The notes below the pieces were generated by a model that saw only the letters and a program-made list of their open reading frames with translations, was not told the origin of the DNA and searched no databases. A DNA stretch of 64,000 nt from Hoyosella subflava DQS3-9A1 (lineage in GTDB: Bacteria; Actinomycetota; Actinomycetes; Mycobacteriales; Mycobacteriaceae): assembly GCF_000214175.1 (NCBI RefSeq), contig NC_015564.1, positions 62,001 through 126,000 on the forward strand, given 5' to 3'. The number at the start of each line of letters is the position of its first letter. Within the stretch, counting starts at the first letter, position 1. Below are positions 1 to 64,000 of the stretch, piece by piece. The position numbers and the translations under genes were made by a program.

Positions 1-276
1 GGCGAAGACGCCCGGGGTGAGAGCTTGATCACCGAGAACTGTCCCGGCGGCGAAAAGCAGTCCCACGACATCGGGAATGGAGGTCTCTGGATGATCCTCG
101 CGCGCACCGAATACCGTCGATGTCGGCAAAAGTCCTGGGAGAGAGGCAACCCGGACGGCGAGCACGAGTAGCTGGGCCCATTCCTTGGTGCTTTCCGGCC
201 AGCGTCCGCTGAGCAGGAAGCCCTTAAGAGTGCCGCCTTGCTCGAACGGAGACATCTCTACTGTGTCCCGATTCAT
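1..276 (-). CDS. hypothetical protein, cut by window edge
   Basis: The minus strand is open from an ATG at 276 to the window edge, giving 92 codons with no stop. A strong AGGAGG lies 6 nt upstream of the ATG, so the start is well supported. The visible part begins MNRDTVEMSPFEQGG and later has a hydrophobic stretch (DVVGLLFAAGTVLG) that could be a membrane or buried helix. I do not recognise the family and the C-terminus is missing. The gene is divergent from mgtE, with about 216 bp between them. Confidence 0.6.
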   Translation of the reverse strand, partial: MNRDTVEMSPFEQGGTLKGFLLSGRWPESTKEWAQLLVLAVRVASLPGLLPTSTVFGAREDHPETSIPDVVGLLFAAGTVLGDQALTPGVFA

Positions 277-492
277 TGCTACCTCCTGCTTTTCCGGAGA
301 GACCTCCCGATCGGCCGATTGGGTTGGCGAAAGACCTGGTGATAGGACTATGAACAATTATCCCGCTGTCACACAAGGCTATGCGAGTGCTAACCGTATT
401 CGCGGGCTGTACATGCTCATGCAACGTATTCGTGCCAAAGTGGGAAGGCTGGGTTTGGATGGTGGGCGGAAGCGAGCGGGAGAGGATGGCGC

Positions 493-1860
493 GTGGTCAC
501 TGAAGATCTCGATGCAGTGGTAGACGATTGGCCTGACCGGATCCGTGAGGGCTCCTTATCTGCTGTCGCGCGTCAAGCCGCTGATTTATCCCTTCCTGAC
601 TTGGTCTGGGTGCTGGAACGGTTACGCGTCCGCGACCGCGCCATTGTGTTCCGGCTGCTCCCGAAAAGTCTTGCGCACGAGGTCTTCGAACGTTTCGACG
701 ACGGTCTGAAGGGCGAACTGTTCACTAGTCTGCGGGACGACCAGGTTGTGTCGTTGTTCTCAGACCTCGATCCCGATGACCGCGTCCATGTGATGGATGA
801 GTTGCCCGCGACCGTCGCGAAGAAGCTGCTGCAGGGCCTCTCCAAGCATGAACGGGAACTCACCGCCCCGATCCTTGGTTACGACCGCGGTTCGATTGGC
901 CGCTGGATGAGCACCGAGTTCGTGCGCGTACTCGAGGGCCAAACCGTCGCGGCAGCGCTGATGCAGATCCGGCAGCGGGGCAGGGATGCGGAGACGATCT
1001 ACACCGTTCCGGTGACAGATACTGCGAAGCGCCTCGTTGGCGTTGTGAGCTTGCGAGATTTGATGCTGGCGGACCCAGAGGTCCTCGTCAGCGAAGTGAT
1101 GAACGAGCCGATCAGCGTGACCGCCTCCGAAGCTGACGAGACTGCAGCGAGATTGTGTCTCGACGCGCAAGTCCTGGCGCTGCCGGTGGTCGATAAAGAG
1201 GACAGGCTCGTGGGGATCCTCACCGTCGACGATGCCGTGCGCATCACCGCGGTCGCAGAGGAAGAGGACGCCGCCCGTGCAGGTGCTATGGAGCCGCTGG
1301 GCAGGCCCTATTTGTCGACGCCCGTGCGTACCCTTGTCCGCACGCGTGTCATATGGCTGCTGCTGCTCGCGGTTTCCGCGGTAGCCACGGTGGGTGTGCT
1401 CGACCACTTCGAGGACGATCTGGCCGCTGTAGTGACGCTGGCGGTCTTCATCCCGCTTCTCATCGGATCGGGCGGTAACACGGGTTCGCAGGCGGCGGTC
1501 ACAATTACTCGCGCGCTGGCGGTGGGTGATGTTCGACCGAGAGACGTCGGGGTCGTCCTTTTCCGTGAGGTTCGGACCGGCGCCGTTTTGGGTGCCCTAC
1601 TCGGCACGCTCGCGCTTGGCGCTATCAGTCTGGTGGCAGTGTTCGTCGACGGCTACACAGCAGAAATAGGCGTCGTCGTCGCTGTGTCCATGCTCGCGAT
1701 CTGTACGCTCGCCGCCTCGGTGGGCGGCGTGATTCCGTTGTTCGCGAAGGCTGTGAAGATCGACCCAGCCGTCATGTCGACGCCATTCATTGCGACGTTT
1801 GTTGATGCCACCGGGCTAATCCTCTACTTCGTGATTGCGAAGTTAGTCCTGGGCATTTAG
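493..1860 (+). CDS. mgtE: magnesium transporter MgtE
   Basis: This is a membrane Mg2+ channel/transporter of 455 aa, the usual MgtE length. The layout is an N-terminal helical MgtE_N domain (about 20-130), a CBS pair (about 135-255) and five C-terminal membrane helices (about 285-455). The membrane part carries the GNTGSQ pore motif and the family signature around DPAVMSTPFIATFVDATG. In the family, the N and CBS domains sense cytosolic Mg2+ and close the pore. The GTG start is preceded by a GAGAGG-type ribosome site. The gene stands alone and ends at a strong hairpin shared with sodA on the other strand. Confidence 0.95.
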   Translation: MVTEDLDAVVDDWPDRIREGSLSAVARQAADLSLPDLVWVLERLRVRDRAIVFRLLPKSLAHEVFERFDDGLKGELFTSLRDDQVVSLFSDLDPDDRVHVMDELPATVAKKLLQGLSKHERELTAPILGYDRGSIGRWMSTEFVRVLEGQTVAAALMQIRQRGRDAETIYTVPVTDTAKRLVGVVSLRDLMLADPEVLVSEVMNEPISVTASEADETAARLCLDAQVLALPVVDKEDRLVGILTVDDAVRITAVAEEEDAARAGAMEPLGRPYLSTPVRTLVRTRVIWLLLLAVSAVATVGVLDHFEDDLAAVVTLAVFIPLLIGSGGNTGSQAAVTITRALAVGDVRPRDVGVVLFREVRTGAVLGALLGTLALGAISLVAVFVDGYTAEIGVVVAVSMLAICTLAASVGGVIPLFAKAVKIDPAVMSTPFIATFVDATGLILYFVIAKLVLGI

Positions 1861-1862
1861 TA

Positions 1863-1901
1863 GTGAAGCATTTTCCCTCCTCGTGAGGGAAAATGCTTCA
1901 C
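1863..1901. terminator. bidirectional hairpin terminator mgtE/sodA
   Basis: A perfect 17-bp inverted repeat (arms 1863-1879 and 1885-1901) surrounds a 5-nt loop directly after the mgtE stop and before the convergent sodA stop. Each arm contains an A/T tract next to a GGGA/TCCC core, so either strand can form a hairpin followed by U-rich RNA. Confidence 0.85.
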
Positions 1902-1915
1902 AGTCTCGTGCGGTT

Positions 1916-2539
1916 CTAGACGATGAGGCCGTTGGCCTGGGAGCGCGCACGGTCGAAGCGCGCCGCGACATCGTTCCAGTTCACGATGTTCCAGAAGGCG
2001 TTGACATAGTCCGCCTTGACGTTCTTGTACTGCAGGTAGAAGGCGTGCTCCCACATATCGAGCATCAGCAGCGGAGTGAGACCAATCGGGATGTTGCCCT
2101 GCTGGTCGTACAGCTGAACGATAATGGGGCGCTGGCCGATCGAGTCATACGCGAGAATGGACCAGCCGGAGCCCTGAATCGCGTTTGCGTTCGCGCTGAA
2201 ATGCGCCCGGAACTTGTCAAATGAACCGAAGTGCTCATCGATAGCGGCTGCTAGTTCGCCCTCTGGCTTATCACCGCCGTCCGGTGAGAGGTTATTCCAG
2301 AACACCGAGTGATTGGTGTGGCCACCGAGATGGAACGCGAGGTTCTTCTCGTGAAGGTTCACCACAGTGGCGAGCGTGTCGTTCTCACGCGCTTCAGCGA
2401 GCTTCTCGAGTGCGGTGTTTGCACCCGTCACGTAAGTCTGGTGGTGCTTGGAATGGTGGAGCTCCATGATCTGGCCCGAGATGTGGGGTTCCAGAGCGGA
2501 GTAGTCGTACGGCAGATCCGGAAGCGTGTAGACAGCCAC
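1916..2539 (-). CDS. sodA: superoxide dismutase (Fe/Mn)
   Basis: This 207-aa enzyme converts superoxide to H2O2 and O2, matching the length of mycobacterial SodA. Metal ligands are recognisable as His28 (LHHSKHH), His77 (GGHTNH), Asp161 and His165 ([15 protein letters not shown]). The residue aligned with the metal-selectivity position (M. tuberculosis His145) is Gln146 in YDQQGN, as in Mn-preferring enzymes. I chose the GTG at 2539 because AAGGA sits just upstream and the protein then begins [22 protein letters not shown] as in the family; upstream in-frame ATGs would only add unrelated sequence. No signal peptide is visible. Confidence 0.95.
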
Positions 2540-2763
2540 GAGTGTCCTTTCTACGCGAGCCTGCGGGCCGCCTGCAGGTAAATGCAGATGCCCGCAGCGC
2601 GGACTGTTGAGTTTTTCAATGCCGTGCCAACTCTTTCTGATCGACACACTTTCCGCAACAACTTCGCGCTGAGCGAATTCCGCCAACGGAAGAGTTCGGG
2701 GAACCGAATTAAATTACGTCGTATGCCAATCTTTCTATCCGGCAGGGAGCGGCCGGGAACGCG

Positions 2764-2769
2764 TAGCAT
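2764..2769 (+). promoter_or_regulatory. putative -10 box (TAGCAT) of leaderless msrA
   Basis: TAGCAT lies 6 nt before the msrA ATG and no Shine-Dalgarno is present. This spacing would place the transcription start at the A of ATG. Confidence 0.5.
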
Positions 2770-2775
2770 CGCAGT

Positions 2776-3438
2776 ATGTCGTGGTTCGATGAACTCACAG
2801 GCCGGAAGAAGACGACTATGGTCACTCCCGAGCAGGCTCTGCCTGGCCGGGATACACCGTTGCGGATCTCGGGTGTGCACGCGGTGAATGGCGCTCGTAT
2901 CGTGCCGCCGTTTCCCGCCAGAACGGAGACGGCTGTTGTGGGTGAGGGCTGTTTCTGGGGTGCTGAACGCGTCTTCTGGAAACTGCCCGGCGTGCACGCG
3001 ACGGCAGTCGGATACGCAGGCGGGTATACCCCCAACCCGACGTACGAGGAAGTATGCACAGGCCTCACCGGCCACAACGAAGTTGTACTGGTGGCGTTCG
3101 ATCCCGATGTGATCAGTTACGAGCAGATCCTCCGCAATTTCTGGGAAAGCCACGACCCGACGCAGGGGATGCGTCAGGGCAACGACGTAGGCACCCAGTA
3201 CCGCTCAGCGATCTACACAGTCGGGGACGATCAGAGCGCAGCCGCTCAGGCCTCCGCCGAGGAGTACCAGAAGGCGCTCACCAAGGCTGGATACGGCCGG
3301 ATCACCACCGAGATCGCACCATTAACCTCCTTCTATTACGCGGAGGAATTCCACCAGCAGTACCTGCACAAGAACCCTGCCGGATATTGCGGGCTCGGAG
3401 GCACGGGAGTCAGCTGCCCAGTCGGCCTCGGCGCCTAG
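2776..3438 (+). CDS. msrA: peptide-methionine (S)-S-oxide reductase MsrA
   Basis: This enzyme reduces methionine-S-sulfoxide in proteins and free methionine, using thioredoxin. The 220-aa protein has an N-terminal extension of about 50 aa and then the MsrA domain with the catalytic [11 protein letters not shown] motif (Cys at about 58), the GYAGG motif and the conserved [10 protein letters not shown] and GHNEVV segments. A C-terminal [11 protein letters not shown] tail supplies likely resolving cysteines. It is divergent from sodA across 236 bp, so two oxidative-stress genes share one intergenic region. The ATG at 2776 fits the leaderless pattern. Confidence 0.95.
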
Positions 3439-3467
3439 CCGCCTCCCGCGCGTCTACGGAGGAGCCA

Positions 3468-4262
3468 TCAACTCCGGGGTTCCCAGCGCCAGCGTTTCCG
3501 GGCAACCGACACCGCGATCCACGTCCACAGGGCCGTGATCAACAGTGCGCTGACAAGTGGCGGCAACGCGGTGAGTGCGCCCTGCGCGATCATATCCTCG
3601 GAGGCGCCCATACCGCGTGCGAGCAGGCTGGTCAGGGAGGCGAACGGGATCGCGCTGACGAGGCGGCCCTGCATCTCGTCAAGTGGCTGCAGCACCAGGT
3701 TTGCGCCTACTGCTCCGAGGATGATCAGCGGCATGACCGTCCACTGCACCCGCTCGATGTTCGGCGCGACACTGCCAGTCGCGACTCCCGCGGCAACAGC
3801 CAGCACGGCGGTGCCGAGGAGCGCGAGCACGACGTACCCCGGCTGCTGCGGGAAGGGTGCTCCCAGCGCGAGGCATCCGCCAAGGACGATGAGTCCCTGC
3901 ACGGTACCGATGAGAATGAGTGGTCCCGCGATGGCGCTCAGCATTTGTGCCGGAGCTAATTCGCTCGTCCGCAGCCGCTTGAACAGTTGTGTTTCGCGCC
4001 GCGCCGTCACCACCGATGCGCTCGTCACGTATACCGAGAACAACAACGCGAGAATGCACATCGGTGCGGCGATCTGCGCCCACTGCTCCGACGTTTCAGG
4101 CTGAGCGAGAATCGGGAAGATCATTACGAATGCCGGCGCGAACACCATGGTTAAAAGGGTGACTCGCTGGCGCACGATCATCGTGAGTTCAAAACGCATC
4201 ATCCGCAGCGTGCGGGTGATCGGATGGACGGATACGGGCGCTGGAGGTGCTGTGGTTGTCAT
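3468..4262 (-). CDS. ABC-2 type transporter permease
   Basis: This 264-aa membrane subunit of an ABC exporter has about six hydrophobic segments after a short cytosolic start (MTTTAPPAPVSVHPITRTLRM). It matches the ABC-2 membrane family found in drug and lipid exporters. An AGGAG 7-8 nt before the ATG at 4262 decides the start; longer in-frame upstream sequence would overlap the ATPase gene. It sits 11 bp downstream of the ATPase, so the two form one operon. The substrate cannot be read from sequence; the neighbouring sensor kinase pair suggests induction by a drug or by envelope stress. Confidence 0.88.
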   Translation of the reverse strand: MTTTAPPAPVSVHPITRTLRMMRFELTMIVRQRVTLLTMVFAPAFVMIFPILAQPETSEQWAQIAAPMCILALLFSVYVTSASVVTARRETQLFKRLRTSELAPAQMLSAIAGPLILIGTVQGLIVLGGCLALGAPFPQQPGYVVLALLGTAVLAVAAGVATGSVAPNIERVQWTVMPLIILGAVGANLVLQPLDEMQGRLVSAIPFASLTSLLARGMGASEDMIAQGALTALPPLVSALLITALWTWIAVSVARKRWRWEPRS

Positions 4263-4273
4263 GTGCTGGCTCC

Positions 4274-5245
4274 TTAGTTGAGCGGCTGGCCGCTGATGTC
4301 GAGAAACACTTCTTCCAGCGACGCCGGTGTGGCGCGCAGGGGACCGAGACGCAAGCCGGACGCGTCGGCTGCGTTCATGAGCCACGTGAGGGCGAGTTGC
4401 TGGTCGGTGCTTTCGAGAACAAGTACCTCTTTCCCGCGCTGTGTCTCACGGCGCATCTCGACACCATCCGGTAGCCGATGATGCGCTGGCGGCCAATAAC
4501 CGTCGTCGAGTTCCACGGTGACTCGTGAGGGGCGGCTCGCGAGAACTTCGCTGAGCGTTCCGGTTACCGCGATTTCACCGCCGTGCATAATCGCGACGCG
4601 ATCAGCGAGCGCCTCAGCTTCCTCGAGGTAATGCGTGGTCAGAACGACTGTTGTTCCAGCCCCGCGTAAGTCACTGATGACAGACCACAAGGTTCGCCGC
4701 GATTCCGGGTCGAGGCCGGTCGTCGGCTCATCGAGAATGATGAGTTCCGGGTTGCCCCAGATCGCCAGGGCAAGATCCAGGCGCCGCCGCTCACCGCCAG
4801 AAAGGGACGTGACTGTGTGGCTGGCGCGGTGATCGAGGCCGACCGTGCGGAGTGCGCGATCGACGTCGTCAGTGCGGGACGACAGGGATTTCCACAGTTT
4901 GACGGTCGCGGTGACGCTAATTTCGCCGAAGAAGCCGGCTTCTTGCAGCACCACACCAGTGCGGGCACGGACGGTGCCTGGATGCTGGCGCGGATCTGTG
5001 CCAAAGACCTTCAATTCTCCGGCCTCTCTGGCACGGAAGCCTTGGAGAATCTCGAGCGTCGTTGTCTTCCCAGCGCCGTTTGTGCCGAGCAGCGCGAAGA
5101 TCTCGCCGCGCTGAACTTGCAGGTCGACGGAGTTCACTGCGCGGTGTGCGCCGTACGCGTAACAAATGCCGCGCGCATCGATCACTGCATCGTGGGACGC
5201 GATTACGGCGCCGTCTCTGTGGTGTGGGGACGCAAGCTTTTCCAT
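4274..5245 (-). CDS. ABC transporter ATP-binding protein (DrrA-like)
   Basis: This 323-aa nucleotide-binding subunit partners the permease just downstream. Visible motifs are Walker A (LLGTNGAGKTTT, about 53-64), the Q-loop (VVLQEAGF), signature LSGGERRR, Walker B (ELIILDEPTTGLDPESRR) and the H-loop (VLTTHYLEEAEALADR). The C-terminal extension (about 240-323) resembles the DUF4162-type tail of DrrA/CcmA exporters. Its start region is divergent from the histidine kinase gene. Energising export of an unknown, probably hydrophobic, substrate is inferred. Confidence 0.92.
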   Translation of the reverse strand: MEKLASPHHRDGAVIASHDAVIDARGICYAYGAHRAVNSVDLQVQRGEIFALLGTNGAGKTTTLEILQGFRAREAGELKVFGTDPRQHPGTVRARTGVVLQEAGFFGEISVTATVKLWKSLSSRTDDVDRALRTVGLDHRASHTVTSLSGGERRRLDLALAIWGNPELIILDEPTTGLDPESRRTLWSVISDLRGAGTTVVLTTHYLEEAEALADRVAIMHGGEIAVTGTLSEVLASRPSRVTVELDDGYWPPAHHRLPDGVEMRRETQRGKEVLVLESTDQQLALTWLMNAADASGLRLGPLRATPASLEEVFLDISGQPLN

Positions 5246-5304
5246 GCATTCAGCGTCGCGTTCGCCAGGAGTTTTCGTTAGTCCGCGATGTCACCGGCTT
5301 GCCA

Positions 5305-5316
5305 TGACAAATGTCA
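5305..5316. promoter_or_regulatory. candidate operator palindrome between ABC exporter and sensor kinase
   Basis: TGACA-AA-TGTCA is a perfect inverted repeat with a 2-nt spacer in the 130-bp divergent region between the ABC operon and the two-component system. NarL/LuxR-type regulators bind inverted repeats of this size, so the adjacent response regulator is the natural candidate. No binding evidence is available here. Confidence 0.35.
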
Positions 5317-5375
5317 GCGCGAAATCGTGACCGCCGCATACGTCCTGGCAGCGTGGCTCTGCAAGAATCGACAGA

Positions 5376-6539
5376 GTGACCACGCTGATGTCGCGGACGT
5401 GGCATTCCCGCACCCAAGTCGATCGTGTAGCGCTCTACACGATCGGCTCGCTGCACATGATCGCGTGGATGTTCGTGGTGGTGTTCCTTGTTGGCCTCGG
5501 TGTACCCCGAACGCCGTCCGAATTCGCGGGCTTCGCTGTGCTTCTCGCTACTGGGGGAACAGCGGCGTATGTGCTCCAGCTCGGCATCCGGCGCAACAGG
5601 CACGGTACGGCTGTATCGGTCTGGCCGTTCGCTGTTCTCGCCTTGCTGGTAGCTGCAGCGGTTATGGTTGCCGCTCTAGGCAGTGGAGACACGGAAAACT
5701 GGGAGATCCAGGTGTCCCACGCAGCGCTCATCCTCGGTGTCCTAGCGGTATCGCCGCTGGCGTCTGGTCAGCGAGCCGCCACGATCGCCGTGGGGGCGGG
5801 GCTCGTTTCGTATGTGATCGTCGGGGAAGCGCCGCTCGCTGTGCTTCTCGGTGGGGCAGCGGTGTTCCTGATCGCCACGACACGTATCTCCCTGTGGATG
5901 CTGCGAGTCGTGGATGAACTCGATGCCGCGCGGGCGAAAGAAGCGGCGCTCTCGGTGGCAGAAGAACGGCTGCGTTTCGCGCGGGACCTGCATGATGTAG
6001 TGGGGCGGGCGCTTTCCGTCATCAGCGTAAAAAGCGAGCTTGCCACAGTGCTAGCCGACCGGGACATTGAGCGCGCTGCAGATCAGATGCGGGAAGTCCG
6101 AGAACTCGCGAACGACTCACTGCGTGAAATGCGTCAACTTGTTCGCGGCTATCGCGGACTCGATCTCGCCGCTGAAGTTGACGGTGCGCGAGCGCTGCTG
6201 CAGTCGGCCGGCATCGACGTGACGGTCGAGGGGGAGGTCGCGGACGTACCGGAGAGGTTCCGCGAGGCCGCGGCGTGGATGGTGCGCGAAGGCGTAACGA
6301 ATATCCTGCGGCACTCAGTCGCACGCAACTGCACCATCATGGTTGCCGCAGGCGCCATTTCGCTCCGCAACGATGGTGCCCCGTCACGAGAAACAGACGA
6401 CGGTGCCACGAAACACGGCAATGGGCTGGCCGGGCTGTCCGAGCGGATGAACGCGGCAGGTGCCGCGCTCGTCTCCCGGCACACAGGTAGTGAGTTTGAG
6501 CTTCGCGCCGAATTTCCGCACACCAAAAGGGAGACGTAG
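5376..6539 (+). CDS. sensor histidine kinase (HisKA_3, NarL/DesK type)
   Basis: This 387-aa kinase has four to five N-terminal membrane segments (about 15-180) with almost no extracellular loop. The dimerisation/phosphoacceptor box follows at EERLRFARDLHDVVGR (His about 210), then a HATPase_c domain with an N-box around REGVTNILRHS and a G-box at GNGLAGLSERM. A kinase with no sizeable sensor domain next to an ABC exporter usually senses membrane or drug stress. The start may be GTG 5376 or ATG 5388. Its stop overlaps the response regulator GTG by 1 nt, so the pair is translationally coupled. Confidence 0.9.
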   Translation: MTTLMSRTWHSRTQVDRVALYTIGSLHMIAWMFVVVFLVGLGVPRTPSEFAGFAVLLATGGTAAYVLQLGIRRNRHGTAVSVWPFAVLALLVAAAVMVAALGSGDTENWEIQVSHAALILGVLAVSPLASGQRAATIAVGAGLVSYVIVGEAPLAVLLGGAAVFLIATTRISLWMLRVVDELDAARAKEAALSVAEERLRFARDLHDVVGRALSVISVKSELATVLADRDIERAADQMREVRELANDSLREMRQLVRGYRGLDLAAEVDGARALLQSAGIDVTVEGEVADVPERFREAAAWMVREGVTNILRHSVARNCTIMVAAGAISLRNDGAPSRETDDGATKHGNGLAGLSERMNAAGAALVSRHTGSEFELRAEFPHTKRET

Positions 6540-7162
6540 TGGACGACGGTCGCGCGGTAATCAGCGTTCTTCTCGCCGATGATGAAAACCTCATACGCGC
6601 GGCATTGCGCACCATGCTCGACCTTGAACCAGACATCGACGTCGTCGCCGAAGCCTCTACCGGGGACGAAGCGCTGAGCAAAGCACGAGCATTTACTCCG
6701 GATATCGCGGTGCTTGACCTTCAGATGCCCGTGCTCGACGGGGTAGAGGTGGCCGAGCGGCTCCGTGAACATCTTCCGAACTGCGGCGTCGTCATCGTCA
6801 CCAGCCACGGCCGCCCCGGTTACCTCAAGCGTGCACTCAGTGTCGGCGCGCGGGGATTCCTGCCCAAGACGACGTCAGCAAGCACCCTTGCGGACGTGAT
6901 CCGCAAGGTCGCGGCGGGCGGCCGTTTCGTCGACCCCGAGATCGCGGCTGAAGCGATCAGCGCTGGCGACAGCCCCCTCACCCCGCGGGAGGCCGACGTT
7001 CTCGAACACGCGGCAGAGGGTGCTTCCGTCGAGGAAATCGCCCGCCGGGTGTCGCTCACACCGGGGACGACGCGCAACTATCTGTCGTCCGCGGTGTCGA
7101 AACTTGGTGCGGCGAATCGATATGAGGCGTGTGTGATCGCACGGCGTTTCGGGTGGATTTGA
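6539..7162 (+). CDS. LuxR/NarL-family response regulator
   Basis: This 207-aa DNA-binding regulator is the partner of the preceding kinase. The receiver domain (about 8-125) has the acidic pair DDEN, phosphoacceptor Asp in VLDLQMP and Lys in LPKTT. The C-terminal helix-turn-helix of LuxR type spans about 142-205 (LTPREADVLEHAAEGAS, then SVEEIARRVSL). It overlaps the kinase stop by 1 nt with a GTG start. The likely targets are its own operon and the divergent ABC exporter; a small palindrome at 5305-5316 is a candidate site. Confidence 0.92.
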   Translation: MDDGRAVISVLLADDENLIRAALRTMLDLEPDIDVVAEASTGDEALSKARAFTPDIAVLDLQMPVLDGVEVAERLREHLPNCGVVIVTSHGRPGYLKRALSVGARGFLPKTTSASTLADVIRKVAAGGRFVDPEIAAEAISAGDSPLTPREADVLEHAAEGASVEEIARRVSLTPGTTRNYLSSAVSKLGAANRYEACVIARRFGWI

Positions 7163-7220
7163 GGGGTTGTTTGCTGCGGAGCCGGGGAAATGGTGGCTCT
7201 TTCCGCCCACCTCTGCGAGG

Positions 7221-7249
7221 TAGTATTTCGTATCTGAAGTAGTACGTAT
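7221..7249 (+). promoter_or_regulatory. direct repeat upstream of vapB, candidate autoregulatory site
   Basis: TAGTATTTCGTAT (7221-7233) and TAGTACGTAT (7240-7249) form an imperfect direct repeat 12 nt before the vapB ATG. Toxin-antitoxin operons are normally autorepressed through repeats overlapping the promoter, so this is the likely operator/promoter. Confidence 0.35.
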
Positions 7250-7260
7250 TAGGGGTTCCG

Positions 7261-7488
7261 ATGCGCCTCAATAGCAAAGGGCACGTGACTATTCCTGCCG
7301 AACTGCGCCGGAAGTATGCGCTAGAGGAAGGCGACCAGCTAGAGGTAGTGGAGGTTGGCAACGCGCTGCAAACCGTGCGGCGCAAGGGCGCGCGGCGGCG
7401 GGGCAAGCGCCTCATTCAACATATGCGTGGGCGCGCGACTACGACGATGAGTACAGATGAGTTGATGGAACTGTTCCGTGGCGAATAG
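7261..7488 (+). CDS. vapB: AbrB/SpoVT-type antitoxin VapB
   Basis: This 75-aa protein has a swapped-hairpin AbrB domain at the N-terminus (MRLNSKGHVTIPAELRRKY, with EEGDQLEVVEV after it), which binds DNA. A basic linker (RRKGARRRGKR) follows, then a short C-terminal helix (STDELMELFRGE) of the kind that docks into a PIN toxin. AGGGG lies 5 nt before the ATG. It overlaps the vapC frame by 11 nt, the usual coupled arrangement. The antitoxin looks intact although its toxin does not. Confidence 0.85.
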   Translation: MRLNSKGHVTIPAELRRKYALEEGDQLEVVEVGNALQTVRRKGARRRGKRLIQHMRGRATTTMSTDELMELFRGE

Positions 7489-7828
7489 CGGCGCGTTGCG
7501 GGCGGTCTCAAAACATCCTGTCACGCTGATGGATACATGTGTGCTTCTCGATGTCCTCACCGACGACCCGAATTGGGCCGATTGGTCTGACGATGCGTTG
7601 GCCGAGGCGCGTGATCCAGGGCCTATCGTCATAAATCCGATCATTTACGCCGAGGTTGCCGACGGTTTCGACACCATCGAAGAGCTGGACAACGCGTTGC
7701 CGGAGTCGGAGTTGGAGAGGGTAGACCTACCCTATGCCGCCGGCTTCGTGGCGAGTAAGGCCTTCGTGGCGTATCGACATCGCGGTGGCGAGAAAAGGAG
7801 CTTCAACGAGGTAACATGGCTGCTCTGA
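7478..7828 (+). pseudogene. vapC: VapC-type PIN toxin, C-terminally truncated
   Basis: The reading frame starts like a PIN-domain ribonuclease: VTLMDTCVLLDVLTDD carries the first catalytic Asp (Asp19), IIYAEVADGFD carries the conserved Glu, and YRHRGGEKRS is the segment that normally leads into a P-D-F-x-I-G-A-H-A motif. Here the sequence switches to FNEVTWLL and a stop, so the downstream acidic residues of the Mg2+ site are absent. The product is 116 aa, whereas PIN toxins usually have about 130-145. The break falls where the next gene's upstream region begins, which suggests a deletion junction near 7800. The nuclease is probably inactive. Confidence 0.65.
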
Positions 7829-7831
7829 CCG

Positions 7832-8146
7832 GTGTTCTTCCTTCTGGCCGCGATCGCGACGTCGCTGTTCCTGGGATATTTCACCTGGCGGCTCTGGGGG
7901 ATCGGTGAGCGTGGCCACGCCTTGTGGGTTGGCGTGGCCACAGTAATGAACGTTGTCATCGCAGCGATCTACGACTTCTGGTCAATCCCCGGCGACGACG
8001 CGAACCACACAATCGTCTACACGCTCGCGCTCTTCACGTGGGGCTTGGCGATGCTCGTGATCTACCGCGCGTACTCGGCATTCGATGCCCACAACAAGGC
8101 GCCCATGCCAGTCGGCCCGGCCCCGGCCGGGCCGGTCACGCACTGA
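7832..8146 (+). CDS. small three-helix membrane protein
   Basis: The frame encodes about 104 aa with hydrophobic helices near residues 1-22, 30-48 and 62-80 and a Pro-rich C-terminus (APMPVGPAPAGPVTH). I do not recognise the family. The start is uncertain: GTG 7832 lies one codon after the vapC stop in the same frame and has no Shine-Dalgarno. A single TGA-to-TGG change would join the two frames (TWLL-W-PVFFLLA), so the true N-terminus may have been lost with the vapC 3' end. Expression is doubtful. Confidence 0.5.
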   Translation: MFFLLAAIATSLFLGYFTWRLWGIGERGHALWVGVATVMNVVIAAIYDFWSIPGDDANHTIVYTLALFTWGLAMLVIYRAYSAFDAHNKAPMPVGPAPAGPVTH

Positions 8147-8186
8147 CTCTCACAGCAGCACGATGAACACAAGGCTTGCACTTCGT

Positions 8187-8543
8187 CTAGCGAGAGGGCA
8201 GCGTGACATGAGCGCCAGCAAATAAGGCTTTGGCCACCGTGACAGCCGAAATGGCTTTGGGCCATCCGGCGTAGAAGGCGATGTGCGTGATGACTTCTAT
8301 GAGCTCGGCCTCGGTGACACCGTTCTCCCGCGCCAGTTTCAGGTGGTAGCGAAGTTGTTCGTGATTGCCGCCAGAGATGAGAGCGGCCACCGTGATCAGG
8401 CTTCGGTCCCGCGGGGAGAGTTCGGGCCGCGTCCAGATGTCGCCGTACAGAACCTCGTCGGTGAGTGAGGCCAGCTTGGGGGCGAGGGCTCCCATGAACT
8501 GCTGTGCTGGCGTCGTTGTTGTCGACTCACTCATGGTGGTCAT
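8187..8543 (-). CDS. carboxymuconolactone decarboxylase family protein
   Basis: This 118-aa protein has the CMD/AhpD fold signature: RPELSPRDRSLITVAALIS, then GGNHEQLRYHLKLARENGVT and EAELIEVITHIAFYAGWPKA. It has no CxxC pair, so it is not an AhpD-type peroxidase; it resembles the cysteine-free branch that includes 4-carboxymuconolactone decarboxylases. No aromatic-catabolism neighbours are present, so the substrate is unknown. Two start codons four codons apart (8543, 8531) are possible. It converges on the small membrane protein gene. Confidence 0.82.
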   Translation of the reverse strand: MTTMSESTTTTPAQQFMGALAPKLASLTDEVLYGDIWTRPELSPRDRSLITVAALISGGNHEQLRYHLKLARENGVTEAELIEVITHIAFYAGWPKAISAVTVAKALFAGAHVTLPSR

Positions 8544-8658
8544 GGTCGCCTCTTCTCCATTTTCAACACTAAGTGACTTAAATCATTGTCCTCGTGTTGA
8601 CGACGATCGGGAAGCTCCGAATGGCGGCAAAAGCAGCCGAAATGAAGGTGGCTGTCGA

Positions 8659-10602
8659 TCACGCCCCGTAGATGCTCGCGGCGGCTTTGTCTGGAGTGCA
8701 CGCTGCTTCTGCGCCGCACATGTCATCGCTATCTACACCCGGCTGCTCGGCGAATTGGGTGCGGTAGAGCTCACCGTATCGCCCGTTGCGTGCGAGCAGT
8801 TCGGTGTGGGTGCCGCGCTCGATGATCCGGCCGTCCTCGACGACGAGGATCTGGTCCGCCGCCCGGATCGTGGAGAGGCGATGCGCGATTACGAGTGCGG
8901 TCCGTCCTTCGAGCGCTTCGTTCAGCGCGGCCTGGACAGCCGCTTCTGACGTCGAGTCGAGGTGCGCAGTCGCTTCGTCAAGTATGACGATTCGTGGCTG
9001 AGCGAGCAGGAGTCGGGCGATGGTGAGGCGCTGACGTTCGCCACCCGACAATCGGTAACCCCGTTCCCCGACAACTGTATCGAGGCCGTCAGGCAGGGTC
9101 CCGACCAAGTCTTCGAGGCGCGCGCGCCGGAGCACATCCCACAGCTGCTCTTCGGTTGCTTCCGGGTTGGCAAGCAGAAGGTTCTCGCGGATGGACTCGT
9201 GGAAGAGATGCCCATCCTGGGTGACCATGCCTACGGTGCCTCGGATGGACGCGGTGCGCAGATCCCGGACGTCGCGACCACCAATGGAGACAGTCCCTTC
9301 GTCCACGTCGTAGAGGCGGGGGACTAGCTGGGCGATCGTCGATTTCCCGGCGCCGGACGATCCGACGAGCGCGATCATCTGGCCTGGTTCCACGTGGAAC
9401 GAGACGTCGTGCAGCACCTCTGTCCCGGCGCGGGTATCGAGATGCGCCACTTCTTCGAGCGAAGCGAGTGAGATCTTGTCCGCAGCAGGGTACGCGAAGC
9501 GGACCTGCGAGAACTCGACCCCAACGGGACCTTCGGGAACGTCGGTGGCATCGGCCTTCTCGACGATCAGGGGTTTCAGGTCGAGGACTTCGAAGACACG
9601 CTCGAAGCTGACCAGAGCACTCATGACGTCTACGCGCGCGCTCGCGAGAGAGGTGAGTGGCGCGTACAGCCGGGTCAGCAAGAGGGCGAGAGCAACCACT
9701 GTGCCAGGATCCAGTTGGCCACGCAGCGCGTAGAAACCCCCGACGCCGTAGACCAGCGCAAGCGCGAGTGCCGACACCAGGGTCAGCGCCGTCACGAAAA
9801 GCCACTGCACCATCGCGGAGCGCACGCCTATGTCGCGTACTCGGGAAGCGCGCATCGCGAACTCGGCAGATTCTCGTTGGGGGCGTCCGAAGAGTTTGAC
9901 CAGTGTTGCGCCGGGGGCGGAGAAGCGCTCCGTCATCTGGGTGCTCATCGCGGAGTTGTGGTTTGCCGCTTCGCGCTCGAGCCGCGCCAAACGTGAACCA
10001 ACGCTACGGGCCGGCAGCATGAATACGGGCAGCAGGAGCAGCGCAAGCAAGGTGATCTGCCACGAGAGAGTCATCATCACGATGAGCGTGAGGATGAGGG
10101 TGACGAGGTTGCTGACGACACCTGCGAGAGTGTCACTGAAAGCGCGCTGGGCGCCGATGACGTCATTGTTGAGGCGGCTGACGAGCGCACCGGTGCGCGT
10201 CCGCGTGAAGAAGGCGATCGGCATGCGCTGTACGTGATCGAATACCGCGGTCCGCAAGTCGAGAATCAGTGCCTCGCCGATCCGCGCGGACAGCCACCGG
10301 TGAACGATTCCGAAGACCGCTTCCGCGACAGCAATGATCGCGATGATGACCGCGAGCCACGCCACGGTTGCGAGCCCAGCGTTGTCGACGATCGCGTTTA
10401 CCACCCGGCCGGCTAGCAGTGGCGTGAGAACGGCAAGCACCGCGAGGACGACACCGAACCCAAGGAATACCCACAGTTCGCGGCGGTGCGGCCGCGCGAA
10501 AGCCCAGATGCGTTTGACTGTTTCTTTCGAGAAGGGGCGGCGATCCTGTTGCGCGTGCATCGCGTTGTACATCGCGGTCCACGCGGTGACTTCCATGCTC
10601 AT
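8659..10602 (-). CDS. ABC transporter, fused permease/ATPase exporter
   Basis: This 647-aa half-transporter should work as a homodimer, or with an unseen partner. The six-helix exporter domain spans about 40-330 and includes coupling-helix segments such as FFTRTRTGALVSRLNNDV. The nucleotide-binding domain (about 365-620) has Walker A GSSGAGKST, a Q-loop at VTQDGHLFHESIREN, signature LSGGERQR, Walker B IVILDEATAHLDS and H-loop IAHRLSTI. It resembles multidrug/lipid exporters of the MsbA/YknV type. The C-terminal tail (about 620-647) contains two Cys and is not conserved in families I know. It is divergent from sppA. Confidence 0.92.
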   Translation of the reverse strand: MSMEVTAWTAMYNAMHAQQDRRPFSKETVKRIWAFARPHRRELWVFLGFGVVLAVLAVLTPLLAGRVVNAIVDNAGLATVAWLAVIIAIIAVAEAVFGIVHRWLSARIGEALILDLRTAVFDHVQRMPIAFFTRTRTGALVSRLNNDVIGAQRAFSDTLAGVVSNLVTLILTLIVMMTLSWQITLLALLLLPVFMLPARSVGSRLARLEREAANHNSAMSTQMTERFSAPGATLVKLFGRPQRESAEFAMRASRVRDIGVRSAMVQWLFVTALTLVSALALALVYGVGGFYALRGQLDPGTVVALALLLTRLYAPLTSLASARVDVMSALVSFERVFEVLDLKPLIVEKADATDVPEGPVGVEFSQVRFAYPAADKISLASLEEVAHLDTRAGTEVLHDVSFHVEPGQMIALVGSSGAGKSTIAQLVPRLYDVDEGTVSIGGRDVRDLRTASIRGTVGMVTQDGHLFHESIRENLLLANPEATEEQLWDVLRRARLEDLVGTLPDGLDTVVGERGYRLSGGERQRLTIARLLLAQPRIVILDEATAHLDSTSEAAVQAALNEALEGRTALVIAHRLSTIRAADQILVVEDGRIIERGTHTELLARNGRYGELYRTQFAEQPGVDSDDMCGAEAACTPDKAAASIYGA

Positions 10603-10683
10603 GAGGGCTCCTCCGCATCCCTTGCCGCCCGCGCGGCATGTGTCCTATGACATCAGGCACCGGCGACATATTCCCTGCGCAAC

Positions 10684-10689
10684 TACGCT
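10684..10689 (+). promoter_or_regulatory. putative -10 box (TACGCT) of leaderless sppA
   Basis: TACGCT lies 6 nt before the sppA ATG, with no Shine-Dalgarno between them. The pattern is the same as at msrA and several other genes in the window. Confidence 0.5.
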
Positions 10690-10695
10690 GGCGGC

Positions 10696-11604
10696 ATGTC
10701 TAAGTTGATGAATCTCCCTAAGCCACTGACCGCGAAGCTCCCCAGCGCGCTTGGCGGAGACGGCCGCGGTGTGGTGGCAGTTGTCCGCGTGCATGGGATG
10801 ATCGCGGCAGGACCGGCCGGTATCGCACGGCACGTGGTGTCCGCAGAATCGATCGACGAGCAGCTCATCCGCGCGTTCGGCATGGACCGCGTCAAGGCTG
10901 TCGCGCTGCTCATCAACTCCCCAGGTGGTTCGCCTACACAGAGCGAAGTGATCGCCTCGCGGATTCGGCAGCTCGCGGAGAAGCACAAGGTTCCGGTTAT
11001 CGCGTTCTGCGAGGACGTTGCTGCATCGGGAGGTTACTGGGTGGCGTGCGCCGCCGACGAAATCTATGCGGCGGAAACCTCAGTCGTCGGCTCGATCGGG
11101 GTGATCTCGGCGGGGTTTGGATTCCAGGACTTGATGTCGAAGCTGGGTGTAGAGCGGCGCGTGTACACGTCCGGAACCGAGAAGGCGCGGCTCGATCCTT
11201 TTACCGCGGAGCGGGCGGACGATGTCGAGTGGCTTTCGGGCTTGCAAGGCGCGTTGCATGATCTTTTTCGCCAGTGGGTGCTGGAACGTCGTGGGTCTCA
11301 GCTTCAGCAGGACGGGGACCTTTTCAACGGGGACGTCTGGCTCGGGCGCGAGGCATTGCAGCGCGGCCTGATAGACGGTGTCGGTTCGCTGCGGGAGATC
11401 GCTGCGAAGAAGTTCCCCCACGCGGAGGTGGAATTCGTCGCGCCGAAGAAGCCGTTCTTTGCGCGGCTGGGCATGCCGTTTCCGGACCCATTAGGCATGG
11501 ACAGTGCGCTGGGACGTTTCGGTGCCGCAGCTGCGCAAGCGCTTGTCGGTGCGACAGTCGAGACTCTTGAGGCGCGTGTTGCGTGGGGGCGTTTCGGCCG
11601 ATGA
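10696..11604 (+). CDS. sppA: S49 family peptidase (SppA-like)
   Basis: This 302-aa serine protease of the SppA/ClpP superfamily probably digests signal peptides or membrane protein fragments. The nucleophile is Ser111 in EDVAASGGYW and the likely base is Lys163 in TSGTEKARLDPF. The 52-residue spacing equals that of the Ser-Lys dyad known from archaeal SppA. The oxyanion motif SPGGS is at about 76. There is no clear N-terminal membrane anchor, which separates it from E. coli SohB. The protein is short, so tetramer or octamer assembly as in small SppA proteins is likely. Confidence 0.9.
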   Translation: MSKLMNLPKPLTAKLPSALGGDGRGVVAVVRVHGMIAAGPAGIARHVVSAESIDEQLIRAFGMDRVKAVALLINSPGGSPTQSEVIASRIRQLAEKHKVPVIAFCEDVAASGGYWVACAADEIYAAETSVVGSIGVISAGFGFQDLMSKLGVERRVYTSGTEKARLDPFTAERADDVEWLSGLQGALHDLFRQWVLERRGSQLQQDGDLFNGDVWLGREALQRGLIDGVGSLREIAAKKFPHAEVEFVAPKKPFFARLGMPFPDPLGMDSALGRFGAAAAQALVGATVETLEARVAWGRFGR

Positions 11605-11933
11605 GCCCGATTCTGAATATTCGGGCAAACAGGACGGTGCCGAGAGTTAACAGGCTGGTGACAACTTGGGTGTGGACAAAGGGGAACTTGTGGATAAGTT
11701 TTTATCATCCCAGGCCACAGAGCTAGTTTTGGGCGGGTTATCCACCGATTCTGTGGATAGACCTGTGGATATTGTGGATAACTTTGCTAACTAATGTTAG
11801 CGAGATCACACATTGTGAACGGCGTGTTGCCATTCGGTGTTCATCGCTCTACAACCCACTCGAATTCCACTCTCGCTGGGTGCGTTCGCGCGGTCGCCTG
11901 GAACAACCGCGATCCGCGTGTCAGTATCGAGGT
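11605..11933. promoter_or_regulatory. non-coding segment with cluster of six DnaA boxes
   Basis: This gap between sppA and the rhodanese gene has no credible gene. Between 11671 and 11781 it contains six 9-mers close to the DnaA box: TGTGGACAA at 11671 (exact complement of the actinobacterial TTGTCCACA), TGTGGATAA at 11689 and 11773, TGTGGATAG at 11752, TGTGGATAT at 11764, and one opposite-strand copy, TTATCCACC at 11738. An A/T-rich stretch adjoins at 11699-11707. No dnaA, dnaN or gyrB is nearby, so a DnaA-titrating or replication-control locus is more likely than oriC itself. Confidence 0.75.
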
Positions 11934-12275
11934 GTGAGTGAAAGTGTGCCTTCCGTGCCTATCGGCGACCTTCCCGAGGAGTTCTCGGAGTCGGTCGTAC
12001 TGCTCGATGTCCGCGAGCCAGACGAGTGGGACCAGGGGCATGCCCCAGGCGCGCTGCATATCCCCCTGGAGGACGTGCCCGCGCGAGTCGATGAGGTAGA
12101 TCCCGATGCGGAGCTTTTTGTCATCTGCCGCAGCGGCGGTCGCAGCTTCCGCGTGATTCAATGGCTCAACCAGATCGGATACGAGGCGACGAACGTCTCA
12201 GGTGGCATGGTGGCGTGGCAGAAAGAAGGACGCCGCGTGATTGCCGGGGACGGAACGCCCGGGTCGGTCTACTAG
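11934..12275 (+). CDS. rhodanese-like sulfurtransferase
   Basis: This single-domain rhodanese has about 113 aa. LLDVREPDEWDQGHAPGALHIPL is the N-terminal CH2-like region (residues about 22-44), and the active-site loop is ICRSGGRS, with Cys at about 64 to carry the persulfide. GGMVAWQ closes the fold. The longer open frame from 11772 runs through the DnaA-box cluster and encodes an unlikely peptide, so I start at GTG 11934, where the conserved domain begins. The DUF4328-like membrane protein gene follows after 14 bp. Confidence 0.88.
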   Translation: MSESVPSVPIGDLPEEFSESVVLLDVREPDEWDQGHAPGALHIPLEDVPARVDEVDPDAELFVICRSGGRSFRVIQWLNQIGYEATNVSGGMVAWQKEGRRVIAGDGTPGSVY

Positions 12276-12289
12276 CGGACGGCGCAAAA

Positions 12290-13285
12290 ATGGGCTGGGT
12301 TCAAGGCTGCACACGCTGCGGTGCTCTGTGGCCGATTGGTGACGTAGCCGCGATGTGGTGTCCGCGCTGCAACGGTAGGCTCGCCGCGCCGATGCGCGAT
12401 CCGGCTCAGGTGACCCCGGTGGCCCCGCGGCCTGCACCGTCGATGCACCCAGTGCTCCGCCGCCCGTTGTCGCACCGCTGGCTGGCACTCGCCCCGCCCG
12501 CTGTCACGGAGTCTGCCGAGTCGCGTGGACGTAGGCCCGCACCGGTCACGCCTACTCCCCGGGCCGCAAGTGTCCCAGGCTGGAGCTTGTATGAGAAGCC
12601 GCAGCAGGCGTTACCCAAACAGCCCCGCACCCGAATATGGGGCGGGTATGCCGTTTCATTCCTCGTTGTGGCAGCAGGACTGTATCTCGCTGCGGGCCTG
12701 GCAGAGGTTTTCCGCTTCGGGCTCCTGCTCTATAACCGGTCCAGGCTCGTTCCGGCCTGGCTCGCCTTCTCCTCAGATTTCCTCGTCGCGGTGACCGCGC
12801 TCGCGGCGATCATCTGTTCACTCCTTGCGGCGGTCAGTGCGGCGTGCTGGCTGGTCGACTTCAGGCGGGAGTGGTTCGCGCGGTTAGAGCTTCGGGATAC
12901 GCGTTCGGTTCGAGAGCAACTGCTCGGCTGTCTGCTCCCAGTGGTGACACTCTGGTACCCGGGCACCTTGTTGAGCGAAATGCTGAGCAGTGCGCGCGCC
13001 CGCGACCATTTTGGGCAGCAGGCACGCTCGGTGCTGACGCGGGTAAGGGTGTGGTGGGGGATGTGGGTGGCCACCTGGATCTGTCAGGGCCTGTCACTAC
13101 TGTGGCGCGAGACGGCTGACACTCTGCAGGCTCAGGCGAATGGTGTCGAGTTCGCGGCGCTTACTCATTTCCTGGCTGCTGCATTCGCAGTGATGACGCT
13201 AGTTGTCATGCGTGAGCTACTCCATCTGCGCGATCGCACCCGCCCGCGTTCATCAAAACGCTGGGTGGTTGCCGCATCGCCGTAA
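12290..13285 (+). CDS. DUF4328-type membrane protein with N-terminal zinc ribbon
   Basis: The product is about 331 aa. The N-terminus has two CxxC knuckles (CTRCG and CPRCNG, within residues 7-30), a likely zinc ribbon, and then a Pro/Arg-rich linker to about residue 115. The rest has about six membrane helices with the pattern of DUF4328 proteins (LVPAWLAFSSDFLVAVTALA, TLWYPGTLLSEMLSSA). By position and shape it corresponds to M. tuberculosis Rv3843c, next to glpQ1 in both. The ATG at 12290 lies just after the rhodanese stop; the frame upstream of it overlaps the rhodanese gene. The function is unknown. Confidence 0.75.
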   Translation: MGWVQGCTRCGALWPIGDVAAMWCPRCNGRLAAPMRDPAQVTPVAPRPAPSMHPVLRRPLSHRWLALAPPAVTESAESRGRRPAPVTPTPRAASVPGWSLYEKPQQALPKQPRTRIWGGYAVSFLVVAAGLYLAAGLAEVFRFGLLLYNRSRLVPAWLAFSSDFLVAVTALAAIICSLLAAVSAACWLVDFRREWFARLELRDTRSVREQLLGCLLPVVTLWYPGTLLSEMLSSARARDHFGQQARSVLTRVRVWWGMWVATWICQGLSLLWRETADTLQAQANGVEFAALTHFLAAAFAVMTLVVMRELLHLRDRTRPRSSKRWVVAASP

Positions 13286-13330
13286 CCTGGGGCTGTTGCT
13301 CCGGTTGATTTGTCCGGGAACGATGAGGGT

Positions 13331-14221
13331 GTGAAGACACGACCGGCTGGGCGGCCTGGTGGGCGTCCGAGTGTAGTCGCGCACCGGGGTGCGTCCGGGG
13401 AACGGCCTGAACACACGCTTGCGGCGTATGAGCTCGCACTGGCACAGGGCGCTGATGGTCTTGAGTGTGATGTCCGCTTGACGCGCGACGGCCAGCTGAT
13501 CTGTATGCATGATCGCCGGATTGACCGGACGTCAACCGGGCGTGGCGTAGTCAGTTCCATGACCCTCGATGCGCTGAAAGCGCACGACTACGGCAGTTGG
13601 CATGCTTCGGTTACAGCGTCAGAGCGAACATCTGTCGCCCTGGGTGATCCCGACATCTCGAACCCGGAGGTTGATCGCTACTCCGAACCGTCGGAACCGC
13701 ACACAGTTCTTACTCTGCGCGAGTTGTTAACGCTGGTGGTTGATTGGCCAAGCCCAAAGACACTTTTCATCGAAACCAAGCATCCAGTGCGGTTCGGGGG
13801 CCTCGTCGAGTTCAAGCTTCTCGCGGAGTTACAGCGCTTCGGGCTTGCCAATCCCCGCACCGATACCGATCCGCCCGTCGTGTTCATGTCTTTCGCGCCC
13901 TCGGCAGTTTTCCGGATCCGGCGTGCTGCACCTCGGTTGCCGTCAGTTCTTCTCGGGGAGAACTCGCGCTATCTCGGCGTCGCTCCGAGCGCGAGCGGAA
14001 TGCCGACGGCGATCGGGCCCTCCATCAAGATGTTGCGGGAGCGGCCGTCCATCGTTGAACGAGCAAGAGCATCTGGCCGCGCAACATATTGCTGGACGGT
14101 GGACCATCCGGCGGACGTGGCACTCTGCCGTGATTTGGGAGTTCGCTGGCTTGCCACGAACTTCCCGTTGCGGACAAGGCTGCAGCTTGAGGAGCAACAT
14201 TCGCAGCGCCAATCGGGGTAA
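13331..14221 (+). CDS. glpQ: glycerophosphodiester phosphodiesterase
   Basis: This GDPD-family enzyme hydrolyses glycerophosphodiesters to glycerol-3-phosphate and an alcohol. The catalytic motif HRGASGERPEHTLAAYELA gives the conserved His-Arg and Glu. GADGLECDVRLTRDGQ and CMHDRRIDRTSTGRG supply the metal-binding Glu/Asp and second His. The last strand reads GVRWLATNFP, where LITNxP is usual. The start is uncertain: TTG 13310 and GTG 13331 are both in frame, and neither has a good Shine-Dalgarno. No signal peptide is seen, so it is cytosolic. It is the positional equivalent of M. tuberculosis glpQ1 (Rv3842c). Confidence 0.9.
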   Translation: MKTRPAGRPGGRPSVVAHRGASGERPEHTLAAYELALAQGADGLECDVRLTRDGQLICMHDRRIDRTSTGRGVVSSMTLDALKAHDYGSWHASVTASERTSVALGDPDISNPEVDRYSEPSEPHTVLTLRELLTLVVDWPSPKTLFIETKHPVRFGGLVEFKLLAELQRFGLANPRTDTDPPVVFMSFAPSAVFRIRRAAPRLPSVLLGENSRYLGVAPSASGMPTAIGPSIKMLRERPSIVERARASGRATYCWTVDHPADVALCRDLGVRWLATNFPLRTRLQLEEQHSQRQSG

Positions 14222-14237
14222 CACTCACCGCGCCCGG

Positions 14238-14243
14238 TAGGTT
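14238..14243 (+). promoter_or_regulatory. putative -10 box (TAGGTT) for the DUF5926-like gene
   Basis: TAGGTT ends 6 nt before GTG 14250 with no Shine-Dalgarno between, consistent with a leaderless start. Confidence 0.45.
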
Positions 14244-14249
14244 GGCGGT

Positions 14250-15182
14250 GTGGGAAAGAAAAGCAAGCGCAATGCAGGCCCGAAAGAGGGAAGTCGGCGA
14301 GCTGAGAAGCTCGCACAGCGCCAGGCACGGCTCGCGGAACTACCGGTACGCAGGCCTTTTGAAGGCCTCGCGGCAGAGTGCGACATCGTCGCGCTGCGCG
14401 AGTTCGTTCCGTCCGCGGTAGCGCCGTTGCCGCTCGCCGCGTCTGCCGCAGAGAGCGCTGATAATCGAGAGCTGAAGCTGGCGACGGTCCTGCCAGGCGC
14501 CGTGGCCTCGCTGGTACGCACGGTAGGTGATCCTGCAGTGGATGAAGCATATGTAGCGTTGCAACTGGCTGCGCATACAGACAACCCTGGCCGGGACCTG
14601 GCGGCCGCAACCCAATGGGTCCTCGGCGCGAAGCCGGGCTCCTCACTGACGCAAGCGACACCCTCTAGCGACACTCCGGCACTAGCCGACATTCTCGACT
14701 CCGACAGTCTGCTGGATATCACCGTCCACAACGACTTCAACTGGTGGATTCCTGAAGGATCGGAACCTGCCGCTGAGGTAGCGGCAGCGGTCCAGCGTGC
14801 TAACGAGGTGATCATGCCCTCAGCGCGCCTAGCGGGGGACGGGATCGTGGCGGCATGGTGGGTTGATGCGGGGGAGAAGGCTCACTTGCGGTGGGTGCGG
14901 CCTGAGGATGAAGAAGCGCTAATGCGCGCGCTGGCGCGGTTGCACGCCCGCGATGAATTGACCCTGGGGGAGGGTTCACGTTTCGCGGGGTCGTTCCGGG
15001 CGCACGGGCTCCTAGTGCCGGTCTTCGATCTCGACCCCGAATCGCACCATGAGGAATGGGTGCGGCCTGCCGTAACGCTGCAAGAGCGGCTCCTACAGGC
15101 GCTTGCGGACGACGCGCCACTGAATACCGCAGAACGACGCTCACGTGACGGGCTGATCGGGCGCCAGGTGACGCTGCGCTGA
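14250..15182 (+). CDS. conserved actinobacterial protein, DUF5926-like
   Basis: This soluble 310-aa protein starts with a very basic segment (MGKKSKRNAGPKEGSRRAEKL) and then a globular region. Motifs include RPFEGLAAECDIVALREFVPSA, a Trp-rich strand DFNWWIPEG, and a repeat of acidic and Arg-rich helices near MRALARLHARDEL. I associate this pattern with the actinobacterial family DUF5926; no enzymatic motif is visible. Short, positively charged N-termini of this kind can bind nucleic acid or ribosomes, but that is inference. The gene ends just before a hairpin shared with ferritin. Confidence 0.7.
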   Translation: MGKKSKRNAGPKEGSRRAEKLAQRQARLAELPVRRPFEGLAAECDIVALREFVPSAVAPLPLAASAAESADNRELKLATVLPGAVASLVRTVGDPAVDEAYVALQLAAHTDNPGRDLAAATQWVLGAKPGSSLTQATPSSDTPALADILDSDSLLDITVHNDFNWWIPEGSEPAAEVAAAVQRANEVIMPSARLAGDGIVAAWWVDAGEKAHLRWVRPEDEEALMRALARLHARDELTLGEGSRFAGSFRAHGLLVPVFDLDPESHHEEWVRPAVTLQERLLQALADDAPLNTAERRSRDGLIGRQVTLR

Positions 15183-15190
15183 ATACAGAA

Positions 15191-15236
15191 GCCTGGCCCC
15201 CGGCGCTCTCCGATGAGAATTCGCTGGGAGCCAGGC
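15191..15236. terminator. convergent hairpin between DUF5926-like gene and ferritin gene
   Basis: GCCTGGC (15191-15197) pairs with GCCAGGC (15230-15236), extended by CCC/GGG with a bulge. It lies directly between two convergent stop codons. Confidence 0.5.
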
Positions 15237-15252
15237 CTTGCGGCGAATGCGG

Positions 15253-15792
15253 TTAAATCGCGCCGCCAGCCGCATGAGGGGCGGTCGAATCCCGTGCAAC
15301 TGGGCTGACTTCCCGGTCAACGAACGTTTCAAGATCGAAGAGGTTGTCTCCCGCGCGCTTGGCAATGGCGAGCAGAGTCGTCATCGTCGCGACCTCCTCG
15401 ACCTGCTCCTTCAGGAACCACTGCATGAACTGTTCGCCCACATAGTCACCTTCGTCGCGGGCAGTGCTAGCGAGCTTAACGATCTGGTCGGTGACTTCCC
15501 TCTCCTGGTCCAGCGCAAGTTCAAGCGGCTGCAGGACATTCGTGAAGTCGTTGCGGACAGGCTCGACGCCCGGAATGTCGACCCGCATGTCGCGGTCGAG
15601 GAAATACTGCACGATCATCATCGCGTGATTGTGCTCTTCGTTGGCTTGTGCGTAGAAGTGTTTTGCAAGCTGGGGCAGGTCTTCGTTATCGAAGTAAACG
15701 GCAATCGCAATATATTGCTGCGATGCAGTGAATTCTTGCTTCACTTGTTCCCGCAACAGGCTGATGAACTTAGAATCCGTGCTGTTTGTCAT
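15253..15792 (-). CDS. bfrB: ferritin (BfrB type)
   Basis: This 179-aa iron-storage protein is closest to mycobacterial BfrB (Rv3841). Ferroxidase ligands are seen in QEFTASQQYIAIAVYF, the EEHNHAMMIVQYFLDRDMRV helix and FMQWFLKEQVEEV. There is no haem-binding Met typical of bacterioferritin. The tail ends APHAAGGAI, much like the BfrB tail. The ATG at 15792 begins MTNSTDSKF; a longer frame upstream is not conserved. A TATTCT hexamer 6 nt upstream and two IdeR-like boxes further up suggest a leaderless, iron-responsive promoter. Confidence 0.95.
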   Translation of the reverse strand: MTNSTDSKFISLLREQVKQEFTASQQYIAIAVYFDNEDLPQLAKHFYAQANEEHNHAMMIVQYFLDRDMRVDIPGVEPVRNDFTNVLQPLELALDQEREVTDQIVKLASTARDEGDYVGEQFMQWFLKEQVEEVATMTTLLAIAKRAGDNLFDLETFVDREVSPVARDSTAPHAAGGAI

Positions 15793-15798
15793 GGTTCC

Positions 15799-15804
15799 AG
15801 AATA
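15799..15804 (-). promoter_or_regulatory. putative -10 box (TATTCT) of leaderless ferritin gene
   Basis: On the minus strand TATTCT ends 6 nt before the ATG at 15792, and no ribosome-binding site is present. Confidence 0.5.
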
Positions 15805-15828
15805 GGCTCTGACAACAGGCATGTCATG

Positions 15829-15882
15829 CCAGTTCAGCCTAATTAAGGATAGTGTTCCCACAGTGAAGGTACCGTAACCTAA
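15829..15882 (-). promoter_or_regulatory. two IdeR-like iron boxes upstream of ferritin
   Basis: Scored by hand against the 19-bp IdeR consensus, 15864-15882 matches 14 of 19, including an intact TAACCTAA half. 15829-15847 matches 11 of 19, including a contiguous TTAGGCT core. Tandem IdeR boxes upstream of bfrB are known in M. tuberculosis, where IdeR-iron activates the gene. Distances here (about 40 and 75 bp before the ATG) fit an activator position. The second box is weak. Confidence 0.5.
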
Positions 15883-15934
15883 AATAGCTCAACGGTAGCT
15901 AAACAAAGCCATCCCTAACTCTCAGGGCAGATTT

Positions 15935-17215
15935 CTATCCCGAAGTGATGAGATCCGCTGGTAATGGTTCACCCCTCGAGATCGCACCCCAGAATCGAGG
16001 CCCGTCGTTAGCGTCCCAGTACAGGACATTGCCAACTCCGGCGAGGTCACCAAAACCACCGACGGGGACGGTCGTTGTCACGATCGTGCCGCGCAGTGCC
16101 AGGCCGAGGCGCACCGCATCGATCAGGGTATCGCGCTCGTCCATGGCGATTGCCCGTCCGACGGCGCGAGCAAGGGGGATGCTGCGGAAGGGGTTGAGGA
16201 TAGTCGCTGGGCTCGCGATCTTATCCGAAAGTGCGGACATGAATTTGCGCTGATTGTTCATTCGGTCGAGGTCGGCGAGAGGGGTTGCGCGGCTGCGTAC
16301 AAAGCCGAGGGATTCACGCCCGTTCAGAGTCTGGCAGCCGGGGGCCAGGTCAATGCCTGCCAACGGATCAGTCATTGGATTGTCGAGGCACATTTCTACG
16401 CCGCCCACGGCGTCGGTAATTCCCGCGAAACCGGCGAAACCGACCTCGAGATAATGGTCAATGTGGACACCGGTGGATTCTTCGATGGTCTGAACAAGCA
16501 GCGGAGCACCGCCAAATGCAAATGCCGCATTGATTTTTTCATAGCCGTATCCAGGAATGGGAACGTACGAATCCCGCGGAATACTGACGAGTACGGTGTC
16601 ACCACCCCGGGGCTTATGGACCAGAAGAATTGTGTCGGTACGGTCCGCGCCGGACTCCCCGCCAGTAGTGAACTCGGCTTCCTGTTCAGGCGTCAGGCCC
16701 ATCCGGCTGTCCGACCCCACGATGAGGAAGTTGGTCCCGGGAGTATCGCCTATGCGCCCCTCATAGGAGGAGAGCGCGTCGACTCGCGGCATCGACCTGT
16801 CCAGCAGAAATCCACCGACCCCGACCACGAACACCAGAATCAGCAGCAGGATCATGAACACCCGCAGCGGGCGTCGGCGACGCCTCCAGTGGCGTCCGTG
16901 CTGTCGTGGCGGCGGGGCCGGGCGCCGGGGCGGCCCTGAAGGTGGGACCGCAGCCCATTGGCCAGCGTGTTGCCGCGTCCGGGGAGGTCGCGCCGGGGGA
17001 GGTGGCGGTTGTTGCGCGGGGAATGCCTGCCCTCGATACTGCCGTGTGCGGGCATCCGGCTGCGGCGGCTGGCGCGCTTGACCGGGAGGTATGGCTGACC
17101 ACGCCTGGTTCTCCGGCGGCACGCGGGGGTCCCCCGGTGGCCATGGAGGCTGCTGATGGCGACTACGGCGGGGGTCCTCCCCTAGTGGAGGATTTCGTCG
17201 ATGATCGCCGGGCAT
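15935..17215 (-). CDS. LytR-CpsA-Psr (LCP) cell-wall ligase
   Basis: The 426-aa protein has a long Pro/Arg/Gln-rich cytosolic N-terminus (1-115), one membrane helix (about 118-138) and an extracytoplasmic LCP domain. Family hallmarks are FLIVGSDSR, the DRTDTILLVHKP strand, SIPRDSYV and KINAAFAFGG, which supply the Arg/Asp residues that bind the polyprenyl pyrophosphate. LCP proteins of this order attach arabinogalactan to peptidoglycan, matching the wall genes in this window. The position corresponds to M. tuberculosis Rv3840. It lacks the extra C-terminal LytR_C domain found in Lcp1-type proteins. Confidence 0.9.
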   Translation of the reverse strand: MPGDHRRNPPLGEDPRRSRHQQPPWPPGDPRVPPENQAWSAIPPGQARQPPQPDARTRQYRGQAFPAQQPPPPPARPPRTRQHAGQWAAVPPSGPPRRPAPPPRQHGRHWRRRRRPLRVFMILLLILVFVVGVGGFLLDRSMPRVDALSSYEGRIGDTPGTNFLIVGSDSRMGLTPEQEAEFTTGGESGADRTDTILLVHKPRGGDTVLVSIPRDSYVPIPGYGYEKINAAFAFGGAPLLVQTIEESTGVHIDHYLEVGFAGFAGITDAVGGVEMCLDNPMTDPLAGIDLAPGCQTLNGRESLGFVRSRATPLADLDRMNNQRKFMSALSDKIASPATILNPFRSIPLARAVGRAIAMDERDTLIDAVRLGLALRGTIVTTTVPVGGFGDLAGVGNVLYWDANDGPRFWGAISRGEPLPADLITSG

Positions 17216-17273
17216 GCCACGACTTTACGCATCAAAAATTGCCCGTCGGGGTGATTCCTGATACTTGGTGGCC

Positions 17274-18023
17274 TCACCGGCCCGGCTTGCGAGGCTGCTT
17301 CCGGCGCGCCGGGGGCTGGCGGGACTTGCCACGCCCCGGCGTCTTCGCGGTCGGTTTTGGCGCGGGCTTCTGCATCGCGGAGGTCTGACCGCGGAGCCCT
17401 CTGCTCGAATTCGCCCGGCGGCCCTTGACGATCCCGACCATCTCGTCGAGCAGTGCATCCGTATCGGTCGATCGCTCGGCCAGCCAGGCGATGCCCACAT
17501 GCGAGCGTGGTCCGGCAGCGAGCGGACGAAGAACGAGCTCTGGATCATGGTGCAGCCGCGCTACGGACATCGGAACTACCGTGACGCCAGTCCCGGTCGC
17601 GACGAGATCTACAGCCTCGCTGGAAGTCGCGGGCCGGTGGAGCTGCGGTACACCGGGAACGCCGCCGACGCACTCCCAGGCGAACATGTCATCAAGTGGG
17701 TGCCACACTGCTTCGTCGGCAAGGTCCGCGCAGGTCACCTCCTCGCCAGCGCAGAGAAAGTGTCCGCGCGGAACGACAACTACCGGCATCTCGTCGTACA
17801 GCGGCACCACGCTAAGTAGGTCCCATTCTTCGGCGCGTTGTGGGGGAAGTCGCACGAGTGCGGCGTCGACGCGCCGCTGCACCAGCGCTGCGCACTGGTC
17901 CGAGACGGAAACCTGCACTAGCTGCAGGGGGACGTCGGTTACCCGCTCAGACCAGCGCTGAGCCCACTTCGCGGGTGTGGCGCCGGGTACGTACCCAAGC
18001 CAGAATTCCTTCGGATCAGTCAT
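17274..18023 (-). CDS. LysR-type substrate-binding domain protein without HTH
   Basis: This 249-aa protein is only the effector-binding half of a LysR regulator. Recognisable parts are LGYVPGATPAKWAQRW, the strand QLVQVSVSDQCAALVQRRVDAALVRLP and SSEAVDLVATGTGVTVVPMS. No winged helix-turn-helix precedes it. The C-terminal 60 residues are a low-complexity basic tail (KPAPKPTAKTPGRGKSRQPP). Such stand-alone domains occur in actinobacteria; whether this one binds DNA through the tail or only senses a ligand is unknown. It overlaps the upstream Rdx gene by 8 nt. Confidence 0.8.
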   Translation of the reverse strand: MTDPKEFWLGYVPGATPAKWAQRWSERVTDVPLQLVQVSVSDQCAALVQRRVDAALVRLPPQRAEEWDLLSVVPLYDEMPVVVVPRGHFLCAGEEVTCADLADEAVWHPLDDMFAWECVGGVPGVPQLHRPATSSEAVDLVATGTGVTVVPMSVARLHHDPELVLRPLAAGPRSHVGIAWLAERSTDTDALLDEMVGIVKGRRANSSRGLRGQTSAMQKPAPKPTAKTPGRGKSRQPPARRKQPRKPGR

Positions 18024-18348
18024 CGTTGCCGCTTGTCAGGGTGGAACGGTCGGAGTGACCGAGGTCGCGAGCGGGGGCGACTACGTCGCGGACGCGTTGC
18101 TTGAGAACAGTGATCTCGGGGAACCCACCGTCAGTCTCGCGGTTCCAGACGTTGCTCTCCCCCACATCGATGCGGAACGAACCGCTGGCCCCGGGGCGCA
18201 GTGCGACTTCACTCACATCGCCGTGGAACGAGGTGAGCAACTCCTGCGCCATCCAGGCGGCGCGCAGCAACCATCCGCAGCGTACGCAATAGGTGATGAC
18301 GATGCGACTGCGACTGTTGTCACCGATGTCGGGGAGAGATTCGGTCAT
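18016..18348 (-). CDS. SelT/SelW/SelH (Rdx) family thioredoxin-fold protein
   Basis: The 110-aa protein has the Rdx signature: a first strand ending in a redox CxxC (ITYCVRCGWLLRAAWMAQEL, Cys about 19 and 22) followed by FHGDVSEVALRPGASGSFRID and a GGFPEITVLKQRVRD helix. In eukaryotic SelW one Cys is selenocysteine; here both are Cys. It may be a small thiol oxidoreductase, with partner unknown. I start at ATG 18348 (MTESLPDIGD), where similarity to the fold begins. It is coupled to the downstream LysR-like gene by an 8-nt overlap. Confidence 0.8.
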   Translation of the reverse strand: MTESLPDIGDNSRSRIVITYCVRCGWLLRAAWMAQELLTSFHGDVSEVALRPGASGSFRIDVGESNVWNRETDGGFPEITVLKQRVRDVVAPARDLGHSDRSTLTSGNDD

Positions 18349-18389
18349 GTTCTCAGTATTAGCCAGCGTCACGCGAGTGCAAGCGTCGG

Positions 18390-19178
18390 CTAGCGCGCGA
18401 CCACGAGGATGTACCCGACGAAGGCGACGATGTCGATTACGGCATGCGCGATGAGCAGCGGCCATACCCGTCCGCTTACCTGAAAGTAGCGGGCGAAAAC
18501 GATGCCCATGACGATGTTGCCCCCGAAGGAGCCGATTCCTTGATAGAGGTGGTAGCTTCCGCGGATCAAGGCTGATGCGGCAAGCGCCGCGTTTGGGCTG
18601 ACGCCGAGTTGACGCATCCGGATGAGGAGATACACGACGACGATGACTTCCTCAGCGGCGGAATTCGCGATCGCTGAGGCGACCAGCATCGGCACCTGCC
18701 ACCAGCTGTCCTGCAATGCGCTGGGGACGACCTCCAATGTGATCCCGAGGGTGCGGCCGATTGCGTAAAGCCCGAGGCCGGGAAGGCCAATCACCGCCGC
18801 GAGGACGAGTCCGGCGCCAATGTCAGCACGTCTCAGGCGCAGCTGGGCGGCCAGCCAGGTGGCGGCACCCGTCCGCCACAGCAGAAATCCAGCAAGCCCG
18901 GCCCACGCTAGCAAGCGCACGACGAGAAGTGCGTTCCGCGCGAAGTCGATGATCGCGGAATCAGACCGCGTCACGTTCAGCGCGACGGTCTGTTCGGCGA
19001 TCGGTCGCGGATCGAGCCAGGCTTCGGCAAACGTAAGGACACTGAATAGACCCTGAATCCCGAGAGTGATGAAGACGACTAGGCCGACCTCGATCCACAG
19101 CAGTCGCCGCTGGCGGGGGTCAGGCTCCGGCTCGGGCAGGTGGCGGAGGTCGGGCCTGAACCAGGTACGGATACTCAC
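18390..19178 (-). CDS. CPBP (CAAX/bacteriocin-processing) family membrane protease
   Basis: This 262-aa protein has seven to eight membrane helices. The family motifs are EE in NSAAEEVIVVVYLLIR (about 178-193), the FxxxH-like element RGSYHLYQG and the last motif HAVID (about 246-250), which form the glutamate intramembrane protease site. Its target is unknown; actinobacterial relatives are often housekeeping membrane proteins. On the minus strand TAGCTT occurs 8 nt before the GTG start, another possible leaderless promoter. It lies about 20 bp downstream of the DUF2470 gene. Confidence 0.85.
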   Translation of the reverse strand: MSIRTWFRPDLRHLPEPEPDPRQRRLLWIEVGLVVFITLGIQGLFSVLTFAEAWLDPRPIAEQTVALNVTRSDSAIIDFARNALLVVRLLAWAGLAGFLLWRTGAATWLAAQLRLRRADIGAGLVLAAVIGLPGLGLYAIGRTLGITLEVVPSALQDSWWQVPMLVASAIANSAAEEVIVVVYLLIRMRQLGVSPNAALAASALIRGSYHLYQGIGSFGGNIVMGIVFARYFQVSGRVWPLLIAHAVIDIVAFVGYILVVAR

Positions 19179-19198
19179 CTTGAGTCAAGCTAGCAGCG

Positions 19199-19987
19199 TT
19201 ACTGGCCTCTCGCGCGCATCCCATTCAGGAATGGACAGCCCATCAGAATGCGCAGAGCCTGACTGAGCTGGTCGGGAGTGCTGACTGGGGCAGGGAACGC
19301 GATGCGGATGTCTTGATCCGCGTTGTCGCTCGCGCCAGAATGCTCGACCCGCAAACGCAGTCCGTAGCGATCAAGTCCGAGGGGGCGGATAGTGCCGGCG
19401 CGCGCCGACGCGGGAAGTTTACGGGTGATCATTGCCAGCATATCGGTGTGGTCACTGTCGAGATGACGAAGCCAGCACGTTTCGACATAGCAGAAGGGGT
19501 CCGGCTCGGCTGCCGCGAGTGCGTCGACAGGGACAGCTTCCGCGCCAGTGTGATCGGCCACAACCGTGGATGTCATCTCGAGGCGCAGCAGGGTCATACC
19601 GTGGCCGACGTCGAGAAGCTCGACGTGAGGGGAGGTCGCCGCGATTCGTGCCGCAGTCGCTGCGAGAGCGTCGGGATCGATCGGGAACAGTTGCCCGCGG
19701 ATCCATACGAGTGCCCGCACCGGTTCGCGCAGCTCAACTGGGGCCTCGTCGGTCAATTCCAGGACGGCGGGCATTCCCGCAGTACAAGCTTGCCATGTCA
19801 GGGCGGTGGCGGCGCAATCCTCAGGGACCGCAATGATCATGCCCCCGATGCCGTCGAAGTGGTGAACGGACGTCGCCACCGGATCGGTTCCGTCGAGCGC
19901 GAGGACAGCGGTGCGGGCGCGGCTAAATGCGGACCGGACCCGCTCCGCGGCGTTGGGGCCGTATTGGCCCGGTGATCGGTGTGCCAT
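19199..19987 (-). CDS. DUF2470-domain protein (Rv3839-like)
   Basis: This 262-aa soluble protein has an N-terminal split-barrel-like region and a C-terminal DUF2470-type region around DSDHTDMLAMITRKLP and GLDRYGLRLRVEH. Related domains occur in haem-utilisation proteins of the HugZ type. By position it corresponds to M. tuberculosis Rv3839, an IdeR-controlled gene next to pheA. A 15-of-19 IdeR box lies just upstream, so iron repression is likely here too. I start at ATG 19987 (MAHRSPGQ), 9 nt after AGAGG, rather than the ATG at 19996, which would overlap the ribosome site. Confidence 0.8.
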   Translation of the reverse strand: MAHRSPGQYGPNAAERVRSAFSRARTAVLALDGTDPVATSVHHFDGIGGMIIAVPEDCAATALTWQACTAGMPAVLELTDEAPVELREPVRALVWIRGQLFPIDPDALAATAARIAATSPHVELLDVGHGMTLLRLEMTSTVVADHTGAEAVPVDALAAAEPDPFCYVETCWLRHLDSDHTDMLAMITRKLPASARAGTIRPLGLDRYGLRLRVEHSGASDNADQDIRIAFPAPVSTPDQLSQALRILMGCPFLNGMRARGQ

Positions 19988-20009
19988 CGATCGCATCCTC
20001 TCGAGTAGG

Positions 20010-20028
20010 TGAGGTAAGGCTAACCAAT
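20010..20028 (-). promoter_or_regulatory. IdeR-like iron box upstream of the DUF2470 gene
   Basis: The 19-mer at 20010-20028 matches the IdeR consensus at 15 of 19 positions by hand count, with the central GGTTAGCCT fully conserved. It ends about 22 nt before the start codon, overlapping where the promoter should be, so repression by iron-loaded IdeR is expected. Confidence 0.65.
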
Positions 20029-20083
20029 TTATCCTTCCGGTGGAAGTGCTAGTACTTAAGCTGCCTGGGAAGGCCCGGGCACG

Positions 20084-20089
20084 TACGCT
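20084..20089 (+). promoter_or_regulatory. putative -10 box (TACGCT) of leaderless pheA
   Basis: TACGCT ends 7 nt before GTG 20097 with no Shine-Dalgarno. It also supports choosing that GTG as the start. Confidence 0.5.
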
Positions 20090-20096
20090 CTTATGC

Positions 20097-21014
20097 GTGC
20101 AGCGAATCGCCTACTTCGGACCAGCCGGAACCTTCACTGAAGCGGCACTCGTGCAGATGGAAGCCGCAGGAACCGTGCGAGACACGGTAGAGCGAATCCC
20201 AGCCGCCAGCCCGCCTGCGGCACTCGACCTCGTCCGGAACGGGCACGCTGAGATGGCCTGCGTTCCGATCGAAAGTTCCGTCGAAGGACCGGTGGTGCCC
20301 ACACTGGACGCGCTTGCGCGTGGTGAGCGGCTGCAGATCATCGCGGAAACCGAACTTGCGATCGCGTTCACTGTCGCGGCGCGCCCGGGAACCTCCCTGG
20401 AGGACGTGCGGACTATCGCTGCCTACCCCGTTGCCGCCGCCCAAGTCTCGAGTTGGCTCTCCGACAACCTCGGACATGCCCGGATCGTTCCCGCCGCCTC
20501 CAACGCCGCTGCGGCAGACGATGTTGCCGCGAACCGGGCCGACGCAGCCATTTCGACGCTCCTCGCCGCTCGCCAGCGCTCCCTCCAGATCCTTGCGGAC
20601 GAAGTCGCTGACGTCGAGGGGGCCCGAACGAGCTTCGTCCTTGTGACGAAGCCCGGCCCGCCGCCCCCGCGCACCGGTCGTGACCGCACGTCGATCGTTC
20701 TTGGCCTGCCAAATGAGCCCGGCGCACTCGCGAAGGCGATGAACGAGTTCGCTCTCCGCGGGATAGATCTCAGCCGAATTCAGTCGCGGCCTACCAGGAC
20801 AGGAATGGGAACATACCGCTTCTACCTCGACTGCATCGGCCATATCGACGACTCGGCCGTCGGTGAGGCGCTCAAAGCTCTCCGTCGCGGTGGCGGAGAA
20901 GTGAGGTTTCTGGGATCCTGGCCGACAGTAGTGTCAGGAGGGTGTCCGCCTCCTGACGACACCGCGGTATCGGCGTGGCTTGAGCGTTTGCGCCGGGGAG
21001 ACAGGACACTATGA
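20097..21014 (+). CDS. pheA: prephenate dehydratase
   Basis: The 305-aa enzyme converts prephenate to phenylpyruvate in phenylalanine synthesis. The PDT domain (about 1-185) begins QRIAYFGPAGTFTEAAL. The ACT regulatory domain (about 200-275) contains NEPGALAKAMNEFALRGIDLSRI. Two motifs differ from the usual pattern: catalytic TRF is T-S-F (Ser179, in ARTSFVLV) and the phenylalanine-binding ESRP is Q-S-R-P (Gln229). The GTG at 20097 is chosen because the domain starts there. The stop overlaps the next gene by 4 nt, as in the M. tuberculosis Rv3838c-Rv3837c pair. Confidence 0.93.
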   Translation: MQRIAYFGPAGTFTEAALVQMEAAGTVRDTVERIPAASPPAALDLVRNGHAEMACVPIESSVEGPVVPTLDALARGERLQIIAETELAIAFTVAARPGTSLEDVRTIAAYPVAAAQVSSWLSDNLGHARIVPAASNAAAADDVAANRADAAISTLLAARQRSLQILADEVADVEGARTSFVLVTKPGPPPPRTGRDRTSIVLGLPNEPGALAKAMNEFALRGIDLSRIQSRPTRTGMGTYRFYLDCIGHIDDSAVGEALKALRRGGGEVRFLGSWPTVVSGGCPPPDDTAVSAWLERLRRGDRTL

Positions 21015-21667
21015 GTGGGCGCCTGGTGCTGGTAAGGCACGCTGAATCAGAATCGAATATTCTCCAGAAACTGGACACGCGGCCACCCGGCGCCGGGCTG
21101 ACCGCGCGCGGACACGAACAGGCGAGCGCGCTCGCGAAGGACGCTCAGTCCTGGACGTGCAACGCGCTCGTCAGTTCGATCGCATTGCGTGCGCAGCAGA
21201 CTGCCGACCCTTTGTCGAGGACGCTTGGCCGTGAACTTCAAATTGTCGAGGGTATCCACGAGATTCAGGCAGGTGAACTCGAAGACCGCGCGGACCGCGA
21301 AGCGCATCGTCTCTACCTCGATGCGTACTCAGCATGGATGCACGGTGACTACTCGGTGAGGATCCCGGGTGGTGAAAGCGGGCACGACGTTCTGGACCGC
21401 TATTTACCCGTCATCGGCGACCTTCATGATCAGTACCTGGCAGACGACAACGGAACGGTCGTTGTTGTTAGTCACGGCGCGGTGATCAGGCTGGTTGCTG
21501 CAAGGCTCACGGGGATTACCCCGATGTTCGCGATCATGAATAGGCTTCAGAACACGGGGGTCGTTGAGCTTCAGCCGACCCGGGGTGGCTGGGAACTTGG
21601 CCAGTGGGGTCAACTCAAAGCACCGTTCACCGACGTGGCTGAACACGTTCGTGACGTGATGGGCTGA
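21011..21667 (+). CDS. histidine phosphatase / phosphoglycerate mutase-like protein
   Basis: This 218-aa member of the histidine phosphatase superfamily carries the catalytic LVRHAESESN (His about 9, Arg about 8) and the second catalytic His in VVVSHGAVIRL (about 156). The region EIQAGELEDRADRE supplies the acid. It is cofactor-independent in type and may not be a glycolytic mutase; coupling to pheA through an ATGA overlap suggests a linked metabolic role, which I cannot specify. It ends 13 bp before the convergent espG-like gene. Confidence 0.88.
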   Translation: MSGRLVLVRHAESESNILQKLDTRPPGAGLTARGHEQASALAKDAQSWTCNALVSSIALRAQQTADPLSRTLGRELQIVEGIHEIQAGELEDRADREAHRLYLDAYSAWMHGDYSVRIPGGESGHDVLDRYLPVIGDLHDQYLADDNGTVVVVSHGAVIRLVAARLTGITPMFAIMNRLQNTGVVELQPTRGGWELGQWGQLKAPFTDVAEHVRDVMG

Positions 21668-21680
21668 CCTGTGGGGCTGC

Positions 21681-22451
21681 TCAGGAGCCTGTCGGCATCG
21701 CCCAGCACAACCCCTTGAGAAGTGCCGAGATACGGGCGTCGCTGCCACCACATAGCGTTAGCCACGGTGGGTCTCCCGGGCAGGCAGGTATTGTCATCAG
21801 CCTCCCTATCGGGGTGTCGAACACCCCTGAAGTGATCATGCTGCCCGCACGAGGTGCGCCGGCGACGATCTCTGACATCCCCGTCAATCGTGAAAATGCA
21901 TCCACTAATCGGCGGGCGTCCTGAGCGGGAACGCCGAGGCGCCTGAACGCAGACTCCGCTCCTGCTGGCTCTCCCGCCATCCCGAGCGCCTCCAGAAGAT
22001 CTTCGCGCGGGGCTCGCACATCGCGCACTCGCATAGCGGGAACAGAGCCGAGGAACCGCCGCAGCGGCGCGGCTGGTGCACCGGTGATCGCCGCAATTCT
22101 GATGATGTCTCCGGTGCGGACGGCACCCACCGGCGAGCCACGGCGACCTCCCCAGGAGATCACCATTCGCTCGGGCTGGGCTACCGCGATACGCCGGATC
22201 GTGACCTCATGTTCAGCAAGCATGAGCGTGCGCAGCCAATCAGCGAGGTCAGGGTGCACATACCCGTCGGTGACCAGGCCGCGTCGGGACAGGTTATCGA
22301 TATGGTGCGCGCTTTCGCTCGCGAGCGGGACCTGCAGAGCCACCGGCAGTTCCTCGATTCCTGCGAAGGACTGCAGCGCGGCCAGTTCGGAAACCGTGAC
22401 TGTTGCTGCCTCGAGCTCGTTCGTTAGTTGCGGCGCCAGTATCACGGTCAC
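21681..22451 (-). CDS. espG: EspG-type ESX secretion-associated chaperone
   Basis: This 256-aa protein matches the EspG family, cytosolic chaperones that bind the tip of PPE proteins and keep PE-PPE pairs soluble for type VII secretion. Supporting segments are SELAALQSFAGIEELPVAL near the N-terminus, the central strand pair (VTIRRIAVAQPERMVISWGG) and the C-terminal region with IGRLMTIPA. It is the last gene of a three-gene unit: its ATG overlaps the PPE-like stop by 4 nt. No ESX membrane genes (EccB-E, MycP) are in the window, so the cassette must use machinery encoded elsewhere. Confidence 0.75.
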   Translation of the reverse strand: MTVILAPQLTNELEAATVTVSELAALQSFAGIEELPVALQVPLASESAHHIDNLSRRGLVTDGYVHPDLADWLRTLMLAEHEVTIRRIAVAQPERMVISWGGRRGSPVGAVRTGDIIRIAAITGAPAAPLRRFLGSVPAMRVRDVRAPREDLLEALGMAGEPAGAESAFRRLGVPAQDARRLVDAFSRLTGMSEIVAGAPRAGSMITSGVFDTPIGRLMTIPACPGDPPWLTLCGGSDARISALLKGLCWAMPTGS

Positions 22452-23764
22452 CGCCCCCCAGCATTCGCGCCGATGATCGGAGGACAGACGAGTTGCCCAG
22501 CTGGACCCGTGTCAAAGGACTCTCTGGGACCGGCAGCCTTTCTGAGGGGGCGGACGTCGTCCTCCTCGGCGGATGCGACTGCGCGTCCGGCGAATGGTGC
22601 GTAGGGCATTGCCGCGGGCGTCACCGTGTCCCGCGCTCCTGAAACCGGTGTAGTCCGATGCGAAACACCCCGTCCAGCCTCCCCAGTGCCATCAGGCGTG
22701 CGGATCGCCCGTGAGCTTCGCTGATCGGCATCGCGAGTGTGTCCTGAAAGCTCATCACCTATGGCTCCCCGCGATAAAAGGAGCCGATCGCTCGCAGGTA
22801 TGGCGCCCACCGCAAGGCTTGCGCTGACTGTCGCAAGGGGCGTGGTAACGCTCGATCGTGGTGCTGTGGACTGCACCGCACCTGCGGACGACGTAGAACT
22901 TCCGGAGGCGGGTCCGGCAATAGTTCCGAGGACTGAGGAAACTGAACGCACGGCTGCCGCCGAGACGCCCGCGATCGTCGCGGCGGAATGTGCAGCGTGC
23001 GACAGGTGGGAGGCCCCCTGAGTGACGGCTGCGAGCGGAGTAGTGGGCCCAGACAGTGCCCCAGCGACGGGCGAGACCTGCGCGGGGCTGATGTGGGCGG
23101 GACCAGAGCTGCCGACGTTGCTGAACGCAGACGCAGGCGTGGTCGAGAGCGAAACGTCATCCGGAATCGCACCGTCCGGATTCGATTGCGGCTCCGCGCT
23201 CTGAAGGTTGGTAAGAGCTGGCGGGGCCGGGAAGTCGACAGCAACACCGACAGGGGAGCATGCCGCTTCGTACCCGTGCATCGCTGCGGCAGCCCGGATG
23301 TCGAGTGCCCGCTCCATGCCCTCGCCCGCGGCAGTCAGCCCGCTAGCGACGCCAGGAGCCGCAGCGCCGGCGGCTTTCATCGCCTGGGCAGCCAAGATCT
23401 CCGCTTCAGTGGGCATTGCCACGTTCGCAGCGTCGTATCCCGATGCACAGAGACGGGCCTGTGTGCTCACCGAGCTGGCCGTGACGCTGGCTGCGCGTAG
23501 CCAGGCCTCCATTTGACCGAGCTTGGGCAGCGCCCGGGCGGCCGCGTCGCCGCGCCAGCTCTCACCGAGAGAGCGGGTGACTGCCGCGATCTGGTCAGCC
23601 GTCTCGGCAAGTGTGGTGCTCATGTCTGACCATTGCGCGCTTGCTGTAGCCATTGGGCCTGATCGCGCTCCGCCGCGAAGGTCGGTCGCGAGCCGTACGA
23701 CTCGACGCAACGCCCAGACAATGCCTGTGAATCCCATGTCGTTACCCCTGACAGCTGTGGTCAC
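22448..23764 (-). CDS. PPE-like type VII secretion substrate
   Basis: The 438-aa protein has an N-terminal helical PPE-type domain (about 1-180). Recognisable are GARSGPMATASAQWSDM, the WxG turn in ESWRGDAAARAL, MEAWLRAA and a MHGYEAA segment equivalent to the M-x-GYHA region of PPE proteins. The canonical Pro-Pro-Glu near the N-terminus is missing. Residues about 190-438 are a Ser/Ala/Thr-rich low-complexity tail with no recognisable domain. It lies between the PE-like and EspG genes, overlapping each by 4 nt, as expected for a co-folded, co-secreted pair. Confidence 0.72.
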   Translation of the reverse strand: MTTAVRGNDMGFTGIVWALRRVVRLATDLRGGARSGPMATASAQWSDMSTTLAETADQIAAVTRSLGESWRGDAAARALPKLGQMEAWLRAASVTASSVSTQARLCASGYDAANVAMPTEAEILAAQAMKAAGAAAPGVASGLTAAGEGMERALDIRAAAAMHGYEAACSPVGVAVDFPAPPALTNLQSAEPQSNPDGAIPDDVSLSTTPASAFSNVGSSGPAHISPAQVSPVAGALSGPTTPLAAVTQGASHLSHAAHSAATIAGVSAAAVRSVSSVLGTIAGPASGSSTSSAGAVQSTAPRSSVTTPLATVSASLAVGAIPASDRLLLSRGAIGDELSGHTRDADQRSSRAIRTPDGTGEAGRGVSHRTTPVSGARDTVTPAAMPYAPFAGRAVASAEEDDVRPLRKAAGPRESFDTGPAGQLVCPPIIGANAGGR

Positions 23765-24069
23765 GAACGAGCGTGCAGCGCTGCGCTGAACGTCTCGTCA
23801 TTCGCCGAATAGTCCGCCGCGATGGCTGCCAGCGCACCCGAGGCCGCCCGCAACTCAGCGACGGCAGCATGCGTGCGGTGGTTGAGACTGGAACTAGCCG
23901 AGGAACTCCAGCGGGCTGCCGCGAGTGAAACCTCATCCAGCCCCGCTGGCACAGGGCTCAGCGCGGATGCGCATCTCGCTAGATCGGCAGTGATCCGATG
24001 CGCCATCGCCTCCAGCCGCTGTGCGGCCTCCCAAAGCGCTTCTGGATTGACATACAGCTGATCCCCCAC
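23761..24069 (-). CDS. PE-like type VII secretion partner with YxxxD motif
   Basis: This 102-aa, two-helix protein resembles a PE domain. The turn is LSPVPAGLDEVSLAAARW and the second helix ends IAADYSANDETF, which contains the secretion signal Y-x-x-x-D. I start at GTG 24069, because GGGAGG lies 7 nt upstream; the longer frame from 24084 would put that ribosome site inside the gene. The stop overlaps the PPE-like start by 4 nt. It has no Pro-Glu at positions 8-9, so 'PE-like' is safer than PE. A WXG100 assignment fits less well, because the WxG turn is on the PPE-like partner. Confidence 0.7.
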   Translation of the reverse strand: MGDQLYVNPEALWEAAQRLEAMAHRITADLARCASALSPVPAGLDEVSLAAARWSSSASSSLNHRTHAAVAELRAASGALAAIAADYSANDETFSAALHARS

Positions 24070-24240
24070 CGCGAAACCTCCCACTGTCAGCGGACATGGG
24101 TCCTCGAGAGAGATGCGATGTCATCGATCTCACCGGCCCGCTATAGACCGACGCAGCGAAACCCCACTTGGTTCCGCGAACTTCACCGAAATTTTCGGGA
24201 GTAACGAAATTCGGTGGAGCGTGCCGTCGTGTGCTGAGGT

Positions 24241-24591
24241 TTAGGCCCAGCCGAGTTCGTGTAAGCGGTCGTCGTCAATACCGAAGTGGTGGGCGATTTC
24301 GTGGATGACAGTCACTGCTACCTCGTGGACCACGTCATCCTCGGACTCGCACATTGTCAGCAGCGCATCGCGATAAATCGTGATGGTGTCAGGAAGGCTG
24401 CCAGCGTAGAACGAGTCACGTTCGGTAAGCGCAACACCATGGTAAAGCCCGAGCAGGTCCGGTTCTTCCTCATTACGTTCCTCCACGAGCACGACGACGT
24501 TGTCTATCGCGCGCGCAAGCTGCTCCGGAACGAGATCGAGCGCATCAGACACGAGCTCTTCGAAACGCTCGTCGGTCATAGCTACAGGCAT
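24241..24591 (-). CDS. minimal zincin-type metallopeptidase domain protein
   Basis: This 116-aa protein has an HExxH zinc site in VTVIHEIAHHFGIDDDRLHELG, extended to H-E-x-x-H-x-x-G-x-x-D. It matches the small 'minimal zincin' family (formerly DUF1025). The conserved SLPDTITIYRDALL strand is present. The positional equivalent is M. tuberculosis Rv3836. Substrates are unknown. It starts 16 bp after the septum-formation gene on the same strand. A second in-frame ATG (24579) is possible. Confidence 0.85.
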   Translation of the reverse strand: MPVAMTDERFEELVSDALDLVPEQLARAIDNVVVLVEERNEEEPDLLGLYHGVALTERDSFYAGSLPDTITIYRDALLTMCESEDDVVHEVAVTVIHEIAHHFGIDDDRLHELGWA

Positions 24592-24606
24592 CGACTGGTT
24601 CAGTCC

Positions 24607-25743
24607 TCAGTTCTCCGGGTCTTCGGGAGCATCAGGAGCCGGGGCGTCACCGGGCGGCTGCCCGTTGATCGTGAACTCTCCGCGCACCGAACCAGCGATC
24701 GTCGCGAACCCAGCACCTTCGGTTTGCGCGCCGACCGCGCAATTCACCAAACGACTCCCCGCAAGCCAGCTCGAGAGCGTGCGCGTATCCCAGAATGCGG
24801 TGAGGCCGAGCTCCTCGAGCCGTTCGGGGCCCCCCAAGAATTCTGCGCTCAGCTGGCGGCACCGCTCATCAAGGAATCGGTCCTGATCGTCAGGCGAGGG
24901 ATAGCCCTCCCCGAACTCGTCAACCAGGTTGACAATTCCGACGACCTCGAACGCGTGGGGATCCTCGCACGGAACGGGGTCCGTGGGGATGTCATGGTTG
25001 ATCCCGATACACTCGCCCGGCTCCCAGGTCACGGACTGATCTTGGTCAGCAGCATGGCCTCGAACCGGGAAAACTTCTCCAGTGGTACCCACGTTCTGCA
25101 GACCGCACCGGATCGTTCGCTCGCCTGCGTTCCAGCCCGCTTCCCCCGGATTGATCAGGTTAACGCTGAACTTGCCGCGAGGGTCAAACCGAGCTCCGAG
25201 ATAGTCCGAGACGGCCGGTTCACATACCTGGGCGCGAAGTTCCGCGAAGCGAAGTTCAGAAGGGAACTCGGCTTCCGCGCCGAACTCACCGCCCGGGAAG
25301 TGCGCTAGGTCCATTACGGACGCGACCTCGAAGCGGTGCTCCTCCGAACACTCAACGAGCGAAAGGTCACCGGCGTCGCCCGCCTCCCAGAACAAGCAGT
25401 CGCCTGCCTCCGCGGACGCGAACGCTTCACCCGCTACTGCACCAGTTTCGGGCGCGGCGACAGTTGTCAGTGAGGGTTCGTCCTCCTGCTCACCAAAATC
25501 TTGGGTGAGGACAAAACTCGTCACTCCGCCGGCTACCAGGATTAGTAAGACGACGAGCGCGGCGATCCGAAGGCCTTTGCGCGGCCGTTTGGGCGCGGTC
25601 GTCGCGGTGCTGTCTGTCGGCGCGCTGTTCACACCTTCTCCAGGCTCCTCGGAGCCGGGCGCAGCAGCCGAATCTAATGGCTGATCGGCGGCGGCATCGT
25701 CACCGCTGCTCGGTTCGTCACGCTCATCGTGTTCGTTCGTCAT
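24607..25743 (-). CDS. septum formation family membrane protein (Rv3835-like)
   Basis: The 378-aa protein has an acidic cytosolic N-terminus (1-52), one membrane helix (about 57-80) and an extracytoplasmic part with two related modules. Each has a paired-Cys strand: GDCLFW with VECSEEHRFEV, and GECIGI with VPCEDPHAFEVVG. This is the septum-formation domain of actinobacteria. The tail (GQPPGDAPAPDAPEDPEN) is Pro/Asp-rich. The location next to the zincin gene matches Rv3835-Rv3836. A role at the division septum is inferred from the family name only. Confidence 0.85.
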   Translation of the reverse strand: MTNEHDERDEPSSGDDAAADQPLDSAAAPGSEEPGEGVNSAPTDSTATTAPKRPRKGLRIAALVVLLILVAGGVTSFVLTQDFGEQEDEPSLTTVAAPETGAVAGEAFASAEAGDCLFWEAGDAGDLSLVECSEEHRFEVASVMDLAHFPGGEFGAEAEFPSELRFAELRAQVCEPAVSDYLGARFDPRGKFSVNLINPGEAGWNAGERTIRCGLQNVGTTGEVFPVRGHAADQDQSVTWEPGECIGINHDIPTDPVPCEDPHAFEVVGIVNLVDEFGEGYPSPDDQDRFLDERCRQLSAEFLGGPERLEELGLTAFWDTRTLSSWLAGSRLVNCAVGAQTEGAGFATIAGSVRGEFTINGQPPGDAPAPDAPEDPEN

Positions 25744-25805
25744 CGGCCTCTATGATGCACGCATTTCGCCGGGGGGACGAGTGGGCTCCCGGAATTCGCC
25801 CCCGG

Positions 25806-25811
25806 TACGGT
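25806..25811 (+). promoter_or_regulatory. putative -10 box (TACGGT) of leaderless ankyrin gene
   Basis: TACGGT ends 6 nt before ATG 25818 and no Shine-Dalgarno is visible. Confidence 0.5.
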
Positions 25812-25817
25812 CGAAGA

Positions 25818-26237
25818 ATGAGCGACGCCGAGACGGACGATGCCGAACTCGCCGAGTTCGCGGGACGCCTCTTCGACATGGCACGCAGGGGTGATGTACG
25901 AGCGCTGGCCGCATACTTGGACGCCGGAGTGCCAGCGAATCTGTCCAACGGGAAGGGGGACACTTTGCTGATGCTTGCGGCATACCACGGGCATGCGGAG
26001 GTCGTCACGCTACTCGTCGAGCGGGGTGCCGATGTGGATCAGCAAAATGATCGCGGCCAGACACCACTTGCGGGCGCAGTATTCAAGGGCGAGGACGAGA
26101 TTGTCGCGACGCTCGTGCGCGCGGGTGCGGACCCCTACACGGGCGTGCCACCGGCTATCGCCGCAGCGACGATGTTCGGGCGCGAAGACTATGTGCGGCT
26201 GCTGGAGTCGGCGCCCGTAACTGGCCCAGGCGAGTAA
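25818..26237 (+). CDS. ankyrin-repeat protein
   Basis: This 139-aa cytosolic protein has three to four ankyrin repeats. Visible units include GDVRALAAYLDAGVPANL, GDTLLMLAAYHGHAEVVTLL with VERGADVDQQNDRGQTPL, and DEIVATLVRAGADPYTG. Short stand-alone ankyrin proteins beside serS are common in this order. A protein-binding role is all the sequence supports. The ATG at 25818 is preferred over the longer frame from 25677, which would overlap the divergent septum gene. Confidence 0.88.
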   Translation: MSDAETDDAELAEFAGRLFDMARRGDVRALAAYLDAGVPANLSNGKGDTLLMLAAYHGHAEVVTLLVERGADVDQQNDRGQTPLAGAVFKGEDEIVATLVRAGADPYTGVPPAIAAATMFGREDYVRLLESAPVTGPGE

Positions 26238-26267
26238 CACGATAAGACAGTTGCCAGCCCCGCGCAG

Positions 26268-26273
26268 TAGTGT
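26268..26273 (+). promoter_or_regulatory. putative -10 box (TAGTGT) of leaderless serS
   Basis: TAGTGT ends 8 nt before GTG 26282, with no Shine-Dalgarno. It supports the GTG as start. Confidence 0.4.
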
Positions 26274-26281
26274 GTTCAGCT

Positions 26282-27541
26282 GTGATCGACCTTAAGTTCC
26301 TCCGTGAGGATCCAGAAGCGGTCCGCGCCTCACAACGCGCCCGTGGTGAAGACGCCGGTCTAGTGGATACGCTGTTGCAGGCGGACACAGAACGCCGTTC
26401 GGCTGTAGCGTCCGCGGACAACTTGCGGGCTGAACACAAGGCACTCGGAAGGCGCATCGGCAAAGCGTCGCCTGAAGACCGCGCGGAATTGCTCGACGGC
26501 GCCGCCAAACTCGCACAGCGGGTTAAAGATGCGGAAGCCGATGAGAGCGCGGCTAACGACCGTATGCAGCAGGCGCACCGCGCGATCTCCAATATCGTGC
26601 ATCCAGACGTTCCCGTCGGAGGCGAAGCGGACTTCGCGGTGCTCGAGACTGTGGGAGAGCCGCGATCGATCGAAAACCCGAAGGACCATCTCGAGCTCGG
26701 AGAATCGCTGGGTCTGCTCGATATGGAACGCGGCGCAAAGGTCTCAGGTGCTCGCTTCTACTTCCTCACGGGGTACGGCGCTCTGCTTCAGCTCGGTTTG
26801 CTGCAGCTTGCTATCCAGAAGGCAGTCGCCGCGGGCTTCACCCCGATGATCCCGCCAGTGTTGGTGCGTCCAGAAATCATGTCTGGTACAGGTTTCCTCG
26901 GCGCGCATGCTGCCGAGGTTTATCATCTCGCGGATGATGACCTGTACCTGGTCGGGACGTCTGAGGTACCGATAGCGGGGTATCACTCGGGTGAGATTCT
27001 TGACCTCAGCGCAGGGCCGCGGCGTTACGCTGGGTGGTCGTCGTGCTTCCGGCGGGAAGCTGGCAGCTACGGCAAGGACACGCGCGGAATTATCCGTGTC
27101 CATCAGTTCGACAAAGTCGAAATGTTCTCGTACTGCCGGCCAGACGAGGCCACCGCTGAGCACAACCGGCTCCTCGGGTGGGAGAAGGACATGCTCTCGG
27201 CGATCGAAGTTCCCTATCGGATCATTGATGTCGCATCTGGCGATCTCGGCTCGTCGGCTGTGCGCAAGTTCGATTGTGAAGCCTGGATCCCCACCCAGCA
27301 GACCTATCGGGAATTGACGTCGACATCGAACTGCACGACGTTCCAGGCCCGCCGCCTTGGCATCAGGTACCGAGATGAGAACGGCAAACCGCAGATGGCC
27401 GCAACCCTCAATGGCACGCTGGCGACCACACGCTGGATCGTCGCGCTGCTCGAGAACCATCAGCAGGCAGACGGCAGCGTCCGGGTGCCAGCTGCGCTCG
27501 TCCCGTTCGTGGGCACTGAACTGCTGACGCCGAACAACTAG
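26282..27541 (+). CDS. serS: seryl-tRNA synthetase
   Basis: The 419-aa class II synthetase charges tRNA-Ser. The N-terminal coiled-coil arm spans about 30-100. The catalytic core has motif 2 in [19 protein letters not shown] and RVHQFDKVE, and motif 3 in [36 protein letters not shown] is the serine-binding region. The length equals that of M. tuberculosis SerS. I chose GTG 26282 ([10 protein letters not shown]) over upstream codons because conservation starts there. The convergent thioesterase gene shares the stop region with a 4-nt overlap. Confidence 0.97.
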
Positions 27542-28053
27542 GAAGATTCCGGCCGGAGGATCATGCAGCGGGCGGTAGCGCTCGCAAGCAGGCGGTCGTC
27601 GCTGTCGCGGATCTCAGCGCGCGCGGTCGCGGTCGTCCGCCCGCTGTGCTCGGCGTAGCCGGTCGCTCTGATCGTGCCGGTCTCTTCAGTCACTGGCCTG
27701 AGAAACCGGATGTTGAGATCGAGCGTCGTATAACCGACGGATGCCGGGAGCGTGGTGCTCACCGCGAACCCCATCGCGGAATCAGCAATCGCTGTAACGG
27801 CACCGCCGTGCACGGAACCAACTGCGTTGTAGAGAAACTCCGCCGGTTCCAGCTCGATTGTGGCTGAGCCCTCCTTCGCCTCCGTCACTCGAAAGCCAAG
27901 GGTGTGTGCGATAGGGGAGTGCTCTAGTTCGCCGGAGGCAAGCGCGCGGAGGAACTCGAGACCGCTCAATTCGAAGTGCTTTCCGCGCACCGCCATCGGA
28001 TCCACCCAGGAGTACTGGCGCTCGCGTCGTTTTGAAGACCCATTGGATGCCAT
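27538..28053 (-). CDS. PaaI-type hotdog thioesterase
   Basis: The product is about 171 aa with a single hotdog domain. The active-site segment is [23 protein letters not shown] (the HGG motif after the catalytic Asn/Asp position), followed by [14 protein letters not shown] and the strand [19 protein letters not shown]. Family members hydrolyse acyl- or aryl-CoA thioesters in the cytosol. The start could be ATG 28053 or one of two upstream ATGs. Its neighbours handle acyl groups, so a fatty acyl-CoA substrate is possible but unproven. Confidence 0.83.
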
Positions 28054-28129
28054 AGCCTGCATTCTCCCCGAAGCGGCTGAGGTCGCGTCCCGCCCCCGAA
28101 TCCCGAAGGACAATGTCCGGATTACCCGC

Positions 28130-28135
28130 TAGGCT
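28130..28135 (+). promoter_or_regulatory. putative -10 box (TAGGCT) of leaderless acyltransferase gene
   Basis: TAGGCT ends 7 nt before GTG 28143 with no Shine-Dalgarno. Confidence 0.45.
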
Positions 28136-28142
28136 AGGGCGC

Positions 28143-28907
28143 GTGGAACCTGTCTACGGCCCTGTCGTTGCCATTGCAAAAGTTCTTTTCCGCGCCCAGG
28201 GACTCCAATTCTCCATCAAGGGAGAAGAGAACATGCCCCGGAAGGGCGGCGCGGTGATCGCCGTGAACCACACCGGCTATCTGGATTTCTTGTATGCGGG
28301 CAAAGCGATGGTTCCCGCAAAGCGTTACATCCGGTACATGGCCAAGCAGGAAGTGTTCGACCATCGCATCACTGGCCCAATCATGCGTTCCCTCAAGCAT
28401 ATTCCGGTCGATCGGGTAGCCGGCTCAGGTGCCTACGAGGCGGCAGTTCAGGCGCTGCGCGACGGCGAACTCGTGGGCGTGTACCCCGAGGCGACAATCA
28501 GCCGCAGTTTCGAGCTGAAAGAGTTCAAATCTGGCGCCGCGCGTATGGCGATCGAAGCCAACGTCCCGATCATCCCGATCGTTGTCTGGGGTGCGCAGCG
28601 TGTGTGGACCAAGGGCCACCCCAAGCGGCTGGGCCGAACGAACACGCCCATCTCCGTATCCGTCGGCGCACCGATCGCCCCGTTCGAGCCTGCCGCCGAA
28701 CTCACAGCGAAGGTGAAGGGCGTCATGCAAGAAATGCTGCTGAAGGTTCAGGATGAGTATGGCCCGCACCCCCAGGGCGAGTACTGGGTCCCGCGGCGAC
28801 TCGGGGGCAGTGCCCCAACGCTGGAGGAAGCAACCGAATTGGATCGTCGGGACACGGAGGCGCGCATAGCGGCCAGAAAGGCCAGAGAACAAGCAGGGCC
28901 TCAATGA
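28143..28907 (+). CDS. 1-acyl-sn-glycerol-3-phosphate acyltransferase (PlsC family), copy 1
   Basis: The 254-aa PlsC-family enzyme carries the catalytic NHTGYLD (NHxxxxD) and the YPEATISRSFELKEFKSG substrate-binding motif. It has little hydrophobic sequence before the active site, so it is peripheral or monotopic. The likely reaction is acylation of lysophosphatidate or a related glycolipid. The GTG start matches the mycobacterial protein start (MEPVYGPV). It overlaps copy 2 by 4 nt. The tandem pair matches M. tuberculosis Rv3816c-Rv3815c. Confidence 0.9.
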   Translation: MEPVYGPVVAIAKVLFRAQGLQFSIKGEENMPRKGGAVIAVNHTGYLDFLYAGKAMVPAKRYIRYMAKQEVFDHRITGPIMRSLKHIPVDRVAGSGAYEAAVQALRDGELVGVYPEATISRSFELKEFKSGAARMAIEANVPIIPIVVWGAQRVWTKGHPKRLGRTNTPISVSVGAPIAPFEPAAELTAKVKGVMQEMLLKVQDEYGPHPQGEYWVPRRLGGSAPTLEEATELDRRDTEARIAARKAREQAGPQ

Positions 28908-29695
28908 TCCGTAGCGCGCGAGAGACAGTCGCCAGCTCAATTGCTGTGCTGGCATACGGATTCTTCGTGTTGCTCGCCTACATCATTCGGGCCTACCAGG
29001 GAGCCCAGCTCACCGTGGTAGGTGCGGAGAACGTTCCACGCCAGGGTGGCGCTGTCTACGCGATCAACCACACCGGTTACATGGATCCAATGTATGCAGG
29101 GTTCGGGCCGCTTCGCGTTCGCCGGGCAGTCCGCTATATGGCCAAGGACGAGTTGTGGCGAAACCCCTTATCGCGAACGATCGTCACACTCACGCGTACG
29201 ATCCCCGTGGATCGGGAAGCCGGTGCAGCCTCCTACCAGGCAGCGGTCGCAGCACTCCGTGAAGGTGCCCTTCTGGGAGTGTTTCCGGAAGCAACCATCA
29301 GCCGCAGCTTTGAACTCAAGGAGTTCAAAAGTGGCGTCGCCCGGATGGCGATTGACGCGGACGTGCCGATCATCCCGGCTGTGCTGTGGGGCAGCCAACG
29401 GATAGCGACCAAAGGCAAACCGAAAAATCTGCACCGTTCGCGGACACCGCTGCGCCTACACATCGGCGAGCCGATACTCCCGACGCAACCACTCGACGAG
29501 CTCGTGCTGTCAGTGAGGTCGAGTATGCAGCAGCTGCTCGAGCACGCTCAGCAGCAGTACGGTGCCCATCCGTCAGGTGCGTGGTGGGTTCCGCAGCGCC
29601 TTGGTGGTGGCGCCCCGACTCTCAATGAGGCAACCCTCTTGGATAACGAGGAAATTGCTGAGCGGCGCGCCCGGAAGCGGAACCGGGACGCCTGA
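28904..29695 (+). CDS. 1-acyl-sn-glycerol-3-phosphate acyltransferase (PlsC family), copy 2
   Basis: This 263-aa paralogue of the preceding gene keeps the same motifs: NHTGYMD and FPEATISRSFELKEFKSG. It differs in having an N-terminal hydrophobic helix (SSIAVLAYGFFVLLAYII, about 11-28) that can anchor it in the membrane. The ATGA overlap shows translational coupling with copy 1. Both end in a similar RRLGGxAPTL-(E/N)-EAT module, a sign of tandem duplication. Different acyl or acceptor preference is a reasonable guess. Confidence 0.9.
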   Translation: MIRSARETVASSIAVLAYGFFVLLAYIIRAYQGAQLTVVGAENVPRQGGAVYAINHTGYMDPMYAGFGPLRVRRAVRYMAKDELWRNPLSRTIVTLTRTIPVDREAGAASYQAAVAALREGALLGVFPEATISRSFELKEFKSGVARMAIDADVPIIPAVLWGSQRIATKGKPKNLHRSRTPLRLHIGEPILPTQPLDELVLSVRSSMQQLLEHAQQQYGAHPSGAWWVPQRLGGGAPTLNEATLLDNEEIAERRARKRNRDA

Positions 29696-29732
29696 GTAAA
29701 CGCGGGATTGGATCGCGGGGCAGGATAGTAGG

Positions 29733-30572
29733 GTGACTTCGCTACCTCACCGGCCATCCGAGCCGCCACGGCTCATCGGCTCAGATGTCGACGGAACCCT
29801 CATCGATGATCAAGACCGCATCACTGACCGCACACGGAGAGTCATCTCCGCGGCCGTCGCCGACGGTGCCCAATTTGTGCTCGCCACTGGACGTCCCCCG
29901 AGGTGGCTGAAGCCGATCATCGAGCAACTTGGCTATGCGCCGCTCGCGGTCTGCGCGAACGGTGCGGTGGTGTACGACAGTTCGGCGGACCAGATATTAA
30001 CGGCGAGCACGCTACCAGTGGAAACGCTGGAATGGCTGGCAGATTGCGCCCTGACAGCCATCCCGGGTTGCGGTCTCGCGGCCGAACGGGTGGGGCGCAG
30101 CGCCCATGACGCGGCGTCGCCGCAATTCGTCAGCGCACCCGGCTACGAGCACGCGTGGCTGAACCCGGACAACGTGGAGTTGTCCGCAACTGAAGTGCTG
30201 TCCGCACCTGCGATCAAGCTACTCGTGCGTAAAGCTGGTGCAGCGAGCGCTGATCTTCGAGCCGCACTCCTGCCCCTCGTAGGGGATCGCGCACACATCA
30301 CTTTCTCTACGAATCACGGATTGATCGAGCTCTCCGCGCCCGGCGTCACCAAAGCATCGGGACTCTCATGGGCTGCGGAGCGCCTCGGCAGAACCCCCGC
30401 CGAAACCGTCACTTTCGGTGACATGCCAAACGATGTACCCATGCTGGCATGGGCGAAGCATGGTGTTGCGATGGGTAACGCGCACCGCGACGCGGTCATC
30501 GCAGCGAACGAGATCACGAAGACCAACAATGACGACGGCGTTGCCCATGTCCTCGAACACTGGTGGGGATGA
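29733..30572 (+). CDS. HAD-superfamily Cof-type phosphatase
   Basis: The 279-aa HAD hydrolase has motif I SDVDGTLIDD (nucleophile Asp about 16), motif II LATGRP, motif III Lys in KASGLSWAAERLG and motif IV TFGDMPNDVPML. The cap inserted between motifs II and III is of the Cof/type IIB kind, which act on sugar phosphates or phosphorylated cofactors. It follows the acyltransferases by 37 bp on the same strand, as in the M. tuberculosis Rv3813c region, and ends at a strong terminator. Confidence 0.9.
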   Translation: MTSLPHRPSEPPRLIGSDVDGTLIDDQDRITDRTRRVISAAVADGAQFVLATGRPPRWLKPIIEQLGYAPLAVCANGAVVYDSSADQILTASTLPVETLEWLADCALTAIPGCGLAAERVGRSAHDAASPQFVSAPGYEHAWLNPDNVELSATEVLSAPAIKLLVRKAGAASADLRAALLPLVGDRAHITFSTNHGLIELSAPGVTKASGLSWAAERLGRTPAETVTFGDMPNDVPMLAWAKHGVAMGNAHRDAVIAANEITKTNNDDGVAHVLEHWWG

Positions 30573-30584
30573 CCCCGAAACGCA

Positions 30585-30618
30585 AAGGGTGGCCTGCGTT
30601 GAAACGCGGGCCACCCTT
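30585..30618. terminator. strong convergent hairpin terminator
   Basis: AAGGGTGGCC (30585-30594) and GGCCACCCTT (30609-30618) are perfect complements. An inner GCGTT/AACGC pair extends the stem. The hairpin separates the convergent HAD and amidase genes. Confidence 0.85.
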
Positions 30619-30630
30619 GTGTTCAGCGGA

Positions 30631-32694
30631 TCATCCCTCGGCGGGAGCTGCCTCCGCGCTGAGGTGAGCGTCGACCGTGCCGGTCGTACCGTCGAAGACG
30701 AGGTATCCGTTCTGGAAGTTCGTCCGAACTCCCTCAGGCACAGTGAACTCCTCGGTGATCGGCAGGCCGAGATCGGACTGCTCTGCACCTAACGCGGCCC
30801 ATTTCTCACCGATGGCGCCCCAAACAGCACGTGCACCGGTTTCTTCGGACCAGTAGATCGTTCCGTTCTCGAACTTGGCATTCCTGACGTCGCCGGAGGC
30901 ATCGCTGATGCCTTCAACGACAGTGCCTAGGAGGCCCTCAGCGCCGCCAAGGGTGTACCAGCGGCGGGCAATTTCTTCCCCGACCTGATCGCTAGCGTCG
31001 GTGCGAAGCTGAGCGAGCAGCCGTGGCAGCTGGTTGTCGATCGCGCTAAGCAGGTCGCTGGAACTCCATCCCGAGTTCCCCCGCACCGGAGGCGTCACTG
31101 AGCCTTCACCGGGGGGAGGGGTTGACGGTGGCGTCGTTGGAGGAGTCGTCGGCGGAGTTGTGGGTGGGTTGTCGCCCCCACCGCCGTTGCTTGGTGGCGG
31201 AGTGCCACCCGAAGCTGACTGCTGATATTCGGCAGCAATGTTCCGAATGGTTGCCATCTGCTGGTACCCGAGATTGCCTGGGCACTCGGTGTAACCGACG
31301 TCACGGTGCGCGAAGATATTCGGCAGACGGACGCTCTGGCCCTGCGGAATCCATGTAAACGAGGTGCCCTCAGAGTAGTGGAGCGAGTTGCCGGTGGCAC
31401 TGAGGTTCTCGAGTGCGAGGCGCCAGCCCGCGAGCTTGCCGATCGCCTCGACCTGAGCACGTGGCGGCGTCACGTTGCTGTAGTGCCCGATCATCGAATA
31501 CCCGGCAGTGTTGACGTTGAAGCCGCCGGTGTGAGCGCCTTGTAGATCCCGTTCCATTCCGCCGAAACGGCCCTCGAAAATGCGGCCGTACTTGTCAACC
31601 AGGGCGTGGTAACCGACATCGCACCAGCCGAGTGTTTGCGCGTGGTACGCGTAGATGCCGCGGACGATCTGCGCCGACTGCTCCTGCGTGTAGTTGTTGT
31701 TGCCGGCCGTGTGGTGCACGACAACGGCTCCAAGGCCACCGTTGACCCGGGGCTGGTTACAGCGGATGCCTTCGTTGGCGCCCCACTGAGCTCGGCTGAT
31801 CACCGTTGGTTTCGTCGGCACCCCCGCGATGTCAACTGGATCAGAGACGTCCGATGGTGCATCGGCGATCGGGGCGCGACTCGGGCGAACGAGAATCGCG
31901 GTGAGGTTCTCAGCAGTGCCGGACCGCTCAGGTGCGGGTGGCTGTGCGATCAGGGGCCGAGAGATGTCGCCTGGTTCGCCGGGCGCCTCTTCGGGCGCCT
32001 CATCTGTAGGTGCCTCGGCTGGCACCTCGTCGGCAGGTGCTTCGGCTGGTGCACCTTCGGGCGCCTCGTCCGCGGCGGCCCCGTCGTTCGGTGCGGCGTC
32101 TTCGGGTGCGATCGGTTCGCTAGGTTCGGTGTCACCACTCAGCACGGGGTTGACCTTGCCGCCAATGCTGATCTGGACCCGGTTGGTGTCACCAACGAAG
32201 ACGACCTCGCTTGCGGTCCGGCCTTCCTCGATTTCGTTGACGTAGCTGGATGCGTCGATCGGCTCGACCTCGAACCAGTCGGTCCAGGTTTCGTCTTCGA
32301 GTTGCGCACGAACCCAGGCCTCCGGGTCGCCTTCACCCTCCCAGGTCAGGCCGAACATGTTGAATGGGGTGTCCTGGCTGATCTCGCGGACGACGGGTTC
32401 ATCTCCGTCGTCAGAGATGTGCCCGGGCGCCCCTCCGATGCCCGTGATGGCGGAGGTTGTGCCTGGGTTGATTGGCACTTCTTCGATCGACGTGGGCTCG
32501 TGGTCGGTTTCTTCTGCAGCGTTGATCACGCCGGGACTGTTGCTTGTGAATCCGATTCCCGCTAGCGAGCCAGCAGCAGCGACACCGGCGGCAACACTCA
32601 GCGACAGCAATCGTTTCGGGTGGTGTTTCGGCAACGCAGTGACTCCCTTGATCTGCGGTCTGGTCGCTCTTGCGTGACGTCGATTTCGGCCCAT
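30631..32694 (-). CDS. secreted N-acetylmuramoyl-L-alanine amidase with LGFP repeats
   Basis: The product is about 687 aa and is exported. A signal peptide (RLLSLSVAAGVAAAGSLAG) precedes an acidic, Ala/Pro/Glu-rich stretch. The Amidase_2 domain starts at VISRAQWGANEGIRCNQ and has zinc ligands in VVVHHTAGN, AHTGGFN and IFAHRDVGYTECPGN. A PTTPP repeat linker leads to two to three LGFP repeats (LGGAEGLLGTVV, LGAEQSDLGLPI) that bind cell-wall glycans. It is equivalent to M. tuberculosis Rv3811 by position, although longer. The start may be ATG 32694 or TTG 32724. It is divergent from glf. Confidence 0.88.
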   Translation of the reverse strand: MGRNRRHARATRPQIKGVTALPKHHPKRLLSLSVAAGVAAAGSLAGIGFTSNSPGVINAAEETDHEPTSIEEVPINPGTTSAITGIGGAPGHISDDGDEPVVREISQDTPFNMFGLTWEGEGDPEAWVRAQLEDETWTDWFEVEPIDASSYVNEIEEGRTASEVVFVGDTNRVQISIGGKVNPVLSGDTEPSEPIAPEDAAPNDGAAADEAPEGAPAEAPADEVPAEAPTDEAPEEAPGEPGDISRPLIAQPPAPERSGTAENLTAILVRPSRAPIADAPSDVSDPVDIAGVPTKPTVISRAQWGANEGIRCNQPRVNGGLGAVVVHHTAGNNNYTQEQSAQIVRGIYAYHAQTLGWCDVGYHALVDKYGRIFEGRFGGMERDLQGAHTGGFNVNTAGYSMIGHYSNVTPPRAQVEAIGKLAGWRLALENLSATGNSLHYSEGTSFTWIPQGQSVRLPNIFAHRDVGYTECPGNLGYQQMATIRNIAAEYQQSASGGTPPPSNGGGGDNPPTTPPTTPPTTPPSTPPPGEGSVTPPVRGNSGWSSSDLLSAIDNQLPRLLAQLRTDASDQVGEEIARRWYTLGGAEGLLGTVVEGISDASGDVRNAKFENGTIYWSEETGARAVWGAIGEKWAALGAEQSDLGLPITEEFTVPEGVRTNFQNGYLVFDGTTGTVDAHLSAEAAPAEG

Positions 32695-34181
<1,487 letters not shown>

Positions 34182-34233
34182 ACGTCGGCGGGGGGCCGTT
34201 CGACCGACGAATATCACCAGAAAGGCGCATGCA

Positions 34234-36135
34234 GTGGAGACCGACAAGGCAGCCGGAGACGGATCCTCTCAGGCAGTGTCTCTCCTTCAGCGGATACTCT
34301 TGCCTCGCCCCGGCGAGCCGCTCGACGTCCGGCGACTGTATCTCGTCGAGGCAGATTCGAACCCTAAGCGTGCGCACGCGACGTCGCGCACATCGGTGCG
34401 AATCGCGGACGAATCAGAAGTCTCGTTCTGCACCTACTTCAATGCCTTTCCTGCCAGCTACTGGCGCCGCTGGAGCACTCTCGGGAGCATAGTTCTGCGT
34501 CTCGAAGTCAGTGGCGATTGCCGTGCCGATATTTATCGGTCGAAAGCCGATGGAACCCGCATCCACGTCACCAGCGTGCAGACAGACGGTGGAGAGTCGG
34601 GTACGCGAGTGATCGAAGCCGCGATCGACCTGGCGCCGTTCGAGGATGGCGGCTGGATCTGGTTTGACCTCAGCGCAGAGGCGGACATCGAACTCCTGGC
34701 TGGCGGGTGGTATGCGTCAGCGCCTGCCCCAGGTGAGGCACGAGTCGCAATCGGAATTCCGACGTTCAATCGTCCTGATGACTGTGTGAAAGCGCTGACT
34801 GCGCTGGGTTCTGACCCGCTGGTGCTCGACGTTATCGATGCGGTCATCATTCCGGACCAGGGCACGCGGAAGGTGAAGGATCAGGCAGGGTTTGACGAGG
34901 CCGCGGAGGTACTCGGCGACCGCTTGCGAATCCACAACCAGGGGAACATCGGTGGTTCCGGTGGTTACTCCCGGGTGATGTATGAGGCGCTGAAAACGAC
35001 CGATAGCCCGTTCATTCTTTTCATGGACGACGACATCGAGATCGAGCCGGACTGCATCCTCCGTGCCATTGCTTTCTCCCGCTTCGCGCGCGGCACTGTC
35101 CTCGTCGGTGGCCAGATGCTGAACTTGCAGAACCGGGCCCATTTGCACGTAATGGGCGAGGTTGTGCGCTTTGGTGAGTTTGTCTGGGGACCGGCGCCGC
35201 ACACAGAGTATGACCATGATTTCGCGGCAAAGCCGCTCGACGAGTCGCCCGACCTGCATCGACGTATCGATGTCACGTACAACGCCTGGTGGATGTGCCT
35301 TATCCCCCGGAAGGTCGCCGAAGAGCTCGGCCAGCCGCTCCCGCTGTTCATTAAATGGGACGACGCGGAATACGGCTTGCGCGCGGCCGCAGCGGGGTAT
35401 CCGACCGTCACGCTTCCGGGTGCTGCGATCTGGCACATGGCGTGGTCAGACAAGGACGACGTCATTGACTGGCAGGCGTACTACCACATGCGCAACCGTC
35501 TTATCGTCGCAGCGCTTCACAATCCCGGGGGGGCTCGTGCACTAGTGAAGAGCACAATGAAGCCGCTCTTCAAGCACCTGCTGTGTCTCGAATACTCGAC
35601 AGTTGCGCTGCAGAACGCCGCGATTGCGGACTTCCTCGCGGGACCGGATGGTTTGTTCGATGTGCTGCCTACATCGCTGGCAAACGTGCAGAAGATTCGC
35701 GGCGAGTATCCGGACGCGATAGTCGCAGGCTCTGCCACGGATCTGCCGCTCCCCTCCGGCGCGGATGTCGGTGATGTGAGTCTGCCGCTCGGGATGCCTG
35801 CGAAGGTGAAGCGGCTCGGCAAGGCGATCATCCACAACATGCGCCCAGTGAACGAGCAGCACCTTGAACGCCCGCAGATGAACGTCGCGACGATGGACGC
35901 CCGCTGGTTCCTGCTCTCACAGGTTGACGGTGTGACAGTCACGACTGCTGATGGTCGGGGAGTCGTCTACCGCAAACGAGACAAAAAGCTCGCGAAGTCA
36001 CTCCTCAAGGAAGCGATGCGCCTGCGCAGGGAACTGGAACGCCGCTTCCCCGAGGTGCAGGCGGAGTACCGGCGTGCAGCTCCAGAACTGACCAGCCGGG
36101 AACGTTGGGGCCAGTTCTTCGCCCAGTACCAATGA
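34234..36135 (+). CDS. glfT2: galactofuranosyltransferase GlfT2
   Basis: The 633-aa polymerase extends the galactan with alternating beta-(1-5) and beta-(1-6) galactofuranose. The N-terminal beta-barrel domain (LPRPGEPLDVRRLYLVEAD, CTYFNAFPASYWRRW) is followed by a GT-A domain with VGIPTFNRPDDCVKAL-type start, the metal motif FMDDDIEIEPD, acidic FIKWDDAEYGLR and the catalytic region IWHMAWSDKDD. The length fits M. tuberculosis GlfT2 (Rv3808c). I start at GTG 34234, 8 nt after AAAGG; the open frame continues upstream into glf but is not conserved. Confidence 0.96.
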   Translation: METDKAAGDGSSQAVSLLQRILLPRPGEPLDVRRLYLVEADSNPKRAHATSRTSVRIADESEVSFCTYFNAFPASYWRRWSTLGSIVLRLEVSGDCRADIYRSKADGTRIHVTSVQTDGGESGTRVIEAAIDLAPFEDGGWIWFDLSAEADIELLAGGWYASAPAPGEARVAIGIPTFNRPDDCVKALTALGSDPLVLDVIDAVIIPDQGTRKVKDQAGFDEAAEVLGDRLRIHNQGNIGGSGGYSRVMYEALKTTDSPFILFMDDDIEIEPDCILRAIAFSRFARGTVLVGGQMLNLQNRAHLHVMGEVVRFGEFVWGPAPHTEYDHDFAAKPLDESPDLHRRIDVTYNAWWMCLIPRKVAEELGQPLPLFIKWDDAEYGLRAAAAGYPTVTLPGAAIWHMAWSDKDDVIDWQAYYHMRNRLIVAALHNPGGARALVKSTMKPLFKHLLCLEYSTVALQNAAIADFLAGPDGLFDVLPTSLANVQKIRGEYPDAIVAGSATDLPLPSGADVGDVSLPLGMPAKVKRLGKAIIHNMRPVNEQHLERPQMNVATMDARWFLLSQVDGVTVTTADGRGVVYRKRDKKLAKSLLKEAMRLRRELERRFPEVQAEYRRAAPELTSRERWGQFFAQYQ

Positions 36136-36698
36136 GAGGGACGATGAGCCAGATCGCGAGTGATCACCGCCATGAACTCGGCGCGCCACCGGCAGGAGAA
36201 GCTGCACTCCTTGCAGCTATCCAGCGCGTGATTGTGAGCAAGCCCGGGGTAATTCCAGCTACAAGACTTATGTCACATTTCGGTGAGCACGCACTCGGCT
36301 GGGTGGGTATCGCTGCGGTGGGTGCAGTGGCTGACCCAGCCAGGCGGCGGCAGTGGCTTGGGGTTGCCGTCGGGGCCGTGGGTGCGCATGCCGCGTCGAT
36401 AGCAATCAAACGTGTCGTCCGCCGTCCGCGTCCAACGCATCCAGATATCGTGATCAATGTCGGTACACCTAGCCAATTGAGTTTTCCGTCATCTCACGCA
36501 ACGTCGACGACCGCAGCGGCGATTCTCCTAGGTAGGCTCACCGGGCTTCCACTTGCGACGCTGATCGTTCCGCCGATGTTGCTGTCTCGTCTCGTGCTCG
36601 GCGTGCACTACCCGACCGATGTACTCGCGGGCGCCGCTGTGGGCGTGGCTTCCGCGGCTGCCGTGGGGTTGGCCGAGGAAAAGCTCGGATGGGCATAA
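36132..36698 (+). CDS. PAP2-family phosphatase (decaprenylphosphoryl-phosphoribose phosphatase candidate)
   Basis: This 188-aa membrane phosphatase has the three PAP2 motifs: KRVVRRPRP, PSSHATS and SRLVLGVHYPTDVLAG. By position (glfT2-PAP2-ubiA) it matches Rv3807c, assigned to removal of the 5-phosphate from decaprenyl-phosphoryl-5-phosphoribose on the way to DPA, the arabinose donor. The ATG at 36132 overlaps the glfT2 stop; ATG 36144 with GAGAGGG close upstream is the alternative. Four to five hydrophobic helices are present. Confidence 0.88.
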   Translation: MRGTMSQIASDHRHELGAPPAGEAALLAAIQRVIVSKPGVIPATRLMSHFGEHALGWVGIAAVGAVADPARRRQWLGVAVGAVGAHAASIAIKRVVRRPRPTHPDIVINVGTPSQLSFPSSHATSTTAAAILLGRLTGLPLATLIVPPMLLSRLVLGVHYPTDVLAGAAVGVASAAAVGLAEEKLGWA

Positions 36699-36760
36699 GC
36701 TGTGCGTGCTAGTGCGGCACCTGGACTAGTTGTGACCACATGCGGTCGAGAGGGGTAAGG

Positions 36761-37714
36761 ATGAGCGATCTGGTCGAGCCTGAGGACCCGACTCGCGCCA
36801 GAACGCGGAAGCCACCGACATCGCTGGCTGATGGGCTGCTCAAGGCGATCCGCCCACGTCAATGGGTGAAGAACGGCCTTGTCGTTGCCGCGCCTCTCGC
36901 GGATGGCTCGATTGGCCATGGACCGGTGCTTACCAGCGTCGCGATCGCGTTCGTCGTGTTCTGCCTCGCGGCTTCAGGTATTTACCTAGTCAACGATGCG
37001 CGCGACGTGGAAGCGGACCGTGCGCACCCGACGAAATGTTTCCGGCCAATCGCGGCCGGTGTTGTGCCTGTGCCGCTCGCTTACGCGTTGTCAGTGGTGT
37101 TCTTTGCCGCTGCTATCGCCCTGTCCTTTGTTGCTAGCAGCGGGCTAGCGGTGGTAATCGCGATTTACATCGTGGTTCAGCTCGCGTATTGCTTTGGCCT
37201 CAAGCATCAGGCCGTGCTCGATATCTTCATCGTGTCCTCAGGCTTCCTGCTTCGGGCCGTGGCAGGTGGCGTCGCAGCCGGAATCCCACTTTCACAGTGG
37301 TTCTTGCTGGTCGCGGCGTTCGGTTCGTTGTTCATGGCAGCGGGCAAGCGGTATGCCGAATTGCGCATCGCTGAAGAGACCGGTGCGAAGATCCGGAAAG
37401 CACTGGAGAGTTACACGGCGACATACTTGCGCTTCGTGTGGACCCTCTCCGCAACGGCCGTAATCATCTTTTACGGTTTGTGGGCATTCGAGCAGGATGC
37501 CGGCGGCCCGGGCGCGCCACGCGGCGATGGCAGCAGCCTTGGGTTGTTCGTTTTGTCGATGATTCCGTTTACAATCGCGATCCTGCGCTACGCCGTTGAT
37601 ATTGATGGTGGACACGCTGGCGAGCCCGAAGAAATCGCCCTTGGCGATCGGGTCTTGCAGTTCCTCGCGGTTGCATGGATTGGAGTCGTCGGTGTCGCGG
37701 TCTACGTCGCGTGA
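36761..37714 (+). CDS. ubiA: decaprenyl-phosphate phosphoribosyltransferase (DPPR synthase)
   Basis: The 317-aa polytopic UbiA-superfamily enzyme joins decaprenyl phosphate to phosphoribosyl pyrophosphate, the first committed step to DPA. Signatures are AIRPRQWVKNGLVVAAPLA, the Mg2+/diphosphate motif NDARDVEADRAHPTK and LKHQAVLDIFIVSSGFLLRA. The second Asp-rich site is in AGKRYAELRIAEE. About nine membrane helices are predicted by eye. AAGG directly upstream supports ATG 36761. The downstream aftB start overlaps by 23 nt. Corresponds to Rv3806c. Confidence 0.96.
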   Translation: MSDLVEPEDPTRARTRKPPTSLADGLLKAIRPRQWVKNGLVVAAPLADGSIGHGPVLTSVAIAFVVFCLAASGIYLVNDARDVEADRAHPTKCFRPIAAGVVPVPLAYALSVVFFAAAIALSFVASSGLAVVIAIYIVVQLAYCFGLKHQAVLDIFIVSSGFLLRAVAGGVAAGIPLSQWFLLVAAFGSLFMAAGKRYAELRIAEETGAKIRKALESYTATYLRFVWTLSATAVIIFYGLWAFEQDAGGPGAPRGDGSSLGLFVLSMIPFTIAILRYAVDIDGGHAGEPEEIALGDRVLQFLAVAWIGVVGVAVYVA

Positions 37715-39626
37715 CACAGTTTCCCCTCGCTTTACGGCGTCACGTGCCGTATTCGGCGTGGGGATTCTCGCTGTCATTTCTCTGTTTGCGTTCGGCGCGT
37801 GGCAGCGGAGATGGATTTCTGACGACGGATTGATCGTGCTGCGCACCGTGCGCAACATTCTCGCGGGTAATGGCCCCGTCTTCAACGCGGGCGAGCGGGT
37901 CGAGGCCAATACCTCCACCCTGTGGACGTATATCGTGACGTTTGCTGGCTGGGCCACCGGCAGCCGCCTCGAATACGTCGTACTGACCCTCGCGCTCCTC
38001 TTCAGCGTGAGCGCCCTCGCACTGGCGATGCTCGGCAGTGCGCGGCTCTATGGGCAGACCCTGTTCGGACGCCCAGCCTCGGCTGTCGTACTGATGCCCG
38101 GGGGTGTTATCGCGTACCTTGCGGTCCCCCCAGCTCGTGATTTCGCGACCTCAGGTCTTGAATCGGGGCTCGTGCTCGCGTGGATCGGGCTTATGTGGTG
38201 GTTACTTGTGAGATGGTCGTTCGCCGGCCGACATGCAGGTGCAGCCACACTGCTTATCGCGTTCATCGCCGGGCTGGGCCCGCTTGTGCGGCCAGAACTG
38301 GCGGTCCTCGGTGGGCTCGCGATCATCGTCCTTCTGCTCGTGCCCTCGGGGCTGTTGTTCCGGATCGCGATAGTCGCGGCTGCAGGCGTCATCCCAGTCA
38401 CCTACCAGGTATTCCGGATGGGCTACTACGCTCTGCCGTATCCGAGTACCGCCGTCGCGAAGGATGCTGGCGGCGCACGCTGGGATAAGGGCTGGATGTA
38501 TCTTGGCGATCTCGTCGGGCCTTACTGGCTCTGGCTGCCGGTGGTAGTCCTGGTCTTGCTTTCAGTGGTCATTCTCATCCAGTTCCGGGGGCGTGACGGC
38601 GCGGTTGGCAGGGATGCGCGGTCTGTTAATTCCCCGGACGAGTCGACGGTCGTGGGGGATAGCGATCCCGCGGCACGGCCGGTTTTGCGGGCGCGACTGC
38701 AAACACCGACTTTCGTGGTCGCGTTCTTCCTCGCCAACGGCTTGCTGCTCGGCACTTATGTGATCCGGGTCGGCGGTGACTTCATGCACGGCCGGACCTT
38801 GCTCCCGGTGCTGTTTACATTGCTGTTGCCGGTGGCTGTCGTGCCGCTGACCGTCCCGCGACGGGTTAAGACTCGTTCTGGTCCAACGCGGCGGCACTAC
38901 GGCTACCGCGTCAGCGGCGTCATAGTCGCATTCTGGGTCGGCGTGATGACGTGGTCGGGCGTAATTGTCATTGTGAGCGATCCCGGAGTCGTCGACGGTG
39001 TCCCAGACCATGGGATCGTCGATGAGCGCCAGTTCTACCGCTACTGGACAAATGTGGCGCATCCAATACTTGCCGAAGACTACATTGAATATCCGCGCAT
39101 GGAATCGATGCTCGATGCACAAGAAGTAGCCCCCCGAGGTGCGGTGCTACTGCCGACGGCAGACCAGTATTACTGGGCGGTCGTGCCGCTCGCGGAGCCA
39201 GTGGACGGCAACGCTCCCGCCTCAACGGTCTTCTTCCTGCAGCTGGGAATGACCAGCATGCTGTCGCCGCTTGACGTGCGTATCCTCGACCCGGTGGGGC
39301 TTGCCTACCCCCTTGCTGGGCACACTGAGCGAATCCCCGGTGGCCGGATCGGACACGACAAGTTTCTGCTGCCAGACTGGGTTATCGCGGACAGCGGTGC
39401 CGTGACGTCTCGGGCGGCTGGTTTGCCCGGTTTCCTCGATCCTGAGTGGGTCGCGGACTCTCAGGAAGCTCTCAACTGTCCTCAGACTCAGAAGCTCCTC
39501 GGTGGCTACCGTGATGAGCTCAACACGGGCCAATTCCTCCGCAATCTGAAGGACTCGATGTGGCGTTCGTCCTACCGGATTGAGCGCCTTCCTGCCGACG
39601 AGATCGAACGCTGCTTCTCGGGGTAA
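37692..39626 (+). CDS. aftB: arabinofuranosyltransferase AftB
   Basis: The 644-aa GT-C membrane enzyme adds terminal beta-(1-2) arabinofuranose to arabinan, using DPA. The catalytic Asp pair is in WISDDGLIVLRTVRN, followed by VFNAGERVEANTSTLWTYIV as in AftB. About ten membrane helices (to about 420) precede a periplasmic C-terminal domain. GTG 37692 is chosen because GGAG lies 6 nt upstream; it overlaps the ubiA end by 23 nt, indicating coupling. Corresponds to Rv3805c. Its arabinan tips are the acceptors for the mycolyltransferases just downstream. Confidence 0.94.
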   Translation: MSRSTSRDTVSPRFTASRAVFGVGILAVISLFAFGAWQRRWISDDGLIVLRTVRNILAGNGPVFNAGERVEANTSTLWTYIVTFAGWATGSRLEYVVLTLALLFSVSALALAMLGSARLYGQTLFGRPASAVVLMPGGVIAYLAVPPARDFATSGLESGLVLAWIGLMWWLLVRWSFAGRHAGAATLLIAFIAGLGPLVRPELAVLGGLAIIVLLLVPSGLLFRIAIVAAAGVIPVTYQVFRMGYYALPYPSTAVAKDAGGARWDKGWMYLGDLVGPYWLWLPVVVLVLLSVVILIQFRGRDGAVGRDARSVNSPDESTVVGDSDPAARPVLRARLQTPTFVVAFFLANGLLLGTYVIRVGGDFMHGRTLLPVLFTLLLPVAVVPLTVPRRVKTRSGPTRRHYGYRVSGVIVAFWVGVMTWSGVIVIVSDPGVVDGVPDHGIVDERQFYRYWTNVAHPILAEDYIEYPRMESMLDAQEVAPRGAVLLPTADQYYWAVVPLAEPVDGNAPASTVFFLQLGMTSMLSPLDVRILDPVGLAYPLAGHTERIPGGRIGHDKFLLPDWVIADSGAVTSRAAGLPGFLDPEWVADSQEALNCPQTQKLLGGYRDELNTGQFLRNLKDSMWRSSYRIERLPADEIERCFSG

Positions 39627-39952
39627 CAGCCAGGTCACCTGCGAATTTAGAGGCGTCAGTGTTCCGTGATGCAATTGTGACCACCATTAGTTCTCCCATT
39701 CGCACCGCCCCAGGTCGCGGTGCTGCGGTACTGTATTCGTCACCGGGCGGTGTTGGAAATGTGATACTGCCGACGTGTAACGGTTATGGTGTCCGAGTCG
39801 ATCTACACACCGAGCTCTCAGGAGATTGCCAGGGTTGCTAGATCCGCGAGGGTCGTAGCGCTGGTGTCGGGGAGGGAACCAGTGTGGTCGCGACGGCACC
39901 CGACGCTGACGCGGCGACACGGTGGTGCACACGAGAAGAGGGAGATTTATCC
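39627..39952. other. intergenic region upstream of mycolyltransferase 1
   Basis: The 326 bp after aftB contain no credible gene. A TATGGT hexamer at 39786 within CGTGTAACGGTTATGGTGT could be a -10 box; a related CGTGTAACTGTGGTGT lies in front of the second mycolyltransferase. A GAGGGAG ribosome site precedes the ATG. No terminator is obvious after aftB. Confidence 0.4.
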
Positions 39953-40930
39953 ATGCGTTTCGCCAAACCGCGCCTGTCTCAAAGATGGAGACAGCGGACA
40001 GTCGCCGCCTTTGCGGTCGGCGTACTGCTGCCGCTGATTGCGGGACTCACCGGAGGTGCTGTCGCTTCAGCCCAACCGGGTATTGAACGTCACAACGTGT
40101 ACTCGGCAGCGATGGACCGCAACATTCCAGTGGATATCGTTCGTTCGTCAGGTGGCGGTAACGGTGCGCTCTTCCTGCTGGATGGTCTTCGTGCTCGCGA
40201 GGACCGCAGCGGCTGGACGATCGAAACCAACGCGGTCGAAATGTTCCGTGACTCGAACGTCAACCTGGTGATGCCGGTCGGCGGTCGCGCGAGCTTCTAC
40301 GCTGACTGGTACGGCCCGAGCTCCACCAACGCTCAGGGTTACACCTACAAGTGGGAGACCTTCCTCGCGCAGGAACTCCCGAACTACCTCGGCACGATCG
40401 GTATCCGCACCACGAACAACGCGGTTGCAGGTCTTTCTATGGCCGGTAGTGCAGCACTCAAGCTTGCTGCCGATCACGGCAACCGTTTCACCTATGCCGC
40501 TTCGTTCTCGGGTTACCTGAACCTTTCTGCTCCGGGTATGCCGTCACTCATCCGGCTCGCCCTGCTTGACGAGGGTGGCTACAACGTTGACGACATGTGG
40601 GGCCCGCCGTGGGATCCAGCCTGGGCAGCGCATGACCCGACTGTTTTCGCTCCGAAGCTCGCCGGTAAGACGCTGTTCATCTCGGCAGGCAGCGGCATTC
40701 CAGGTCAGCACACCCAGATCCGCGAGCCGATCGACTACTTCCACACTGCGAACGCAATGGGACTTGAGGTCGTTTCGCTGCTCAACACCCGTGCATTCCA
40801 GGGTCGTGCGGATGCGCTTGGCCTGAACGCCACGTACAGCTACCCGCCGGTCGGTGTCCACGCATGGGGCTACTGGCAGGATGAGCTTGCGAACGCCAAG
40901 CCGGGCATCCTCCGCGCACTTGGTGCGTGA
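39953..40930 (+). CDS. secreted mycolyltransferase (antigen 85 family)
   Basis: The 325-aa precursor has a signal peptide (basic start, hydrophobic VAAFAVGVLLPLIAGLTGG, likely cut after AVASA). The mature alpha/beta-hydrolase transfers mycolate between trehalose monomycolates and onto arabinan. The nucleophile is Ser162 in GLSMAGSAA; the acid and His lie in the ISAGSG to GVHAWGYW region. FLLDGLRAREDRSGW and GGRASFYADWYGPS match the Ag85 pattern. The aftB-adjacent position corresponds to M. tuberculosis fbpA (Rv3804c). An SD (GAGGGAG) precedes ATG 39953. Confidence 0.93.
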   Translation: MRFAKPRLSQRWRQRTVAAFAVGVLLPLIAGLTGGAVASAQPGIERHNVYSAAMDRNIPVDIVRSSGGGNGALFLLDGLRAREDRSGWTIETNAVEMFRDSNVNLVMPVGGRASFYADWYGPSSTNAQGYTYKWETFLAQELPNYLGTIGIRTTNNAVAGLSMAGSAALKLAADHGNRFTYAASFSGYLNLSAPGMPSLIRLALLDEGGYNVDDMWGPPWDPAWAAHDPTVFAPKLAGKTLFISAGSGIPGQHTQIREPIDYFHTANAMGLEVVSLLNTRAFQGRADALGLNATYSYPPVGVHAWGYWQDELANAKPGILRALGA

Positions 40931-41320
40931 TGCAGCGGTAACGCTGGGTGAGTGAACCTCTGCTGGGGAATCTCGTCGGTCGTGAACCCCCTGTCCTTAG
41001 GGACGGGGGGTTTCGGCGTTTCTGGGGCGGGACCGGATGGTAGCCGGATCCACCTCAGCGGTGGATTTCGCTACATTGCTTCCGTCGGGCTGACCCTACA
41101 AGGCCCCGCCGAAGAGTCAGTCGTACTGAATGCTGACGACCGAGGGTGGGTGTTTCGATAACTAGCCTGCGCACATCTAGTAACAATTGCCTCACGCATG
41201 GCATGGCGCATCTCGTGTAACTGTGGTGTTGGAAGGTATGAAGAGACTGTGCATTTGGCAGTGGGTCTAACAGCCCTAGCCGGATCTAGCTCGATACCAC
41301 CACGAATTGAGGAGTGCCTC
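40931..41320. other. intergenic region between the two mycolyltransferases
   Basis: These 390 bp hold a terminator near 40985-41013 and then about 300 bp without a convincing gene. The stretch 41155-41260 is more A/T-rich (ATAACTAG, TAGTAACAATT) and probably carries the promoter of the second mycolyltransferase. Confidence 0.4.
40985..41013 (+). terminator. rho-independent terminator after mycolyltransferase 1
   Basis: AACCCCCTGTCC and GGACGGGGGGTT pair around a TTAG loop, and TTT follows the stem. Confidence 0.75.
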
Positions 41321-43273
41321 ATGCGGCTTTCGTTGCAGCACGGCGATCGCGGAACCGACCGCCGGAGCCGGGGTGCCGGACGTCGCCAAGTAGCAGCCTG
41401 TGCGGCGATCCTGATCGCCCCGCTCGCTATTTCGTCCGGGATTGCACCGGCGGCGCTGGCCGCGCCTCCCGCGATCTCATCCCAGAGTCCCGCGCTGCAT
41501 CCAATGTCGCCTGCGCCGGTCCCAGGGGTGCGGGTAGACCGGGTCGACAAGATCTCTGACCGCCAGCTTTCGCTGTGGGTGTACTCGCCCGCGATGAACG
41601 AAACCATCCAGGTGCAGATGCTGCTCGCGCGTGACTACCACGCGCAGCCAGACTGGAGCTTTCCCGCACTCTTCCTGCTCGACGGCCTCCGGGCACGAGA
41701 CGACCAGTCCGGCTGGATGCTGGAGACGGACGCGGCTGCCTTCTTCGGTGACAAAAACGTCAACGTGATTATGCCCGTCGGTGGACAGTCGAGCTTCTAT
41801 GCGGACTGGCTGCAGCCCGATAATGACAAGAACTATCAGTGGGAGACGTTCCTGACGAAGGAACTCCCGCCGATTCTGCACGGCGACTATCGCGTCAACG
41901 ACAACAAGGGCATTCTGGGCCTGTCGATGGGCGGCACCGCCGCGATGTTCCTGCCAGCCCGAAACCGGGGAATGTTCCAGTTCGCGGGGTCACTGTCGGG
42001 GTATCTGAGTACGACCACCTACGGCATGCAGCGGGCGATCAAGGCTGCGATGCTCGATGCAGGTGGTTTCAACTCCGACAACATGTGGGGTACGCCAGAC
42101 AACTCACTGTGGGCGGAACACGACCCGCTCCAACTCGCTCGGAACCTGCGCGGCATGAGCCTCTACGTATCGGCGGGCACGGGCGCGCAGGGAACACATG
42201 ACCGGCCAGGGCTGGTTCCCGGTATCCCCGAGAACTCGGCGGGCATGGCGCTCGAAGTGCTTTCGCGACTGACGACGCAGAACTTTGCCGCTCGCCTCAA
42301 CGATCTCGGCATCGACGCCACGGTCCGCTACCGAAACACCGGTACCCACTCGTGGCCGTACTGGCAGTCAGAGTTGCACGCAGCCTGGCCGCAGATCGCA
42401 GAGGCCATCAATGTCGACTCAGTTGGTGTGAGTACCGCCGCGCCGAACAGGTCCGTGATCGACGAACCTACGTGTGAGGTCGGCGGTGCAATTGGTGAAC
42501 TTGCTCAACAGCGCGGCGACCTCGGGGTCTGCCTGACAGATGAGCGCACCTTGCGGGGCGGCGCCAAGCGGCAAGAGTTCGAGCACGGCACCATCTACTG
42601 GTCCCCAGAACTCGGGGCGCACCAGATCGAGGGCGAGATCGAAGCGCTCTACGAGAAGGAAGGCGGCGCGCGCGGTCAGCTCGGGCTACCCACGACGAGT
42701 GAAACCCCCACCCCCGATGGCCGCGGGTTCTTCACTCAATTCGAGAAGGGCGCGATCTACTGGACACCCGAGACGGGCGCTCAGATGGTTCATTCCGGCT
42801 TCCGCGAAGTGTGGGGCGAAAATGGCTGGGAAGCAGGTGACATGGGTTACCCCGTTTCTGGCATCGAGAACACCGAGGACCGCCGCGGCCGACTGCAGAA
42901 ATTCGAGCGAGGAGCGGTATTCGCAACGACCCGTGGTGGTACGACGGCTGTGTTCGGAAAGATCTGGGATCACTACAACGAGCTGGGCCGCGAAACTGGT
43001 GTCCTGGGGTACCCACAATCAGGCGAGCACAACATCGGTTCCGGCAGGTTCACTGAGTTCGCGAACGGGAACATCTACTGGTCACCGGCTTCGGGCGCCT
43101 GGGCGGTGCTCGAGGGCGACATCATGGATGCCTGGGCTGAACAAGGCTACGAAGCTGGCCCCCTCGGATACCCCACAAGTGATGCCCATGACACCGAAGA
43201 GGGATTGCGGCAAAACTTCCAGAACGGATACGTCCTGGTGAGCGATGGCGAAACGAAAGTAAACACAGGCTGA
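41321..43273 (+). CDS. secreted mycolyltransferase with C-terminal LGFP repeats
   Basis: The 650-aa precursor has a signal peptide (VAACAAILIAPLAISSG, likely cut after ALAAPPA). The Ag85-type esterase domain (about 60-370) has nucleophile Ser202 in GLSMGGTAAMF, FLLDGLRARDDQSGW and GTHSWPYW with the catalytic His. The C-terminal part (about 400-650) has four to five LGFP repeats (for example GGARGQLGLPTTSE, LGRETGVLGYPQSGE), giving cell-wall attachment. This architecture resembles corynebacterial PS1/Cop1 and is not typical of Mycobacterium fbp genes. TTGAGGAG 7 nt before ATG 41321 fixes the start. Confidence 0.93.
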   Translation: MRLSLQHGDRGTDRRSRGAGRRQVAACAAILIAPLAISSGIAPAALAAPPAISSQSPALHPMSPAPVPGVRVDRVDKISDRQLSLWVYSPAMNETIQVQMLLARDYHAQPDWSFPALFLLDGLRARDDQSGWMLETDAAAFFGDKNVNVIMPVGGQSSFYADWLQPDNDKNYQWETFLTKELPPILHGDYRVNDNKGILGLSMGGTAAMFLPARNRGMFQFAGSLSGYLSTTTYGMQRAIKAAMLDAGGFNSDNMWGTPDNSLWAEHDPLQLARNLRGMSLYVSAGTGAQGTHDRPGLVPGIPENSAGMALEVLSRLTTQNFAARLNDLGIDATVRYRNTGTHSWPYWQSELHAAWPQIAEAINVDSVGVSTAAPNRSVIDEPTCEVGGAIGELAQQRGDLGVCLTDERTLRGGAKRQEFEHGTIYWSPELGAHQIEGEIEALYEKEGGARGQLGLPTTSETPTPDGRGFFTQFEKGAIYWTPETGAQMVHSGFREVWGENGWEAGDMGYPVSGIENTEDRRGRLQKFERGAVFATTRGGTTAVFGKIWDHYNELGRETGVLGYPQSGEHNIGSGRFTEFANGNIYWSPASGAWAVLEGDIMDAWAEQGYEAGPLGYPTSDAHDTEEGLRQNFQNGYVLVSDGETKVNTG

Positions 43274-43300
43274 CGGCGTCTTCCCCAGCAGCGCCGTTGG

Positions 43301-43346
43301 GGGCGGGCTGTGACGTGCACCGTGCGGTGCGCATCGCAGCCCGCCC
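43301..43346. terminator. long G/C hairpin after LGFP mycolyltransferase
   Basis: GGGCGGGCTGTGA (43301-43313) pairs with TCGCAGCCCGCCC (43334-43346), one mismatch in 13. No clear U-tract follows, so termination efficiency is uncertain. Confidence 0.6.
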
Positions 43347-43434
43347 TAGCTCTGTACGCTGGTGCGGTGATTGGCGAAGGGCGCTTGACGGGGATGCGCC
43401 GCCCGCCCGTGACTGAATTGGGGGAAGGCCTTAA

Positions 43435-43968
43435 ATGCATGATGGGAAAGTGACGCAGTCAAGATCCAGCGTGCGCTGGCGTCTGCCGGTGCTGCTCGCT
43501 GTGCTCATCGCTACTAGCGGATTCACGATGGCCTGCGGAAATGAGTCCGTCGTCTCGGGAACGCCTGACCTGGGCACCACCGTGACTGAGGCGCCGTCGT
43601 CCGAACCCAAAGCTGAAGACGACGAGGACGGTGACGGCGACCGTAACACCGAGCGGCCGGAGAAAACAGCTGAGGCGGACCCAGATACCTCGGACCCCGA
43701 ATACCCGCCGCTTGACGAGCGCGGCACCCGCTACGTCAAGGAGCTGCGCGATTCTGGCGCCTCGCCTTACGGTTCAGGTCAACAGGCCGTGGGTACGGCT
43801 GAATATGTGTGCGCGGCGGTGCGTGACGGCGCCTCCCGTGAAGACATGCTGGTCAACGTAACCGCCATGGTCGGCCTCGAGATGCAACTGAGTGGTTCTG
43901 ACGACACAGTCGATGACGTGGCACAGACCTACATTGAAGTCGCCGAGCAACACTACTGCGGAGAGTGA
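43435..43968 (+). CDS. DUF732-like lipoprotein
   Basis: This 177-aa exported protein has a lipobox, FTMAC (Cys about 34), after the hydrophobic PVLLAVLIATSG. A very acidic linker follows (AEDDEDGDGDRN), then a C-terminal DUF732-like domain of about 75 aa with two Cys: GTAEYVCAAVRDG and AEQHYCGE. Such small disulphide-bonded domains occur on envelope lipoproteins in this order; the role is unknown. GGGGGAAGG precedes the ATG. Only 3 bp separate it from the cutinase-like gene, so the two are co-transcribed. Confidence 0.8.
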   Translation: MHDGKVTQSRSSVRWRLPVLLAVLIATSGFTMACGNESVVSGTPDLGTTVTEAPSSEPKAEDDEDGDGDRNTERPEKTAEADPDTSDPEYPPLDERGTRYVKELRDSGASPYGSGQQAVGTAEYVCAAVRDGASREDMLVNVTAMVGLEMQLSGSDDTVDDVAQTYIEVAEQHYCGE

Positions 43969-43971
43969 CGC

Positions 43972-44958
43972 ATGGCCTGGGCAAACCAATCAACGACACG
44001 ACGCGGGCGGAAGAAATCCGGGAAGTCTCGAGGTCTTCGCAGACTGCTAGTCGTACTGCTAGTGCTCGCCGCCGTCGTGGCGCTCGTCGTGCTTGCGCTG
44101 CGCATAGCCCAGCGCGTCGACGTCCCCATCCCTGGCGTACCGGAGCCAGAGCCAACGGAGGAGCTGACGCAACCTGCGCATTGCCCGGATGTGCAACTGC
44201 TGTCTATCCCGGGCACGTGGGAGTCCTCCGCAAATGACGACCCATTCAATCCGAGCGCCAACCCGAACTCTCTGCTGCTGAGCGTCACACAGCCGCTCCA
44301 GCAGCAATTCGGCGCGGAGCGCGCTGAAATTTACACATTGCCGTACCCGGCGCAGTTTCAGCGGCCAGGTGGACCACCCGAGATGACGTACGACGACAGT
44401 CGCCGCGCTGGTACGGACGCGGCCCGTGACGTGCTTGCTGCAAAGCATGATGAGTGCTGGCTCACGAGCTACGTGCTAGTCGGGTTTTCGCAGGGCGCCG
44501 TGATCGCCGGTGACATTGCGTCGGAGATCGGAAACGGGAACGGGCCAGTGCCCGCAGAGAACGTGCTGGGTGTGGCTCTCGTCGCTGATGGCCGCCGCGA
44601 TCCCGAAGCTGCGCCCACTGCCGGGCCTCCCGTGAGTGGAATCGGTCTCGAGGTGTCGCTCGCTGGGTTCCCCTTCCTCCCCGGTGCGACATTCTCCGGC
44701 AAGCGCAGCGGAGGCTTCGGCGATCTTGCCGACAAGACAGTTCAGATTTGTGCACCGAATGACGGGATCTGTGACGCCCCCGTGCTCACGGACCTGCTGG
44801 GCGCGATCCATCGGCTGTTCAATGACTATATTCAGAACCCGGTACATGCGATGTATCACACGTTTGTGATCGATGAGAATGGAACTACAACGCCGCAGTG
44901 GCTGACGCAGTGGTCGACGGACCTCATCAATGAGGCGCCACGACCTGCGCATCCGTGA
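43972..44958 (+). CDS. cutinase-like mycolate-cluster lipase (Rv3802c type)
   Basis: The 328-aa protein has one N-terminal membrane anchor (LLVVLLVLAAVVALVVLAL) and an extracytoplasmic alpha/beta-hydrolase of the cutinase family. The nucleophile is Ser173 in GFSQGA; Asp and His are in DGICDAP and NPVHAMYHTF. Its position before fadD32-pks13-accD4 is that of M. tuberculosis Rv3802c (Culp6), an essential phospholipase/thioesterase linked to mycolate and envelope lipid control. It follows the lipoprotein gene by 3 bp. There is a 399-bp gap before fadD32. Confidence 0.9.
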   Translation: MAWANQSTTRRGRKKSGKSRGLRRLLVVLLVLAAVVALVVLALRIAQRVDVPIPGVPEPEPTEELTQPAHCPDVQLLSIPGTWESSANDDPFNPSANPNSLLLSVTQPLQQQFGAERAEIYTLPYPAQFQRPGGPPEMTYDDSRRAGTDAARDVLAAKHDECWLTSYVLVGFSQGAVIAGDIASEIGNGNGPVPAENVLGVALVADGRRDPEAAPTAGPPVSGIGLEVSLAGFPFLPGATFSGKRSGGFGDLADKTVQICAPNDGICDAPVLTDLLGAIHRLFNDYIQNPVHAMYHTFVIDENGTTTPQWLTQWSTDLINEAPRPAHP

Positions 44959-45357
44959 TTAGATGCCTTCGAGCATCGGTGGCCGTTTCGTGTCATTCGC
45001 GACATTGCCGAGTCACAGGCCTGTCACGAATGATGCGTTCGTCTCACCGAGACGTAAGTAATGTGGTCCCCTCTTACACACACGAAGACGCAGGTAGGCG
45101 GGTACTTTAGCGGCGGCAGGGCAGTTACCGGAAGAAGAAGTGAGGCTGACAACCGATTCGGTGCGGTTTATCGCGCATTGTGAGCGCGTCTGTAACATAC
45201 AGAGGGCTTAATGCGACACGCTACGGGATAAGCCGACGCCGTAGCGGCATACGAAACGGTACATCGGTCACATGGGGTGTGGTGTTAGAGCAGATTTGCT
45301 GCGCCCGGGACTGGCTGCTGGAATCGCCAGTTCACACCTGCATATTTAGGGAGAGGC
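44959..45357. other. intergenic leader of the fadD32-pks13-accD4 operon
   Basis: These 399 bp hold no convincing gene. GATGC-CTTCGA-GCATC (44961-44976) is a short hairpin after the cutinase gene. A TAACAT hexamer preceded by TG (near 45190) is a candidate extended -10, and GGGAGAGG lies directly before the fadD32 ATG. The length suggests a long 5' leader or additional regulator sites. Confidence 0.4.
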
Positions 45358-47250
45358 ATGGACGAGTTCTTCAACGAAGCGGGTGAGGTTATCCTCACCC
45401 CGGAGGCAACTCTCGTGAACTTCGTTGAGCAGCATTCCCGAAACAACGCAGGTGAACTTGCATACCGCTACGTTGACTACTCGCACGACCGCGAGGGTGT
45501 TGCGCACGAGTTGACGTGGGAGCGCTTCGGCATGCGTGTTCGCGCCGTCGCGGGAAGGTTGCAGCAGGTCGCGCATAAAGGTGATCGTGTCGCGATCCTC
45601 GCGCCGCAGGGCCTCGACTACGTCGTAGCGTTCTTTGCTGCTGTTCACGCGGGAACAATCGCGGTGCCGCTCTTCGACCCAGATGAGCCTGGCCACACCG
45701 ACCGCCTGCACGCGGTGCTGGGTGACTGTGAGCCGGTGGCGATCCTGACTGGCACAAAGTCAGCTGCCGGTGTGCGGCAGTTCTTCCGCTCCCGGCCTGC
45801 GAATGAACGCCCCCGGATCATCGCCGTCGATGCGATCCCAGATTCTGTTGAAGCGTCGTGGACTTTGCCGCACCCCTCACTCGATGACATCGCCTATTTG
45901 CAGTACACGTCCGGTTCGACGCGTGTTCCCGCCGGTGTGGAGATCACGCATCGCGCTGTCAGCACCAACGTGCTCCAGATGTGCTGGTCGCTAGGTCTCA
46001 ACGAGCATTCACGCGGCGTGACGTGGCTGCCTTTGTTCCATGACATGGGTCTGCTGACAGTTATTCTGCCGGCGTTCGGCGGGAAGTACATCACGATCAT
46101 GTCGCCGCGTGCGTTCGTCCAGCGCCCGTACCGCTGGATCAAGGAACTTGCTGCTGAAAGTGATGGCGAGGGCACGTTCGCTGCGGCGCCGAACTTCGCG
46201 TTCGAGCATGCCGCGCTGCGCGGGCTTCCAAAAGATGGTGAGGAACTCGATCTGAGCCACGTTATTGGGCTGATCAACGGCAGTGAGCCGGTAACGCCTG
46301 CGGCGATGCGGAAGTTCAACGACGCTTTCGGACCTTACGGCCTCCCGAACACTGCGATCAAGCCGTCGTACGGCATGGCCGAGGCCACGCTGTTCGTCTC
46401 GACACCGCACCGCGACGAAGAAGCGCGGGTCCTCTATGTCGATCGTGAGGAACTCAATGCCGGCAAGATTCTCCGCGTAGACCCGTCTCACCCGAAGGCC
46501 GTGCCGCAGGTTTCGTGCGGTTATGTGTCGACCAGCCAGTGGGCGACAATCGTCGACGCCGATTCCGGCGAAGAGCTTCCGGACGAGCGGGTGGGGGAGA
46601 TCTGGCTCAACGGTGACAACATCGGCCAAGGGTATTGGGGCCGCGAAGGCGAGACAGCCGAAACCTTCCAGAACAAGCTGAAGGTCCGGCTCCAGGAAGG
46701 CAGTCATGCTTCCGGCGTGGACGAGGACGCGAATTGGATGCGCACTGGTGACTACGGCGTCTATATCGATGGAGAGCTGTACATCACCGGCCGGGTCAAG
46801 GACCTCGTGATCGTTGACGGCCGCAACCACTATCCGCAGGATCTCGAATATTCAGCTCAGGAGGCGAGTTCCTCGCTGCGCCCGGGCTTCGTCGCCGCAT
46901 TCTCGGTTTCTGCAAATCAGCTTCCTCGCGCTGTCTTCGACAACCCGCACAGCGGGCTCGCCGGGTCAGGGTTCGACGCAGACGATTCGGCTGAGCAGCT
47001 CGTCGTCGTGGGCGAGCGGGCTCCTGGAGCTGGCAAGGCCGATCCTGGACCGATCGCCGACGATGTGCGCGCAGCAATCGCGTCTCGTCACGGCGTGACC
47101 GCCCGCGACGTGCTGTTGGTGCCCGCTGGTTCCATTCCCCGGACGTCGAGTGGGAAGATTGCACGCCGGGCGTGCAAGGCCAGTTACATTGATGGGACCC
47201 TTCGTGGGGGCCATGCCCAGACCGCGTTCCCTGACAGCGTGAGCGAGTAG
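45358..47250 (+). CDS. fadD32: long-chain fatty acyl-AMP ligase FadD32
   Basis: The 630-aa FAAL activates the meromycolic acid as acyl-AMP and loads it onto Pks13. ANL-family motifs are [28 protein letters not shown], the [13 protein letters not shown] block, MRTGDYG and the C-terminal [22 protein letters not shown] hinge. The FAAL-specific insertion is expected around 350-390. The length agrees with M. tuberculosis FadD32 (637 aa). The stop is 2 bp from the pks13 frame, so the genes are coupled. Confidence 0.97.
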
Positions 47251-47252
47251 TT

Positions 47253-50200
47253 TTGACCGCACAGCAGATGACTGTTGCCCAGCTGACCGATTGGCTTCGT
47301 GATTGGGTGGCGGTGTCCGCCGGTCTCCCGCGCGAGCAGGTTTCAGCAGACCGCCCGATGGAGGAGTTCGGTCTTTCCTCCCGTGATGCTGTCGCGCTGA
47401 GCGGTGAAATTGAGGAACTCCTCGGAATTGCGCTGAGTGCGACGATCGCGTATGAGAACCCGACGATCGCAGCGCTGGCCAAGCGCATCATCGATGGGCC
47501 TGAAGAATCGGCTGAAGAAGCGCCGGGCACTGCGCAACCGCAGCGGCCCGCTGCTGTTGCGCACGTCGATATCGCGATCATCGGAATGGCCGCGCGGTTC
47601 CCCGGTGGCGCGAACACTCCCGAAGAGATGTGGAATCTTCTCGCGGAAGGCCGTGACGGAATCAGCGACCTGCCTCCTGGCCGTTGGCAGGAGTACGCGG
47701 GAGACCCAGTGATCGCTGCGGAGCTGGAGAAAACTCCCACTTTCGGCGGCTACCTCGAGGATGTGAAGAGTTTCGATCACGAATTCTTCGGGATGTCACC
47801 GCTTGAAGCGGAGAATGTCGATCCACAGCAGCGGCTTGCACTCGAACTTGCGTGGGAAGCGCTCGAGAACGCGCACATCCCCGCTAGTGATCTGCGGGGC
47901 CAGCAGGTCGGTGTCTTCATCGGCAGCTCGTCCAACGACTACAGCCTGCTGACAGTGAGCGACCCGTCGACTGCGCACTACTACGCGCTCACAGGAACAT
48001 CGTCGAGCATCATCCCGAACCGTGTTTCGTACACGTTCGACTTCCGTGGTCCGTCGATTTCTGTGGACACGGCATGCTCGTCGTCACTGGTGGCGGTGCA
48101 TCAAGCGGTCCAGAGTCTGCGTTCCGGCGAGTCGGATATTGCGCTGGCGGGCGGTGTGAACATGCTCCTCACCCCTGCCGCCACGCTGGGGTTCGGCGCC
48201 GCGGGCGTGCTCGCTCCAGATGGCCGGATCAAGGCGTTCTCGAAGGATGCTGATGGCATCGCGCGTGCGGAAGGCGGCGGACTAGTCGCGCTGAAGCGAA
48301 TCGACGACGCGGTGGCTGACGGCGACACGATCCTCGGTGTGATTAAAGGGTCCGCTGTCAACTCCGATGGCAGATCCAACGGGCTGACCGCCCCGAATCC
48401 AGAATCCCAGGTCGCAGTCCTGCGCGCCGCCTACCGCGATGCGGGAATCGACCCGACAACGGTGGATTACATTGAGGCCCACGGCACGGGCACGCTACTC
48501 GGCGACCCTATTGAAGCGGAGGCGCTCAACCGGGTCCTCGGGCGCGGTCGCGACGATCTGCTTCCCACGCTGCTGGGATCGGCGAAAACGAACTTTGGCC
48601 ACCTTGAGTCAGCGGCAGGCGCAGCTGGGCTCATCAAGGTTTTGCTTTCGATGCGGCATGATTTGTTGCCCGCGACGATCAACTTCACCGGACCCAACCC
48701 GTACATTCCTTTTGACGAGGCGAAACTCGAGGTCGTCGACGAAATACGAGAGTGGCCACGGTACTCGGGTACCGCAACCGCAGGCATCTCCGGTTTCGGC
48801 TTCGGCGGCACCAACGCGCATGTCGTGGTGCAGGAGTACCACCGTGACGCGGCAGCGGAGCCGCCAGCGCTGGCGCCGCTGACGGAGTCCGGACCGTTCA
48901 TTTTCCCAGTTTCCGCCGCGGTTCCGTCGCGTCGACGGCTGGCTGCCCGCCAGTTGATCGAATGGCTGGAAACGGACGAGGGTCAGAAGGCGCCGCTCGA
49001 TGTGATTGCGCGCAGTCTCGCGAAACGAAACCATGGTCGTTCACGCGCAGCCGTCGTGGCGAGCAGTCACGAGGATCTCATCACCGGTCTGCAGGCGATA
49101 GCTTCCGGCAAGCCTGGGCCAGGTGTTTTCTCCGCGAACTCACCCGCTGGCAACGCTCCAGTGTGGGTGTTCTCCGGCTTTGGGTCTCAGTTCCGCGGTA
49201 TGGGCCGCGCGCTGTACGAGGCGGTTCCCGCGTTCGCGGCACGCGTCGACGAAATCGATGCGCTGATGATCGACGAGTCGGGGCACAGCATTAAAAACCT
49301 CTTTTTTGACGAAGAGGTGCAGTACGGCGTCGAACTCGCGCAGCTCGGCATCTTCACGATTCAGGTGGCGCTCGGGGCGACGCTGCGTGCGTTCGGCGCC
49401 CGCCCAGCTGCCGTCCTGGGCCACTCAGTTGGCGAGGTCGCAGCTGCCGCTGTTTCGGGAGGCCTGCCACTCGACGACGCGGTGCGAGTGATCTGCGCCC
49501 GTGCGCGCCTCATGGGTGAGACAGAAGCAGGCCTGAGCGGTGCCGACATCAGACGCATGGCGATCGTCGAGTTTTCGGCAGACGAACTCGCTGACCTGCG
49601 CAGCGACTATCCCAGCATCGAAATCTGTGTGTATGCGGCGCCAACGCAGACTGTCATCGGTGGTCCCGACGACGAAGTCCGCGCCGTCGTAGCGCGCGCC
49701 GAATCACAGCAGAAGCTTGGTCGGCTGCTCGAGACCAAAGGCGCAGGCCATACCGAGCAGATGGATCCGATCATCGGTGAACTTGCCGCGGAACTCATGG
49801 GTATCAACGCACGGCCACCTGAATGCGGAGTTTTCTCGTCCGTCCACGAAGGGCAGAAATTCCCGCGCCGCGGGGCGCCGCTGCACGGAGAGGACTACTG
49901 GACAAAGAACGTCCGGCACACGGTGTGGTTCACCCAGGCGGTGAACAACGCCGTTTCAGATGGTTACACGACGTTCGTCGAACTCGCCCCGCACCCTGTC
50001 GCCTTGATGTCAGTCGCTGCGACGACCTTCGCCGCTGGGCTGCACGAACCGCAGCTCATTTACACGCAGAACCGCAAGGAAGAATCAGCCGCCACCCTGC
50101 TGAATGCGATGGCGCAGCTCTATGTGCATGGGCATGCGCTTGACCTGGCACACGTCGCCGGCTCCGGTGAACTCACGGCACTGCCCCCGACAGCCTGGAT

Positions 50201-52112
50201 AAAGCGGCCACACTGGACACGGGCTCGCGCCGCTACGGGTGGCGGAAGCCAGCGTGTGCCGGGCGCGCACGTCGCGCTTCCTGACGGCCAGCACGCCTGG
50301 GAGGTCGTGGCCGGGGCCGTGGCTGATCTCGACAGCCTGGTACTCGGTGCAGCTGCGCAGGTTCTGTCGGATGTCGACTTGGGCGCGGTGATCTACCACG
50401 GTGGGTTGCCGGAGGCAGGCACTCTGACCACGATGCTTCACCCACACCCAGGTGGCGCATCGCTGCGCGTGTACGCGCAGAACGGTGACGAATTTTCGCT
50501 GGTAGCTGATGCGGTTGTCACCGCTGGCGGTCCGCTGAATGCTCCCGAAACTTTCCACGCTCCGCGTCCGGCTGCGCGTCCAGAAACGCCGGATAGTGAT
50601 GTCGAACTCGACGAGACCGGCGACCGGTGGGATCCCGAAGGTGATGAGCCCGCCACCGAACGGCTCACCCGCATCATTGCTGAGTCGATGGGGTATTCAG
50701 CAGAGGATTTGCCCGCTGAGATACCGCTGATCGAGCTAGGCCTCGACTCGCTGATGGCTGTGCGGATCAAGAATCGCGTCGAATACGAGTTCAATATTCC
50801 GCAAGTGCAGGTCCAAGTACTGCGTGACGCAAGCCTGAACGACGTTGACAAATACTTGAGGTTCGCGCTGGAAAACCCGGAAGACGTCGCGTCACTGGCT
50901 GACCAGCAACGCGAGGGCACTGCAGCGACACCTCCCGCGATCGAGCAACTGACTGCGAACCCTGAGCAGACGATCCCACCTGTCCCGCCACGGGAAGAGG
51001 CGAACGCGCTCGATCAGCGCAGCGTCGCCGAGTCAGCCGGGCTGGAAGTCCCACCACGCGATGCGGCGGAACGACTCGCCTTCGCGCAGTGGGCGACTGT
51101 CACCGGGACGTCCGCCGGCGGTATCTTCTCGCCGCTGCCACCGATTGGGGAAAGCGTCGCGGCCACGCTCGCCGCGAAGCTGTCGGAAAGGACAGGCGGC
51201 ACGATCACCGCTGATGAGGTTCTCTCAGTAGCCACGATCGAAAAGCTTGCCGACCTCGTCCGGACGCACCTAGAAGGGGACGTCGGCCTCGTTCGCACCC
51301 TGCGTGCCCCCACCGAGTCCAGCCGCCTCCCGGTTTTCGTTTTCCATCCTGCGGGTGGATCGACGGTGGTGTACGAGCCACTCACGAAGCGACTGCCCAC
51401 TGACGTCCCGGTTTTCGGCTTTGAACGTGTCGAGGGCGAACTCGTGGGCCGCGTCGACGAGTACCTTCCGGCGCTGCGTGAAATCCAGCCGCACGGGCCG
51501 TACGTGCTCGTCGGGTGGTCGTTCGGCGGCGCACTGGCCTATGCGATGGCCCAGCGATTGCGGGCCGCGGGTGAAGAGGTGGCGCTGCTCGGCCTTCTTG
51601 ACACGGTTTTCCCGTCAGAGCCGATACCCGACACGCCCGAAGAGATCGCGTTGCGCTGGCAGCGTTTCAACGACTTTGCCGCAGTCAACTACGGCTTCCA
51701 GTTCCCGTTGCCCATCGATGAGCTCACCAAGAGGGATGACCAGGGCCAGATTCAGCTCCTGCTCGGCATGCTGAAGGACGCGAACCACACGATCAGCGGC
51801 GGCATCATCGAGCATCAACGCGCCTCATTCCTGGACAACCGTGCAGTTCAGATGCTCCAGCCTGACCCCTACGAGGGCCCCGTGGTCCTGTATAAGGCTG
51901 AGCGGATGCACGACGGCGCGATCCAGCTGGAGCCCCGCTACGCGGAGATCGCGCCGGACGGTGGCTGGGGCTCAGTAGCCCAGGATTTGGAGATCGTTCA
52001 GCTCACCGGCGATCACCTCGGCGTTGTCGACGAACCGGTGATCGCGCGCGTTGCCGCTCACCTTGCTGGCAGACTTGATCAGATCGAAAGAAACCGTCGT
52101 TCTGCACAGTAA
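47253..52112 (+). CDS. pks13: polyketide synthase Pks13
   Basis: The 1619-aa type I PKS condenses the meromycolyl and carboxyacyl chains to make mycolic acid. Domain order with active residues: N-terminal ACP (Ser43 in FGLSSRDAV), KS (about 105-520, Cys275 in [10 protein letters not shown]; His in EAHGTGT), AT (Ser725 in [10 protein letters not shown]), C-terminal ACP (Ser1166 in LGLDSLMA) and thioesterase (Ser1423 in GWSFGGAL). It is shorter than M. tuberculosis Pks13, mainly in the linker between KS and AT and the C-terminal linkers. The start may be TTG 47253 or ATG 47268; neither has a strong SD. Confidence 0.97.
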
Positions 52113-52125
52113 GGAGCACCAGCGC

Positions 52126-53670
52126 GTGAGCACCACAGCAGCGAAGCTGGCGGACCTTCGAGAAAAACTCGAGAAGGCCAAAGAACCCGGCGCCCCGAGC
52201 GCAATCGAAAAGCGCAACGCGAAAGGGCTTCCCTCGCCGCGTGAGCGTATCGACATGCTCCTCGACCACGGTAGCTTCGTCGAGATCGGCGCGCTCGTCA
52301 AGGCGCCGGGATCGGCCGACAATCCGTACGGCGATGGAGTGGTGACTGGCCACGGCACCGTCGAGGGTCGGCCCGTGGTTGTGTTCTCCCACGACCTGAC
52401 TGTTTTCGGCGGAAGCCTCGGTGAGATGTTCGGCCGGAAAGTGTGTGCCGCACTCGACTTCGCGCTGAAGATCGGCTGCCCCGTGGTGGGCATCAATGAT
52501 TCGGGTGGGGCGCGTGTTCAGGAAGCTGTCACTTCGCTCGCTTTCTACGCGGAGATCGGCAGGCGCCAAATCAAACTCTCCGGCTTAGTCCCCCAAATAT
52601 CTGTCATGCTCGGCAAATGTGCGGGCGGCGCCGTTTACGGCCCGGCTATCACCGATTACGTTGTCGCCGTCGATGATCAGGCGTACATGTTCATCACGGG
52701 ACCCGAGATCCTGAAAGCGGTGACAGGCGAAACCATCTCCGCTGAAGACCTCGGCGGCGCACGCAAGCAGGCGGAGTACGGCACGGTCAATCATGTCGCA
52801 CAAACCGAGGCAGATGCGTTCGCCTGGGTTCGCACACTTCTCGGTTACCTGCCCTCCAACTGCAATGAGGAACCGCCTGTCGTCAACCCCGGTCTGGAAC
52901 CTGAAATCACGGATTCAGACCGGTCGCTTGACTCCTTCATCCCGGATGCGGACAACTCCGCGTACGACATGCACGAAATCCTGCGGAGAGTATTCGATGA
53001 CGGCGAGTTCCACGAGATATCGTCCGAATACGCGCGCAGCATAATCGTCGGTTTCAGCCGGATCGACGGCCGCCCAGTCGGTGTGCTCGCGAACCAGCCG
53101 CTGCACCTCAGTGGTGCCCTCGACATCGACTCTTCCGAGAAGGCGTCCCGGTTCATCCGCTTCTGCAATGCGTTCGAGATTCCGATCGTCTGTGTGGTCG
53201 ATGTCCCGGGCTTCCTCCCCGGTCTGGAGCAGGAGCGCAACGGCATCATTCGCCGGGGAGCGAAGATCCTCAATTCGTATCTTGAGGCAGATGTGCCGAA
53301 GGTGACCGTGGTTGTGCGTAAAGCGTACGGCGGCGGTTACGCCGTGATGGGTTCGAAGAACCTCGGCGCGGACCTCAACTTTGCCTGGCCCACCGCCCGG
53401 ATCGCTGTCATGGGCGCGGAGGGCGCGGTCGCACTCCTAAAGCGCAGAGAACTTGCCGCAGCGGGGGACAAAGCCCCGGAACTCCGGCGCAAGTTCATCG
53501 ACCACTACAACGAGTTCATCTCCACGCCCTACATCGCTGCGGAACGCGGGTACATCGATGCCGTGATCGAACCGTCAGCTACGCGGCTGGAACTCCGCCG
53601 GGCTTTGCGTGCGCTGCAGGACAAGGCCCCGGAGCGTATGCCGAAGAAGTATTCGCTTCATCCCGGCTGA
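52126..53670 (+). CDS. accD4: acyl-CoA carboxylase beta subunit AccD4
   Basis: The 514-aa carboxyltransferase subunit works with a biotinylated AccA3 to carboxylate the C24-C26 acyl-CoA that becomes the mycolate alpha-branch. Visible are [14 protein letters not shown], the substrate loop [19 protein letters not shown], the oxyanion GGAVYGPAI and the second half with [22 protein letters not shown] 9 nt upstream marks GTG 52126 as the start; the longer frame overlaps pks13. It is the last gene of the operon and converges on the emb genes, the same arrangement as in M. tuberculosis. Confidence 0.96.
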
Positions 53671-53710
53671 TCCGCGCCGCCGATTCTGCGCGCCAGGACT
53701 GGTAACGGTC

Positions 53711-53768
53711 TGCCCGCCTCTGAGCGACAGTTTCCATCCACTAACAGTCTGTCGCTCAGAGGTGGGCG
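53711..53768. repeat. inverted repeat between accD4 and emb
   Basis: TGCCCGCCTCTGAGCGACAG (53711-53730) and CTGTCGCTCAGAGGTGGGCG (53749-53768) are complementary at 18 of 20 positions around an 18-nt loop. A third partial copy (TGCCCACCTC) follows at about 53779, and CGCCCACCTCTG also occurs near 7204 before vapB. It probably acts as a terminator between convergent genes and may be a dispersed repeat. Confidence 0.6.
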
Positions 53769-53849
53769 ATAAAGATATCTGCCCACCTCACCTCTGTGGA
53801 GGCGTAGCGCCGACCCATGGGTCGGCTCCGTAGCAAACCGTCCTGCTGC

Positions 53850-56800
53850 CTACCAGCTGATCTCGCCGGGCGTCCACCGGCCCCAACGCAGCTCCGTGCT
53901 GTGTTCGAGGTCAGCTGGGGCGGCCTCCTCGACATGTGGCGTGTAGCGGATGAGCTCGCCCCAGTCCCGGCGCCAATCATCAGCGAGGTAGCTGGCGAGA
54001 GTTGTTGGCCGATTCAGAGTGTTGGTGAGCCCGAGCGAGCCGCCAGCCGGGTGGCTTTGCCAGTTGTTCGCGCCTGCGATCACGCCGCGGTCAGGGGTGA
54101 TCCGGTATTCGGGATTCTGGGCAACGCCGTAGCGGTGCAGGTAAGGCTGCTGGCAGGGGAAATGCAGACCAACAGTCCAGTCGAGCAGCACAGGTGTTGT
54201 GGTGCCGACGATGTCCTGCAGTGTCTCAAGCTGGGGTACACGCGGTGGTGTGAGGCCGATCCACTGACGGGGCTCGAGGTCCGCGTCGCGTGCGACGACG
54301 CGGACGACATCGGCCTCGGGCGGGATGTCAGCCATCGGAACCCGCAGGTTCCGCCACATGGGGCTGGGGCCCGGGTCGATGGGCTGAATGCGGCCGAGAG
54401 CCTCATAATCGTCACCATCGCTGCGGCCGTACTCGAGCTCTACCCGCTGTCCGTACGTGTCGATTCCATCGCTGTCGACTGACGCGATGCGGCCCGCTGC
54501 GGTGATCACGACGAGCGGCGTCGCGTCGGACCGCTCGGGCAACTCGTACCAGTCAGTGGTGAGCTCAGCGACATTGCTCTGCTGAGCTTCATGGGTACCC
54601 GCGGTGGGGATGCGTGACGGATCAAGCCCGAAGGGCAACGGTACCAAGCTGCCGTTGATCCCAGGCTCGTCCAGTACCCGCGCGTCAAGGGAACCGCCGG
54701 TCACGAACGGGCCATCAGGGTCGATGGTGCTGGGTCCGTTGGCCCGTACTTCGATGTCTTCAGGTGCCAGATCGATCCGGAAACCGTTGGGGTCGAAACC
54801 CTGGCTGTACTGTCCGGTAAACGCTTCAACCGGGTCGTCGGTACTGACCGGTGTCAGGAACGAGTCATTGGGGTCCGTTTCTACTAAAACGTCGCGGGCG
54901 AGGCCACACGGCTCACCGAGTACCGCGTCCACATTCGACCGTCCGATGGAGTAGGACGGGTACTGCGAAACGGCGCCCTTCGCGAGTGACGCGAACTGGA
55001 ACAGCACCACCAGTCCTGTCACGACGGCGATTGGGGCCGCGAGAGGCACCAGGAACCACTTTCGTTTGCCCTGAGCCTCCGTATACCGGAGATAGAGGAA
55101 AGCGCCCACCAGGAGCAGCGCCAGACCGAAAACGAGCACACCCGTCGCTAGCGTGTAGCCCTGGATAGACGGCCGCTTGTCCCACCACGGCACGCCGAAA
55201 CTTCCCACATACCAGTACGCGTTGGGCCCGGTAGCTGCGTACGCGGCGATGATGACGACTATTCCGGTGAACAACACGCGGTTTCGCGGCGATTGGAAAA
55301 GCGGCGTCGTCAGTGCGACGGCCGCAAGCGCCGCAATCGCGGCTCCAATACCCGCGAACGCGCCGAAGTGGTGTACCCACTTGGTCGGTGTAGCTGCGAG
55401 GAATCCGAACGACATGATCGACACCGCGAGCAAACGCAGCGTGGGGCCCTTCGCCAGTTTGCTCTTCGACGCGGAGTGAATGATCGCCGCCGCGGCAGTG
55501 AAGATACAGACGATCATGATCAGGACTGGGAACCGGCGCGCAATCGATCCGTCGGCAGTCTGACTGAACAGTTCGCTGTATCGGAAGAACTCGTTGTACC
55601 AGCTATTAGACGGTCCGATGATGGTTCGGAGGCGGCTGGCTTCGCTGACGGCGGCGAGGGTCTGGTCGTAGAAGATGATGAAGAGGACGGCGGTGCCGGC
55701 GGCGAGGAGGGGGCGGTGAGGGCGGCCCGAGGCGAGGGGGGTGTGTTTGTTGCCGGTGGTGGTGTTTGGCGTGAGTTGTTTGGCGCGTTTGATGAGGATG
55801 GCGAGCAGGGGGCGCGAGCCGGCGAGCAGGGCGGCAACGGCCATGAGTCCGGTGGGGCCTGCGGCGAGGGAGAACGCGGCGATGATGGTGGCGATGGCGG
55901 CGGGGAGCAGGCGTCCGGTGGCGATGGCGCGTTCGACGCTGATCCAGGTGAGCAGGGCGCCGACGGCGATGACGGGTTCGGGGCGCAGGCCGTTGTTGTA
56001 GGGGAGCCAGAAGGCGAGGAAGACGGCGGCGGCGGTCCAGTAGACGGCGGGGGTGTGGCGGGCGCGGCGGCCGAGGCGGGGGATGACTTCGCGGGAGATG
56101 ATCCACCAGCAGAGGATGCTGGCGATGAGGGTGGTGAGGCGGACGAAGGGGCTGGCGGTGGAGAGGGCAGCGAGGGCGGCGGTGACGTCGTAGAACCATC
56201 CGAAGGGGGCTTCGGGGACGCCGTACCAGCGGTAGTAGTTGGCCATGTAGCCGGCGTGGCCGGCGACGCGGGCCATGTTGAGGATGTAGCCGTCGTCGGC
56301 GGTGTTGGCGCCGATGAAGTACCAGCCGAGCAGGATCGCGCCGACGATGAGGTCGAGGGGGGAGAGTTTCCACCAGGAGGCGGGCAGGAAGCGGCGGTGG
56401 CGGCGGCCGTCGGTGAGGTCGAGGCGGTGCAGGGCGGCGAGGGAGACGAGGGTGGCGATGGCGCCGATGGTGATGGCGAGGATTTTCAGCAGGGTGGGGC
56501 TGGTGGTGAACCGGGAGTCCACCTCGATGGTGACGTTCAGCCCGTCCGGAGCAGGACCCTCCAAATCCGTAAACACACCCACGACCTGTGGCATGAAGTT
56601 GCCCTCACGGGTGGTGGACGCGAGGTCGTCAGAACCGGCAACACCAGTGAACTCGGTGGTGAGCTGATTAGTCGTGATGTTGAGGCGGATCTCGTCGCAC
56701 CCAGTGATCTGCTCTCTGGGGATCGAGTGCAGGACGCTGTTTCGCGCGACGATCTGAGCCTGGGTTTCGGTGGCGCGGATCTGGAGGCCGAAGCGCTGGC

Positions 56801-57113
56801 TGTCGGGTGATTGTGCGGGGATGGTGGCCGCGACGAGTCCGCCCTCGTCGGGCAGGTCGTTGAAGACTGCGCAGGGGATGGTGGCGCTGACCTCGACGGG
56901 CAGGTAGGAGATGAGGGGCGCTTCGATGCTGGTGGCCTGGTCGTCTTGGGGCCAGCTGATCGTGGTGGTGGTCTGATGCACCGGCAGCAGCGGCGTCGCC
57001 ACCGCAAGCAGGAACCCGGCCAGACCCGTCAGCAGCGCAACAATGCGCGCAGCCCTTACACCACTGTCAGTCACTGAACCACCCGTCTTCGACGACTCCA
57101 TTCCCACAGGCAC
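53850..57113 (-). CDS. arabinosyltransferase, EmbA/B/C family, paralogue 1
   Basis: The 1087-aa membrane enzyme builds arabinan of arabinogalactan or lipoarabinomannan from DPA. Fifteen or so membrane helices are followed by a periplasmic C-terminal region with carbohydrate-binding parts (WYELPERSD, FPCQQPYLHRYG). The catalytic Asp pair is Asp273-Asp274 in TADDGYILNMARVAGHAGYM. Val324 occupies the site of M. tuberculosis EmbB Met306. Two long stretches are essentially identical to paralogue 2. Residues about 462-468 read SGRPHRP where paralogue 2 has WAALTAP, due to compensating -1/+1 shifts. The start is GTG 57113 (GTG 57107 and ATG 57101 also possible). Confidence 0.93.
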   Translation of the reverse strand: MPVGMESSKTGGSVTDSGVRAARIVALLTGLAGFLLAVATPLLPVHQTTTTISWPQDDQATSIEAPLISYLPVEVSATIPCAVFNDLPDEGGLVAATIPAQSPDSQRFGLQIRATETQAQIVARNSVLHSIPREQITGCDEIRLNITTNQLTTEFTGVAGSDDLASTTREGNFMPQVVGVFTDLEGPAPDGLNVTIEVDSRFTTSPTLLKILAITIGAIATLVSLAALHRLDLTDGRRHRRFLPASWWKLSPLDLIVGAILLGWYFIGANTADDGYILNMARVAGHAGYMANYYRWYGVPEAPFGWFYDVTAALAALSTASPFVRLTTLIASILCWWIISREVIPRLGRRARHTPAVYWTAAAVFLAFWLPYNNGLRPEPVIAVGALLTWISVERAIATGRLLPAAIATIIAAFSLAAGPTGLMAVAALLAGSRPLLAILIKRAKQLTPNTTTGNKHTPLASGRPHRPLLAAGTAVLFIIFYDQTLAAVSEASRLRTIIGPSNSWYNEFFRYSELFSQTADGSIARRFPVLIMIVCIFTAAAAIIHSASKSKLAKGPTLRLLAVSIMSFGFLAATPTKWVHHFGAFAGIGAAIAALAAVALTTPLFQSPRNRVLFTGIVVIIAAYAATGPNAYWYVGSFGVPWWDKRPSIQGYTLATGVLVFGLALLLVGAFLYLRYTEAQGKRKWFLVPLAAPIAVVTGLVVLFQFASLAKGAVSQYPSYSIGRSNVDAVLGEPCGLARDVLVETDPNDSFLTPVSTDDPVEAFTGQYSQGFDPNGFRIDLAPEDIEVRANGPSTIDPDGPFVTGGSLDARVLDEPGINGSLVPLPFGLDPSRIPTAGTHEAQQSNVAELTTDWYELPERSDATPLVVITAAGRIASVDSDGIDTYGQRVELEYGRSDGDDYEALGRIQPIDPGPSPMWRNLRVPMADIPPEADVVRVVARDADLEPRQWIGLTPPRVPQLETLQDIVGTTTPVLLDWTVGLHFPCQQPYLHRYGVAQNPEYRITPDRGVIAGANNWQSHPAGGSLGLTNTLNRPTTLASYLADDWRRDWGELIRYTPHVEEAAPADLEHSTELRWGRWTPGEISW
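55772..56569 (-). repeat. 798-bp emb conversion block, copy in paralogue 1
   Basis: The sequence is identical, by eye, to 59182-59979 (offset 3410). It encodes the middle membrane region including the catalytic Asp pair and the EmbB-306 equivalent. Codons are almost uniformly C-ending: Ala is nearly always GCC, unlike flanking emb sequence where GCG predominates. Similarity continues with scattered differences down to about 55629. Confidence 0.9.
56757..57050 (-). repeat. 294-bp emb conversion block (N-terminal), copy in paralogue 1
   Basis: This matches 60155-60448 with one mismatch found (C/T at 56828). It encodes the first membrane helix and the start of the first periplasmic domain. It is separated from the larger block by a divergent stretch of about 170-190 bp that differs by 12 bp in length between copies. 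Confidence 0.88.
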
Positions 57114-57121
57114 AAGTCACG

Positions 57122-57127
57122 ATGGTA
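57122..57127 (-). promoter_or_regulatory. putative -10 box (TACCAT) of emb paralogue 1
   Basis: TACCAT ends 8 nt before GTG 57113. It lies in a 12-mer, CGAATACCATCG, found at exactly the same distance before the other emb start. No Shine-Dalgarno is seen, suggesting a leaderless transcript and a separate promoter for this paralogue. Confidence 0.5.
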
Positions 57128-57229
57128 TTCGCACAGCGTCCGAATCCCCGCCTGAGCGTACGGATTCTTAGCTTAAGAGTGATCACAAACTCATTTACGT
57201 GAGTGCTGTGTTATTGATCGGAGTGTTAT

Positions 57230-60200
57230 CTACCGGATCGGACCAGGATTCCACCGCCCAGACCGCGTAGTAGTATCCAGCGCCAGCTCAGCAGGGACAG
57301 CATCGGGATCATAAGGCTCAAAAGTGAGCAGTGAACCCCAGTCTCGATCCCAGTCATCGCGCAGGTAAGTCGGGAGCGCTATAGGTGCGCCCACGAGCGC
57401 GGTCACGCCCACGGGACCGCCCCCGTAGCTGCCCTGCGCGATATCCGTGCCAGCTTTGAGTTCGAAATCGCCTGTGATGCGGTACCGCGGCATATCGAGA
57501 ACACCGTATCTGTGGAGGAAAGGCTGCTGACAGGGGAATGAGAGGCCGACGGACCAGTCGATGAGAACCGGTGATTCGGTACCGACAACATCGCCCAGTG
57601 TGCTCATTGCCGGAAGCCTCGGCGGCGTCAGCGCAACCCACTGATCCTCAGCGAGTTCGTCATCGCGAGCTATGACGCGAACGGCGTTGGCTTCCTCCGG
57701 GATCGCGGCCATGGGGATGCGGAGATTGCGCCACGACGGGATCGGCCCGATATCAAGCGGCTGGATGCTGCCTTGGACTTCGATGTCAGTTTCCGGGCCA
57801 CCCTGGGTCCCGTATTCGATCTCGACCACCGGTCCGCGAATACTGCGGCCGAACGGATCTACGGAAGCTACACGTCCCGCGATAGTCATAACGAGCACGG
57901 GCGTGTCGTCGGATCGGGCAGGAAGCTCGTACCAGCCCGATGTGAGGGCGCCGCGGCCGCCACCGGGGCGGTAGCTGCCAAGAAGTGGCACCTGCGCCGG
58001 ATCAAGCCCGAACGGGAGCGGCACAATGCTGTCATTGATGCCAGGAGCCTCCAGCGGACCTGACGTTCCCGTGCCCGTCGGATCTATCGTGGTCAGCTCT
58101 TCCTCAGCATCACTCTCGCCCATGGCGACGGGCGTCGATGCTGTGCCGTCATCTTCGAGCGACTCCGGAGTGAGGTCCCCGGCGACGCCGTTCGCGGTGA
58201 AACCAGTGTTTTCCCCCTGATCGAGCGCTGTGACTGCGTCGATGTCACCTATCGGTTTGAGAAGCCCTGCTGTGGGATCAGTCTCAACCAGCACGTCCCT
58301 CGCCATTCCGCACGGCTCGCCACCGACGGCATCAAAGTTGGCGCGCGCCACGGAATACGCAGGGTATTGACTTACCGCGCCCACCGTCATTGACACGAGC
58401 TGCCAGATGACCACAGCGAAGGACACGATCATGACGGGTGCTGTGGTCACCACGCGGACCGGCCAGGGTGGGTCGAACTTTCCTTTGCGGAGCTCGAGAT
58501 AGTGGAAAATCGCCGCCGCTATGAGCAGCAGCAGCGTCAGGGCCAGGAGCCAGTTCGCCACACCGCGCCCCAGGAACAGCGGGGGCCTGTCATCGAAGGG
58601 CACCCCATAGTTGGAGACGTGCCACCAGCGGTTTGTGCCGGTCAGCGCGAAGGCGACAACGAACATCAGCACAGACAGCGCGAGAAGGCGGTTACGGGCG
58701 GACCGAAGGATCGTCGGGCCCATCGCGATGGCCGTGAGTGCGGCCACAGCAGCACCGACTCCGGCGAACGCGCCGAAGTGGTGCGTCCACTTGGTGGGTG
58801 TCAGTGTCAGGAACAGCAGTGAACCGACCGTTACGCCGAGGATGCGCGCGGCAGGGCCGGTCGGTACTCCAGGCAGGCCACCCCTACGGATGATCGCCGC
58901 TGCGGAGATCGTGATGCAGAAGAACAAAATCAGTACAGCGAAACGCCGTGACAGCGAGCCATCCGAGGCAGGACCGAACAGTTCCTCATATCGGACCATT
59001 TCCTCGTACCACGTCAATGACGGGCCCACCGCAGTGCGGAGGCGGCTGGCTTCGCTGACGGCGGCGAGGGTCTGGTCCCGGAAAACAATGAAGAGGACGG
59101 CGGTGCCTGCGGCAAGGAGGGGGGCGGTGAGGGCGGCCCAGGCGAGGGGGGTGTGTTTGTTGCCGGTGGTGGTGTTTTGGCTGAGTTGTTTGGCGCGTTT
59201 GATGAGGATGGCGAGCAGGGGGCGCGAGCCGGCGAGCAGGGCGGCAACGGCCATGAGTCCGGTGGGGCCTGCGGCGAGGGAGAACGCGGCGATGATGGTG
59301 GCGATGGCGGCGGGGAGCAGGCGTCCGGTGGCGATGGCGCGTTCGACGCTGATCCAGGTGAGCAGGGCGCCGACGGCGATGACGGGTTCGGGGCGCAGGC
59401 CGTTGTTGTAGGGGAGCCAGAAGGCGAGGAAGACGGCGGCGGCGGTCCAGTAGACGGCGGGGGTGTGGCGGGCGCGGCGGCCGAGGCGGGGGATGACTTC
59501 GCGGGAGATGATCCACCAGCAGAGGATGCTGGCGATGAGGGTGGTGAGGCGGACGAAGGGGCTGGCGGTGGAGAGGGCAGCGAGGGCGGCGGTGACGTCG
59601 TAGAACCATCCGAAGGGGGCTTCGGGGACGCCGTACCAGCGGTAGTAGTTGGCCATGTAGCCGGCGTGGCCGGCGACGCGGGCCATGTTGAGGATGTAGC
59701 CGTCGTCGGCGGTGTTGGCGCCGATGAAGTACCAGCCGAGCAGGATCGCGCCGACGATGAGGTCGAGGGGGGAGAGTTTCCACCAGGAGGCGGGCAGGAA
59801 GCGGCGGTGGCGGCGGCCGTCGGTGAGGTCGAGGCGGTGCAGGGCGGCGAGGGAGACGAGGGTGGCGATGGCGCCGATGGTGATGGCGAGGATTTTCAGC
59901 AGGGTGGGGCTGGTGGTGAACCGGGAGTCCACCTCGATGGTGACGTTCAGCCCGTCCGGAGCAGGACCCTCCAAATCCGAAAACACACCCACGACGTACG
60001 GCATCTGGTTGCCGTCGCGGATCTGGGGCTCCACATCAATACCCGCGAATTCGGCAGTGACCGCGCCTTTTGTGATCCCTACTAGAAGCTGATCACAGTT
60101 CGCGAGTTCTTCGAGCGGCTGCGACGCGACCAGCGCGTTCCTGACCAGCACCTCAGCCTGGGTTTCGGTGGCGCGGATCTGGAGGCCGAAGCGCTGGCTG

Positions 60201-60493
60201 TCGGGTGATTGTGCGGGGATGGTGGCTGCGACGAGTCCGCCCTCGTCGGGCAGGTCGTTGAAGACTGCGCAGGGGATGGTGGCGCTGACCTCGACGGGCA
60301 GGTAGGAGATGAGGGGCGCTTCGATGCTGGTGGCCTGGTCGTCTTGGGGCCAGCTGATCGTGGTGGTGGTCTGATGCACCGGCAGCAGCGGCGTCGCCAC
60401 CGCAAGCAGGAACCCGGCCAGACCCGTCAGCAGCGCAACAATGCGCGCGACGCGTAGGCGACCATCAGATTTCGAACCACCAGAACTCGGCAC
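57230..60493 (-). CDS. arabinosyltransferase, EmbA/B/C family, paralogue 2
   Basis: This 1087-aa protein has the same length and role as paralogue 1. The catalytic Asp pair is Asp263-Asp264 and the EmbB-306 equivalent is Val314. Membrane helices fill about 15-700; the C-terminal periplasmic part (WYELPARSDDTPVLV, FPCQQPFLHRYG) differs clearly from paralogue 1, so the two probably divide functions, as EmbA/B/C do. The acidic region about 755-800 (ESDAEEELTTIDPTG) is specific to this copy. It is upstream of paralogue 1 on the same strand, with a 116-bp gap. Which of EmbA, EmbB or EmbC it matches best cannot be decided by eye. Confidence 0.93.
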   Translation of the reverse strand: MPSSGGSKSDGRLRVARIVALLTGLAGFLLAVATPLLPVHQTTTTISWPQDDQATSIEAPLISYLPVEVSATIPCAVFNDLPDEGGLVAATIPAQSPDSQRFGLQIRATETQAEVLVRNALVASQPLEELANCDQLLVGITKGAVTAEFAGIDVEPQIRDGNQMPYVVGVFSDLEGPAPDGLNVTIEVDSRFTTSPTLLKILAITIGAIATLVSLAALHRLDLTDGRRHRRFLPASWWKLSPLDLIVGAILLGWYFIGANTADDGYILNMARVAGHAGYMANYYRWYGVPEAPFGWFYDVTAALAALSTASPFVRLTTLIASILCWWIISREVIPRLGRRARHTPAVYWTAAAVFLAFWLPYNNGLRPEPVIAVGALLTWISVERAIATGRLLPAAIATIIAAFSLAAGPTGLMAVAALLAGSRPLLAILIKRAKQLSQNTTTGNKHTPLAWAALTAPLLAAGTAVLFIVFRDQTLAAVSEASRLRTAVGPSLTWYEEMVRYEELFGPASDGSLSRRFAVLILFFCITISAAAIIRRGGLPGVPTGPAARILGVTVGSLLFLTLTPTKWTHHFGAFAGVGAAVAALTAIAMGPTILRSARNRLLALSVLMFVVAFALTGTNRWWHVSNYGVPFDDRPPLFLGRGVANWLLALTLLLLIAAAIFHYLELRKGKFDPPWPVRVVTTAPVMIVSFAVVIWQLVSMTVGAVSQYPAYSVARANFDAVGGEPCGMARDVLVETDPTAGLLKPIGDIDAVTALDQGENTGFTANGVAGDLTPESLEDDGTASTPVAMGESDAEEELTTIDPTGTGTSGPLEAPGINDSIVPLPFGLDPAQVPLLGSYRPGGGRGALTSGWYELPARSDDTPVLVMTIAGRVASVDPFGRSIRGPVVEIEYGTQGGPETDIEVQGSIQPLDIGPIPSWRNLRIPMAAIPEEANAVRVIARDDELAEDQWVALTPPRLPAMSTLGDVVGTESPVLIDWSVGLSFPCQQPFLHRYGVLDMPRYRITGDFELKAGTDIAQGSYGGGPVGVTALVGAPIALPTYLRDDWDRDWGSLLTFEPYDPDAVPAELALDTTTRSGRWNPGPIR
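59182..59979 (-). repeat. 798-bp emb conversion block, copy in paralogue 2
   Basis: This is the identical partner of 55772-56569. At its downstream edge this copy keeps the hydrophobic reading WAALTAPLLAAG, so it appears to be the unshifted version. Confidence 0.9.
60155..60448 (-). repeat. 294-bp emb conversion block (N-terminal), copy in paralogue 2
   Basis: This is the partner of 56757-57050, offset 3398, with one mismatch. It ends sharply a few codons after the protein N-terminus. Confidence 0.88.
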
Positions 60494-60501
60494 AATCCCC
60501 G

Positions 60502-60507
60502 ATGGTA
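60502..60507 (-). promoter_or_regulatory. putative -10 box (TACCAT) of emb paralogue 2
   Basis: TACCAT ends 8 nt before GTG 60493, within the same CGAATACCATCG 12-mer as at paralogue 1. Confidence 0.5.
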
Positions 60508-60561
60508 TTCGTACGGTGTGGCATTACCTTCCGACGGGCCGTCGCCGGGAACCTGAGTTTG

Positions 60562-60777
60562 CTATTCGCGGGGGTAATCGTCGTCTTCGGGGACCTCCTG
60601 AAGCTGTTCAGCTACGTCGGCCTCGTTGGCACCGAAAATCTCTGATGCGCTGATGGACGGAGACGAGCCGGTGTCTTCGTCAGCTCCCACTGAGAGTTCC
60701 TGTTCGAGGCGGTCAGCCTCGGGCACATCCTCGGAAGTGGACGGAACCCTGCGGGAAGACGGAATTCGTGCTGACAT
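60562..60777 (-). CDS. small acidic conserved protein
   Basis: This 71-aa protein has a short basic start (MSARIPSSRRVP) and then an acidic, helix-prone body: EDVPEADRLEQELSVGADED and ANEADVAEQLQEVPEDDD. Small VPEAD-x-LEQ proteins occur widely in Mycobacteriales; I know of no function. It is a real gene: AAGGAGGAG sits 4-5 nt before the ATG, the strongest ribosome site in the window. No signal peptide or domain is seen. It lies upstream of the emb genes on the same strand, about 70 bp away. Confidence 0.75.
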   Translation of the reverse strand: MSARIPSSRRVPSTSEDVPEADRLEQELSVGADEDTGSSPSISASEIFGANEADVAEQLQEVPEDDDYPRE

Positions 60778-60994
60778 CGTGCTCCTCCTTACATCTCTGT
60801 CGAGAAGTGAGCCCGCTGGTGAGCTGCACGGCTTCTAGCTTGCCTATCCAGTGTAGTGAACATGGGTCGGGGCGCTACCCGTCCCGCTGCCAGTACGACT
60901 TCACCACCTCGAGTCCCGGTGGAGGGCGCAAATCGGACAAAAAGTGGTATGTCGGGTAGCAGAGTCAGGTCTGGGCGAGACCAAATCCGGACGA

Positions 60995-61000
60995 TATGCT
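60995..61000 (+). promoter_or_regulatory. putative -10 box (TATGCT) of lipoprotein gene
   Basis: TATGCT lies 24 nt before the lipoprotein ATG and is followed by GGAGG at an ordinary spacing, so this gene has a leader, unlike the leaderless examples. Confidence 0.45.
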
Positions 61001-61024
61001 CAATCCGGCTCCTGGAGGTGTCAT

Positions 61025-61555
61025 ATGCGTATCCGTGTGCTGCTTGCAGCTTTCGTGGTGTGTTCAGTCTCCGCGTGTGGTGGCGAGCAACCGGCAGTGG
61101 AAACTACGGAACCGCCACCAGTCGAGCCGGCAACCGAAGGCGCGGCCACTGCTGCTGAGCCGCAACAGCCTGCACTCGAGTCAGACGACAGCCCGGCTGG
61201 GACGGGCATCATTGCTGCGGGCAGTGAGTTCGGCGACATGCTCTACGACGATTCGGGACAGGCGATTTACCTATTCGACGTCGAAAGCGACGGCGAGCCA
61301 CTGTGCTACGAACAGTGCGCGCTCGCCTGGCCTCCAGTATTGACCGAGGGCGAGCCCGTGGGGGCCGACGGGGTCGTCACCGAATTGCTGGGAACTGTCG
61401 AGCGTACGGACGGCGCCACCCAAGTCACCTACAACGATTGGCCGTTGTACTTCTACGCGGCCGAAGAGCCGTGGGAGGTTAAGTGCCACAACGTCTTCGG
61501 CTTCGGCGGGTTGTGGCTTGTCGTGACACCAGAAGGCGAGGCGGCGCCGCATTGA
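61025..61555 (+). CDS. lipoprotein with secreted-repeat domain (COG4315 type)
   Basis: The 176-aa protein starts with a lipoprotein signal (VLLAAFVVCSVSAC, lipid-modified Cys about 18). A Thr/Pro/Glu-rich linker follows, then a domain built on the YDDSGQAIYLFD element with paired Cys (LCYEQCALAWPPV) and a second YNDWPLYFYA element. This is the 'secreted repeat of unknown function' family of actinobacterial lipoproteins. GGAGG 6 nt before ATG 61025 sets the start. It converges on nirD across a hairpin. Confidence 0.85.
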   Translation: MRIRVLLAAFVVCSVSACGGEQPAVETTEPPPVEPATEGAATAAEPQQPALESDDSPAGTGIIAAGSEFGDMLYDDSGQAIYLFDVESDGEPLCYEQCALAWPPVLTEGEPVGADGVVTELLGTVERTDGATQVTYNDWPLYFYAAEEPWEVKCHNVFGFGGLWLVVTPEGEAAPH

Positions 61556-61566
61556 CAGCGCCCGTG

Positions 61567-61583
61567 GCGGCAGGGTCTGCCGC
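61567..61583. terminator. convergent hairpin lipoprotein/nirD
   Basis: GCGGCAG-GGT-CTGCCGC is a perfect 7-bp stem with a 3-nt loop between two convergent stop codons. Confidence 0.6.
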
Positions 61584-61607
61584 GTTGGTCTCCTCCGCCT
61601 GAAATCG

Positions 61608-61913
61608 TTAGACCCGAATGTGGATAGCTTCGTCCTGCAAGCGCGCGGCGTAGATCGGCACGGGTTCGACCTCCCCCGTGGTGCAAAGGCCTGATTCGAA
61701 AGCGAACGCGTATTGGTGCAGCGGACACACCACGACGTCCGAGTCGATCTGCCCGTCCGCGAGCGGGCCGCCTCTGTGTGGACACACGGCAGTAGTCGCT
61801 CGAACTGATCCGTCCGGCAACAGGAACACCGCGATCTGGTGGCCATCAACGACAAACGTGCGTCCCTCACCGGGCGTGAGGTCGCGGACATGACCGACAC
61901 TTACCCAACTCAT
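61608..61913 (-). CDS. nirD: nitrite reductase small subunit NirD (Rieske type)
   Basis: The 101-aa small subunit works with NirB in assimilatory NADH-dependent nitrite reduction to ammonium. Both halves of a Rieske [2Fe-2S] site are intact: CPHRGGPL and CPLHQYAF, whereas E. coli NirD has lost its ligands. The start ATG 61913 overlaps the nirB stop by 4 nt, so the two are translationally coupled. The substrate-side cofactor is on NirB. The protein is cytosolic. Confidence 0.92.
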   Translation of the reverse strand: MSWVSVGHVRDLTPGEGRTFVVDGHQIAVFLLPDGSVRATTAVCPHRGGPLADGQIDSDVVVCPLHQYAFAFESGLCTTGEVEPVPIYAARLQDEAIHIRV

Positions 61914-64000
61914 CGGACAGGTACCCGTGGTAGCGGCAGTAGCGGCAGCGCCGACGCGAACTGCGCGGGCGAACGCGGCGCGGCGCGCTCAAGCCAGGGG
62001 TCACGGTAGCCCTCTACCGAAAGCTGCAGGCGTGCGTCGAGTTCCGCGGCGATTCCCTCCGAATCATCAAGCAGCACCGATTTGAGGGTGTCGAGACCGA
62101 CTCGAGGAACGAAGTCGTAGGTGCGTTCCAGCCATTTGGCGTTCTCGCGGTAGTACTGAACGAATCGCCCGCACAGCAGTAGGACCTCGTCCGGAGTTTC
62201 GACGGTCGTGAAGAGATCACCCTTACGGATGTGAGCGCCTGCCGCGCCACCTAGATAGATTTCCCAGCCGGAGCCGACCGCGACGACGCCGACGTCTTTG
62301 CACAACGCCTCACTACAATTTCGGGGACAGCCCGCCACCGCCATTTTCAGCTTCGCCGGCGACTCGAGGCCCTGCAACCGAGTCTCCAGCTCAACTCCGA
62401 GGGCAGTTGAATCGCCGAGCCCGTACCGGCAGAAATCGCTGCCGACACACGTCTTCACGGTGCGCATCGACTTTCCGTAAGCGAAGCCGGAAGGCATCCC
62501 AAGATCTTCCCAGACGCGGGGGAGTTCTTCCTTCTTGATGCCCAGCAGATCGATCCGCTGGCCACCGGTCACTTTCACCATCGGTACGTTGTATTTGTCG
62601 GCGACGTCCGCGATTTTGCGCAATTGATCGGGCGTGGTGACGCCACCCTTCATTTGCGGAACGACGGAGAAAGTGCCGTCGCGCTGGATGTTCGCGTGCA
62701 CACGGTCGTTGATGAAGAGCGCTCCACGCTCGTCGGCCCAGTCCGGTCCCCAGATGATTCGCAGCAGGGACGCCAGGGGCATCTTCGCGGTGGCGTCCTC
62801 CTTGCCGTCAACGGCGAGGTCGGCGAAAACTGCCGACACAGACCGCAGCCCACGATCGCGGACTTCGGCAATAAGCTGTGGTTTTGTCAATGGGATGCAA
62901 GGAACGTAGTAGTCGGCTGCCGGGTCGGGCTCGAGAGTTCCGCCTGCGGCGCACGCCACGATATCGCCCACGAGGTTTTTGCAGGACCCGCAACCCTTTC
63001 CGGCCCGGGTTTGCGCAATCACCTCGGAAAGCGACGACGCTCCACGGTGGACGCAATCGACGATCGCGCCCTTGGTGACGCCATTGCAGTTGCAAACCTG
63101 CGCGTCATCAGCAAGTTCCATGGCGCCGGTTGTTTCTCCGGGCCCGCCCAGGTCGAACAACATGCTGATGCGTTCCTCTGGCAGGGGTACCTTGTCGTCG
63201 AATGCCTGGCTCAGGTACCCGATCTTGCTGACGTCTCCAAGCAGCATTGCCCCGATGAGTTTGCCGTCGCGGACGACGACACTTTTGTACACGCCAGTCG
63301 AAGGCTCGTAAAACTGAACGAACTCGTCATCGTCTCGCTCAGGTCCCTTCACACCCATCGCGGCGACGTCGATGCCCGCGACCTTTAGCTTCGTGGTGAT
63401 GCGAGAGCCGTGATACGCGGCGTCGGGGTTGGCTCCAGTGAGATGATCGGCGAGTGTGACTGCCTGCTCCCACACCGGTGCGACGAGACCGTAGACCTCG
63501 CCGCGGTGTTGCACGCATTCCCCAACCGCGTAGATGGCGCTTTCGTCTTCGCAGCGCATGTGGTCGTCGACCACGATTCCGCGCTCCACGATGACTCCAC
63601 CAGCCCGCGCGAACTCGGTGTTGGGCCGGATACCAGCAGTGACGACGACCATGTCGGCGGGGAGATCGGTCCCGTCGGCGAACCCAACGCCCGTGACGTC
63701 GTCTGCCGCGTCCCGGTGCACGGAGGTCGTACGCGCGCCGGTGTGTACAGCGATCCCCAACTTTTCGATTTCCCTGCGCAGCACGTTTCCGCCGCGCTCG
63801 TCGAGTTGCTGGTTCATCAGGTAGCTGGGCGAATGCACCACATCGACAGTGAGCCCTTGGGTGCGCAGGCCGTACGCCGCTTCCAGCCCCAGTAACCCAC
63901 CACCGATGACTACAGCGTGTGTCTTGTCGCGGGAGTGCGCCATCTGCAGCATCCCGTTGGTGTCCTCGATGTTCCTGAAACCGAAGACACCTTTCATCAG
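61910..64000 (-). CDS. nirB: nitrite reductase large subunit NirB, 5' end outside window
   Basis: About 696 codons are visible of a protein normally about 850 aa; the N-terminus lies beyond 64000. In order are the second part of the FAD/NAD(P)H domain (VIGGGLLGLEAAYGL), the BFD-like [2Fe-2S] domain (QVCNCNGVTKG and GKGCGSCKNLV), and the ferredoxin-like and sulfite/nitrite reductase domains. Cys ligands for the [4Fe-4S]-sirohaem centre are in VGSDFCRYG and CPRNCSEALC. It uses NADH to reduce nitrite by six electrons. The stop overlaps nirD. Confidence 0.95.
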   Translation of the reverse strand: MMKGVFGFRNIEDTNGMLQMAHSRDKTHAVVIGGGLLGLEAAYGLRTQGLTVDVVHSPSYLMNQQLDERGGNVLRREIEKLGIAVHTGARTTSVHRDAADDVTGVGFADGTDLPADMVVVTAGIRPNTEFARAGGVIVERGIVVDDHMRCEDESAIYAVGECVQHRGEVYGLVAPVWEQAVTLADHLTGANPDAAYHGSRITTKLKVAGIDVAAMGVKGPERDDDEFVQFYEPSTGVYKSVVVRDGKLIGAMLLGDVSKIGYLSQAFDDKVPLPEERISMLFDLGGPGETTGAMELADDAQVCNCNGVTKGAIVDCVHRGASSLSEVIAQTRAGKGCGSCKNLVGDIVACAAGGTLEPDPAADYYVPCIPLTKPQLIAEVRDRGLRSVSAVFADLAVDGKEDATAKMPLASLLRIIWGPDWADERGALFINDRVHANIQRDGTFSVVPQMKGGVTTPDQLRKIADVADKYNVPMVKVTGGQRIDLLGIKKEELPRVWEDLGMPSGFAYGKSMRTVKTCVGSDFCRYGLGDSTALGVELETRLQGLESPAKLKMAVAGCPRNCSEALCKDVGVVAVGSGWEIYLGGAAGAHIRKGDLFTTVETPDEVLLLCGRFVQYYRENAKWLERTYDFVPRVGLDTLKSVLLDDSEGIAAELDARLQLSVEGYRDPWLERAAPRSPAQFASALPLLPLPRVPVR

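Follow-up and report, generated by a model that had tools for sequence, protein, structure and literature searches.

Evidence for recurrent, partial-gene conversion between two predicted Emb arabinosyltransferase paralogues in Hoyosella

Long-lasting concerted evolution has been described for prokaryotic gene pairs, tuf and 25 others, whose paralogues are, as here, closer to each other within a species, synonymous sites included (PMC6053082). That paper deals with full-length concerted evolution, part-gene cases being left to future work. Conversion between paralogues is also reported from the same bacterial order, at antigen loci of Mycobacterium tuberculosis (PMC13061034) and in a PE_PGRS pair (PMC1762029), and GC-biased gene conversion, which likewise ties recombination to synonymous base composition, has been proposed for bacteria (PMC4450053). 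Measured against these, the emb pair of Hoyosella subflava differs from each. It is homogenised in part only, with a diverged segment between two tracts; it is a cell-wall arabinosyltransferase pair with tracts nearly fixed in two species, rather than an antigen family; and its shift in composition is strand-asymmetric, towards C and not G, and is not described by the symmetric form of the bias. The papers matched for gene conversion with arabinosyltransferase and emb were unrelated by title, and among the matches listed for Hoyosella no title concerned emb conversion. The pair illustrates cleanly how concerted evolution can be limited to part of a gene.

The emb pair and its relatives

The window, a stretch of 64,000 nucleotides, contains two emb genes. 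We refer to the H. subflava copies as Hs1 and Hs2 and to those of H. altamirensis as Ha1 and Ha2.

57230..60493, minus strand: emb1 (Hs1), upstream predicted Emb arabinosyltransferase gene, 1087 codons, full-length, without internal stop
53850..57113, minus strand: emb2 (Hs2), downstream predicted Emb arabinosyltransferase gene, 1087 codons, full-length, without internal stop

Both products carry the N-terminal, membrane and C-terminal Emb domains of Pfam (PF17689, PF04602 and PF14896) far above cut-off, and the best PDB match of Hs1 is EmbC (7bve_A, 1025 bits). From these domains and the DD motif both are predicted to be complete Emb arabinosyltransferases of the GT-C type. Mycobacterial EmbA, EmbB and EmbC, as described in PMC7341804 and PMC7305291, share the three domains and the motif, whereas the H. 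subflava genome carries only two emb genes: a search of its 4,738,809 bp (E <= 0.001) matched Hs1 and Hs2 and no third gene. A further difference lies in the tracts described below, nothing comparable to which was found in 130 control paralogue pairs from 80 loci, Mycobacterium, Nocardia and Rhodococcus included, where the longest exact match, counted without overlapping open reading frames, was 75 bp. No Rfam family reached its gathering score in 53000-61500.

Homogenised tracts in two species

The two copies share two homogenised tracts, A and B, separated by a diverged segment, M.

59182..59979, minus strand: conversion tract B of emb1, 798 bp, residues about 172-437, identical to 55772-56569
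55772..56569, minus strand: conversion tract B of emb2, identical to 59182-59979
60155..60448, minus strand: conversion tract A of emb1, 294 bp, residues 16-113, one difference from 56757-57050
56757..57050, minus strand: conversion tract A of emb2, the one difference lying at 56829
59981..60154, minus strand: segment M of emb1, lying between tracts A and B; an unconverted, paralogue-specific stretch of the N-terminal domain
56571..56756, minus strand: segment M of emb2, unconverted, paralogue-specific counterpart

Tract B is identical at 798 of 798 positions, synonymous sites included, and is maximal, as no one-base extension is possible on either side; the original prediction of this exact block, and of a second one differing at a single base, was reproduced. 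Its description of a sharp-edged mosaic with diverged flanks also held: identity in 30-codon windows outside the tracts falls to 40-83%, peaking at the right edge of tract B, and is not equal along the gene. Silent codons differ between Hs1 and Hs2 at 182 of 696 places, and the longest run free of differences, 271, was reached in none of 20000 permutations (permutation maximum 49). The same test gave 0/20000 in H. altamirensis, so that the silent-codon runs of both species display the synonymous-site similarity with sharp edges that marks concerted evolution.

Ha1 and Ha2 share the same two tracts, with 290 and 863 bp of complete identity. Their edges lie at gene positions 46-335 and 499-1361, near those of H. 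subflava at 46-339 (with one difference) and 515-1312. Site patterns across the four genes divide along the same lines. Tract B has 15 species-specific sites, none that is paralogue-specific and 1 other, whereas the C-terminal part from residue 480 has 2 species-specific, 629 paralogue-specific, 3 crossed and 183 other sites. Segment M has 0 species-specific, 69 paralogue-specific and 12 other varying sites, and the edge residues 438-479 are mixed (2, 5 and 17 other). Tract A has just 1 species-specific site, and for this tract alone repeated conversion thus rests on little. The trees conflict accordingly. In the B-region protein tree Hs1 joins Hs2 (bootstrap 100 but SH-aLRT 47) and Ha1 joins Ha2, to which it is identical, whereas in the C-region tree, built with a quick method, Hs1 joins Ha1, and Hs2 joins Ha2 and the gene of draft genome G043. 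By that C-region tree the duplication predates the species split, and within each of the two species in which both copies can be read the paralogues are closer to each other than orthologues are between species.

Species-specific sites in tract B against a paralogue-specific C-terminal part, together with the agreeing trees, point to recurrent, partial-gene concerted evolution. We put at about 0.92 the probability that the emb duplication is older than the split of Hoyosella and Lolliginicoccus and that gene conversion recurs between the paralogues only within residues about 16-113 and 172-440. Conversion between the paralogues, as originally proposed, is therefore well supported by site patterns, trees and silent-codon runs; calling it recent was incomplete, since the same tracts were homogenised separately in H. 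altamirensis, which implies more than one recent event. Each Hoyosella species would overwrite its two copies with each other. What would thereby stay identical is the protein start, some of the N-terminal domain and, within the membrane core, the front half, where the DD motif lies. Residues 114-171, the paralogue-specific N-terminal part, and everything from about residue 480 would evolve independently and remain different. The pathway is probably homologous recombination, the two copies serving as direct repeats about 3.4 kb apart, and selection may maintain the difference between the paralogues in segment M. On this reading conversion has been renewed since the two species parted, and perhaps in another genus too, and the segment between the homogenised ones has stayed diverged.

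Two other accounts of the identity were weighed. A single conversion in the common ancestor of both Hoyosella species, followed by strong purifying selection even at synonymous sites, would suit the low between-species divergence of tract B at four-fold sites (11/175, against 71/376 and 55/340 C-terminally) and a 5' edge at the identical base in both species. One old event would, however, leave paralogue-specific or many single-copy differences, and those in tract B comprise 15 common to both copies of a species, 0 separating paralogues and 1 in a single copy; we consider this account highly improbable. Duplication or merging of a single emb region during assembly has a negligible probability, although five draft assemblies do leave the locus incomplete. 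In two species both copies are resolved and differ from each other outside the tracts, species-specific sites lie within the tracts, and the same arrangement in a second, independently sequenced species makes an artefact unlikely. The exact 100% identity could partly be a consensus effect of assembling near-identical copies; such an effect would explain neither the near identity nor the species-specific sites.

Recurrent conversion may extend to the drafts. Seven clade genomes were seen, contig breaks being surveyed within the clade; the locus is resolved in H. subflava and H. altamirensis, and emb is interrupted by contig ends or Ns in all five others (G001, G022, G041, G042, G043). Draft assemblies thus lose such genes. 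At the locus each draft shows an N-terminal emb piece and a C-terminal one, a single piece of each kind, so the second copy there is an inferred one, and in genomes of the genus Lolliginicoccus the locus is broken, with at most one copy of the block visible. The C-terminal piece is emb2-like in every draft. The N-terminal piece is clearly emb1-like in G001 alone (71% vs 63%), fits Hs1 and Hs2 about equally in three drafts and fits Hs2 better in G043 (67% vs 62%). The five drafts may share the paired-tract state, the alternative being a single broken or fused gene.

Catalytic and drug-associated residues

59702..59707, minus strand: DD motif codons (Hs1 D263-D264), inside tract B

The motif, read as DDGY at Hs1 263, is the catalytic-loop DD motif of Emb, and its two residues align to D285-D286 of M. 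smegmatis EmbB, which bears out the original statement that the block covers the catalytic Asp pair. That it also covers the region determining ethambutol susceptibility was right in part. The residue aligned to E313 lies within tract B, as does what we take to be the position of M. tuberculosis EmbB codon 306. What is presumably the position of codon 497 falls after the tract end. Tract B stops at residue 437, before that codon and before the HHFG motif at residue 571, and so includes the drug-associated region only in part. The first H of HHFG aligns to H580 of M. smegmatis EmbB, one of the drug-pocket residues for which a comparison has been published. The block sequence itself says nothing on the ethambutol susceptibility of H. 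subflava.

A C-ending codon island over tract B

59054..59896, minus strand: C-ending codon island of emb1, residues about 200-480, edges approximate; four-fold C 0.76-1.00 in 40-codon windows, 0.31 from residue 481
55644..56486, minus strand: C-ending codon island of emb2, edges approximate; four-fold C 0.71-1.00, then 0.37
60164..60373, minus strand: smaller C-rich island of emb1, residues about 41-110, edges approximate; C 0.80 and 0.64 in two 40-codon windows
56766..56975, minus strand: smaller C-rich island of emb2, edges approximate; C 0.80 and 0.67

Over most of tract B, 84-90% of four-fold sites end in C, against a maximum of 57% in 1779 windows of the same genome, while G falls from about 0.34 to about 0.10-0.11 and T is 0.03. 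The island is also present in Lolliginicoccus, and is absent at these residues from the third emb of G001 and from 200 control emb genes. It is real and old. Between-genera four-fold divergence, 0.18 for Hs2-G043 (141 sites) and 0.29 for Hs1-G042 (48 sites), is near the low ceiling estimated for so biased a composition, and C has thus been kept up after long divergence. On the evidence so far, something strand-asymmetric acts on the tract. Since converted and unconverted DNA stand in the same two genes, the locus lends itself to testing, in nature, the influence of conversion on base composition in bacteria with NucS mismatch repair.

As to cause, we lean slightly towards codon- or mRNA-level selection on the segment, independent of conversion, a tentative preference short of even odds. 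Leucine retains about 30% CTG where other four-fold codons nearly all end in C: C to G counts are 26:11 for Leu against 123:8 for the rest in Hs1 (p 0.0003), 27:10 against 130:6 in G043 (p 0.0002) and 15:2 against 44:1 in G042 (p 0.18). The edges of identity and of C-richness also mismatch in Hoyosella, residues 16-40 and 172-190 being identical between copies yet not C-rich, and residues 438-480 C-rich but no longer identical between Hs1 and Hs2. Such selection must nevertheless be reconciled with the third emb of G001 and the control genes, which have no island, and with genes taken as ribosomal-protein genes in the same genome, where C is 0.33-0.50. In a 20-kb ribosomal-protein stretch, all plus-strand genes, AAG:AAA is 234:32 and CAG:CAA 144:16, against AAA at 4 of 4 places in the island. 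Translational optimisation was dropped, the codon usage being unlike that of these genes. Import of the core from a donor with C-ending codons, later spread between the paralogues, would explain why the edges are sharp and why the codon style departs from that of the genome sample, but is unlikely: in the B-region tree Hoyosella, G043 and the third emb of G001 form one group (100/99), which lends an origin outside the clade no support, the between-genera divergence stands against it, and among the best 80 loci no donor gene is closer than the clade's own emb. Strand-symmetric GC-biased conversion, first suggested by high GC3, is very unlikely. Four-fold GC is indeed higher in tract B than C-terminally (0.949-0.955 vs about 0.71 in Hoyosella, 0.989 vs 0.901 in G043, and 0.886, from 109 codons, vs 0.561 in G042), but C alone rises; the island is C-rich rather than G+C-rich, the symmetric form fits badly, and it was dropped on this per-base composition. 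NNR codons end in A at 9 of 11 places in Hs1, opposite to its prediction, and likewise speak in Hoyosella against a variant with a C-rich start and slow C-G exchange. The -lnL is 367.8 for the symmetric form at equilibrium and 239.3 for a one-parameter model in which C prevails.

It is also unlikely, though conceivable, that conversion itself writes the pattern through strand-asymmetric mismatch repair, the incoming strand always being the coding strand. M. smegmatis NucS acts on G-G, G-T and T-T, and other tested mismatches escape it, according to PMC11551767. NucS would then allow incoming C and A to replace G and T, not the reverse. If C were also favoured over A, for example through removal of A opposite G, which is a MutY activity, the coding strand would drift to C. 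A two-parameter model of this kind over three lineages of very different ambient GC gave -lnL 237.1, about as good as the plain C rule, and the fit thus does not single it out. NucS was found in 10 of 10 genomes searched; Corynebacterium glutamicum, the control of that search, has it. In 7/7 clade genomes the locus and dnaA are on opposite strands, about 100-190 kb apart, which is one conserved arrangement. Against this reading stand A-ending NNR codons at 1 of 9 places in G043, where 0.41 is predicted, the Leu CTG exception, the mismatched edges in Hoyosella and a tract A that is not C-rich in G042; the reading also requires that emb copies pair in Lolliginicoccus, as they may. If true, mismatch repair that is strand-asymmetric during recombination would have left a natural record in the tract.

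G-quadruplex motifs were absent from the tracts of Hs1, Hs2, Ha1 and Ha2; the C-terminal parts of Hs2 and Ha2 contain one each. Long open reading frames that overlie the tracts, whether on the opposite strand or in another frame, were not taken as genes, being what C at third positions leads one to expect.

Identical tracts in the emb pair

The window carries two complete emb genes of 1087 codons each, separated by 116 bp and each encoding three Emb Pfam domains, which share two tracts:

57230-60493, minus strand: emb1
53850-57113, minus strand: emb2
55772-56569 and 59182-59979: block B, residues ~172-437
56757-57050 and 60155-60448: tract A, residues 16-113

The original prediction of a sharp-edged mosaic was borne out. 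By letter-by-letter comparison the 798-bp identity of block B is exact, without extension at either end, and tract A has a single mismatch, at 56829. When emb1 was compared with emb2 in sliding windows of 30 codons, identity was 97-100% within the tracts and 40-83% outside. The longest difference-free run at silent codons covers 271 of 696, a length reached in 0 of 20,000 permutations.

At about 55705-55735, emb2 carries two single-base indels some 20 bp apart, one insertion and one deletion, which shift the frame over about seven codons compared with emb1 and with both copies of Hoyosella altamirensis; the nucleotides thus match while the protein does not (SGRPHRP, against WAALTAP in emb1). 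Either a genuine change or an error in sequencing could explain this. Elsewhere in the window, a weak direct repeat joins 28401-28577 and 29201-29377 (73% over 177 bp).

Block B had also been proposed to cover the catalytic Asp pair and the region that determines ethambutol susceptibility, for which we take codons 306 and 497 of M. tuberculosis EmbB to be the associated positions. The block does contain the DD motif, at emb1 residues 263-264 (M. smegmatis EmbB D285-D286), together with the counterpart of E313. The ethambutol statement is only partly right, since the C-terminal domain lies outside the block, as does the HHFG motif (residue 571). The donor sugar sits between D285 and E313; PMC7341804 and PMC7305291, in part, supply the EmbB anatomy used here.

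Concerted evolution in two species, and the emb locus in the wider clade

Among named relatives the closest is H. altamirensis DSM 45258, whose best segment reaches 97%. Its emb copies (locus L032) share identical stretches of 290 and 863 bp that begin, to the base, where those of the window genes do. In the large tract the two species are 98% identical, and both copies of each species carry the same letters.

Site patterns among the four genes of H. subflava and H. altamirensis
Tract A: 1 species-specific, 0 paralogue-specific, 2 other
Residues 114-171, between the tracts: 0 species-specific, 69 paralogue-specific, 12 other
Block B: 15 species-specific, 0 paralogue-specific, 1 other
Residues 438-479: 2 species-specific, 5 paralogue-specific, 17 other
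Residue 480 onward (C region): 2 species-specific, 629 paralogue-specific, 3 crossed, 183 other

In the protein tree of block B the two H. altamirensis copies, which are identical, group together, and the two H. subflava copies are joined with a bootstrap of 100 but an SH-aLRT of only 47. The C-region tree, built by a quick method, instead places emb1 with emb1, and emb2 of both species with the gene of G043 (taken as Lolliginicoccus suaedae). Site patterns and trees together show that the emb pair is a case of concerted evolution confined to part of the gene, and that the duplication predates the split of Hoyosella and Lolliginicoccus. The 26 long-lasting concerted prokaryotic genes described in PMC6053082 are, in contrast, homogenized over their full length, and the sections of that paper considered here leave part-gene cases to future work. 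A literature search combining gene conversion with emb returned nothing relevant.

Among seven clade genomes (three Hoyosella, four Lolliginicoccus), the pair is resolved in two. In the others (G001 of Hoyosella; G022, G041, G042 and G043 of Lolliginicoccus) the emb pieces are cut short by a contig end or by a run of 204 N. All five have a C-terminal piece that resembles emb2 (71-86%) more than emb1 (48-57%). Only in G001 does the N-terminal piece clearly resemble emb1; it matches both paralogues in G022, G041 and G042, and emb2 slightly better in G043. We read these breaks, surveyed across the clade genomes, as a collapsed repeat, although the Lolliginicoccus genomes may instead hold a single broken or fused emb gene. 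No long converted tract was found in 130 control pairs from 80 loci, which include some genomes reached twice; the longest exact match was 75 bp, and the same-codon match excess of block B over the C region was at most 0.14.

G001 has a third emb gene (L112, G001:C24:260152-267313) on the far side of dnaA, with ordinary codon usage. Searches of the H. subflava (E <= 0.001) and H. altamirensis genomes found two emb genes each and no third. In all seven clade genomes the emb locus (53850-60493 in the window) and dnaA are on opposite strands, ~100-190 kb apart, and the locus is probably head-on to replication.

A C-ending codon island in block B

C occupies 84-86% of four-fold sites in block B of Hoyosella, 90% in G043 and 84% in G042 (70 sites available). 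For the C-terminal parts the corresponding figures are 36-37%, 59% and 29%. The 0.67 of G001 comes from 15 sites alone and says little. Across 1779 windows of 266 codons (364 kb) of the H. subflava genome, the C fraction averages 0.377 (SD 0.062, maximum 0.573). No C-rich block occurs at the same residues in control emb genes, where the largest excess over the C-terminal part is 0.13, or in the third emb of G001. The large island in Hoyosella has sharp edges at residues ~200 and 480; in G043 and G042 it starts earlier, within residues 161-200. A smaller Hoyosella island, at residues 41-110, is absent in G042.

Several origins were rejected or judged unlikely. The island differs from the codon style of presumed ribosomal-protein genes, which were recognized by their first residues, L2 alone being found by search. 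Two observations make a recent import unlikely: the third emb found within the clade groups with block B at 100/99, and four-fold divergence between the genera, 0.18 (G043) and 0.29 (G042), is by our estimate near the low ceiling allowed by so biased a composition. GC-biased conversion has been proposed for bacteria (PMC4450053) and reported as not observed in them (PMC8153448), as far as the parts consulted go. Its symmetric form expects C and G both to rise and A-ending NNR (purine-ending) codons to fall; here G drops, and 9 of 11 NNR codons in emb1 end in A. Bias fits summed over three lineages, leaving out H. altamirensis as a near-repeat of the window, gave -lnL of 433.5 with no bias, 367.8 with symmetric GC bias, 289.7 with the NucS rule alone, 239.3 with a C-wins rule and 237.1 with NucS plus a C-over-A preference.

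A strand-asymmetric conversion bias would account for the restriction of the island to this emb pair, and agrees with the mismatch preferences of NucS (PMC11551767, in part; short-patch repair by NucS is treated in PMC11551744, likewise in part) and with the placement of the locus, which in all seven clade genomes lies on the other strand from dnaA. It nevertheless predicts an A-ending NNR fraction of 0.41 in G043, where 1 of 9 was observed, and no exception for Leu; we consider it improbable. The island may instead reflect selection at the codon or mRNA level, which accounts for Leu keeping CTG (C:G 26:11 versus 123:8 for other codons in emb1, p 0.0003) and for the lack of C-richness in the identical Hoyosella stretches 16-40 and 172-190.

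At codon positions one and two there is also a mild shift in favor of A and C (z 2.1 in emb1 of H. subflava, 1.9 in that of H. altamirensis and 4.1 in G043; 200 controls). C-rich islands of 80 codons occur elsewhere, reaching 0.72 in the rest of the own-genome sample; in the clade genomes neighboring genes reach 0.84, and other genera reach 0.95. Some lie near the far end of Nocardia emb genes (C fraction at four-fold sites: L068:9884-13273, 0.95; L101:9242-13432, 0.92; L067:13550-16831, 0.87).
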